This document shows positions 1 to 64,000 of a stretch of DNA of 64,000 nt, in pieces. The notes under the pieces were generated by a model, which saw only the letters and a list, made by a program, of their open reading frames with translations, searched no databases and was not told where the DNA came from. A program made the position numbers and the translations under genes. Origin of the DNA: Agroathelia rolfsii (taxonomy: Eukaryota > Basidiomycota > Agaricomycetes > Amylocorticiales > Amylocorticiaceae). Each line of letters starts with the position of its first letter. The first letter of the stretch is position 1. Where the stretch lies: assembly GCA_018343915.1 (NCBI GenBank), contig JABRWF010000004.1:3720001-3784000 (forward strand), given 5' to 3'.

Positions 1-806
1 AAAGAGCTAAATGACAGCTCGAATCATGATTTCAATCGGATATCTCCATGCTCCTGAGAGACTGAATGAGAATTGGTATACGTATCGAGGTGATAGCTGT
101 AATCGGATCACCTCCAACCTGAAGTAAGCAAACCAAATGCCATTGATGGAAGTACGGTATAAGAGCTATGGAATACCGCTTCAAGTGCCGTCCGGCGGGC
201 AAATTAGTAATTCGTATGCTAATATATCACGAGTTTCCGAACTTCTGTTGGCCGTTAGCGCCGCCATCCAACCCGGTGTCGTCCATGTTTTATTTTGGAC
301 ACAATACCACACCGCTGACCTTCCGAATCAAACATCTTTACCTAAATTCCCACCTCTAGCTGGTCGATCTTTCGTCCAAAGTTTGATAGTGGCGCTTTTG
401 CATAGTACACGTAACTCGCGACCAGCCGCACCGGTACAGGAGAGATGTCCGAGTCGGCACTATCATATATCATCCCTGAGCGTAACGGGTGCCAGTGCCA
501 GCGAAGGCTCTTTCGCACGGGGCTCACATTCAATTGCAATTGATATGTATACGCCATATTATCATCTCTCCCAAATTTGGATATAAGCAGCGCCTCTTAC
601 CCCAAGTGCGAATCTCGATAAGAACAATACCAGGTATAGCGGCCTGAGTCCGACTGCTGCACGTAAAGTTCAAAAGCTTGGTTCAAGACAAGCAAGTAGT
701 ATTATAGGGGCCGTCTATTGCTACCACGTGTGTGGCAACTGGCAATGTTTCAAGTAATAAATACTAAAAACAGTCACCGACATAGTGGTCCATGGTCATC
801 ATGATT

Positions 807-837
<31 letters not shown>

Positions 838-2225
838 AGGAAATGGTTACGTAGACGTTCTCTGATGGACAAATTTTAGCCTTTTGATTTTGAGGCCGTT
901 GCCAATCAGGTTGCGAGAAAAAAATCAGTGCTTTCGACTGGATTATGACCTTTCAGGAAGAAAAGCAATACGAGAAAGAAAAATCCTAACATAAAGGAAG
1001 GGGAAATCCTAGGGACAGGAGAACCGACATGATGCGCGTATGATGCGGTACGTTGTTTCGTTCTGCGGCACCGCCCATCCATCATTAGAAAAACAATAAA
1101 AGGAAGGGATTGGTAGCGGCTCCGTCAGTGAAATATGAGTGCCTCACTGATGACACATGCTAATGCACCCCATGAGGAGAATAAAATGTATCTGTACCGC
1201 CATTTACATAGCATAGCCTTTGTCAGTATACCAAGCCCCTAATACGGACTGAAGACGAATAGATAAACAACTAAAGAAAGTACGTAGCTCAAACCGGGTC
1301 GGTGGAGTAGTCGAACGGCTCCGTGTGTATCATCTCTTCTCGCATCACCTCAAATAATGATGAAAACAGCTTAGAGCTTGGGGAAGATAAACGGAAGTAG
1401 TAGTAATAGTAGTAGCAGCCGTAATTGCAACGCATCCAACGCACGCACACGGAAGACATACACGTACTTGTAAGAGGTCCAGAGCTCATGTAGTGCTCAT
1501 GATTGATCGGGGCTAGTCAGTCATTTATGTCACTAACAACATTACAAAGGGGCAAATACCAATATACCTTGTGGATCAGTTATTATGATCGTTTGGGCGC
1601 CGTCCGTTGAAGACTTGCGTTCAGCACGCGCAACCTGGATGCATGAATGGGCGGATGATACATGACTCATAATCAAAGAGCAGTGAAGCGCCATTTTAAG
1701 AGTTTGAAATGGCAAGAGGAGGAAGATCGAAGCCAAGCCTCAGTCCATCTTCCTTGACATAACCAAACTTGCTGCACGGAGTGCCGTGAACACATGGGAA
1801 GGCGGCTTCGTGGCATCGTGTCCAAATAAACGAAACTGAATATGTTGACCATCAGAAGGTGAGGTTTAGACGGATTTGGGCTGGGCTGAGGGAATCGAGG
1901 TGATCGAGTGTCTGTCGATACAACGTAAGAGGGGTCAATTATTAGTACAATAATACAGTTTTTGTGTCGGGTATAGAATCGTTTAAAGATAGAGTAAGTG
2001 TGCGAATGGTGTCCTAGAAATATTCAAATTCGTAGGAGCGCCCAGTACCCAAATTAGAGGCTGTATAATCGCTGCATTCCATAGGCCGCTTCAAAGTAAA
2101 TGGGCGGAGCAAATGGTCGAAGTCTGCCTATGGAAGTATGGAAGACCGCTTCACAAGCGAATATTTCCAGAGGGCCAGAGGGAGGATAAGGGATGGTGGA
2201 GATGAAAAAGAAAAAAGAAAAAAAG
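1..2225. other. Non-coding 5' stretch with TA/TG microsatellite
   Basis: I see no gene here. The short open frames (longest 149 codons near 137-586) show no family motif and no splice-linked continuation. A dinucleotide microsatellite, about nine TA units followed by six TG units, lies at about 807-837. The end nearest 2225 is the 3' flank of the YPT35-like gene. Confidence 0.6.
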
Positions 2226-3221
2226 TCACTGAGTGACCCACTCCCGTACGGCCTTGGAACCACCAATGTCAGGATGGAGAAGCACCTCAGACAGCCATGC
2301 CTGGAGTAAGGCCCGGCGACGTGAGAGAAACACGGTACGGTAGCGTGCAAGGGGGGTCTTGGGTGGCAGAGACGGCAAGGACGGGATCAAGTGTGACTGG
2401 TGGCAATGTAACGTGTAGGGGGGCCAAACCGAAGAGACAGTGGTCATGATGGTAAGATTGATATCAGTGCGTGACATTGTTTGGCCCCGGAAAGAGGGGC
2501 CGACTCACGGGAAGAGTTGCTTTCAGCCTCTTGTGTAGTTCTTCAAAGGCACTATATCGCTTGTGTATGTGGATGATGGTGCCCTATGTACACACGAGTG
2601 TTGTGTTTGAAGTCCAAAATCCCAAGAAGGAGAGAGAGAAATACCTCTTTTGAAGTGATGCAACAATCGTACACTGCCGATATGGGGACACACATACACA
2701 CGTATTGTGAGCATTGCTGAAAGAAACACCACAGCAAGAGCAAGTCATCGTACCGACATAAGCCCCGCCTAGTTGATCGCCAACATGCGTCCAGCCACTG
2801 ATACTAACATCGCGTGTGAATGCAGGGCTCTCGCCGGCAGTGTCGTTGAGCCATATGCTTTCCCTAGAGAATATCGACGGTGATGGGGGACGGCCGTCGA
2901 ATGTAGTAATGGGGGGTGAGGCAACATGACGGTCTCCTACGGCAGCCTAGTCACATCCACATGTGAGAAATAAAGATAATCAGTCCATGCTGTCTGCCTG
3001 CTTGCAACGGAGTTTATATAGAAAGACGATAGATAAATGTGAGGATTCGTGCTCACATTGATAAGGTCTTCGTAGAGCTGGGTCTCCGCCTCGATGTCAA
3101 TCTTGTCCTTGTCTTCACGGAGGACCTCGAGCAGACCAGTGGAATGTTGAAAGGGATGGGCGCTCTCGGGGACTGGATTGGCAACGCCGACGTTGCCATC
3201 GTGGGTTGTTGGGTTAGACAT
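2226..3221 (-). CDS. PX-domain protein, YPT35-like endosomal/vacuolar adapter
   Basis: Five exons (3221-3057, 2946-2754, 2673-2645, 2583-2509, 2396-2226) join in frame to about 210 residues, close to the 214 of yeast Ypt35. A short acidic N-terminus precedes a PX domain from about residue 100. The visible PX core is ISGWTHVGD, then HIHKRYSAFEELHKRL (phosphoinositide-binding RYS/A-F), then PSLPPK and the helix RRRALLQAWLSEVLLHP, ending REWV near the stop. In yeast this family binds PI3P on endosomes and vacuoles and recruits Vps13 to membrane contact sites. The order GW-VG-GGAY, PSLPPK and RRR closely follows Ypt35 rather than the longer sorting nexins; another single-PX protein is the alternative. 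Every exon junction has GT...AG. It is divergent from the gene starting at 3345. Confidence 0.78.
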
Positions 3222-3344
3222 TGCTCATTGCCGTCGGGGTCACACATACCGCCGTGGTCATCACTTTACTTGCACTTGCACTTCACTTGTTCTCTCCACA
3301 TCCCCACATTCATTACTTGACCACATTACTACTGCTCAGCTACA
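3222..3344. promoter_or_regulatory. Short divergent promoter region
   Basis: Only 123 bp separate the start codons of the minus-strand PX gene and the plus-strand membrane-anchored gene. Both must be driven from this interval or from within each other's 5' ends. It is pyrimidine-rich on the plus strand just before 3345, as is common upstream of fungal start codons. Confidence 0.5.
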
Positions 3345-4750
3345 ATGTCCACCTCTTCTATTGAGACCTTTACAACCTTGGCTGTAGCAGGAGTAGCTCT
3401 TCTCTATGGATACTCTGTCTATAACCGTGCATCGACGTCACCGGCAGCAACACAAAACACCCAGTCTGCCAATGCAGACGAGTCCCAAAACACTGCGCCG
3501 GGCAAAAAGAACAAGAAGAAGAAAAAGGGTGCCTCTTCCTCTGCTGTCCCTACACCGGGCAATGCTACTCCAGTCGTATCCCTCCCAGAGGCCATACCTG
3601 GGTCGCTATCACTCGAGGATATTAGTGCCAACGTGTCACCTCAGACTCAACCGCCTGACACAACCGTCGGTATCGATGCAGCACCTCCTTCGGACAAGGC
3701 AAAGAAACAGAAGAAGAAAAAGGCAGCGAAGAAAGCTGTCCCAGCCCTAGCGGCGTCGTCTTCTGCTCTGGATACCGACTTCGCTACACCTCAGGAGCCA
3801 AGTGGTTCTACCAACACCCAAAGCCAGAGAAAACGACGTGACTCTTCACCCCACGATGGTCAAACCGATGCTTCGTGGATACACGTCGGTAACACCAAAA
3901 AGTCCGCGCGTAAGGGCAAGGGCAAGGATCAGCAGACGGAGGTGGAGAGCAACAAGAGTGATGTATCCGAGAGCACTCCGAATGAAACACCTGCCAGTGA
4001 TCAGGAGAAGCCCAAGGATAACGTACGCACCTTGGCAGAGAAGATCCTGCCCAAGCCGCGCAAGACAAAAGTAGACGAGTAAGCCCTTTGCTCGCATGTC
4101 GTTAGAAAAAGTTTTAGCATCTGACATGGCATACTCTCTTTCTATTGCTTGCAACCGAAAAGCATGCTAGAAACTCCTGACCAACCCACGCTGGCACGCG
4201 TCATGCGGGTTCAATCCGGCACTGTTGACACCTCATCCGAGACTCTCTCTCGTGCCGACTACGAAAATAGCAGTGCTACAGATGTAGCCGGAGTAGATGC
4301 CGATGCTGATGGTGAAGGCGATGACGACGACGAGGGCGGATGGGGAGTTGTCAAAAGTCGTAAACCCAGTATGTATCCCGGTCTGGTATTTTGCCCTATA
4401 ATCAAACCCTAGCTTATACGATCATTTCCCTCCCACCAGGATATACTCGACCTGCTGGGACAACACCCTCCACCATCTCTTCCTCGCAATCCAGTATCCC
4501 AGGCGCGTCATCCTCCTCATCACAAACCAAACGCCAGCGCCAAAACGCCAAACGGCGCGAAGAAGCGAAGACGACCAAGGCGCAAGAGGAAGAAGCCCGT
4601 CTTGCGAGGCTGGCCCAGCATAAACGTCAACTTGAACAGGAGCGTATACGTGCACAGTATGCGAGCGGGGGTAGTGCCAACAAGGGCAAGTTGAGTGGAG
4701 GTATGCGTGCTAGCGTGGATGCGGCGGGGCATATTGTTTGGGAGTCTTAG
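3345..4750 (+). CDS. Membrane-anchored lysine-rich protein of unknown function
   Basis: Three exons (3345-4078, 4163-4368, 4440-4750) give 416 residues. I do not recognise a named family. Residues 8-24 (FTTLAVAGVALLYGYSV) form a single N-terminal membrane segment. Next come a low-complexity region with two poly-lysine clusters near residues 55-62 and 123-131, a short motif with W at WIHVG near residue 178, an acidic run before GGWGVVKSRKPR near residue 310, and a charged coiled coil (KRREEAKTTKAQEEEARLARL) close to the C-terminus ending HIVWES. The two W-containing motifs are the best candidates for conserved sites. The layout (N-anchor, basic disordered body, coiled coil) resembles ER-membrane scaffold proteins, but that is a resemblance of form only. 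Confidence 0.72.
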
Positions 4751-5037
4751 AAAGGGAGAAAAAGAGGGAGGGGTCGGTGACAGATGGCTTTATTTATGAA
4801 ATGTACATATACCCAGATAGAGAAGCTATGTTATTGACTCCAGCTACTTCGTCCAAGCAGATATACGAATGTTGTGCATTGAAAATAACGACGAAGTTTT
4901 TATCTTCATATTAGCAATACAAAAATCAAATATGCACGAACAGACACCGAACGACAGTTTCTTCTGTTAATGAAACAGCATTCAGAAACACTAGATACGA
5001 AAAACCAAAGGTCTACGGCGCATTGTAAATCCGATTC

Positions 5038-8000
5038 TCAAGATCGTGGTTGATAACACTGCACCCATGCCGATCCGTGAACGAAATGGGCAAGACTTAA
5101 TCTGATAGGGTTTGGCCCAATGACGGCCGTATTGCTGGGTCTCCAAATACACGAACGATAATCGGGTGGGATCCAAAAAAGAAGCTCGCCTGACGGACCG
5201 AGAACCCAGCCGTCCCTCATCTCAGACGAGTCGGAAAATACCCCTATTTTAAAATCATTTCGTACGTGTCTATCAATTACTCTACTAAGGGGACATGTTG
5301 ACACGAATCATACCTGGGTCACTGAGATTTCTTTGTCTCTCCTTTGACGTGTCATCTAAGTCGACGTTTAACAAAAGCCTGGATGCATATATTTCTTGAG
5401 AGGTACACACCAGGATTCCTGCATTTCGTTACGTCCAAAATGCGAATACTATTATCCCAGGCGCTCGAGCCTATGCGATCACCATCAGGCGAAAATGCAA
5501 CGAACGATATACGGTCACTATGGCCATAGAAAGGGCCAGCCACAAGCTCTCCAGTTATAGCGCTCCATACTCTGATAGTTTGATCATCCGAGCCCGAGAC
5601 GATAAGGTCTCCTTTTGGAGAAAACGCAATAGATCTGACTCGGTCGGTATGGCCGATGATGGGATCGATAACCAGCTGTCCAGTTCTTGCGTCCCATAAT
5701 CGAATACTTCGGTCCCAAGAGCATGAAAGCACGTGATGACCGTCTGGATGGAAGGCAACGGATACAACGTTGTCATCATGTCCAAAGAAGGGCGATCCTT
5801 GAGGTACGCCAGTGACTGAATCCCATATCTGAAGCGTTCTGTCATCTGAACCGGAGACAAGTCGAGTACCATCGGGAGAAAAAGCAATGGATCTGACACG
5901 GCGAGTATGGCCGCGAAATGGGCCTGCTAAGAGCTCTCCCGTCTCTGCACCCCAGATGATTACCGTTTGATCGTCTGAACCGGAGGCAACACGAGCGCCG
6001 TCTGGAGAAAAGCAAACAGAGGTAACCCACTTGTTGTGGCCTTGGCAAGGCCCAGCGACGAGTTTCCCTACATTGGCATCCCAGATCCTCACTGTCTTGT
6101 CGCCTGAGGCTGAGGCTATACGATTGCCGTAGGGAGAGAACGCGACACAACTAACCCAGTGATTATGACCCTGAAAAGGGCTAGTAATCATTCCCCCTGT
6201 CTTTAAATCCCAGACTCGAACTGTACGGTCTGGCGAGCCTGAAGCGACACGATCACTAGAAGGGGAGAATGCAAATGCTCTTACAGCATGGCCGTGACTC
6301 TGGGAAGATTCGGTTACGTGGTTTATCAATTCCACATCCCAAAGTCTGATGCATTGGTCATCTGATCCGGACACCAGACGCTTGCCATTGGAAGAAAATG
6401 CGATAGATCTAACCCAGTGTTTATGGCCGAGCAAAGGAACACCTACTGGTTGACCGGTACGAGCATTCCATATTCGGATGGTTTGGTCTCTTGAGCATGA
6501 AGCAATATAATCGCCTATGGGAGAGAATGCCACCGATATAACTATATCTTCATGTCCCTGAATAGGATGACCTATAATTTCTCCAGTTTCAACATCCCAA
6601 ATACAGATGCTTTTGTCCCATGATCCAGAGACAAGACGAGTGCCGTCAGGAGAGAAGGACACAGACGAGACTTTTGAAGCATGACCCCGAAAAGGACCAG
6701 CTGCAGGTTCACCTGTCGCTGCGTTCCAAACCCAAACTTCTCGCCCTGCTGCCAAAGCAATGCTATCTCCATCCGGAGAAAATGTGATGGATCGGATTTT
6801 CCCCTTGAGAGTATGGAAAGGACCAGCGGTAAGACGGCCTGACTTGGTATCCCAAATTCGTACAGTCATGTCGTGGGAGGTGGATACTACAGAAGTACCA
6901 TCAGGTGAGAATGAAACTGCGGTTATTATGTCATCATGGCCTAAAATCGGAGCAGTCGTTAGTTTTCCTGTCTCTGCACTCCATATCCGGATAGCTAAAT
7001 CATCTGAGCCACAGGCGATGTGTTTTCCATCGGCAGAATATGACAGGGATCTGACATCTGCGACGCGACCCCGATCCTCAAACGAAATAGCGATTGGCTC
7101 TCCTGTATCCGCATCCCACATACTAATGTTTCCATGGACGTCACCCGAGACAATCCGCCTTCCATTCGAAGAGATGGCGACGGCAAAAATAGCATTTGAT
7201 GTCGGAATACTTAGTAGTGCTGGAGTCCAGGTGATGTGTCTTCTGTCTTCATTTTCGATCGCTAGTGATCTTGGAAAATCACTTGAATAATGTCGAAACA
7301 AAGGCGATTGAGTGGGTGTAAAGGATAAAAGTGAAAGATAGATATGAGGAGTGCTCTGACTCATGGCACTGGTGAACGTTCGAGCGAATATTCCTGCATC
7401 CAAGACCAAGGCCTCTATATCGCTAGCGTAGCCCTTATCCTAATGTTAGGGTTAATGCACTATTTACGAGAGAGGTATCAGTAATACACGCCTTCATCCA
7501 AGTACTGAGCATCTGAAGCTGAGCGGATGCTCTATCCACACGCTGCAGTAAGCTAAGTGCTTCCAGCCAGAATAGAAGCTTTGTGCGTAGGAATTCCGTG
7601 GTTTCTGTGTTTAATGATAGGAATGTCGACGTTGAGCACAAGTGGTCCACCCAGTGACGACACGCATATGATAAGTGGGCTGGAATACATTCGGTGATCC
7701 GTTGAGGCAGGTCATCCATGTCCCGGTTACGGAGATGAGAGGTCTTGAGGTTGCAAATGTTAAAGCGAAGGAGCTGGTTCATTTCCCGTAATGAAACGCG
7801 AGCAATATTTTCGTCTTGTGACCCAGCTTCAATATAAAAGCGTCCACTGAGTTGCGCGTCTCTTAGGAAGTCGACGAATGACGCGTGCAGAGGTTGAATG
7901 GGTTCATCTTGGTAAGACACTCCCCGAAGGAGTGATCCAAGTGGATAAACGATGAGTTTCACTTCATCGTCATCCTCTGTCTGTAGTCTCAGGGCAGTCA

Positions 8001-10480
8001 AGGCGGTTAGGGAAAGTGGTTCTCGAAGAGAAAGTATACGACCAAGAATTGTTTTGAAGCGACGACTAGATACATCATCATCATGGAAGTCGAACGAATG
8101 CTCAAGGATTGTTCTATACAGCTTGTAGAGCCCGTCAAGGCTCTGATCTGGTCTGGTAGAAAGACCGAGAAGCTGTTCGAGACGCTCGGTCGGACGAAGA
8201 CCTTTACCGCCGACAACTCCCCGAACGTACTCGCATGCAGTAAAGGCCCATTGGAACAGATGCCCCGAACGAGTGACGATCTGAGGGACCCATTCTTCAT
8301 CTGGCCATTTTTGCTTCAGATCGGATATTCCTGAAAGGCGCGTTCGAACATAGCAGGCGATATCATCATCGGTGGAACTGGGGTTGACGTCATCCAGGTT
8401 TCGAGACAGAACCCAGTCCTTTCCTAGGAAGGTGTCCAGGATGTCCTTCTCGGGACGTGATGTTACGAGGAACCTGAACTGACTTGGAAGTTCGGTAAGA
8501 CGAGTCAGCATCTCTAGCATTTCTTCGCGTTCTCTTTCCGTGCCGCTTTCGTCTAATGCGTCGACGACGATGACGATTGGCCCAACGACATCTATATGCA
8601 TCGACGGGCGTAAAATCATGTTCTCAAATTGTTCTCTCACCGATGAACTTTGCCGTATCCATGCAGAGTCTTTGATGATGTTTAACAGTGAAGCTCTCCA
8701 ATGCGCATCTAAATCTGCTAGGTCCCTAGAGATCGTGCTGAAGAGACAATCAGGGCTGATTCCAGATTGCCTGGAGGCATTGAAAAAGAATGCAACACAA
8801 CGCTTCAAGGCCCTAAACTGCTCCGTGATTGTTTGGGCGATGGCGGTCTTGCCGCAACCTGCCACTCCGGAGAGCCAGAACAAACGAGGTTTGTTGTCGC
8901 CCATAGGGCTATTGACCCATGTTACAATTTCGGATATGATCTCTGCCCGAGTACCTGCTAAGCAACCAGTTGGTACAAATCGATACTTGGCATGAGGTAA
9001 GTCGTTCAGGTATTGAACAGCAGCTATATTCAATTGATACTCATGAACATGGTCACTGGTTACAAGATGTATGCACCAAGACTTACATATATCTTGTGTA
9101 ATCGCTAACACTTCTTCCGAAGTGACCAGGGTCCGAAAGACGGTTATTTCAGTGACGATCATGCTTTGACTCATGAATGACTCCTTCAGCTGCGCAAATG
9201 TATCCATATAAGCTTGTATTTGGCTGTCATGATTCGCAGAAATCGCCTTTGTCATGCGTGAAACTGTGCAAACGAACAAGTCAATTTGCAGATATACGAA
9301 CAATGATGGACTTATTCTTGCCGAGATCGTGAGAAATATAGTCACGAACGAACCAAGAACATTCGTAAGTCTGCTGAAGAATGCGCTTGATAACCTCCTT
9401 ATGAGCTTCTATCTTCTGTAGCGGCTCTGCAGTAAGAATGAGTTTATATACGTCATCCATCGTTTCAAGGAGTTGTGCTATCTTCTTGTCTCTGTGATTT
9501 TGAGAAACGAGTGCCTATTCCATTGTTCATGAGTCAAGTTTTCATAGTAGCATATAACGGATGAAGCTCAACTTGAAGGGCAGGAGACAGTACCATCCAA
9601 ACTAGCTGAGCATATGGATGAATCTAAATATCAAAATGGGATCAGTTTTCACTTCTACTTGAAGAAACTTCTGATGAGCGCACCTCTGAAATCTTGGTTG
9701 CTATCTTTACGAATATTTCAACTCGGTTTATTAGTGGTTCTGATACCTTATATAAGTCGGCGGCAACGTCTCGATCGGAAGCGCCATCAAGCCCTCCGGA
9801 AATCCACTCGGACATCTGACTCGGAGGTGTCCCAGCTCCCTGCGTCCGTTGCACATCTGCAGCGAGGCCTTCCAATGCATTATACGTAACAGAAGACTTT
9901 TCAGAGGACTGAAGCCGTCTAAGGACGAAATTAATGGAACAAATATGACGCTTAGACTTTTTATCTCTTCTGATGATTTGGCATGAGTATTCCATTTCTT
10001 TCCTGATACTGTTAGAAATTATTCTGCTTGATTCCAAAGAGGCACGTACCGTAATCCAAAGCCGAGGTTTTTATCTCAATTAGATCCTCCAGCTCACCCA
10101 CAAGAGCATCATTTCCAAGGGTAAGACGCGCGTTGACCTGGATATTGATTGAAACCATGTCTTGATCAATCTCGCTACATCGCCAAATGAGATCAGCATT
10201 CGAGTCTCATTCGCGCGCGCATAATACCCACAAGGTGAGGGACTCGGCCCACGCAGGAGTCCGAGATCGTCTTGACACCGTTGTACGTCGGCTGAAACCA
10301 TTGACTATCACTTTGGCATAGAAAGAATCGCCAGGCCGTTTGAATACTCCGAATAGTCCGGGGTTGTGAATTTCAGAGCATGATATGCCTGGGCTGTCGA
10401 TTGAGACAGGAAGTTTACGGAGAGTGTTCCTGCCTGGACTTGCCTGAAATTTCAATTACTGTCGTGGATGGTGGTGGCAT
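5038..10480 (-). CDS. C2-NACHT-WD40 STAND (NLR-like) protein
   Basis: A fungal NLR-like signalling protein of roughly 1,600-1,700 residues. In order: a C2-like domain (FYAKVIVNGFSRRTTV, RTPAWAESLTF), a helical linker (IFVKIATKISE, IHPYAQLVWMVL, RDKKIAQLLETMDD), a NACHT ATPase with Walker A GVAGCGKTAIAQ and Walker B VIVVDALDESG, and 14 WD40 repeats, enough for two seven-bladed propellers. Last is a C-terminal module with DGWVLGPSGELLFWIP typical of basidiomycete NACHT-WD40 proteins. The frame break near 7435 is a 67-nt intron (7423-7489). An in-frame TGA near 10207 lies inside a 57-nt intron (10175-10231). Two introns (about 5350-5405 and 5259-5328) link the propeller to the C-terminal module. 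The start at 10480 is the least certain point, since its first intron has a weak donor. Such proteins are thought to sense non-self or pathogen cues and to oligomerise via NACHT; the ligand is unknown. Confidence 0.85.
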
Positions 10481-10889
10481 TAATGGCAATGGTGAATAGT
10501 GATCGAAGTGATCATCGATAATGACTCAATGTTACGTTAACTGGATCCGGCTGGCCCGGATGATATGATGATAGGTAAGCCGTTTCACAACTTCGCAGAT
10601 AGCGGTTTTATTATACTACTAGTACTCATTTACATTGCATGGGTAACCTCACTAGCTGAACAAGCCTGACGGCGGGCAAATTAGTGGGCAAGTAATCCAA
10701 TCAGTAAGGCTGGCCATAAGCTGCCAGGTGGTATTGTGAATGTAGAGCGTTGACACGTGCGTGAAGACTGTTGGGTTGTCATAGAAGACGTATTTCAGCA
10801 AACCATCGTCGTTATTTCGTCAAAAAAAAAAAAAGCAGGCCATCCACGCAGGTATGAAAAGTAAGATATATGATAAAGAAATATTATCA

Positions 10890-11725
10890 TCATTGCTGAT
10901 CGTCTTCGTCTTCGTCCCCTGATTCGTCCTCTCTATGCAATCTACTCAGCAATGAGCCATCAAGTGCACCTGACCATTTTTTTAGCATGATCAGAGAATA
11001 ATAGACGTTAGAACACCGTATAGGACGTACGGCCAGTTGACTGTGAATGGCGACTACGATATGCAGCCAGAGGTGACGAAGGGGAGGGAAACGATGCGTT
11101 GAACGGCGTGTTGCCCGCCGACGGTGGCGACGTGATTGAGAACTGTAACGGACGCGAGGGCGTGGAAAATGTAGACGAAGAAGGCTTGAAGCTCGATGTC
11201 GATGCTGAGAACGACTTTTGCAATGAAGGCGTCTTGTCAAACCACAATCAGAATTTCAAGCAGATGCCAATTAAATAATGGTGAAGAATATGCATACCAC
11301 AGGGGAGGCGCCGTTGACCAGTCGCTTTTTTGCAGGCGAAGATATGGAGACTTGCGGCTTGGGTGGTGCAGCACGTACGGTAGATTTACGAGGGTGGGTG
11401 AGGGCATAGGTTGCTTGTAAAACATTCAGGGATATGGACGCCAAGATTAACAACTCTAGCAACGCAGTACAAGTTGAACGTGTCTCTCCAGGTGAGAATG
11501 TGTAGTCCAGAGTAGAGCAGTTGACACACCTGCAGTGCATATCCCAACCCAGGGCGAGCTGTGATAACTTCTGTTTATCACTACAGCCAAACAGGTGAAT
11601 GGAGATGGAATTGGCAAGACAGTAGGAAGGATGGCGAGCGCAATGAAAGCGAGGATGCTGTTTCGTATGCGAAGACGCGCCTCATCGCGGAAGGGCTTTA
11701 GTTGGTCTACTATCGCTTCTGTCAT
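10890..11725 (-). CDS. Probable nucleoporin POM34-like pore-membrane protein
   Basis: The first exon begins at 11725 and carries a basic/amphipathic start (LKPFRDEARLRIRN) followed by a membrane segment (ILAFIALAILPTVLPIP). A second membrane segment (LLELLILASISLNVLQATYAL) is encoded near 11425-11465. The rest is Ser/Pro-rich (STFSTPSRPLQF, SPSSPLAAYRSRHSQS) and the last exon gives ALDGSLLSRLHRED plus an acidic tail. Two TM segments, a Ser/Pro-rich tail with SPLAAYR and an L-rich acidic end match what I recall of basidiomycete POM34-type proteins, which anchor the nuclear pore in its membrane. The last two introns are clear: one begins GTATGC after NGASPV, and one begins GTACGT with acceptor CAG near 10963. 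The join between the two membrane exons (about 11465-11590) could not be resolved, so the exact protein is uncertain. Confidence 0.55.
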
Positions 11726-12285
11726 GGAAGTGGAGGATGTCCTTTACACGATTTGGATGTTTTTTCAAGGCAAGCAACAAGGGGTGGACAAGTGAATAGT
11801 CACGGTAATGCCATATGCCAGTAAATGTAACAAGTTTCATTCGGTCATTTGCTTCCGCACTACAAGTAACTTGAAGCCATCATCAGCTTGACCTACGAAC
11901 CGTATGTCGATGGCTACGTGTATTGAGACGTTCCTATTCTTTTGCAACCAACGCCTTTTGAAATCACTGGCTCCGCTGCCTCTTTCATGCTAGGAATTTA
12001 TGCTTATTGGCACTACGGCCGCTGTTCTCCGTGTAGCAACAGCAACACTATCGTTGTTCCGTTGCCTCGTATCTATGAATTGCATATATATACTACACGT
12101 CGTGATGATTGGCAAGCATGCGATGATACCTCTGCTCGCATGTCTCACCACGAATCTCTATTCGCCTAGAGCGTTTCGTATTTTCAACCTATGCAATATC
12201 ATCGCTACTATCTTCACATTCAGTTCATTGAACCCGTTAGATATTAAGTTTACTGATCCTATAGATACTATAGCACGTTGAATCT
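11726..12285. other. Intergenic stretch, no supported gene
   Basis: This lies upstream of the POM34-like gene. A plus-strand frame at 12000-12281 is hydrophobic but shows no recognisable motif and no splice-linked continuation, so I do not call it. Confidence 0.4.
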
Positions 12286-12998
12286 CCTATTTCTCATCTG
12301 ATGGACATTTTTGCCACGTTCCAGCTCAAACATCGTTGTATGAAAAATTGCCTTAGCCATCTCCAGTGCTTGTAAGAGATCACCAATCTTCTTATCACGC
12401 CTGCTCTGCGCGACGAGAGCCTACAAAGACCTTAAGCAATCATCCATAATAGATAAAATATGCCTTGACAGGGGGTTCAAGTATGAACCATACCATCTGA
12501 GGAAATGCGTAAACCTGAACACGGAATAGTTTGAGGGAAAGGGTCAATATTTATCTATGGAAATGTTACCTTTGTGACCTGATCAACGTTTTTGACAAAG
12601 AACTTCAACCTTGTCTAAGAAGAGTACCAGAGCACCGTATAACACCTGGAAATCAGTAACAGCCATATCACCAGCCACTATTGCTCCCCTAAGGAGCCCT
12701 GATTTCATCAGCTGCTTGATCCGAATTTTTGACTAATTTTTCCAATGTATTTTGAGTAGGCAGAGATTTATTTATTGTTTCGCTTTCTATCTCCCATCGT
12801 GTTGGTCAAGTCTAGACTAAAATCTGAAGTGATGAATATTCCCCCTATGATAGACATGAGGAAAGGGCTTAGTCTTAGACGCGTCGATCGGATCTGCATT
12901 AGATGGGCGCAAGGCCATTGGAGCACTTCTGTCGTCTTACTCTGCAATGCGCTGGCGAGATGCAAGGAATGGTAGTTGTTTTCTTGAAGGATGCACAA
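12286..12998 (-). pseudogene. Decayed N-terminal linker of a second NLR gene
   Basis: Fragments on the minus strand align by eye with the linker region of the NLR gene at 5-10.5 kb, in the same order. NTLEKLVKNSDQAADEIRAP (about 12690-12750) is followed by LKFFVKNVDQVTK, VYAFPQMVWFILEPP and ALVAQSRRDKKIGDLLQALE. The matching intact segments are VEIFVKIATKISE, IHPYAQLVWMVLSPALQ and ALVSQNHRDKKIAQLLETM. Splice sites between the last three blocks are still at the same positions. No NACHT or WD40 sequence follows; the frame stops soon after. A frame change separates the DEIRAP block from the LKFFVK block. A possible earlier exon (SLHLASALQSKTTEVLQ) lies near 12930-12980. This looks like a truncated duplicate; a very short expressed helper protein cannot be excluded. 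Confidence 0.65.
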
Positions 12999-13159
12999 AA
13001 TACCCGTGATCTGAGAAAAGAGTACTCAGAGGCATCCTTATTCCCGAGAAATGTACAAGCGTCATGAGTCATTCAGATCGTTATATATTCTTCGGACTGT
13101 TCTGCTCTTTTATAAGCACCTCCACGTCGTCTGAACGCTCCCGAGATATTTTCGGGCCC

Positions 13160-14857
13160 ATGGCTACACTTGCTGCTACTAGAGTCACTCCAGAATGTCC
13201 CATCGATCAACAGCCTGCAATAGGGCTGATTGGCATGGGCGCCATGGGTAAATTGTACGCTAAAACTCTGTCCGCTGCAGGGTGGAAAAAGTGAGCTCGA
13301 CTTCATTTGTCTTGTTGGTAATATATCGATTTATAGCCGACTCGCATCGAGTGAAGGATTCACGTGTGCGATCAGCCATCCAAATATGAAAGTGTAAAGC
13401 AAGAGTGGGAGCGTAAGTTGACGATGTTTACAAACGGTTAGTGCACTGTTCTCCAGACTTCAACTCAAATACTGCGCTTCCTCCAGGCAAGCCCGGGATC
13501 ACCGTACATCGTGATGGGCATCTTGTATCACGCATTTCGGATTTCATCCTCTATTCCGTCGAGGCAGAGTTCATCGACTCTGTTGTAGAGCAGTATGGTC
13601 CATGTAAGACACTCACCTCAACACACTCAACCTCAGTAACAACTCATCTCGTTGGGGACAGCAACCAAAGTCGGGGCAATCGTCGCCGGACAAACATCGG
13701 TCAAAGCTCCTGAAAGAGCCGCATTCGAAAAGCACCTCCCACGGGACGTACGCATCGTTTCGTGCCACTCCCTGCACGGACCTACCGTCAGCCCTGTAGA
13801 CCAGCCCCTGGTCTTGATTAATCATAGGGGGTCTGATGAGGCTCTGGCCCTAGTCGAGGATATTCTGCGATGCTTCAGGTCACGATATGTCTATATGTCT
13901 TACGAGGAGCATGACTCAGTAACGGCCAACACCCAGGCTGTTACCCACGCAGCATTCCTTAGCATGGGTACCTCATGGTCCTCCGCACAATCCTACCCAT
14001 GGGAGCACGGTGCCTACGTAGGCGGTATCGAAACCGTCAAGGTGAACATCATGCTGCGTATATACTCCAACCAGTGGCATGTCTATGCCGGATTAGCTAT
14101 CCTCAACCCTGCCGCACGACACCAAATCACACAGTACTCCACTAGTGTCACGCAACTCTTCAAGCTTATGCTCACGGGCGACGAACAAGAGCTCAGGAAG
14201 AGGCTTTACGATGCGCGCGAGCGCGTCTTCGGCTTTGCAGCGGGGTCCGAGGGCGAGGGCCGCACATCGACCGGTAACCGTCGCGCCCCAATCTTGCTGT
14301 CGGAGAAAGTCCTTGATCAATTCAGTCTGGGCAAGACACCGCATGCAGCCTCTGTCAGCCTACCTGAACCGCACTCCCTCCCGGCACCCCCTACATCGGC
14401 ATCGCCAGCATCCTCATCTTCATCATCGACCGGGACAGCTAACTCACACCTCTCACTCCTCGCCATGGTGGACTGCTGGGCCGCCCTCGGCATCCAACCG
14501 TACATCCACCTCGAGCTGGCCGCAACGCCAATCTTCCGTCTCTGGATCGGCGTGGCAGAATACCTCTTCCGCTCACCCGCACGCCTGGACGCAGCCATCC
14601 ACGCCGCGATTCATGACGTCTCGCATCGGTATGACGATCTCGAGTTTGTCGTTTCCGCAAGAGGATGGAGCCAGTGCGTAAACTTTGGCAACTTTGAGTT
14701 GTACAGGAGACGGTTCCAGGAGGCACGGTCATTTTTCGAGCCTCGGTTTGAGGATGCGGTCAAGGTTGGTTCGGCGATGATCAAGGCAATTAGTGAGAAC
14801 AATAGCACTCAGGATTCGGAGTCTGTGTTTTTAAATGGGAATGGGAAGGCGGTGTAG
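13160..14857 (+). CDS. TYR1: Prephenate dehydrogenase (tyrosine biosynthesis)
   Basis: Four exons (13160-13290, 13357-13412, 13487-13603, 13662-14857) join to 499 residues, somewhat longer than yeast Tyr1 (452). The enzyme oxidatively decarboxylates prephenate to 4-hydroxyphenylpyruvate with NADP+ in the cytosol. The N-terminal Rossmann motif is GLIGMGAMGKLYAKTL, followed by the cofactor-binding strand HVCDQPSKY. Next come VGAIVAGQTSVKAPE, IVSCHSLHGPTV (catalytic-region His), the pair EEHDSVTANTQAVTHAAFL, and the fungal-type C-terminal half (YSNQWHVYAGLAILNP). The ATG at 13160 follows a pyrimidine-rich leader and places the Rossmann loop about 24 residues in. An in-frame upstream codon at 13064 would add an unlikely hydrophobic leader. 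A Ser-rich insert (SSSSSSTGTAN) near residue 360 is probably a disordered loop. Confidence 0.93.
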
Positions 14858-15136
14858 CTGTACTGTTGAAAAGAAAAGATGAAAAATGTATAATGTACTG
14901 ACACCCAATCTACCTCGATTGTTTGTATAGTAGGGGTTTTCAAGTGATATCGATTCGAACGCATACATAAATTCAATGACAGGCGAAAGCGCCTCAAGAT
15001 GCAGGGTAAATATTTATGATGAATATCAGGACATGTTATAGAGGCCACAGGATATCAGATTTATATAGCAACAATATTCCCCTTTCAATACTTGGATATT
15101 GGACTTTGCGGATGGTATTCTACTATTCTCGCTCAC

Positions 15137-16445
15137 TCAAGGCCATACGGCGGGACCAGCTTTGAGAGAAGAGAACAGTCGGATCAAGTTATTTTACATA
15201 GCCTGAAGATCGAAACGCTTACGAGAAGTATAGCCAGTATAGTTCGACGGCAGCGAGTAAATGTCTATCAAATTTGAGTTAGAATGCATGCATAATTTTC
15301 GCGGACGGGTGACGCACTAATGAGAATACCGGGCTCATATCCTACAAAATATTGATTTTGATGTGAGCATTCAAATGTAGAGTCAGGGAAATCTTCACAC
15401 ACCAGTATAAACACCCGGGATAGAAACCAGCTGGCTCGACGGGACGACACCGGATCCACCGTTGATTACATTGATTTGTCCGCGCGAGAGGTAGAACTTG
15501 GGTTAATGGTTTAGTCCATGATTCGCCGTTATTCTGAAATAATAAGTTACCTGGGCGCCTCCGTAAGAAGAGGCTGAATGAAGGGCGATTTGCTTTGATA
15601 ATTTAGTTTTTAGTTCTTGACCATTGGTAATTCAGAGACAAACATATTTACCTCAAATCGAATCAAATATTGACCTTTATTCATCATTTTTTGGATTAGT
15701 GGATAAATCAGACTGCAGTAATTATAAAAGCTTACCGCTAGGAAGCTCTGCTGGAATAGTAGCATTGAAAGATGAAAGAGTTTGAGAGGGGGACGTTAGC
15801 GATTTTCAAGTGGCGTCATAAACGGGTGGGTTCTCCCAGATCTTGAACCACGTCTTGCCGGTCCCAGCAGACTCAGAGTTAGCGACCGGAGAGGCGGGGC
15901 TCAGGTAAATGTCAAAGTACTAAAATGCGAATTTAAGATCAGGATTGTTATAAGATAGAATATGTAATAATCAATAAAACTGACCCCGGGATGATAAATA
16001 GTTTGATCAGCCTGGACGCCAATCACACTCCCAGCACGGACTGTAGTAATGCCGGTTTCGCTCGCTTGGTTGACTAAGTCGAGTTCATAGCAACGGAATT
16101 CAGGATCGGTGACATTGGTGACCTGTTCAAGGGTATAACTGAAGGGTTTCATATTACAAGGAATAGCATGAACCTACTGGGCTCTGAGAATAGTGGTTCG
16201 CTGTTTCGCGAACATACTCCCTGTAAATAATATGATTGGTTGCTGTATGAGACGATTTTATAATATTTACCTACCAGTCACTTGTTACTGTCCCGTCCAC
16301 AATCAAGTCCGGAAATGTATCTTTAGGTTGAAATATGGATATGAACAGTCATGCTAAATGATTCAAGCAGTAGAAATTACTTACAGTGAGCGGATGTAAT
16401 CTGTAGAGTCGCAGCAAGCAAGAAAGTGGCAAAAGTGTTCTTCAT
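15137..16445 (-). CDS. AA9 lytic polysaccharide monooxygenase, copy A
   Basis: About eleven small exons join to roughly 239 residues. The signal peptide MKNTFATFLLAATLQITSA is followed by the mature N-terminal His that forms half of the copper histidine brace. Further AA9 hallmarks are TVTSDWEYVRETANHYS, FRCYELD, the second copper His in TIYHPG, FKIWENPP, QYLIRFE/QIALHSAS, GGAQFY with the axial Tyr, GILINIYSLPS and the C-terminal GPAVWP. There is no CBM1 or linker. The enzyme is secreted and cleaves cellulose or related beta-glucans oxidatively with copper, a reductant and O2/H2O2. Oddity: the Cys expected right after FYLS is Arg (CGC), so the usual disulfide partner of the Cys in RCYELD is missing. 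Copy B has TGC at the same codon. All coding frames are open, so the gene looks expressed. It is one half of a tandem pair. Confidence 0.87.
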
Positions 16446-17697
16446 GATGATTGAAGTTGTAACCAGCTCTGTGCCTTGATAAGTCCCAGGGTCCTCTTCA
16501 ACGAGGCTTTATAACTTGCGTCAAAGTCTGTCAAAATCGCGGATAAATGATTGGTTTGTAGTATCACAGAGCTATAGGTGGTAGTTTTAAGATGACGTAT
16601 CCAAGGTAGTAGTTAAGATACAATGCAAAGCAACAGCGCTCAGATAACTTACTAGGTGACGCTGATTGGCGACCCTCAACCCGACTACAAATCGTAAATA
16701 AACCGACCTTGTGTGGAAAGTTGTCAGAACAAAATCAATTGAATAGTCGAAGTCGCTTCAAAAGACATAGTGGGTAGAGAAAACCAAGGGGGATCCATTC
16801 GCTTCCATTGTTATATATTAGCATTTAAGCAGGTCTCCACTAAGCACAAATCAAAGAAATACATGGATGAATGTCGAGGTAATTGAGCGGAAGTTTATCC
16901 ACTCTTTGGTCACCAAGTACTATGCCAAGACAGAGTGATGAGGTATCTTCATGATCAGATAATAGTAAAAGAAGCCGGAGTGATGTCCTAGCTATCAAAG
17001 GTGCTCTCAATGTGTGCATTGCGTCATGGAGATACCATATTTTTGTCATTCCATTAAAGAGATTGCATGACCTAGACAGGGAATGTATCCGCTATTGATT
17101 GGAGTTGAATATTGGGTCGTAGGTAGGTTGACCCGAGTTCAATCCAGCTCAAAGGTCCTGAAGTATGATAATACAAAAGCACCCTCAGGAAGCCATATAG
17201 AATGCAAGGAACCCGTATTCCGGCCTGGGCATTCCGTAGCACCGCATCTAATGACTGGTAAGCATTATGGATAAGAGTACAGTAAAAATGAGAGCAAGCA
17301 GCCCGAGGCCGAGTTGCGGATGATCGGAGTCAAGAACTCGCGGCGGCCACTATTAAGCCGACTGGTGGCTGCAGGCCACAGTCGCCACCAGCAGACCCCA
17401 AGCTTTCGCCCGCGATTTGGATAGCACTGGGATAATAACTGTTTCTGGCATTAGCTCTATTGTAACACCGGACACGTATACATCTCAAATCATGAATGCC
17501 GCTAGTTCCATTTGACACACTCTGCTTTTCTTACTTTAAATGAATGTCAGTAGTCACGGTAATTAGGAGGATGTATCAGTGTTCTGAGAGATCAATGGCA
17601 AAATTGACATCATATTTGTAAAGCAACATCTCTCACAATACTTGAGTACTTGGTTTTGCATATAACCTGTAGCTAAGAAGGTACTATGACCACCCCT
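16446..17697. other. Region between the two AA9 genes; upstream flank of copy A
   Basis: No gene is supported here. Most of it (to about 17330) is the duplicated promoter and upstream flank of copy A: a block around 16860-16880 (GGATGAATGTCGAGGTAA) recurs at about 19440-19460, and a block around 17294-17320 recurs near 19920-19945. About 290 bp before 17622 appear unique. Confidence 0.55.
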
Positions 17698-19005
17698 TTA
17701 AGGCCAAACAGCAGGGCCCGCTTTGGAAGAATAGTCAGGCCAAGTTATGCCATATAGGATTATAGTGCTTACGAGAGGTGTATCCGGCATAGTTTGACGG
17801 CAGCGAGTAAATGTCTGTCAATTTTAGATTAGGATGCATATATCTCTTTCTCATCCCAATTGGCGGTCACGTACTGATGAGGATTCCGGGCTCGTTTCCT
17901 ACAAAATTTAAGTTTGAACGTTGGACATCTATGATCGGATCGAAGCGAAGTTGACATACCAGTGTAAACACCCGGAATGGAAACCAGCCTATCCGACGGG
18001 ACGACACCGGATCCGCCTCCAACGACGTTGATTTGTCCGCACGAGATGTAGAACTTAGTAAAAAGTTAGTTCGTAATTTGTAATTGATTTGGGTGGGAAA
18101 ACCAACCTGAGCGCCTCCATAAGAGGAAGCTGAGTGAAGGGCAATTTGCTATCATGATTTATTTAGTTTCACACGAACGCTAGAAACAATCGTCAAGAAA
18201 AATAAATACCTCAAATCGGATCAGATATTGACCTTCGAACGTTTTTGTAAGTCAGAAAACTGTCTATTGTTTCCGGACTGTCATTGTTGCTTACCGCTGG
18301 GTAGCTCAGCCGGAATAGTAGCACTGAACGACGTCGAAGATTCAGAAGGGAACGTCAGCGACCTTGAAGCAGCGTTGTAAACAGGTGCGTTCTCCCATAT
18401 CTTGAACCATGTCTTCCCGGTTCCAGCTGACTCAGAGTTGGCGGCCGGAGAGGCGGGGCTCATGTAGATGTCAAAGTACTGAGTTCAATCCATTAGAACG
18501 GTTATTTAGGAGAATCAAATAAGAGGATAAATAAGACTGACTCCAGGATGATAGATGGCTTGATCGGCCTGGACGCCAATCACACTTCCAGCACGAACTG
18601 TGGCAATACCAGTTTGGCTGGCCTGGTTGGTCAAATCGAGTTCGTAGCAGCGGAATTCCGGATCAGTGACGCTGGTGACCTATTCAAGGGTAAGGTTTGT
18701 ATTAATACCCCTAAGAAATTGAGGGAAAATAGCATGATCGTACTGGGGCCTGAGAGTAGTGGTTTGCTGTTTCGCGAACATACTGCCTGTTGGGAACATG
18801 ATTTTGTTTCCCCTTTTCTACAATTTGCGTTATTTACGTACCAATCGCTGGTAACGGTCCCGTTTACGATCAAATCCGGAAATGTGTCTTTGGGTAGAAT
18901 AAGAATTTTCTTCGCAGAAAATTAGAGCAGCAAATATGATTTACAGTGGGCGGACGCCAGCTGTAAAGTAACAGCAAGAAAAACGGTAGCAAAAATGTTC
19001 TTCAT
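17698..19005 (-). CDS. AA9 lytic polysaccharide monooxygenase, copy B
   Basis: Same exon pattern and almost the same genomic length as copy A (1,308 versus 1,309 bp), giving about 239 residues. Signal peptide MKNIFATVFLAVTLQLASA, then mature HYTFPDLIVNGTVTSDW, QYVRETANHYSQAP, FRCYELDL, AIYHPGYFDIYMSP, FKIWENAPVYN, QYLIRFE, QIALHSASSYGGAQ, FYISCGQINV, GILINIYSLPSNY and GPAVWP. Both brace histidines, the buried Gln and Tyr of AQFY, and both disulfide cysteines (RCYELD and FYISC) are present, so this copy looks fully functional. It carries no CBM1. Splice sites are conserved with copy A, for example TG before a GTA-starting donor in the TSDW codon. The fine regulation is unknown, but about 0.9 kb of upstream flank is shared with copy A. 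Confidence 0.9.
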
Positions 19006-20532
19006 GTTGGTATTGTAGCAGTTAGCTCTGAGCTCTGATGAAGCTTGGGGTCATTATACAGAAGGTTTTATACCTTGGATCACAATTTGCCTGAAGTCCG
19101 GATAAATACGTTGGTTCGTGGCATGACAGAGCCGCAAGTGGTAGCTTCAGAATGACAACTTCTAGCGGGCCGTCAAGGTACAATACAAGGTAATGAAGTT
19201 CGGGTGGTTAGTCAGACCTATCCAGGTGACATTGACGGGTAGCTTATAAACCGATTTCGAGCCGTATATAGCCCGATTTGGGGTGGCTGGATGTCAGAGC
19301 AAGATTCAGTAAATCTTTGGAATTAGTTCAGAAAAAAAAACATTTTGGGCACAGAAAATCTAGAGGAATTTACTTGCATCTATCAATATACTAAAGCATC
19401 CAAGTGGTCCTCTACTAATAAGCTCGAAGATAAAAATATATGGATGAATGTCGAGGTAACCCGGCGGAAATCGACTGTTCTATCGCTGCCAAGAAACATG
19501 CCAAGTCGAAGTGGAGAATTATGCGCACAATCAGATGACACATGCAATGTAATGCTTAAACTTAGCTGGGACGATGCACGACAGGTGGGCTTAGTGTAAG
19601 GATTGCGTCATGATGATAATTCTCCATTCTGCGACTTTAATGCAGAAATAGTCTGTAAGATGACGCATGAGCCAGACAGCAGAGTATAATTTTTCCTGCA
19701 ATCAAAGGTCTTAGATGTAGTGACCGATCGACATGACACTCAAAGTCTCAGACCAGTCCATAGCTTGAAGCTAACCTTGAGGCACAACTTGAAAGATTCA
19801 GATAGTACACGAGTTCTCCTTAGATCCGTACGCGACTATATTCAAGGATGATTCTTTTGTAGTGTGATATTGGCTAGAATTCGGACACTATAATTTCACG
19901 ATTGGGAATACTAGTAATGGAAGCAGTGAGTCCGAGACCGAGTTACGGATGAGCCTATTAGGCGACTCTTAGTCACGGTGGCAACATTGCCACGCTTGCT
20001 AATTTCGTGCCACAGTCACGCAGTATACTACTAGTAGTAAGCAATTGAGGAACCTGACAACCAAAATCGCTTACCTTCTCTCTGAAATTTGTAATATAAC
20101 ATTGGTATAGCAACTGCTTCTGACCTTAGCTATTGAGCCAAATGTTATGGGGCATATGGGCTCATGCGCGTCTCACCACCAATATCGCTGGTGTTAGCTC
20201 TCGCTCTTCGACACTACAGGATTTTTTTAAAAGTGCATCCGTATAATTATTTACTCGAGTGAAGTGTTTTTCATATGAGCAGGTTGAAGGCTTGTTTTGC
20301 GCGTTTGTAATTAGAGGGAAGTCGGAGTGTAAAATAATGTCATATGTCACGTGACCGTGACATGGGTTGGCCGAGGGGAAGCTTCGGGTCGCGCTTTGCA
20401 TCATACTCGACCTCAACTCTTAGTTGAGCACATCCGGCTACTCGTCAGTTGTAAATTGTCAACTACCCCCATATCCTATCTGCCCTAGCGCAACCTGAAC
20501 CTGCAATATTTCTCGGTCGGAACAACTGATGC
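19006..20532. other. AA9 copy B upstream flank and kinase promoter region
   Basis: No gene supported. The first part (to about 19950) is the duplicated flank. The last few hundred bases are the promoter of the AGC kinase and contain short complementary runs (CATATGTCACGTGACCGTGACATG near 20340) including a CACGTG E-box at 20347-20352. Confidence 0.45.
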
Positions 20533-23469
20533 ATGACTCTCACTTGGCCGAAGCGCAAATCCAGGCTCAATGCACTGCTAGACAGTCGCGGCGACGAGGA
20601 TGAAGATGGTCTTGCCCTCGATCGCATTCTACATGGACAGGATACTATTGGAAAGACAGGTATTTAGTCAACGCCACATTCATATATTGTGATTATTGTT
20701 TCGAAACCTATTTCTACCGGACTAGCGAAAACAGCAGAGATCGAGTCTCTGCGATTCTCCGACAAGGACTTAACTGTTGTTGGAACACTAGAATTCGGCC
20801 AATATGGCATTGTAAGTGGCAAATTTCTAAGCGAATATTGAATTTAATTCAAAAAATGGAAATAGATCGATGTTGTAAACTGCCGTCTCGATGGACGTGT
20901 ATACGTACGCAAATCAATCGAAAAAAAGTTTGCACTGCGGACCAAAGAGGTGAAGCGACGCCATGGTCCGATTTTATTTATATTGCAACTGAACATGCCC
21001 CACAGCAATGCTCCCCCCAGGCAGAACGAGACATTCTTCTTCAAGCTACCAAAACGTCTTCGTATTGGGCCCCTCATTTACTATGCGCATTTCAAACACC
21101 CACTCATCTAAGCCTAATCATGGACTACGCCGAAGGGGGTAATTTATGGGATGTTCTTGAATCGAGTCCCTATGATGGTCGCATCCCCGAGTCTGACCTC
21201 CGATGGTGGGCACCACAGTTGTGCAGTGCCATTAATTGGTGTCACTCTCAGGGCTTTGTTCATCGGTTCGCATATTTTGTTTTCTTCATTCCTTGTTTCA
21301 AAAATGAAAGGGTTACTGCAGCGATATCAAGCCTCATAACTTTGTATTGACACCTACTTCACATATCCTTTTGATCGATTTTGGCTCTGCTGCGCCTTTG
21401 CTTCCTCCAGAGGCAGACGGTAGTCGGCGTGTTCCCAAAGAGCACTGTCTTGTGCCCTGCGGTACATGTGACTACATCTCGCCAGAGGTTTTACAAGCGC
21501 ATGAAGCCGCTCTTGTCGCGCTCGAGATGTCAGATGATTCTGGTGTTCAGGTTTCCCTAAAAGATGACGAGATTTATGGGCTCGAGGTCGACTGGTGGAG
21601 TTTAGGCGCAATGCTTTACGAACTGGCATATGGCATTGCTCCCTTCTTTGCAAGTGACATTCGCAGGACGTACCTCAAGATTATGGACCACAAAGTAATG
21701 TTTACTGATATCTACATAATATTTAATCTGAATTTTTGCATCAGAAAAGCCTTCATTTTCCTGAAGATGTAGAAGTTTCATCAGCTTACATCGACTTGTT
21801 ACGGCGCCTTCTGACCGACCAAGAAGTTCGCCTTGGCCGTCAAGGGATTGTGGAAATAACTGAACATCCCTTTTTTGAAAGTACTAACTGGTCTAATTTG
21901 CCCACCCGTATGTCCATCGTTTTGCAATTCCTTATCTCTTCATTAATTTACGTATATTTGTACCATTTAGGTTCGGCACCTCCTAACTTGCACCTTCCCC
22001 AATTTGAATACGCGCCGCCTACTAACAATCCCAATACTGCTCCACAACCACAATCTCCCTCTCTTGCAGAACAATCATCTCATTATTCTGCTGGTTTTGC
22101 ATTTTCTGCATTTTTTCAATCCTCGAAAGATTCAATCTCTCAAGCAAATACTCCACCTGGCATTCACAATTCAAATGTACAAGCAACACCTAATTTTACG
22201 CCTTTGCAGGCACGAGCGACACCGCAATCAAAGAACACCAAGTCAATTCTGCGTGAACCCCATGGTGTATCTTCATTTATTGGGTTTTCATGGGGCCCAT
22301 CTCTCGATGGTTTTGATAAACCATCGTCAGCGCTTTATAGATCGTATCTGAGCGACTACTCTTTCAGTACGGGCAATCTGGCCACACCTGGTCCTTCCCG
22401 AATCATTGTGCCTCCTACGCATGCTACTCCTCGCTTTGTCGATACTCCGGGTACTGCTCCCGTCTCGGCCATGCCTGGAAATACCCATCCGCATCTATAC
22501 ACTACCCCAATGCGTCCTTCCACACTGGGGTATGCATACACCCCTGGCATCACGCATACCCTACCTCGAACGGGCACGATCCGGCGTACGGCCCAGCGCA
22601 GGGCGGTATCAGATCGTGAGGCGATGCAGCAGCTTATAGACTGTGTCGGCATGAGCGCGCGCAAAAAGGTTCTCGAAAGCGGTCGCAAACCGCGCATCCT
22701 CACGCAACAATTCACGCAGCGCAGCAAAAGCACCATCATGGGCTTCAATCGGAGTCGTAGCGGAAGTGCAAGCGGCGGTCCCTCCAGCCTCGGGCGACCC
22801 AAGGAGCTCCGTTTCGTGCCCATGTTGACCGCTGCAGGTGCGGCCAACATCAGTGACCGATCGAGAGGGGATAGTATGAGTACACCCTCGTTTGGTCCCT
22901 TGCCACTGCTGGCGCCCGATGCAGACACGACGTCTGAGTTTGAGAGCGACGGTCCACCAAGCCCAAGTCCTAGTCCACGTCCTGGATCGGGAATGTCACG
23001 TAGGAGCCAGACGCCAACGATATCCTCTGCGTCTTATTCGCAGCGCATGGGAATTTTGCCGTTACCGAACGTGGAACCCTTGCCCGCTGGGTCCTCGACG
23101 CAAGTGAGGGATGATAGCAGTAGCAGTCGATGGCCGACCGTTGCTGTTGCTGGGGATGCTTCTGCCTCTGTCTCCGCTTCTGCGCCTTCTTACAGGATTG
23201 ACTCGCCTTCGTCTTCTATATCTATCACGCCCAGGACGAGGCGTCTGGTTCATGTGGCAGACGTGTTCCAGAGCGATGCGGACGAGACACAGGATTCGGG
23301 GAGGAACGGATCACGTGGATCTCTCTTCCAACAACGGCTCGAGTCTTTTGTGTACGCCGGCGATGGGTGGCACAATGGCCTAGAAGAGCGGCATGATGCG
23401 CTCATGCACGACCTCAGAGACATCGAGCAACGGCTTGCGACACTCCGCATGCAGGTGCGTTCCCTCTAG
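20533..23469 (+). CDS. AGC protein kinase, DMPK/ROCK-like
   Basis: Seven exons (20533-20659, 20726-20811, 20866-20949, 21006-21265, 21322-21694, 21745-21907, 21971-23469) give 863 residues. The kinase domain spans about residues 55-400. Visible are a Gly loop GTLEFGQYG, the beta3 Lys in VYVRKSIEK, the alphaC Glu in AERDILL, DYAEGGNLWD, HRDIKPHNF, DFGSAAP, GTCDYISPE, DWWSLGAMLYELAYG and PFFAS. The arrangement and the long DFG-to-APE stretch fit the DMPK/ROCK/MRCK branch of AGC kinases, which usually act on the cytoskeleton and polarity downstream of Rho GTPases. No Rho-binding or PH domain is visible. The second half is Ser/Pro/Thr-rich and probably disordered, ending in a short coiled coil (LMHDLRDIEQRLATLRMQV). 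The ATG at 20533 opens the frame that splices cleanly; the overlapping ATG at 20529 ends in a stop. Confidence 0.85.
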
Positions 23470-23790
23470 CAGCAGCCTCAGGTGTCCCTCGTCCATCGGC
23501 AGCTAGTTTGAACTCTATAGTAACCAGCTGTTACTTTTGATTATGCCCACCGTACTCGTCTTAAATTATTCTTACTTTGCACCTTTTTGCTTTTATTTCT
23601 ACCACTCATTTTTCTTTTGTATGAATCCGATGACCATCTATCTCATGACATGGTACGATATGACATGGACTGCCGTAGCATTGCTGTTCATCCATGCACA
23701 CAGAATTAAAAAGACATAATATTTCCGTTAAGCGTGGTGTATAAGTATAGGATATGTAACGCCCAAGGTAGAGTTAATCTCTAGGTACAA
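23470..23790. other. Convergent 3' ends, no gene
   Basis: This is the short interval between the ends of the AGC kinase (plus) and dihydrolipoamide dehydrogenase (minus) genes. It is T-rich after 23530, as expected of 3' untranslated regions. Confidence 0.5.
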
Positions 23791-25819
<2,029 letters not shown>

Positions 25820-26411
25820 TGCCGGATGAGTAAAAGATGGAATGGTGAAGGTGTGTGACGAATGGACGTGACAAAGTAGCCGTGACTCTGTGACGTGTGA
25901 GATTCTGCCGGGCACGGGCCGGCTGAAGCGATCTCGGATTGGGAACTTGAATTACAACTTGAGCTTGAATGTCCATACGCATCGTTTATATACGCCTTGT
26001 AGCGCAGTTATATTCCTAATGATCTTCGGGCAGTGCATTATGTACTCCATTCCATGGAACCAGCACCTGCGGTCTGACAAATGCCATATCCTATGCTATC
26101 GTTCAGCCTCAAACAATTGGCCGTCTGACAGTCGGCGCTCCGATAGATATACACCGGAGCAGCATGACGCCCGTCGGTAGCCCGTCTCATAGTTTCCTCT
26201 CAGATCCATTCCGACTTTGTTTGAACGAGTCATTATAGATACAATCGACTGCGTATGATACTGTAATGGGTTACTCAAATGCTCAGATCGTATGACGCAC
26301 ACTCTTAGTCGAAATCACTAATCATGAAGATGAATAAAACACTGCACCCACGCACTTCCATCGGATATGAGCAACAGTGCTGGTATCTTAGGACATTATG
26401 CATCATGTAAA
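25820..26411. other. LPD1 promoter and ORC5 3' flank, no gene
   Basis: The interval between two minus-strand genes. Nothing coding is supported; the short frames have no motif or splice partners. Confidence 0.45.
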
Positions 26412-28387
26412 TTACGCAGGATCCCACATAAGGTCGTTGAGCGGCACATCAAGATCTCTTGCTAATTGTAAGGCGTTCTCGTACGAGATGGAGCATTTGT
26501 AAGTTGGTGGCCCATCCAGTTTATCACTCGGCGAGGTGCGGTGCAAGAGTCGCATTGCTGAAAGCTCGGAGATCTGTGATTTCAAAGGGGAAGGGAAGTA
26601 AGTTAGTATATGTACAGAATTTGAGATACCAGTAGAAAGTGACGAAAATAACTGACAATACCATACACCTGTGACCTGCCGATCTCTAGTTCCGTATACT
26701 CTCCAGGTAGCGCAATGTGCGGCGCAGGCAGTCTGGTATCAATATCATAACCTTCTAACAATACACCCAGAATCGCTTGCAGCCTATCCAGCGGGAAAGA
26801 TATCGGCCCCAAGAGGCGTTGTGGTACCTATTCAAGATTAGTCAGAAATTCATTAGCGAAGTAAAATATGCGAAGTGCTCCCCACCTTGGCTGTCCCGCT
26901 TTTCTTACCACCGGCACCGGGCCCTAAAAAGGCCTTACGCCTTCTACGTTTCTTTTCGTCCAATCCTCTCCCAAACATTCGCATATCGGATTTGGAAGGA
27001 TTAGTCGACGCCAAAAATGCGGCCAGAAGGACAAAACGTGCTGTCCGCGAAAGCAAGTCCAGTCCCACGGCCTCGTTGTTGTCTGTTACTTTGTCATTTG
27101 AGTTCATGCCTTCCTCAATCTCTTGCGTGACTTCATCCAGAGCAGCCAATCTCTCAGCACGTGCCCACTGTCCTGCGTGCTGTAGACGAGAATATAACAC
27201 CTCGAACGCGCGCCCGAAACTTGACTTAAACATCGTGATAAGATACATCCTATCTTCTTCACTTGGAGGTAGAAAGTCTAGTTCTTCCCCGGATTCTTCA
27301 GTGCTTTGGGAATGTCGATCCAAGAGCGGCTGTACGAACCCTGGCCACCGTGCTGCCGCGACATATGCCAGCTCTTCGGGCTCTCCAAAAGCATATAGAG
27401 CGCAGACGTCGTATAATGTTCCGGCAAAGTGTCGATATAGGGGCATGAAGATTGGATTGTACGGATTCGGATTGGTGAGCGAAGAAGGATGACTGGATGA
27501 TGTTGAAGAGAAAAAGGCTATAAGATGTGCGATGATATCTAATACGATAAACTTGAGATGACATGACTTTCGTGAATCGGGCATACGGAAAACACAAACC
27601 GTACCATTTTTAGTCAACGGCAGAACATTTATGAAATATGGATCCGGCGATGCGCCTAAGGGAGGTTTCAAATCATCCCACCGGATTTGAGAAATGAATA
27701 TGACGGTGATAGGAAGATGTGCCTACCGTAATGTTCAAAAAGCAGCACAAACGGAAGAAGATTAAAATTGAATCACACCATTTCGGATAGACGTGTTAAG
27801 GAAACTAACAGCTCAGGCATTGACTCCTTCAATTTTTCAGCTTTTTCAATTACAATCGTCATCTGGACAGAAGGAATTGCTGAGTCCTGATGACTGGGAC
27901 CGCTCTCGCTCGTTCCCTCGTCATCTTTTTCGTTTACAGATCTTCCCTTTGCCACAGTGCTCTTCACCTCGCTAACAATCGCACGGAGCCCATGCACGAA
28001 TTGATCAAAACTGTCACTCCATTTTCCCCGTGCGCTATTTGAAAACTCCAGGAAATTTTGAGACAGCATACGAATATTATTCGGCCCCAGCCCACGAGCG
28101 GCATGGTGAATCAACGCGTTCAGGATAGAATTAAATAGTAAACGGGGAATGAAGCAGGCAACAGCATTAACCTGAGCATGTAGGAGCAATAGGTGATCCG
28201 CACTGTCCGCAGAGTTATCAAATTCGCTCGATAGACGTAGAATTAGGTCGCAGATTGTGAAGCCGCAGAGTCGTGGATTAATTTCGTCGTGTATATAGAT
28301 AAACGGCATACAGCAGCCAGCCCCAATCAGGCCCGTGAGTTCTCGAGCGGCTTGATCATATCCAGGATAAACAATAGCCTGTTCCAT
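26412..28387 (-). CDS. ORC5: Origin recognition complex subunit 5
   Basis: Five or so exons. The N-terminal exon (28387 to about 27776) carries TGLIGAGCCMPFIYIHDE and the AAA+-like core, including VVIEKAEKLKESMPELLVSL (Walker B/sensor region equivalent). The second gives ITVIFISQIRWDDL and PPLGASPDPYFINV. Third is the ORC5 C-terminal winged-helix region, with YRHFAGTLYDVCA, a K/R-rich stretch (DEKKRRRRKAFLGP), RLLGPISFPLDRLQAIL and the end MRLLHRTSPSDKLDGPPTYKC...LNDLLWDPA. ORC5 is a core ORC subunit needed for origin licensing in the nucleus. Oddity: at the position of the canonical P-loop (IYG-x-x-x-x-GKT in other ORC5s) the sequence reads IYIHDEINPRLCGFT, so no Walker A Gly-Lys-Thr exists. 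The alternative of a diverged AAA+ paralogue is unlikely given the C-terminal half. Confidence 0.85.
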
Positions 28388-28737
28388 GAAGGCTTCTGTA
28401 TAAGTTCTATGACTGGGTGCTTATAAGTGTACAACCAGCAGCCTGAGCCTTCCAAGAATGTCGCTGAGAATAAGATGGTCAAATTCGAAACCGGTAATGT
28501 CACGTCGCTCGATAAAACACGATCCCGTGATTGAAGTCACAAGGCAATGACATCCCTTCGCTAAATGTTACACACAATTAGTTACACAGGTACATCATGA
28601 TATAGCTAGATTCTAGGGCTTATAGTAATGTAATTATAGACGTTGCTAACATATTCCTTGTAACTAGAAGTATATTGATGATATTGCTTTAATTTGCAAC
28701 TATGCCTCATATATGTGATAGCAGAGGAAAAGAGTTT
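28388..28737. other. ORC5 upstream region
   Basis: Presumed ORC5 promoter. AT-rich towards 28737; no gene seen. Confidence 0.4.
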
Positions 28738-28975
28738 GCCAAGGCACCCTTCAAGTTGTGGGCTCCATGTTGTCTTCGATAATTTTCCAGTACCCTTTGT
28801 CTGGGTATTTGCCCCTTTCTGATAAGGCTAGGACAATGACTACATTAGCTCTTTCCACATGATAACCACTTATTTCCGTCGTGCAATACCCAGGAGTGAC
28901 AGACTACATATTATCTCCGGGTGAGATTTTTCAAATTACATATAGTGCAGACTCGGATATGAGGTATTACAGTGT
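28738..28975 (-). pseudogene. Relic of a short-chain dehydrogenase gene 3' end
   Basis: The DNA aligns without frame conservation to the 3' half of the SDR gene at 59.7 kb. Shared blocks include the segment around CTGGGTATTTGCCCCTTTCT (about 28801-28820 versus about 59780-59800), the segment around GGGCTCCATG before it, and the YWETIEDS and NPGYCKTG coding stretches. A deletion near 28860 and several substitutions break the frame. By eye the identity is around 80 percent over about 240 bp. No matching 5' half is present. Confidence 0.75.
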
Positions 28976-29153
28976 CTTAACCTGATCAGATGCAAAATAA
29001 TCCATAAAATTGGAAAAGAAAGCCAAACTTGCAGCATGAGTCTGTAGTCACTTCTTAATGAATTCAAAGAATCACATATGAGAGCAGAAATGAAGAATCA
29101 AGACCCCGAATGAAAATTAAATAAGATATTAGCAGAAGATAGTATGAGATAAA

Positions 29154-30834
29154 TCAGTAAATTGTTTGTTCATCATCTAATCTTGGCATCCGTCGGAAGA
29201 CAATATCCGTCATTGGAATATTACTGTCATGTGCACTGCGCTCGAAGCTTGAGTAACCAACAGTCTTGTGTAGGTTTTCTTTTAAGTTAATCATAAGACG
29301 TGAGGTCAAGATGACACATAGACTATTAAAAACAAATTCAAAGGTATGCAAGGATAAGAAAGAAAGCTTCCCTCAACTCACCATGCTCCTGGCCACAAGA
29401 ACGCGTCTTCTACTAGAATGGGCTAAGTGTAAATGAGGACGGGCAGAATTTTAAGATGACATTTAGAGCAATTACGCACGGACTCAACCTGAATAGTAAG
29501 CATTAGTTATTGGTGATTATATCATGAGATGTTTACCACTTACGAAGAAGGTAACAATATTGGCAAGATGAAGACCTGCTATGACTCTATAGAAAAATAA
29601 TTTAGTATATTTGACGAATACTGGTGATGATGCCATGACTGACAAGAAGTATAAAATGCCTACACAACAGTAAAGAATCAGGACGCGACTCACATATACT
29701 GAGGAATGAAAAATTGACATTACCATCTTGAAGCATAACTGTACCAATCAGACGCCTTCCAAAAAGGCCCCGAGAGGCCTTTGTTATCTCTAATGTCTTG
29801 CGAACTGTCAACGCAATAATGATCACCTCCCAGGAGAGAAAGATCCACCAGAGAAATTTCAGATCTTACAGATTATAACTTAGCATATATGTTCGTACTG
29901 TTTTCCAGTTGGAAATGAGGTATGATTATGTGAATGGACTTACAGTTGGTCCTATTATATTGGTTTTGCGAAGAAATATCATGATTAAGCTCAGAGCCTG
30001 GAAAATTCTCGGTGCCACTCACAGCAGCTTTGTTTTAATATATGAACACCCAACAATATACTCGTTGGGTATACCAATGTTTGACTGGAGACACCACTAT
30101 AATAGAACAGATTAGGCATTAGGATGCCAGGCACGTAAAACAAATCTGACCAGAAGGACACCAAAGAATCCCACAAATGGCAGGATCATTTTGCATAGAA
30201 ACTTTTTGTCGTGATTATACAAAGCCGAAACGCGCCAGACTTGTGACACTGCATGGGAGCTATGGGCAAACAAATTTATATATATATATATAAAAGAAAA
30301 TATATTTACCCCAGATGGCTAAGAGTGCTATACCCATGAAGATCCTACAGGCATAGTTAATAACGTCACATCTGGTAATAGTTCAGATTATGTCCAAAAT
30401 ACGCAGTGTCAGTTATGTTCTGAAAAGAATCGTACCCCTACAAGCACCTATGTTAGTAACATTTCTGAGAGAGGACGGCTCAATGTACCGTAGGTGATAA
30501 AACAAAGAAAAGCAGAACAAATCGGACAAGGTTGATGAACAAGGCGAAGTAACGATTGAAAAGAATCACAATAGGCGCAATACGCCAAGAGCGACGCCAT
30601 ATGAATTGGATTTCACTCTCAATAGTAAGGAAATAATCATAAGTCACGACCGCTGCTGTCAAAATTAGAATGAATTTCTTTCGGAATGCCGTTGTACAAA
30701 AACGCACCAAATGATGCGATAGAGATATAGTTGAGCACGAATCTTTAATACATGCTTAGTATTGATGATCACTTGAAAAACAAGAATTTTACGCACGCCT
30801 GTTGCGCTGTGACACCCCAAGCATCGGGTACCAT
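29154..30834 (-). CDS. DUF6533 multi-pass membrane protein
   Basis: A heavily split gene of perhaps nine exons. The first exon (from 30834, MVPDAWGVTAQQA) splices to FVLNYISIASF and then AAVVTYDYFLTIESEIQFIWRRSW, the defining start of the basidiomycete DUF6533 family (Y-D-x-x-L-T...E-x-x-x-I-W-x-R-x-W). Later exons give NRYFALFINL, CRIFMGIALLAIW, SQVWRVSALYNHDKKFLC, IIALTVRKTLEITKASRG, GILYFLSVMASSPVF and the near-terminal CVILTSRLMINLKEN, typical of the last helix and tail. Seven hydrophobic segments are expected. These proteins resemble G-protein-coupled receptors in shape and are strongly expanded in mushroom-forming fungi, but no function is established. Middle exon borders are uncertain. 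Confidence 0.75.
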
Positions 30835-32373
30835 GGAGCATAAGAGTATAAGAGCAGAGTACGGGTTCAAACTTGTACTACAGCACTCAACTGATTGTCC
30901 CGAGATATATTGCTTACGAAAGATACTACCATTCAAATTCTGGTTTAGACCTCATTTCAAATCTAGGGGCCATCAGCCATCGACGGGCCGAGGTAGCATA
31001 CTAATTGACGTTGATACTTTTTGATATACGACCCTGCAAATGCAAGATATAGATGCCCTGCCTCAAAACCATTAGCAACTAAAGAGTTGGCTGGTGGCTA
31101 AGGTTCCTGGCGTTTTCACTGGCAGATATGGCAAGTGCATCGCTCGACCAGGCCATAACTGTGTCCTTAGAATGCGATGGGTCCGGCGGCCTGTTATGGC
31201 TTTAGTGTAACCAGAAAGTTCATAACCGTGCCAATTTACTTATTAACGATCTAAAGCCACAGAGGGGCCGCAAAATGTAGTTAATGATAATAACGAGTTA
31301 TATTCTGGTGTGGCAACAACCGAGAGAAGCAGGAGAAGTGATTTGGGGTAACCTAATAAAGCTAATACCTTGGAAGTACAGCCTGATATACAGGTGAAAC
31401 GTTCTTATTCTTTTGTTCGGGTAAGACTGTCGTTTGAAAAGGTGTCGAGTAGTAATGCAGCTTAAATCTGTCCACAGGTTGCGACTGCACGCGAACGAGA
31501 CGGTATTAGAGTAACCAGCCCCAGTAAAGATAGTGTTATCGAATCGTTTTTCGGGTGGCCCAACACGAAGGAGGATAACAGCTTTTTACTTCTAGAAACA
31601 CTCGGTCACAAGTGACGAAAAAACGCAGTTTGATCCGCCAAAACAGACCGATAGGTGGCGACGGTGAACCAATTCCAGACTCCATACCGTCCTTCCGAGT
31701 CGTTAGCCAACACACCATCCTGTCATATCCCGCCTTTTCCCAATTTCAAGGGTGGGAAACGGTGGGAAATGGAAGGTAGGTGAGTTGGCCGATGAACTCA
31801 AGCTAGAAGCTACATACTAGTGGAGGATAGTGTGAATTCTGGACCTATCCCCAAGACAAATGAATAACTTTCCAAGGTTTTCAGGAATCCTAGGAGTCCG
31901 CCTTTTTGGACGGGTGCCGTTTGTAGAACATTTGACCTTGACCGGGTATGGGTGAGACGTGCATGCATGTAATTGCAAATCCGACTGTCCGCCGCCGTGG
32001 CCCTAAGTGGCGGCCCGATGGTCCACCGAGCATGCCAGTGGGCATGTCATCATGCATCATCATCTGTACCAGCGACCTACCTGCCGCGACTATAACACTC
32101 ATGACCAGGAATTTCCGTCAAAAAGGCAACAATCTATGTTATAAGGAATATGTATACCTCGTTCCACGTAGGTAAATGAAGCAAAGCAGAAAAAAGTAGC
32201 AAAGTAACTAGCATGTGTATACGATCTCAGAGCGGTGATGCAACAAGTGATGGAGGAATTAAAAGCTATGTGTGTATGTTGAAGTCCCAGGCAGTAAAAA
32301 AATGTGGTCATAATGCGGTCATGTGTATTCCATCCATCCGGTTTCATTTTTTGAGTTTCTTATCTTCAGTTAA
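30835..32373. other. Intergenic stretch of 1.5 kb, nothing coding recognised
   Basis: Short frames on both strands (for example 31536-31718 and 31890-32102, minus) lack motifs or splice-linked partners. A small imperfect inverted sequence of TTTCCCA/TGGGAAA type lies near 31735-31770. The part next to 32374 is the 3' flank of the F-box/WD40 gene. Confidence 0.45.
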
Positions 32374-35300
32374 TTACTCGTCATCTGAGGTGTCAAAGCT
32401 AGGGGCGCTGCCTCTAGTATAGTTATTTCCTACGAAGCTCATAACACTGGAAAAGTTATCAATACTTCTAGCTTACAGAGAAGATGATAAAAAGGACGAC
32501 TCACTAGATTGTGCCATCTGCACAACCCACCACAACCTCCTCATGACTCAGTTGCATACTCATCGGATTCTTCTCCGGCGTAGCCAGCCCAGTAAACTTG
32601 GCAGGCAGCGCACTCAACAAGCCGTTCGTGCCACCGAGAGAACTCAAATTAGCACCGTCCAATCCCGACAGCGTATACCAGGCACCGGACAAGGGCATGA
32701 CCCCTGCGTCAATGTCAACGCCGTTAGCTGTTGAAGTACCCGTTGGCATGATAGGGAATGCTGTAGACCCATGACCGTCGCTGGATTCAAAGTCCAACTC
32801 TTCATCGTTGTTCTTGACGGGATTGGCCGCTTCCTTATCCACATGCGTCGACAAGAATATCTAGAAGGAAAAATCAACAATGAGTATACAGGACAAAAAA
32901 GGTTTTATGATTACCCACCCTCCGATCAGCACCCACACGCGATGAGAACCGTGTAGCAGTGATGACCCTCTTCTTAAGTGGATCCACAGCGCCCACGGCC
33001 ACATCGGGTGTCTCGACCAGTGCCACCAACTTTGGCGGCGCCGTCAAGATCGCAGCCTGCCCAAACCGGATCGCGAACGTCGGTCCACCCGCAGATGATG
33101 GCGTACCACCCAATGACAGACGTGGCGCAGGGCTGCTAGGCGTGCGTGGAGTGATTGGGCTTGTAAGGCTCGGCCTGCTCTTGAAGTACGATGAGGAGCC
33201 GCCGGTAGATGGTGGACCAGCCAGGGAGGGACGACGCAAGGGCGTGGACGTGGACGAAGCTGACGAGCGTGTGAGGACGGGACTGGTGAGCGTTCGTGCA
33301 CCGGGAGAGAAGGATGTGTTGGCAGACTCGAGTGAGTCCTGGCGACCGTGCGACTGTTTGCCGTCAGTTCCTTCGGTCCATTGCAGATGCAAGATGACGG
33401 ATTTGGTGGCACACTAATAGGTTATAGTCAGATAAAAGCTACATTGAGGAAAGAACCGACGACTTACAGTCATTTGGGTGCCTTTAGCGGCGAACCATCT
33501 GAGAAAAAATCACATCAGCTTCGGATAAGAGCGAAAGCAAAGACTCGTCACAAACTGTAGCATGTTATGTGGAGCAGTGCCAACATTGAACAACTTGGCA
33601 TTCAGAACCGGATCCGATCCACCCAATTCTGAGAGCTTGAACTGAGACACCATCTCTCGTCTCTCTGTCGAAGGAGGAGGCACCCAATTTGTATTAGTCA
33701 CTGCTAACATCCGCTTTTTCTTGGATAACTCACTGATCGAGAAAACTCTAACAATGCCGTCGATAGTCACACCTACGACACGTTCTCCCTCCTCTTCGTT
33801 TCCTGCGATGATCTGTACTCCAATTGCGATTGTTGTTTGCTGTCCGAACCTAACAATCTTGGTTCCTGCGCGCCAGTCCCAGCAAACGAGCGCCTTGTCA
33901 GCACCGGCCGAGACGAGGTTCTTAGACGACATTGCCACGGCACGGATGCCGTTCAGATGACCCGAGAGTTGTTGTAAGGGGGAGAAGGTGAGCGAGGAGA
34001 AGACATGTACACGACTATGAGGAATTAATGCCATGAGACGATGTTTGGCGTTGTTGAATTCTGATTCTGGGGACGTACCCAACATCGTGGAAACCAACGA
34101 CGAAGACCTCTTTTTTATACCAGTCAGCATGAACTTCATTCAATAATAATATGAGGAAGATTAGCCTCACCTTCCTCGGCAAGGAAATCTACACAGCTGA
34201 CAGGTTTCTTGACCTAGACGAATATTAATATGTTGCGTTGTCATTCTCTCCACAGGCACACAGACCTGTAGGCACTTCTTCATTTCACCAGTCTCAATGT
34301 CCCAGAAACGGATTGTCTCATCGTACGAGCCACTGATAAGACGTTTGCCTACACCATCCGATTAGGTGTGACCGATCCTAGTAAACCACACCAGGTATGT
34401 TCTCACCTCGTAACAAGAGTGTCGTGCAGAAGTTCGTATGCCCATTCAAGAACCGAATACTCTGTGGCAGACCCAAACGGAAGTTGGACTCGCGGTGATG
34501 GAGCGAACGGTACAACGGCTCCCTGCATGGGCAATTATCCATACTTGTGCGACGCAGGGCTTCATGTAATATACCACGTACCATCCTTCGGGCGACCTAG
34601 GGGATTTAAGTGGGTATGGATCGGTCGCCGTGATACGGAGACAGTGATATCTCCACAACAGAGGATGATGAACCACTTTTTGCCAGGTTTTTGACACCTA
34701 CAAAGGTTCAAACAATATTAACTACGTTGAGATTTAGCATAAAACAAGCGCATATATGTATCTTACGGTCTCGACACGAAGCAGATCCTTGACTGAGAGC
34801 CACTTGAATACTTTGAGAGCAAGCTCGGGCGCCAAGTTACCGACAATGTCGAACGTCGACTTAGCGTAGTTCTCGAGAAGTAGAATCTGTAGACGTATGT
34901 CGCCCGGCATGCAAGCTGATCCACAGACAATATAAGTAGTCACAACATTACTTATGGTCGAGTGATAACTCACAGTCTAGAATGATCCCAATCCTGGATG
35001 ACTGTTAATGAATTGACCAAGGTCAAAAAAACAAGATAAAGAAACTAACAAGCGCATTCTTTCGTCTCTGCTTAACCCTCTGAGCGCCTTTCGTACCTCA
35101 GTTTCGTTGAACTCGCCTGCGCCGTTGCCTTTAAGAGCCCTTGCCAAATCAACATCGCCGTCGAACTCGTCGTCGTCTTGTCGGTAACCACTCCAGTAGT
35201 CTTTGCGCTTTCGTCCACCACAAGTACAAACCAGCTCACTATCCAGATCGGATACAGCTGTCTCGGGCTCACGCTCACGTAAGACGCGCACTTCGGCTTG

Positions 35301-36356
35301 TAGCGCGTGTAGCTGTGCGGCGGTTGCAGCCTGTGCACGCTCCAGAAGCCGTTTATAATGCAGAATCTTGCGCGTATGGAGGTCCAAGATGTCCTTTAGC
35401 GATCTCTCCATCTGCATTTAACAGTGAGCACAAAAAACTGATCTTATCCAGTATTGCATGCTTACATCTTCATCTATATCCCCGTCGTCAATGTCGGTGA
35501 TCATTTCCAGTGTCATATCATCTCCTCCCCACACAGAGAGCGACATATCATCTTGTGGCAGATCTAGTGACGACACGCTCGTGTCGACCCTGTGCAGTGC
35601 CGGCGATGATGGTGATGCCTTGATCGACTTGCCCGTGATCGTCGACATACCAGATCCATTCCTGAGCCGCTGAGCCCTGCCAGCCTTGGACGGCGTTGCA
35701 TGCATGCCAGGCGTTCTTGATGATGGAACAGGGGGTGTGCCCTTGGGCGTGATCTGTGGACTGCCAGTGGCTCTGTGCGGAGTCCTCTTCGCCTGAGGAC
35801 TTGGAAATGTCAAGCTGATGATCGGCGAGCTGTTTGGAGGAGTCGATGGTCGTAAGGATGTGTTTGAGGCCGATGGACGCACGGGCGTTGCCACCTTGGA
35901 CGGCACACGCGACCGAGCAGGCGATTGAGTCTTGTCCTCCGGTGTAGATAAATCTTCTAATTCAGGAAAGGGCAGAGACGTGGAGCGCTTTTTCTTCAGC
36001 GTGCCCTGCGCAGACGGGGCATGACTCGTCTTGGACGGGGGTGCACGAGACACGTTGGAAGCCGGTGAGCCTGAGAAGCTGGTCGTGTTGCTGTTCGAGG
36101 ACGAGCGCGATGTCAAGGAGAGCATAGGCACCGACAGACGACGTGATGGACCCAGGGACGATCCTGACCTAGATAGCTTGTTGGGCACCGCCGAAGTCGA
36201 CATAGATAGCAGACTTGTGCTTGTCGTATTACGCGCGGTACTGCTGCCGCTGAGGATACTGGCGCTGGACTTGAACACGGCACTCGAGCTCGTCGACCTG
36301 GACAGACGGGTGCGATTTGAGGCCTCCGACGGAGGTACCAACTTCTTGCGGTCCAT
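32374..36356 (-). CDS. F-box/WD40 repeat protein
   Basis: A large gene of about ten exons, roughly 1,050 residues. Residues 1-295 are Ser/Thr/Pro-rich and disordered ([11 protein letters not shown] start). A coiled coil follows ([20 protein letters not shown]). The F-box is near residues 450-500 ([43 protein letters not shown]). Then come WD40 repeats including [45 protein letters not shown] and [15 protein letters not shown], separated by low-complexity inserts, and an acidic C-terminus (FDTSDDE). The F-box binds Skp1, so this should be a substrate receptor of an SCF ubiquitin ligase, with the propeller recognising the substrate. Start 36356 is the first ATG of the open exon; an upstream extension would begin at a non-ATG codon. 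Confidence 0.85.
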
Positions 36357-36712
36357 GCTGAAGAAGAGACTAGTGCTTTGTCGCCGCCGTTGTCGTTGCG
36401 CTCGTTGTCGACGGCGACGGTTCAAGTAGAGTGATTATGGGGAGTAATATATAAAGTAGTTGTTGACTTGTGAGTAAACAGGCAATGCAACAATGGCTGT
36501 AACGTGACAATAACAGTGTGACGTAACAGAAACTGTAAGCAACGATTAATGTTTACAGTAATTATTTGCACACAATGACTACATATGCGGGGTTTGAATT
36601 GATATTCATTGCTTACATATTAGACTTTAGTGTTCAACTTAGTGTTACATTAATCCTAGTGGTGTTATTAGTCCAGTCGCCCATTGCTATTCCCCTGCTC
36701 TCCACGCCAGCG
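36357..36712. promoter_or_regulatory. Divergent promoter of F-box/WD40 and CaMKK genes
   Basis: 356 bp between two divergent start codons. It contains a CRE/ATF-like TGACGTAA at 36519-36526; whether it is used is unknown. Confidence 0.4.
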
Positions 36713-38525
36713 ATGAGCTCCAGTCTCAAAAACTACTCTCGAGGCCCCTGCGTAGGACAAGGCCAGCATGGCCAGGTATATCAAGGCTGGCGTGTCGAAG
36801 ACGGCCGGGAAGTGGTGTGTATTCACATATCTCTGTCATGTTTTAGCAGCAGCTCATGGCCGTTCTATATTCCTACAACGCCTCCTGCGCATATGCTCAC
36901 AGGCAATCAAGGCAGTCCGCAGAAAGAACATCAAGGCCGAAAAGATGAAGCTTCTGCGCAGGCGCACGCAGCCTTTTCCATCCTCTCCCGCCCATGTCCG
37001 TCTCACAGATCGCCTCGGTAGTACGGAGCAAAAGATACTCAAGGAAATCGCCATCATGCGTCGCTGCGCACATCCAAACATCGTACAGCTACTAGACGTC
37101 ATAGATGACAAGATGAACGAGAAGATTTACATGGGTAGGAATACACTTGTCATTGTCTATGATGTATGATGAACTCAATTCGACTTTTCGGCCGAGCCAG
37201 TCATGGAATACATGGGTGGTGGCGAAGTCCGCTGGCGGGATCACGACGATAGGCCTCTCTTGACCGTAGCGCAAACTAAACGTATATTCCGCGATGTTGT
37301 ACTTGGGCTGGAGTACCGTGAGTGTCGAGTCACTCCCGTATACGCTCTTGTCTCAATCTATTCCTGCTGCAGTACATCACCAGGGTATCATCCACCGTGA
37401 CATCAAACCAGCCAACTTATTATGGACGCATGACCGCCGCGCTGTCAAAATAACTGATTTTGGTGTCTCTCACATCTCCAAGCCACTCGACGGCGATGCG
37501 GATCTCCTGGACGACGATGATCTCAATAAGCGCCTTGGGACACCTCCATTCCTTGCACCAGAGGTTGTTGCCGAATACACAACGGATTTTACTCCCACAG
37601 TGTCATCAGACACTCTCTCGCCGCCCCAAGGCTTGTCATTCTCGCAATTATCGCATCATGGACGCCGAAGAGTTACCCATGCTGTTGATATCTGGGCGCT
37701 TGGAGTTACCCTCTTTTGCCTTTTGTTCGGACACACACCCTTCTCCACCAATGATGGAGAGTATGTCCTCTACAACATTATCTGCAAGGGCGAGTGGCAG
37801 CCGGAGCTCACCATGGGCTGCGATCAAGTCTTGGTGCCTCCACGACCCTGGCGCTGCGACAGTACTGCGGACGAGGGTGCTTTTACCATGAATCTTCTGG
37901 ATGGGCTATTGCAGAAGGATGTCGATGCGCGCATTACATTGCCCGCTATCAAAGTGAGCTCATTCGTGATTAACTTTCATGCACTTTCGTATTCAACATA
38001 GATGCTCCACAGCAACACTCATGGGTTCTTTCCGATCTACATCCACGCTCCCGCCCATGCTGGGCCAGCACCACCTCTCCACCGGATAGCCCCGTCTCGG
38101 CAGAATCTCCGGATGTACCATTCGTCTATTCCCTGAAGGATGCGCAAGCTTCCAACTCTAACACAGGTTGCCTTACCTGGGCTCAGCGTATGGTCGGTAT
38201 TTTCCGGCCCAAGCTCGTTATTGCCGAAATGAGCGAAAAACGCCGTTCTTCGTTCGATGTCCGTGCTGTTTTCTTCCGGAGGTCAAGTATCACGAGTCCA
38301 TTGAAAACCAAGAGCAGTTCACCACTACCATGGCAAGATGGTATTTACATGTTTCCTCTTCTTCGTTTTGATGATCCTTATGAGCTAAATGTCTACTTTT
38401 CTCTTATGTATAGATGCATCAACGACTTCACTATGAACACCTGGTTATCATATTACATTCTTAGACCAACCGCCCCTATCACTTCCTCCTTTTTCTGCAA
38501 GCTACGGACCTTGATCATATCATGA
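36713..38525 (+). CDS. CaMKK-type Ser/Thr kinase (SNF1/AMPK-activating family)
   Basis: Five exons (36713-36814, 36903-37134, 37201-37317, 37373-37953, 38013-38525) join to 514 residues. Kinase landmarks: GPCVGQGQHGQVYQG (Gly loop), AIKAVRRK (beta3 Lys), an R/P-rich insert between the Lys and alphaC typical of CaMKKs (TQPFPSSPAHVR), EQKILKEIAIM, VMEYMGGGEV, HRDIKPANLLW, ITDFGVS, GTPPFLAPE, DIWALGVTLFCLLFGHTPF and the conserved DARITL region with QHSWV. Relatives are yeast Sak1/Tos3/Elm1 and fission yeast Ssp1, which phosphorylate the activation loop of SNF1/AMPK. The tail after residue 345 is Ser-rich with a terminal hydrophobic stretch that may be misread through a missed intron. The ATG at 36713 gives MSSSLKNYSRGPCVGQG; the open frame continues upstream but looks non-coding. 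Confidence 0.85.
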
Positions 38526-39005
38526 CTATATCCCACTCCCCAAACGTACATTCCTCACACTTCTACGATCGCTCCTTCTGGCTAGCTTGCTTCCCGCTTC
38601 CTGGTTTTCTCTCTTATACTGGACGGACACTATCTGGATCACATACGCTTTTTTTTTTACTCCCTCTACTATCCATTATTCACGCTTGCCTTACCGAGTT
38701 ACTAGTTGTTACGATAGAGCCAAGCACACTACATAGCCATTAAGCTATTCTAGACGACCCTCTCCGACCCGTTGAGTTATATAACGTACAGGTTACGACA
38801 TTTGCTAGATATTCCTTTCTCTTTATTTACATGATACGCGCTCATGCGTACACGGACATTATAATCACACGAAAAAAACCGTTTATCTTACACACTCCAG
38901 AGGAGGGAAAATATCATGACGAAGTAATTGCAAGGTAGAATTGATAACATTATGGAATAGAGCAAAATCTGTAGGTTGAATTGAAGCTATGATACGTACA
39001 CGCGC

Positions 39006-39036
<31 letters not shown>

Positions 39037-39100
39037 GCAAGTTTAACAGGCCATTATTAAATGCACAGAAGCAAGAGACAGAAAATAAAGAGGTCTGTGC
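38526..39100. other. Convergent 3' interval with a 25-nt poly-A run
   Basis: No gene between the CaMKK and BEACH 3' ends. An uninterrupted run of 25 A lies at 39006-39030 on the plus strand. Confidence 0.5.
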
Positions 39101-47255
<8,155 letters not shown>

Positions 47256-48693
47256 TCAGAGTTCAGGTTGAGAGGCGAATCCAAACCGAAGTCGAAGTTG
47301 AATAGGGTCCCGCCCAGAGATAGTCGATGAGAAAACAATATCGTAAAACAGAAGTCAAAGAAGCGCGTGTCGATAGCAGCTCTATACGCAAACGCAAGTG
47401 TCGACTACAGTCGCGCAGCTACTGGCAGGTAACTGAATGCCTGATTGGATCAAACCGTCATCACCATTTGCTTCCGGCTACAATCAATGCACGTGATCTG
47501 GAGAACCTATGATATTGGTGACTTGATCGATTGCCAAGATGCCGCCGGTTTCTCATCAAGCTTACTGAATACTAATACACCTCATCAGGAAATGCTAAAA
47601 ATCCATGTCGAACCTGACCCCCAGCTCGGGATTATATAGCCTCATGTAGTTGATATAGTGCTACATAAAAGTGTCATCAGCTGATGTAGCACTATATTGA
47701 CTACATATGACTACGTCGGTAAACTCAACTCGAGGCTCGGGTTCAACATTTCCTTGCAACTAAACTTTGGGAGTGAAATATCTCCCCTCACAAGAGGGTT
47801 ATGGTATGATGTGCTACATTGTCATGACGGGAGTGTAATGAGGCTTTTATATATGTAGAATAAAGCAGTTCTACTAAGATTTACATGCTGTAGAATGCAA
47901 ATACTAAAAACGACGAAAAGAGGCCCAACTACAAGTACTTTGCATCTATGGCATCCCTATTCTCTCAGCCAAAACGCTCCTGACCTCGTGACGCTTGACC
48001 ATGAGGGCAATAGAAAAGCATGTTACGCTTGTGGATAAACGGCTACGTCAGCAAGAGCATGGACCTTGTTTTACATTCTCATCTGCAATACATCCCAGAG
48101 TTTTTTCTAATTACATTCCTAGGATGTACATACAGCATGATAAAAATGATGTTTTTGTAAATTCTGGGGGCTATAGTTTGCTCCGAAAAGTTGCTATTAG
48201 CCTAAAACTTGTCTGGTAAAGGACGGATTCTCTTCCTCTCAGGCCACACCCAGTAGATCTACTTGAGAAAAATGTCATGCATTCTTAATCTGTATCTCAT
48301 TGAATGTCGAGCAAAAGCTTTGCATAATCATGCTTGGGTGACGAGATATGAATGTGGTTTCAAAATACTTGTAGTTTACCAAGCACCTATCTTACGCTAT
48401 AATTGGACTTAGCTTGAGTGTCTTCTTACTCATCTATTGTTGTGCATGTGAAAAATTCCAGTCTTCGATGTCCTTGGCTTCTTATACTACGTGACATCGG
48501 AACCGACATATCTCCAGAACAGAAGCAAAAAAAAATTACTCCGGATCATCGTATATAGGAGGTCGTTGCGCAACCGTGATTCCATTCATGATGAACATCA
48601 TTTGTAGGGTATCAAGAAGCTATAGCAAAGAAGAAAAAGAAGAAGAAAAGAATCAGAACGAGTATCAATTGCTCCTGTCATAATCCATCTGTT
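47256..48693. other. Intergenic stretch with a foldback element
   Basis: Contains the BEACH gene promoter, the 168-bp foldback listed separately and AT-rich sequence. Frames such as 47995-48219 (plus) show no motif. Confidence 0.5.
47587..47754. repeat. Foldback (inverted-repeat) element
   Basis: The inner arms at 47644-47666 and 47684-47706 pair over 23 bp with two mismatches, around a 17-nt loop. Outer parts also pair with gaps: AGGAAATG at 47587-47594 with CATTTCCT at 47747-47754, and GAACC/CTCGGG segments with GGGTTC/CGAG segments. The whole is a 168-bp imperfect palindrome in non-coding DNA, of the size of a small MITE. No transposase or clear target-site duplication was recognised. Confidence 0.6.
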
Positions 48694-49489
48694 TCATGCG
48701 ACATTTTCTGTTCTGGCCTTCTCATCTCCTGCCAATTCTGTAGCCTCCGTGCGACGAACAGACCTGAACAGCGTGTGGGCGGACGTAAGAGCGAACAGGA
48801 ATGCGAACCATGGGAGAATGGCCAATAGGCGAACTAGATCGTATGATCAGATTTTAGTTTAGGTTCGGACATGCAACCAATGAAATGATTTGCTTACGGT
48901 AGCCAATATGTTTGTAAACACTGGTCACACCCAACAACTGTTCCTCAGCCTGAATGAAGCTACTCGGCAATGGTTGACCACCAAGAGTGCCAGTAATTTT
49001 GGCGCTGTGGTTGGCAAAGTAGTAGTCGAATGGGATCATCGTGGCGAACAAGAAAACGCCAAAGAAGGCAATTAGGCCACCAAGGAGGCGAGGTGTATGC
49101 GCACTAGTTGTGCGGATGCGGGGATGCGTAGTGCACAGGCCAATTAAAGAAAGAATGGCAAGTATGAGACAGACAACTGAGATGACAACGCCTGGGGATG
49201 GCGTGAGGGCGACAATGCGATGGTGAAGCGCATATACTCACCAGTGTCGAATACGTCGCGGGTATTGATGTTTACAGTCGCTCCCTGAGGGGCTTTAGAG
49301 TACAGATATTTCTTCTGGTTATGGGACCTAGGAGAAGAGAGAGACACTTAGCCCAGAACTGAACACATTGGAGTGCGATCCGTCGAAAAGTACATACTTA
49401 ACCAGAGAATTGAGGCCCACGGCCGCACCAATTACACTCCATGCAAATAGCAAGCCAAGGCTAATAAGACGAGCAAGATATCCGGCCAT
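48694..49489 (-). CDS. Four-TM membrane protein of unknown family
   Basis: Four exons. The first (49489-49398) encodes MAGYLARLISLGLLFAWSVIG, a membrane segment. The second encodes a hydrophilic loop (KYLYSKAPQGATVNINTRDV). The third has two membrane segments (GVVISVVCLILAILSLIGLC and LLGGLIAFFGVFLFATMIP) and a further loop. The fourth adds another (RLLAILPWFAFLFALTSAHT) and a charged tail ending TENVA. Donor/acceptor phases agree at every junction. The pattern of four TMs with a first extracytoplasmic loop recalls MARVEL or claudin-like fungal proteins, but I see no family signature, so no function is offered. Confidence 0.75.
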
Positions 49490-50034
49490 TTCTATTGGTG
49501 ATGTCTTCTAGCCTAAACGGGGAACGTCTTTGCTGGGGGTTGGGGTGGGTGAGGAAGAAAAGGCAGGAGACGAAGAAGAGCGCGCATTTTAGCTTGCGCA
49601 CTAAACGCCAGGAGAATGGACAAGCCAGCCGAGAAGCAGCAGGAAAACGATTTGTGACGTCGACATCGGTATGACAGCCACTGGGACTTACTTCCCATCC
49701 CAATTCAGCCACCGGCACCGCTTCATGCCGAGTGCCGCTAGTCACGCGCACCACGTGCTCACATCAGATGCACATCCAGAAGTGGCACGATCCTGGTCAG
49801 CAGACGACATGCACAATGCATTTGATTCTTGCTGCACTCCGCCAGTGGTGCACACATCTCGGACACGGTCTCGGACTCGTCAAACATAGCTTTGATTACA
49901 ATCGTTCGCTTACCCACAGCAGGCCACTAAGCGCTTTGAACGCATGCATACCCCGGATGAGTCCGCGCCACATTCCCATGCTATTGGCTATGGTATGCAT
50001 CGTATGTTCGGCATTCAAAAATTTAGTTTCGATT
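49490..50034. other. Promoter of the four-TM gene and AKR 3' flank
   Basis: No gene supported. Open frames at 49671-50052 (plus) are without motif. Confidence 0.4.
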
Positions 50035-51674
50035 TCAGATCATACCCATTAGCAATATGATAATTATGCCCAGAACCCCCACAGCACCCGCAAATGCACC
50101 CGTCCAGCGCGTGAGGACCCGTTGCTCGACAACAGACAAATATCCCGTTAGCACGGTCAATTTAGACACCAGCACAAGGATGACAGCAAGCACGCTCATA
50201 GCAGCCATCGTCTTGTAGGCCAAGGACTGTAGTCTCTCGCGGCGCTGACCCTTGGCGCCAGCAGCATCAATGGATATGACGTCGTCCGTGCTAAGTTCTA
50301 GGGCACAACGCCCTGTCAATCGAACGATTTTAATCAATAAATATAACTCGCACCAATATCCCCGGCATCTAAGTATTCTTCAAGGCGCTCCTTGCGCGAG
50401 CTTGATCTGGGAAGTAAATAGATGATCAGTCCTATCGTGGCAAATATCGTCTACATAGGAATGACAGAAGAAGCCCACGTCACAACAACTGCTCCTTTTG
50501 TCTTGGACCAAGCTAAGAGGACTTGAACAGGCGAGACCCTCAATTTCGTCGCAATGACTCCGAGAACTGGATCCAATGGACCTCCGGGCCTGCGGACAGG
50601 GCTAAGTAAATAGTCAATCTCAGACATAGTAGTAACAAAGATATAACATAAGTAAGACATACATCAACGAGCTATAACCTTCCGTCACAATGCCATACTT
50701 ATCGCCGAGTGCTATAACAGGCGCTTGTTGTACATACACATATGGATGGAACAAGATCTTTACATCTCAAATCAGAAGTTGTGGACCAAGATAGGGAGAA
50801 ACACAATTGATACATGCCTGATTAACTGCAGGCAGAACTTTCGCCGAAGCCACAAGCTCCTGAAGCTCAGCCGCACCAAAGTTGCTCACACCAATGCTTT
50901 TGGCTAGACCTTTTGCTTTGATGTTTTCCATCTTCTTCCATATTGTAGGTATATCGGGCTTTGCAAGGAGAGGATTGTGAATGAGGTATAAATCAACATA
51001 TTTCACGCCGAGCTAGCATTCGGCCTTAGCGTAAGATCAGAATCCACACATACAACGGGGGGACCTACCTTATTCAAGCTGTTTTGAATAGATGTCTCGA
51101 TGTCTAATCCATCTGAGCCTGAATATTTAGTAGTGATGAACACCTAAATCTTCATTCAGTTTATGGAACCCATAAGAACAACTATACGAACCTTATCGCG
51201 GTCAACTTTGGCAAGTGCAAGGCCGACCTCTTCCTCGTTTCGATACGCCTGAGCGGTATCTATTATACATTGCATGCATCAAAATACGAACGGATTTTCG
51301 TAGCATCATACTTACCAATGTGCTTGATACCGGATTCAAGTGCCTGTCCAATTTGGCGAACAGGCTGAGAATTAAAACAGAGAATTACTGAGGATTGCCA
51401 AAAAAAAGCGAAGAATAATGAAACTTGCCTCTTTTCCATTGCCGCTACTCCCTGAACCAAATGCCAAGGAAGGTATGGAATATCCTGAGAGTTGTCATAG
51501 CCGTAAGCATCAGATCGTACCCTGTCATATACTGATACTCGGTCCCTGATATGGGTATGACCTAATAGAGGAAATTCTGTAGGAATCCCTCTAGTGTTGA
51601 CTCGGGGTTATATCCGAGCCGTATCCCCACACGACGCACTTACCGTCATTGAGTTTAATTTCTCCCCAAGCCAT
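50035..51674 (-). CDS. Aldo-keto reductase with a C-terminal membrane tail
   Basis: About nine exons, roughly 340 residues. The first exon is MAWGEIKLND with a GTAAGT donor. The AKR barrel follows: SIPSLAFGSGSSG, GIKHIDTAQAYRNEEEVG (catalytic Asp and Tyr), DKVFITTKYSG (catalytic Lys), LGVKYVDLYLIHNPL (catalytic His), IGVSNFGAAELQEL, PAVNQ, SSLIPVRRPGGPLDP and LAWSKTKGAVVVTSSSRKERL. All four catalytic residues are present, so it should reduce aldehydes or ketones with NADPH. After the usual end (DDVISIDAAGAKG) come about 70 extra residues with two hydrophobic segments (AAMSVLAVILVLVSKLTVL and GAFAGAVGVLGIIIILLMGM) continuous with the barrel frame through a short last intron. The enzyme is therefore probably tethered to a membrane with the barrel in the cytosol. 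Substrate unknown. Confidence 0.85.
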
Positions 51675-52502
51675 GGCTGTGATGTGATGCCAGGTAGTTG
51701 TAACCGAGAATTTTTCCCCGCTGATATTTCTTGCTCCCTAGTAAGATACTAATAGCACTGCGCCACTACTACCGGTGATACTAGCAGCAAGTGGTGGGAT
51801 TGCGGAAAGAGGATGGGAGAACGGGAGCTCATCGAAGCACCACTCTATTCTTTTTGAAGCGAACTAACATTGGATGAATGCATCATACACCATGTATATT
51901 GTGCACAAATGACTAGAAATGACGTAATTTTCGACTGACATGTGTAGGTCACGGACAGAAGCCAGATGTAAGTTTAGACTCATCGTATATAAATTTGGTA
52001 AAATAGCGTGACTGTGATGTAATAGCCATATTGGTAGTATCACAACGACAGAAACCTAGACTTTTAATTATAAAGCAAAGCTGCAGTGGGCCCGGGCTAG
52101 CACGAACCATTGGGACTACGCCGAGTCATATCACTCATAGATTATGCTACCAGGACTATAAGCTCACGAGTGCAATAATAATGTATCCTGAAAGCCCCTC
52201 TCTTAGCTGTTTTAATTTTACAAAGATGAAAATCGCCTTCGATTTAGACTTGAAAAAGTTTTTGTATGCTACAGCGACTTATAGGAACCAGCCTCAAATC
52301 ACTGTCAACCGCGCTACGTATAGATTCCACCTTTCTGGCAGTTCTATCGCTGTCTATACTCATACACTGGCATAACCCCCCTGCCTCTGCTCACTCTCTC
52401 CCTTGTCTCTCTTCCCGCAGCTGCAGATCGCACACCGTAACCTACCTCTCAGTACTATCTCTTCTATCCTAGCATCTGTCCCTTCTCCATCAACGTACTA
52501 TT
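51675..52502. other. Divergent intergenic region between AKR and coiled-coil gene
   Basis: No gene supported. The last 130 bp before 52503 are strongly pyrimidine-rich on the plus strand, as in fungal core promoters and leaders. Confidence 0.45.
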
Positions 52503-53351
52503 ATGCCTCATTCATCTCCCATCCGTGTTCCATCTGCCCCTGTCGATCTCAATTGGTTTCACAAGCAAATTGTCTCTGCCAACAACGAGATTGACGGGCT
52601 CGAGACGTCCCTCGCGCGCACTGAGCGTCAGCTAGAGCGGGCTGAGGCCACGCTTGCTCAGCGTGATACACAGATCGTTGGTCTGAAGCGCGAACAAACC
52701 CAAGCTGCAGCACGGTACCACCGCGAGATCGAGAGGCTAACGCAGCAATCCAGGCAGCTCGAGCGCGAGCTGGCCAACGCGAAGGACCGCCTTCGAGGAA
52801 TCGAGCCAGGGCGAGCGGTTCAAGACGATCTTGTATTGCTCATGAAGGAAGTCGAAGCAGAGATTGGTCTTTCTGTAGCTGAGGAAAAAGCCGCTGCGCC
52901 ACCAACTTCGACGATGAAGGTCGCCATCCAGAACGTCAGACCCACTTCTGTCCCTCCACTTCGACTAGAGAAAAGTAGCAAGCTTCCCATTCCTTCCCCG
53001 CAGCCCTCTCAAGCTCGCTCTCGCATCTCCACGACATCCGGAGTTGCGCCTACTTCTCACGACTTTCTCACGGTTCCGGGAAAGACAATCAAGAAGCCTA
53101 CTACGTCTTCCAAGAAGCTCGCGCAAAACCGATCTACTCTTACCTCTGGCGGCACCGGAAAGCTCATCAACAATGTTCCATCATCCAAGCATCTTGAGAA
53201 TGAACGCAGTGTACTCAACGATCTCCATTCTACGCACACATCAGTGAAATATGTAACCCCACTTAACATTTCAAAGCAACAGAGGTCTACTTCTCTTCCT
53301 CGACCATCGGCATATCATACCATCAAGTTCGCACACGGGCAATTTCGCTAG
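52503..53351 (+). CDS. Coiled-coil protein of unknown function
   Basis: A single uninterrupted exon of 282 residues, unusual in this intron-rich window. Residues 15-110 form a long coiled coil (heptads such as LERAEATLAQRDTQIVGLKR and IERLTQQSRQLERELANAKD). The rest is Ser/Thr/Pro/Lys-rich and basic, ending with repeated short basic patches (GKTIKKPTTSSKK). Not a family I recognise. The shape, N-terminal coiled coil with a basic disordered tail, resembles microtubule or spindle-pole adapters, but nothing in the sequence proves it. The ATG at 52503 follows a pyrimidine-rich leader with no in-frame upstream ATG. Confidence 0.7.
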   Translation: MPHSSPIRVPSAPVDLNWFHKQIVSANNEIDGLETSLARTERQLERAEATLAQRDTQIVGLKREQTQAAARYHREIERLTQQSRQLERELANAKDRLRGIEPGRAVQDDLVLLMKEVEAEIGLSVAEEKAAAPPTSTMKVAIQNVRPTSVPPLRLEKSSKLPIPSPQPSQARSRISTTSGVAPTSHDFLTVPGKTIKKPTTSSKKLAQNRSTLTSGGTGKLINNVPSSKHLENERSVLNDLHSTHTSVKYVTPLNISKQQRSTSLPRPSAYHTIKFAHGQFR

Positions 53352-53671
53352 CTCGGGTGTCCTTATGGCTCCTCGTCAGGCCAAGTTGAGCCATGCTTGC
53401 TTTTATCTTTATTTTTTCGGGTTTTCTTGCTAGAGATTGGGACTTGAGTATGCCACTTGGATCTATGTCTATCTTATATCGGACTTCATTGTTTCCGCTG
53501 TACCAACCTGTACGGTATCCATATCATAAAACCAAGAGCGACTCCAAAATGGATTCCCACTAGTCAACGCGTCGTGTCAAAGATGTTTGTTGCACTTATA
53601 ATATATCCACGATTACAATAATTTACAAGGGGGCAGATATGGCTTCCGAACATCACTGTTCATCCTGCTTA
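53352..53671. other. Convergent 3' interval, no gene
   Basis: Between the coiled-coil gene (plus) and HHE gene 1 (minus). T-rich 3' flank only. Confidence 0.5.
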
Positions 53672-54687
53672 CTACTGCTTAGCAGCCTCCTTGTCCTCTT
53701 CCGTCGGGAACTCTGCAAACATGTCCTTGAGTTTATCGATAGGCAACACCAAGAATCCGGCCAAAGTCTCATAAGGAGGCTTGTTGGGTAGTTCCGGGTG
53801 GGTTCTGTTACATCAATGAAGCCCAGAGTCAGCATCCATTCCTGCTTTGCCTGAAAAAAACTTGCCAAGCCATCTCACCTTGTTGGGACAAACTTTTTAG
53901 TGCGCTTGAACGATAGAGCAGCGGCCTCGCTGCCTTGCGAGCCGATCTTGGGCTCCAGCTGAGGCAGGTCTTTCTGTTCCTCGCTATCATTATGAGGGCG
54001 TAGATGCTCCATGACTTGGCCAATCTTGGTGTCATAACTTTCCGTGCCGGGTGTGAGTGATTCTAGTTCGTTCAGGAGCTTCTTGACAATCTGCATATAA
54101 AGAAGGATTCATACTCCAGGTTTACAATTGCAAGATGTCATGGGATAAAACATACGATATGGTCTTCACGGTCCTCGTCTGCAAGTCGTTTACCTTCGGC
54201 TCCTGATTATATATGTACCATACATCAACATCGGCCTCATCAAATTAATAAAAAAGAATGTCCATTACCCATGTGCTGTTCCATGAGAGGATATACGACA
54301 ATTTCCTCGCCTACAGCGTGACGAGCAATCTGCCTTCGATTAAGCTTGTCTGCCTTGAATGATAACATGTGATCTTCTCACCTCCCATGTGAGCTGGCGT
54401 GCCCAGCGGCCTTGCGCAGCAGCGTCTCCTGTAGCCTTCTTGTAGTTATCGTAGTATTCATACATCTATCCAGAGACAAAGTACTACGTTGTCAATTATC
54501 CCTTCGGCTTCATACCGAGACGAACCTCCTCGTGATCATCCTTGATTGCAGCGGTAAGTGACTTTGTGGACATGTTTTTTAAGTTGAGGATCGAGATTCG
54601 GGGTGTTGGACTGCAGAGAGTTTGAAGGCGAAGAGTCCTGGAGAGCAAGAGTGTAGGGGTTCGAGTACTAGCTGCAAAAACGGACAT
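53672..54687 (-). CDS. Hemerythrin-like HHE-domain protein, copy 1
   Basis: Six exons, about 225 residues. The N-terminus (MSVFAASTRTPTLLLSRTLR) is rich in Ser, Thr and Arg without acids, as in mitochondrial presequences. An internal Met begins MSTKSLTAAIKDDHEE. The HHE domain supplies the metal ligands: DDHEE, RHAVGEEIVVYPLMEQHMG, DREDH and LRPHNDSEE, i.e. the His/Glu pattern of a di-iron four-helix bundle. Helical exon MYEYYDNYKKATGDAAAQ lies between them. The C-terminal exon is PPYETLAGFLVLPIDKLKDM ending EEDKEAAKQ. Such proteins bind O2 or NO or store iron; the function in fungi is not settled. The second copy at 57.9 kb is very similar. Confidence 0.88.
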
Positions 54688-55049
54688 TTTCCACCACGTA
54701 GCGAATGGGCTGGTGGGCTTTATACCCCGTCATGTCCTCTTCCGAGTCGAGAGCGATGATGCATGATGCCGTGCTGCTAATTCGAGAGAGACCATCGTCA
54801 CTTCGAGTTGACCATGACGTAATTGGTGTTCTTAGTATGGGCGACAGACATATGGGCACCAATCAGAATACGAGAATTAGTACTATCGTCAGATCGGCAT
54901 GCTCCTCATCTTAAATGACAAAAAAAAAGCGCTCAGGCCAGAATAATAAGTACCAATAACCATACAGTACCAAAAGAGAAAAGAAAAGGGGTATCTATGC
55001 CTCGGGTTCGAGATGCCCTTGAAGAACAATGCCAATACATAGTCTCATC
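54688..55049. promoter_or_regulatory. HHE copy 1 promoter with conserved CCAAT block
   Basis: Blocks shared with the promoter of HHE copy 2 (58910-59150): GATGCCGTGCT near the start and GGGCACCAATC at 54854-54864, about 170 bp upstream of the start codon (59093-59103 in copy 2, about 185 bp upstream). The second contains a CCAAT box. Confidence 0.55.
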
Positions 55050-56592
55050 TTATAGCCATCTGAGATCTTCGAGCAGCTTTTTTGCACATGCCTCCTGTGC
55101 GCCATCTTTAGTTCTCCCAGAGAAACTTATGGGTCGATGACCTCGCACTGGGATCGATAATCAGCTCCTCCGAAACAGCGAATAGTTGACACATGAATTT
55201 AAAGACATCTCACCAATTGCCATGGCCGTCCATGTGGGTGCATGTGCCTCACCACTTTGATTCTCAGACCACTGGATATCCAGTTCAACATTACGAATTT
55301 TGGCCAAATCTCTTAGTAATGAGCGGTAATCTGTAAGCAGAAAAGTGAATTCTAAGTCAAATATAGGATAGGTTTGCTCACATCTCCGGCCTTTGTTTAC
55401 CCTATAATCAGCTCATGTTGGAGGAGCTATCGTATACCGCTGTGGAGCTCTCTCAAGTGAACTGGCGCCAGTAGAATATCCGGAAGGCATATTATTGTTG
55501 CCTAATGACATCGAGGTCGATGTGAGTACAAATCTGGATGAATACGCGGCGTGATGATAGCAAAACTTTTCACCTCTGGTAGCCATTGCAGTATATCTTG
55601 TAGGCGTATGAGCAGAGGATATGCTAGGAATCGGATGACCTAGATTTGGAAACCATCAAGATCGACGGTCCGGGTAGTATAACATAGAAGGACCTCACTT
55701 GTCGGGACAGGGATCAAGTTTATACCAGTCGCAGCATTGATAGTTATAGCACGACTCGGGCTGCTAGTAATGGTCGCTGAAGATATCTCAGTAACAGATC
55801 ACAGTGTGTACTGAGATATATGGTGCTATACTAGGGTGAGAACTGGAAAGTCCGTGTGTACGAATTTCTAGTGGAAGCGACTCATGAACCGTGCTTGGTA
55901 TATCTGTAGTAATTACTGCGCCTTTAGTACAAGTTGAAGATAAAGAAAGAAAGAAAGAAACATATTGGGTTCAAAGGGGATGTATCAGATGCTCGAGCCG
56001 CAGCAAAGGACGTATGTAAGTGGGCTTACCAGCAGGAGTACTTTCAGTGCCAGCATCATGGTATCTATCAACGCCTGTAGAGGTGTCACCTAGCTCTCCA
56101 TTATCCCTCGAGGATTTCTAGAAACCAATTACAAAGTAAGTTTGCATGAATATAGTGGTGTGCTGTACACGTACCAGAATATGAGATTGCAGCCTCTTCA
56201 CCTCTTTTCTTGCCCGCGCGATCTCGCGTGATAAGGTAAAGAACCTCTTGATCCACGATGGCTGTTCATGTACCGACTTACAGAACTTGAAATAACGTAA
56301 ACGGAGACTTGAAAGAGAGAGAAATCAATTTAATACTCAAAAGGCCGATCAATAGGTATAGATACTTGTGTAGCGATTCATTGATTTCGTCTTTCAAATG
56401 CGCGTCCGGTAGATAGTTTTGCTCGCACAGAGATTGATATGTAATTTCTACTTCCTGCAAGAGTTCCCGAAATGCTTTTAGTTGTGTTGAGGGTTTGAAG
56501 CGGCGGTATACTGCAATAAACCCGATCAAAGTAATTGAAAATGATATGATCCCGGTGAGATTGCTAGCCGCAGATACACCATTACTATTCAT
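55050..56592 (-). CDS. Membrane-anchored protein with C-terminal dsRNA-binding motif
   Basis: Multi-exon gene starting MNSNGVSAASNLTG. Residues 12-28 (LTGIISFSITLIGFIAV) form an N-terminal membrane segment, followed by a helical stretch (LKAFRELLQEVEITYQSLCE) and another charged helix (IARARKEVKRLQSHI) from the second exon. A disordered Ser/Thr-rich middle runs through several exons near 55.6-56.1 kb; these borders are uncertain. The last two exons (about 55330-55214 and 55142-55050) encode a DRBM fold: DYRSLLRDLAKIRNVELDIQ, SGEAHAPTWTAMAIVRGHRP, then SGRTKDGAQEACAKKLLEDL and the end RWL. The order helix, GxAHxPxW, T/S-K-x-x-A-x-x-x-A-A/C-x-x-L-L is the DRBM signature. The 72-nt intron ends at CCCAG near 55143. 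Function is not known; RNA silencing or transport at a membrane is possible. Confidence 0.65.
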
Positions 56593-57894
56593 TTTATGAG
56601 AATAAAAAGAAATCTAAGTAGCGGAAGAATGAGAGAGCAAGCTGGCTGTTGTCGAGCTCGAGGTATATTTAACTGGGCATCGGTTTTTCCAGTCAAAGAG
56701 ATGGAATCGCTAATAGCGAGCATGACGATGCCTTTAGTTAACCAGAACTTGTGTCAAATTTGACAGCAAATTTTTTTAGCGTCCTCTACAAAATTGAAAT
56801 AGAGATCACCCTGTCAACAGCACAAGTCAGGGTTATATATATATATATATATTGATAGCTCCGGTTTCAGCGCTTCGTCGCTGTAGAATTTCGTATGTCA
56901 CTCCAGGAGAGCCTCGGGCAGCGCTAGAGTATTTGATCATGGCATGATAGATTTTCAGATCAAACTTCACCCGCCCGAGAGTTGTCATGGGGAACTGATT
57001 CCCAGCGGACTTGCCCTAGAAAAACTTGGAGCATCGCGTTTTGACGCGCCTCGGATGACTTTGAGATTTCATTAGCTCAAGCTTATAACTGTCGATCTCA
57101 GAAGCCAGAAGATATGAAATCGAAGCTTATGATGGCCACAGACCAGCAAAAAATTGTGTTGACACAGTCCAGAATAAGTTTAACCTAGAAATTGACTCCG
57201 AGTCAGGGAGATGCGTAGCAAGTTTCCTTGTGCTTGTCTATAGGACAAAACTTGGGTCATTTCCAACCCCGACAAAGCTGACCGAACAACATTGCGCCCA
57301 TACTCTTGTCCCAACTAAAGCTCTCTGCTATTTATCATCGCAGTTTTTCATCTTGCACTACGCTTGCTCCTCAGGCCACACAATTTAGCACCCGGATGGC
57401 TAGCTAAATCCTTTAGACTCGAGAAACCAATGCATCCGAGTCTCTCTCCCTCTGACAACGCCAAAAGACACATCACTTGTGTTCTGATCATAAGCATTTC
57501 GTAAAACAAGATGATTATTTCCTCATAGCTTCGTATCCTTCGAACATCCTTGCCAATCCAATAAATGCCAACTAAAATGTAGGAGCGTTTTTCATCTTCC
57601 TCTATCACGAGCTTTGTCTTTCCCGAAACTGGCGATCCTAGTCATATTCAAGTTGCACCAGATCTGACTGCTGTTTAGTCATTATTATCTAGTTTTGGAA
57701 TCTCCGCTACAAGTACGTCTTTTACCAGGACGATCATTCTCCCTTAAACGGACGTTACGCCAAGTGCTGGACTCAGTGCTTGCCTTTATCGGATGTGATG
57801 CAATTTACTGATTTCATTTAGTATATTTATAATACAGTTATGACCATGGCATTTATAGTACAAGAGTCAACTTTATTTTCTCGAGTTATCGCAA
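56593..57894. other. Intergenic stretch, one orphan frame
   Basis: Contains a TATA dinucleotide run near 56838-56853. A minus-strand frame at 57348-57608 (IEEDEKRSYILVGIYWIGKD...) looks protein-like but has no recognised family, no ATG-supported partner exon and no motif; it may be a gene fragment. Confidence 0.35.
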
Positions 57895-58909
57895 TTATGA
57901 ACGTTTAGCAGCTTCCTTGTCTTCCTCCGTTGGGAACTTCGCGAACATGTCCTTGAGCTTGTCGATGGGCGTTACAAGGAAACCAGCCAAGGTCTCGTAG
58001 GGTGGCTTGTCCGGCGCCGAAGGATGAGACCTGTATATGACATGAATCAATTACCAACATTAGCTTCTATCCTTTGTCCGATGGAATCAGGCCAGATGTT
58101 TCGAGCTTTTACCTTGTTGGGACAAAATGCTTGGTACGCTGGAACGACCGCGCGGCAGACTGGCTACTCTGTACACCAATGCTAGACTCCAGTTGGGGCA
58201 AGTCCTGTTGTTCTTCACTCTCGTTGTGAGGGCGGAGGTTCTCCATAACCTGCTGAATCTTGGCGTCGTAGCTTTCCGTGCCAGGCGTTAGTGATTCCAA
58301 GTCACTCAGAAGTCTCTTAACGGTCTATGGTACCGGACGGTTGCATTTGAACGTGCGCTACGTTTACAAAAGAGAAATGGCTTACCTGGTGATCTTCACG
58401 ATCGTGATCCGCCATCTTCTTGCCCTCAGCTCCTGTATACATCGTGCATCAGCCATTAATGAGACCAGTAACAAAAATAATTCTTACCTAGGTGCTTTTC
58501 CATGAGAGGATATACAACGATTTCCTCGCCTACAGCATGGCGAGCAACCTGGTCCAGTTTTGATTAAGCAAATCGTTCCATTAACAAATGTTTTCGTATC
58601 CCTCACCTCCCATGTAAGCTGGCGTGCCCAGCGGCCTTGTGCAGCGGGATCACCTGTAGCCTTCTTGTAATTCTCATAGTACTCATACATCTACAGTCAT
58701 GTTTAGCTTTTCGTACAGCGACTTCTCAATAGGTTTCACTGGGTCGGAAAACATACCTCTGCATGATCATGGCTGATAGCATCGGTAAGTGCTTTCGTAG
58801 ACATAGCTTTCAAGTATAAAGCTGAGATTCCAGGTGATACGATGGGACGACGAAGGGTCCTAGAGAGGAGAAGAGTTGGGGTTCGAGTAGCTGCAGAAAA
58901 CACTGGCAT
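57895..58909 (-). CDS. Hemerythrin-like HHE-domain protein, copy 2
   Basis: Same exon structure as copy 1 at 53.7-54.7 kb. Starts MPVFSAATRTPTLLLSRTLR (presequence-like), with an internal Met at MSTKALTDAISHDHAE. HHE residues: HDHAE, RHAVGEEIVVYPLMEKHLG, DREDHQ, LRPHNESEE. Later MYEYYENYKKATGDPAAQ, ESLTPGTESYDAKIQQVM and PPYETLAGFLVTPIDKLKDM, ending AAKRS. All metal ligands are kept. The two copies differ by scattered conservative changes rather than frameshifts, so both look functional. They flank the DRBM gene with the same orientation, as if one copy was made by a local duplication that left or later received the intervening gene. Confidence 0.88.
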
Positions 58910-59721
58910 GTTTTTATGCTGCAGGAATAAGTCAATGGTTTTTATATGCCAACGCTCTGCTCATGGCTATTGGATGATGCCGTGCTATAAGCCTGAAAAA
59001 GAGAGCTCATCGTCACTTGGCGCGCCGGGTTATCATTCTCGACGTCATGCCATTGTACGAACTGTATTAGGCGGGACAAACTTGAGCATATGTGGGCACC
59101 AATCGGAGGTATTGGATTACTGCTAGATCATCACACCCGTGGACATTCATCGCGTTGGGATCATGCATGACAAAATATGATGATATGCTTGCTAACTGGG
59201 CGAAAACAATATACCGTTTCATTCCAAATTGATTTTGGTTGCACGGTTCCCTTCTCAACCACAACCTTTTTGACTCTCCGCCAAAGGCAGTGTGCCTCTA
59301 TGTATATAAGCCGAGTCTAGGCTGGCCCTCATCGAGCCTCATCGAGGCCTCATGAACCAATGTTGAAAACCGCGATACCGAATTGCGTCATCAAGTCTCC
59401 AACTGGATAGGGTTTTGCCGTCGTGATAGGTGTTGGGTCACTGCCCGTAGGATCGTCGATTATAGCCCAAAGATCAATAGATATATCAACGCTTGTACAA
59501 ATGAGCACGCTTCCATGGAGCTATTCCGTTGAAAGTTGACAAAATACCGTAAATATTCATCATCGCATTTATCCGCTGGAGTTACAAGGAGAAGATTGTT
59601 CTATGAAATCCTATCTTTGATTCACACACATAAGTACAAATAGATACGGATTATATTCATGCCATTTCAAATTACAACCGTTATGTTGTTATGTGTGTAT
59701 AATACAAGAGATGGATAGAAT
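58910..59721. other. HHE copy 2 promoter and SDR 3' flank
   Basis: The first 240 bp share blocks with the copy 1 promoter, including GGGCACCAATC at 59093-59103. The remainder up to 59721 is AT-rich with no gene. Confidence 0.5.
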
Positions 59722-60583
59722 TTACCAAGGTATTCTCGTGGGCTCCATGCTGTCTTCGATAGTTTCCCAGTAGCCTTTGCCTGGGTATTTGCCCCTTTCT
59801 GACAAGGCTAGAATGATGATCACATTGGCTCCTTCCTTAGGATCTCTACCGCCTTGATAATCATTCATTCCCGTCTTGCAATATCCAGGATTGACAGATT
59901 GCACGATAATCTCCGGATGAGACTTCTCGAACTGCACGCCAAGCATATTTAACGCAGACTTGGATATGCAATAGTGAGGTGCGAGGTCAGGTGCAAAGCG
60001 ACCCGATATGGTGTGTTCTGTAAGTGATCCAAGGCTCGAAGAGAGGTTGATGATACGCGGATCTGAAGATTTTTGTAGTAAAGGCAAGAACGCCTCCATC
60101 ACCTCTCCGGTGGAAATGACGTTCATGGAAAGAATGGTCCCAAGAGACTCCCGTAATGAGCCAGATGCATATGCTATCGCAGCATTGTTGACAAGCACTG
60201 CCAATGTGACAAAAAAAATATCACGTAAATATCACCACAAAGCTATAGCAGTACTGGAATGATTCGCAACATACCATCTAGTTTTTGATATCTTTCTTCC
60301 ACAGTCCTCACGGCTTTGGCGATCGAGTCATTAGATGTAATGTCCAACTCTACGGACGAGACAGTGGAGAATCCGTCTTTCTTCAACTGCGCTACGGCGT
60401 CTTCACCATTTTGGCGACTTCGGGATCCCAGAATGACGTGGATAGAGGAGTCAGTCTCAAGGAACCTCTGGGCAATGGCAAATCCAATGCCTATCATGAT
60501 ATCAAATTAGATACTACCGTTTCATATGCTCTCTTATTATACACACCTCTGTTAGCGCCTGTGATAAGGACTGTCTTAGACAT
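59722..60583 (-). CDS. Short-chain dehydrogenase/reductase (classical SDR)
   Basis: Three exons, about 250 residues. First exon MSKTVLITGANR, splicing into GIGFAIAQRFL to complete the TGANRGIG cofactor motif. Then VELDITSNDS (acidic residue of the second strand), VLVNNAAIAYASG (NNA motif), RIINLSSSLGSL (catalytic Ser), HYCISKSALNML (catalytic Tyr and Lys), VQSVNPGYCKTGM and the end GYWETIEDSMEPTRIPW. All catalytic residues are present; the family is close to the carbonyl reductase-like fungal SDRs of about 250 residues. Substrate unknown. A decayed copy of its 3' half lies at 28.7-29.0 kb. Confidence 0.9.
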
Positions 60584-62612
60584 GATGCTGTGTTTCAAGA
60601 ATTGTAGGAAGATGCAGTAGAGAAATCTAGCGGGGAGTTAATGCCATGAGCTGTGAATGCTCCAGCTTTTATAGGCCAGCCAGTGAAGAAGAGTCAAGCT
60701 GAATGTGTCAGAACAACTCGATATCATGTGGATGAGTCATTGTTTCTCGGAACAGGTGGATATTTCGTGACGGGCAACCCACTTCGAGTCGCAAAACCCG
60801 ATCGGACGAGAAATGTCTGAGTAATTACCAACCCATTGATTCTTTTTGTTAAACGGCATGACTCATAGATCTCTAAAGCATTAGGTTGAAAATTCATTGC
60901 GAGTAAGCCTTTCCGACGGATACCATACAACACCTGGAGTCAGGGTTTCGAGTACTTTGGTGCGATCATGACAATCCTTTATCGTATCACGTCTGGACCC
61001 GACGTATTGCATATTTGCTGTACGGTTGACGTAGGAGAATGTAAAAGCAAAAAGATTCATTAAAGTCATCAACTATGCACCGTTTGATGTGGTACACCAT
61101 ACATTAGCAATGGTTATCAGCTCGAAGCCGGTTCATACCCGAGTGTATAGTTCTACTAGAAGATGTATTCGTTGACTTTGAGCTATACAGAAGGAGCAAA
61201 AGCGCACAAATTAGAACACAAACGATGGATAGTCTGAGTCATCTTCGTGCTAGTAAAAAAGGTTCAGCCTGAGCACTCAGCGTTCTCTAGCAGTATGAAC
61301 AGATGCATGTTTCCTAAAAACTTTCAACGTGTTCATGTCATAGTTCCGTCGCAAGCAGGGTCATATAAGCCTCTGACAATTCCAACTGAATATGCTACGT
61401 AGGAGTTTCAGTTCGAGAGTGTCCACCCAACCACCTTTGATGCTACTTGTGGCTACGGGCTCTGCGGCAGTGTGACGGCTGTCACGAGATCGAACAACGA
61501 AGTAACAGGCACAAGGGTTTTTTCGAAAACTACTGTATCGCACACAGAACAGACAGGTATTTATACTAAAATGCTATCTCCTCCAAAATCTATCGTCCAC
61601 ATGCAACAGATAAGAAATACGACCGAGCATTACCAAGCATGAGAGAATATGAAATTACTAACGAACGCCCGCTGCCCTGCAGCGCGGCGTGACTGATCCG
61701 ACATAGCGGGGCCGTGACAAGTAACGCTGCGCCGTTACAGGCAGCCACCGACGGCTCGAGTGTGGTCCATAAGTCCCAGGAACGGCCGGACGGCTGAGTT
61801 ACGGCAGCTATCAAGTGCTAAGCTGCAAGTGCCGCAGTGATGTTCAATGTTAATGTCTTGTATCAACTTGAGCATAAAAACCAAAAGCCTCCCTGCTTCT
61901 CATGAGTAGAAAAGAATTCTAGGACACACTGGGAGCAAAACTGTGCCTGGGCTTTATACATAGTTTTACTCTGAGTAAAGTTGCCGACTTTTTGAGCGAC
62001 TTTGTACAGACTAAAAATAAACATAAAGCGTGACATGTTATGCTGACTAAAAACAGCGACTTTATATTTGGTTTTACTCACAAAAAGTTTTTTTCAATGA
62101 CATTTACATAAAAACGGTGGTTAAACTTCCCTTCCACCTGTGTGTCAACAATCATGAATCTGACGTACCACTTAGGGAGTATACTACAAGAGTACTAAAC
62201 AAGCTAAGGAGTGTTTCATGAAATTGTGGTAGGAATTCAGAATGTTTTGTCATACTACAAGTGATATGTCCACCAGCTCCGTCTTAACTGATTTTTAATT
62301 CAACATCATTTTCTCTAAACAGAGATCATATACATGTTACATCTACTTATATGTCGATTTCTATGAGTATAGAGTGTCTATGATAGGAGATATCTGAGGT
62401 GTCCCAACTTCCTGTCTGTCCTAACTTCCCGTCCGGTCAATAGAACCAGCTTGATGACGATATTGTGATGACACCTTTGTATTACCAATAATGACTGCGG
62501 TGCGTGAGCCCATGTCTATGATAACGACCCAACTTATCCAAGTCCCCAGACTGGTTGAAGAGATTGCTGACTATCTATCTTTTCCCATTAGTTTAAAATA
62601 CCGTTGTCGGTC
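60584..62612. other. Intergenic stretch of 2 kb, nothing coding recognised
   Basis: Includes the SDR promoter. Small frames (60724-60933, 61590-61814, 61863-62081, minus) have no family motif. The segment 61660-61830 is GC-richer than its surroundings. Locally repeated GCGACTTT/TTTTACTC words lie at 61960-62090, including a 15-bp near palindrome TTTACTCTGAGTAAA near 61965. Confidence 0.4.
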
Positions 62613-63614
62613 ATGAATACGGAGATCAAAATCCGCCGCGAAATTCGACCTGACGACGATCTTGTACTTGCATTGGATGAAGAACTGTACAAGCTACCCC
62701 CGGACACCCTGGACTTCCTACACTCGACAATCTCCCAGGATGAGAATCAGCTAAAGAACAGGATTCTTGAGGTACAACGAAAGTATATAATGTACATCCG
62801 TCGCATGGCTCAGTATCTTATTGCTACTATTTCCCAGATCATAGTGGGTTCCCGCCTCTTAATTAATCTACATATCAAATGGCAAACACATTAGTTAAAC
62901 TATGAATGATCACTCTTCAGTATCGAGTACCCTTATCCATGCATACGATCATTCCATTTTATCTGGCTGTCATGCAGCCACAATGAGGCTTACTCATCTG
63001 TGCTGGATGCCGGGAGAGCTCCAGGTTCAGACACTGTTTTCCTTGACCTGGGTTGCTGCAGTAAGTCCGTTATAGTAATAGCGCTCTATTCAATCTAAAA
63101 AAAAAATAGTGGGCACTGATGTACGCAAGTTGGCATATGACGGCTACCCTAGCTCGCGTGTCCTTGGCTGTGATTTGAGACAATCTTTCATCGACGAAGG
63201 CTACGAGCTGTACGGCGACCGCGAGACATGCCCCATCCGGTTTTTCACCGACGACATATTTGAATTTCCACAGCTACCTGTTCCAGATAAAGAAGCTCAT
63301 GACATTCCGTTGGGTGAGGTCACTAAACTAGAGCATCTCCGTGGCCGTGTATCGCATTTGTATGCGGGCGCCTTGTTCCATCTTTTTGATGAACCTACGC
63401 AAGCGGCGATTGCGCATAGATTCGTAGCTCTTGTAAGGAAACAGAAGGGTACGACGATATTTGGAAGGCATCAAGCCAGGGCTGAGGCAGGTTTCCTACC
63501 AGACCACATGGGCCGGTAAGCTCTTTTCTTCGTTGCCAATGCGTCAATCGCCTTACGCAAATATCCAGTGTAAGATATACTCATTCTGTTGCGGTACAAT
63601 CCGTGACATTGTGA
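62613..63614 (+). CDS. SAM-dependent methyltransferase (UMTA-like), short C-terminus
   Basis: Four exons (62613-62782, 62921-63060, 63110-63515, 63569-63614) give 253 residues. N-terminal helices are ELYKLPPDTLDFLHSTI and LKNRILEVQRN, then YPYPCIRSFHFI. The SAM motif I is VFLDLGCCMGTDVRKLAYDG. Next are VLGCDLRQSFIDEGYELY, FFTDDIFEF, LRGRVSHLYAGALFHLF and GTTIFGRHQAR. This order is typical of the basidiomycete methyltransferases similar to UMTA, whose substrates are mostly unknown. The last exon ends after RVRYTHSVAVQSVTL, whereas related proteins normally continue for about 35 residues after the RYxHS motif, so the C-terminal strand and cap are missing. The ATG at 62613 is chosen over a TTG three codons earlier. 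Confidence 0.8.
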
Positions 63615-64000
63615 CTACAGACTAGAGTAGCATCGCAATTTTGTAGTAGCTACTCATCCGTTTGACTCCGTACGACGACACTGTACGAGACAAGCGGAAT
63701 TTTATTCTCCACTGAGTCTGTGTCTGAACTGGTCTGAGGCTCGCATTTCATCACACAAACGGATCCGTGTAGCAGCACGTAAAATTGCCTAGTTCTGGTC
63801 ATCAAATAGACGAACGGCCGTCTGACCAGACAGCGAGCCGCTCCCCTGCCAACTTGTTTCTCAGCTCTCAGGCAACAGCTCTAGGGGAGCTCTTCTCATG
63901 TGCAAGACCAGTTGCAGCGTCACTAGGACGCATTCTCCCATGTCGACACCAGACCGGATCCTTGCCTAGGCTACCTCAAGAATGACGTCGCAGCTAAACA
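63615..64000. other. Right-edge stretch, no gene seen
   Basis: Flank downstream of the methyltransferase. Short frames lack motifs; a neighbouring gene may lie beyond the window. Confidence 0.4.

What the first reader, a model, noticed from the sequence alone, without database searches (positions are those of the whole stretch)
55050..56592. dsRNA-binding motif on a membrane-anchored protein
Seen: an N-terminal hydrophobic anchor and, after a low-complexity middle, a C-terminal segment with DRBM landmarks joined by a clean intron. Known: DRBMs bind dsRNA in Dicer, RNase III and helper proteins. A membrane-tethered fungal DRBM protein is unusual. Inference: membrane-localised RNA capture, perhaps tied to RNA silencing, mycovirus sensing or RNA uptake/export.
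Basis: partly seen in the sequence, partly recalled or inferred. Interest (0 to 1): 0.75.

Follow-up and report, generated by a model that had tools for sequence, protein, structure and literature searches.

The report
Fungal membrane-anchored double-stranded-RNA-motif protein
A fungal gene appears to join a membrane-seeking helical front end to a double-stranded-RNA-binding motif at its tail, and both ends are conserved in a second, diverged copy; the pairing is unusual, but whether it really grips RNA, and what for, is untested.

Summary
Minus-strand gene 56592-55050 is best modelled as 10 exons encoding 324 aa: a hydrophobic helix (aa 10-28) followed by amphipathic helices (to about aa 122), a Ser/Thr/Pro-rich linker, and a C-terminal dsrm domain (aa 255-321; 25.9 bits, cut-off 23). 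A second copy on a homologous chromosome (C5:690553-692106; protein 84.6% identical) keeps the exons; every indel within the gene is intronic. Both ends are under purifying selection (dN/dS 0.12, 0.13); the linker (0.65) gives no frame signal. One gene is the best reading, but the window copy needs a 36-nt intron, holding a TGA, to link the ends.

Membrane association is a marginal prediction. RNA-contact regions are weakened (GPxH to GEAH; KKxAK to KDGAQ), so dsRNA binding is uncertain. The charge pattern puts the DRBM in the cytosol, against uptake from outside. The front end resembles a helical bundle, HeLo/MLKL-like in layout only (no profile match). Piwi and RdRP genes exist in the genome. 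Three protein searches found no homologue; eight paper searches (three returned nothing) showed no described equivalent.

The parts
56366..56592 (-). exon 1: start codon, hydrophobic helix 1 (aa 10-28) and amphipathic helices 2-3
   Evidence: AlphaFold of this exon alone: helices 5-32, 37-57, 64-75 at low confidence, pLDDT 61.6
56175..56307 (-). exon 2: rest of the helical N-terminal domain (to about aa 120)
   Evidence: dN/dS of aa 1-120 = 0.12
56030..56117 (-). exon 3: start of the Ser/Thr/Pro-rich linker
55832..55915 (-). exon 4: linker
55699..55776 (-). exon 5: linker
55574..55639 (-). exon 6: linker
55438..55501 (-). exon 7: linker
55402..55437 (-). inferred 36-nt intron 7; in-frame TGA here in the window copy, open frame in the C5 copy (weakest point of the model)
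55382..55401 (-). exon 8: short basic exon before the DRBM
55214..55330 (-). exon 9: DRBM first part (helix 1 and the GEAHAPTW loop)
   Evidence: PF00035 match aa 255-321
55148..55213 (-). intron 9 inside the DRBM, 66 nt, phase 1, position shared with other DRBM genes of the genome
55050..55147 (-). exon 10: DRBM second part (KDGAQ region) and stop codon
   Evidence: PF00035 match; alignment to ADAR2

Best explanation
A real gene, one per haplotype as far as the searches show, encodes a membrane-associated protein whose N-terminal helical domain sits on or in a membrane and whose C-terminal DRBM hangs on a flexible linker into the cytosol. The DRBM most likely acts as a tethered receptor that brings dsRNA, or a DRBM-containing partner protein, to a membrane surface, for example viral or transposon dsRNA made on endomembranes. 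Shown by comparison: gene structure, two conserved ends, dsrm profile match. Predicted only: membrane association and cytosolic orientation. Inferred: ligand and purpose.
For: Full-length dsrm match above the Pfam cut-off in both copies. One hydrophobic helix with an uncharged N-terminal side and a basic C-terminal flank. Constraint at both ends but weak between them: dN/dS 0.12, 0.65, 0.13; the two wrong frames give 3.34 and 2.35 (N-terminal part) and 3.99 and 0.74 (DRBM), which supports the frames of the two ends. No gap column in any of the 10 exons against gaps in 4 of 9 introns. DRBM intron shared in position and phase with other DRBM genes. Piwi matches at four places and RdRP matches at six.
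Against: KKxAK is KDGAQ and GPxH is GEAH, which predicts weak contacts. Kyte-Doolittle 1.77 is only modestly above the usual 1.6 threshold (recalled); the flat insertion-energy sum is +2.0, and a buried bundle helix would look alike. Wrong frames of the linker give 0.57 and 0.48, no worse than the modelled frame (0.65), so the linker frame rests on splice sites and lack of gaps alone. A 36-nt intron is needed in the window copy. No expression data. No homologue in the protein collection, so conservation rests on two copies from one genome.
Confidence: 0.42

Rival explanations
1. dsRNA-gated membrane effector. The N-terminal helices are a HeLo/MLKL-type four-helix bundle whose hydrophobic first helix inserts into membranes when the C-terminal DRBM clusters on dsRNA, killing or isolating virus-infected hyphae.
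For: Layout: hydrophobic helix 1 followed by amphipathic helices, flexible linker, C-terminal sensor-like domain. A review describes HeLo/HeLo-like membrane-targeting domains related to the MLKL four-helix bundle, and limits on mycovirus spread by incompatibility (PMC12881547, passages); HeLo homologues are reported in Basidiomycota (PMC9815663, passages). A NACHT-type NLR ORF lies in the same window.
Against: No Pfam match to a HeLo-type family at E up to 10, with HMMER's filters dropping most matches above about 0.1. Model of low confidence and of one exon only. DRBM contact residues weakened. DRBM dN/dS is low (0.13), with no sign of an arms race.
Confidence: 0.17
2. DRBM used for protein-protein contact (dimerisation or binding a Dicer/RNase III-type partner) rather than dsRNA; the protein is a membrane docking site for RNA-processing machinery.
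For: KDGAQ and GEAH in both copies while the domain is under purifying selection, dN/dS 0.13; other DRBM genes and RdRP/Piwi matches exist as potential partners.
Against: dsRBDs with an incomplete KKxAK can still bind RNA when a lysine of helix 1 compensates (Maleless, DHX9, RNase III: PMC6486548, passages); basic residues (GRRYYR) precede the domain here.
Confidence: 0.25
3. The window copy is a decaying allele: the 36-nt stretch is coding, CGA became TGA, and only the C5 copy makes the anchor-DRBM fusion.
For: C5 is open through the 36 nt; introns this short are unusual (recalled).
Against: The stretch has GT and AG ends and a branch-like GCTGAT/GCTGAC in both copies, and its identity (0.778) is below that of 9 of 10 exons and of all 8 other introns; the DRBM exons downstream (0.932, 0.929) are as conserved as exons 1 and 2 (0.885, 0.902).
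Confidence: 0.1

Closest known systems
dsRNA-binding motif family (Pfam PF00035, dsrm)
   Same: Full-length profile match above cut-off in both copies; G..H.P.W core; shares an intron position and phase with other DRBM genes of the genome.
   Different: Region 3 KDGAQ instead of KKxAK, region 2 GEAH instead of GPxH, D instead of E in region 1; joined to a hydrophobic helical domain.
Plant DRB proteins (DRB4, PDB 2n3f)
   Same: Best PDB sequence relative, E 0.0051, query 4-64 of 73 aligned.
   Different: Both dsRBDs of DRB4 align (tandem), and the second has TKKLAE where this protein has TKDGAQ; no N-terminal hydrophobic domain in DRB4 (recalled).
HeLo / HeLo-like / MLKL four-helix-bundle domains
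   Same: Layout only: long hydrophobic first helix followed by amphipathic helices, effector-like position at the N-terminus.
   Different: No profile match; fold not shown; a DRBM in place of an amyloid motif, NLR core or kinase-like domain.
SID-1-type dsRNA channels (recalled)
   Same: Membrane protein connected with dsRNA, if the predictions here are right.
   Different: One predicted membrane helix and a DRBM predicted to face the cytosol; no multi-span channel.

Membership tests
dsRNA-binding motif (PF00035) | full-length profile match above curated cut-off | tested here: met
   25.9 bits (window) and 24.4 bits (C5) versus 23; positions 1-66 of 66
dsRNA-binding motif (PF00035), canonical RNA-binding type | contact residues: E in helix 1, GPxH loop, KKxAK at helix 2 (PMC11309768, passages) | tested here: not met
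   D, GEAH, KDGAQ in both copies (alignments); so it is filed as a dsrm-family domain, not as a canonical dsRNA binder
[quoted passage not shown]
   the domain is split by an intron, and spliced proteins were not sent to the structure tool
dsRNA-binding motif (PF00035) | binds dsRNA | not testable with these tools
   needs a binding assay
HeLo / HeLo-like (MLKL 4HB superfamily) | profile match to a HeLo-type family | tested here: not met
   no such family listed at E up to 10 (filters drop most above 0.1); best for the N-terminal part were LapA_dom 0.036 and DUF6178 0.098, below their cut-offs
HeLo / HeLo-like (MLKL 4HB superfamily) | four-helix bundle with hydrophobic N-terminal helix | tested here: inconclusive
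   three helices in a low-confidence model of exon 1 (pLDDT 61.6); exon 2 not modelled
HeLo / HeLo-like (MLKL 4HB superfamily) | membrane-perturbing activity | not testable with these tools
   needs an expression assay
RNAi helper proteins (TRBP/R2D2/DRB type) | two or more DRBMs | tested here: not met
   one dsrm stretch in 324 aa
RNase III / Dicer | ribonuclease III domain | tested here: not met
   no such Pfam match in the protein

The most novel reading that the evidence does not exclude
A fungal one-protein innate sensor: cytosolic dsRNA of a mycovirus clusters the DRBM, and clustering drives the N-terminal helical bundle into the membrane, so that sensing and execution sit in one polypeptide without an NLR or kinase.
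Probability: 0.12. Interest if true: 0.88.

Novelty: new variant of a known kind. Interest (0 to 1): 0.45.

Why it matters
Fungi carry many dsRNA viruses, and RNA silencing is the dsRNA-based defence known to me in them (recalled). A membrane-associated DRBM protein outside the Dicer, RNase III and helicase families would be a candidate for dsRNA handling at membranes, where many RNA viruses replicate. The question is directly testable with one small recombinant domain and one GFP fusion.

Tried and rejected
First splice models (models A-C) contained stops and were dropped. Model M1 (348 aa) read through 55573-55502 as coding; it was replaced by the 324-aa model because the C5 copy carries a 1-base loss and an 11-base gain there. 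A single 107-nt intron 55437-55331 was rejected: from this frame it enters the DRBM in the wrong phase. A 132-nt intron from 55462 was rejected: its donor GT is absent in C5.

Protein searches for homologues: none at E<=1 with the whole 348-aa model, or with the DRBM region or the N-terminal region of the 324-aa model. The collection may hold few fungi, so this does not prove an orphan.

The weak N-terminal match C7:1687439 (E 0.013, 25% identity, 7 stops) was rejected: it overlaps another gene that I read by eye as Nse1-like.

Elevated allelic divergence as a sign of balancing selection was considered and not claimed: the gene differs at 12.1% of 1533 aligned bases against a median of 8.9% in 63 one-kb windows, but ten of the 63 windows are as high or higher, two of these over the gene itself (BLAST pieces of 800 bases or less or of 75% identity or less, and windows with 300 or fewer aligned bases, were left out).

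Literature: searches showed no membrane-anchored fungal DRBM protein. Searches returned no paper at all; the lists of 24, 25 and 57 were cut (20 of 23, 20 of 297, 12 of 40). Open-licence papers only. I saw listings, and passages of PMC9815663, PMC12881547, PMC10197012 (not used further), PMC6486548 and PMC11309768. (dikaryon assemblies) was seen as a listing only and not used to name the organism.

Fold searches were not run, because the only model is of low confidence.

Full report
The finding names a gene at 55050-56592. On the minus strand the first ATG of the open frame is at 56592 and a TAA ends at 55050, so the coordinates are those of a complete gene. My final model has ten exons and nine GT-AG introns (58, 57, 114, 55, 59, 72, 36, 51 and 66 nt) and encodes 324 aa (intron 6 is printed one base short because exon 6 was then set one base long).

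The decisive evidence for the model is a second copy. A search of the window's own genome found the N-terminal and DRBM exons again on contig C5. C4 and C5 are homologous chromosomes: most of the 64-kb window aligns in order with C5:683247-750519, at 87-90% over most of its length, 80% over one short piece, and 83-84% around this gene. Another C4/C5 place (L003/L004) is 91.0% alike, one C1/C2 place (L014/L016) 89.8% and one C6/C7 place (L026/L027) 91.0%, so two diverged haplotypes, or an old hybrid, seem to be present; this is inference. In the C4/C5 alignment of the gene, 0 of 10 exons contain a gap column, while gaps of 2, 8, 7 and 12 columns fall in introns 1, 3, 5 and 6. Both copies give 324 aa with no internal stop, 84.6% identical (counted with the stop).

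Nei-Gojobori counts (synonymous/non-synonymous differences) are 25.5/13.5 for aa 1-120, 17.5/35.5 for the linker and 10/5 for the DRBM, i.e. dN/dS of 0.12, 0.65 and 0.13. In the two wrong frames the N-terminal part gives 3.34 and 2.35 and the DRBM 3.99 and 0.74, but the linker gives 0.57 and 0.48, no worse than its modelled frame (codons that are stops were skipped). So selection supports the two ends as protein domains; it says nothing for the linker frame, which rests on conserved splice sites and the absence of gaps. Together these make one gene the best reading.

The weak point is intron 7 (55437-55402). It is 36 nt long, has GT and AG ends and a branch-like GCTGAT five bases from its end, and contains an in-frame TGA. 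The C5 copy keeps the GT, the AG and GCTGAC but is also open through the stretch. In C5, therefore, the DRBM is in frame with the anchor whether or not the piece is spliced; in the window copy only if it is spliced. I judge splicing more likely than a broken allele, but only cDNA can tell.

The C-terminal domain is a genuine dsrm match: positions 1-66 of 66, 25.9 bits against a cut-off of 23, and 24.4 bits in the C5 copy. The PDB comparison puts plant DRB4, ADAR2 and DRB3 nearest, weakly (E 0.0051, 0.049, 0.83). The intron within it lies at the same place and phase as in the DRBM ORFs L014, L015, L016 and L017; one of the two helicase DRBMs (L001) has none there; the other, and the mL44-like loci L003/L004, were not examined. 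In the window, C5, L014 and L016 more than one join was possible, and I took the one that keeps the domain ungapped. I read L014-L016 as RNase III-like, L003/L004 as mL44-like and L001 as DHX9-like by eye. The dsrm profile search of the genome gave 8 matches, by my reading 7 gene copies; the window gene and its C5 copy are not among them, presumably because the intron splits the domain. These counts are lower bounds.

Does it bind dsRNA? Canonical contact regions are E in helix 1, GPxH between strands 1 and 2, and KKxAK at the start of helix 2 (PMC11309768, passages). Here they read D, GEAH and KDGAQ; the alignment sets RTKDGAQ against ADAR2's PTKKKAK. The Maleless study reports that mutating two lysines of the motif abolished RNA binding by dsRBD1, but also that a lysine of helix 1 can make up for a missing third lysine (PMC6486548, passages). 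I therefore give dsRNA binding about even odds.

The N-terminus has one hydrophobic stretch (aa 10-28, Kyte-Doolittle 1.77; no window starting after residue 40 above 0.77), no charge before it and RRFK after it. If it spans a membrane, the positive-inside rule (recalled) places the DRBM in the cytosol. Against a firm membrane span, a flat sum of apparent insertion energies is +2.0 at best. The 90 residues after it are conserved and amphipathic (18-residue helical moments of about 1 or more over aa 31-60, 64-90 and 82-129). An AlphaFold model of exon 1 alone, without an alignment, gives helices 5-32, 37-57 and 64-75 at pLDDT 61.6. That layout recalls HeLo/MLKL bundles, but no Pfam family of that kind matched, so I do not file it there. 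It also resembles uncharacterised agaricomycete proteins that I recall and could not retrieve.

Function. The genome has Piwi matches at four places and RdRP matches at six, so RNA silencing is probably present and a silencing link is not excluded; nothing here shows it. The explanation that asks least is a cytosol-facing, membrane-associated DRBM receptor for dsRNA or a partner protein. The boldest that is not excluded is a dsRNA-triggered membrane effector.

No homologue was found in three protein searches, and no description of such a protein in eight literature searches, three of which returned no paper. Both collections have gaps for fungi, so novelty is provisional.

Noticed in passing
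window 56365-56308 and C5 copy (L018): Intron 1 is 58 nt in the window copy and 60 nt in C5; in C5 the frame is open through it (167-aa open frame) and, if retained, it would add a second hydrophobic stretch.
   Followed up: partly
window 53640-54573 and 57880-58800, minus strand: Two related hemerythrin-like genes flank the DRBM gene; the first matches PF01814, 50.4 bits (frames); the second was not scanned. Each is about 68% alike in DNA to the C5 counterpart of the other.
   Followed up: partly
window 7435-9408 and 5352-7439, minus strand: A NACHT-type NLR ORF, followed by an ORF with WD40-like repeats read by eye.
   Followed up: no
whole assembly G000: C4/C5, C1/C2 and C6/C7 are homologous at about 90% identity in the places compared, as if two diverged haplotypes were assembled together.
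   Followed up: partly
C5:694884-699449, opposite window 52272-52282: About 4.6 kb present on C5 and absent from the window haplotype next to this locus; not identified.
   Followed up: no
L017 (G000:C3:985212-985496): A small DRBM-only gene (77 aa modelled, one junction residue mistyped), dsrm 34.6 bits, with an intron at the same DRBM position.
   Followed up: partly
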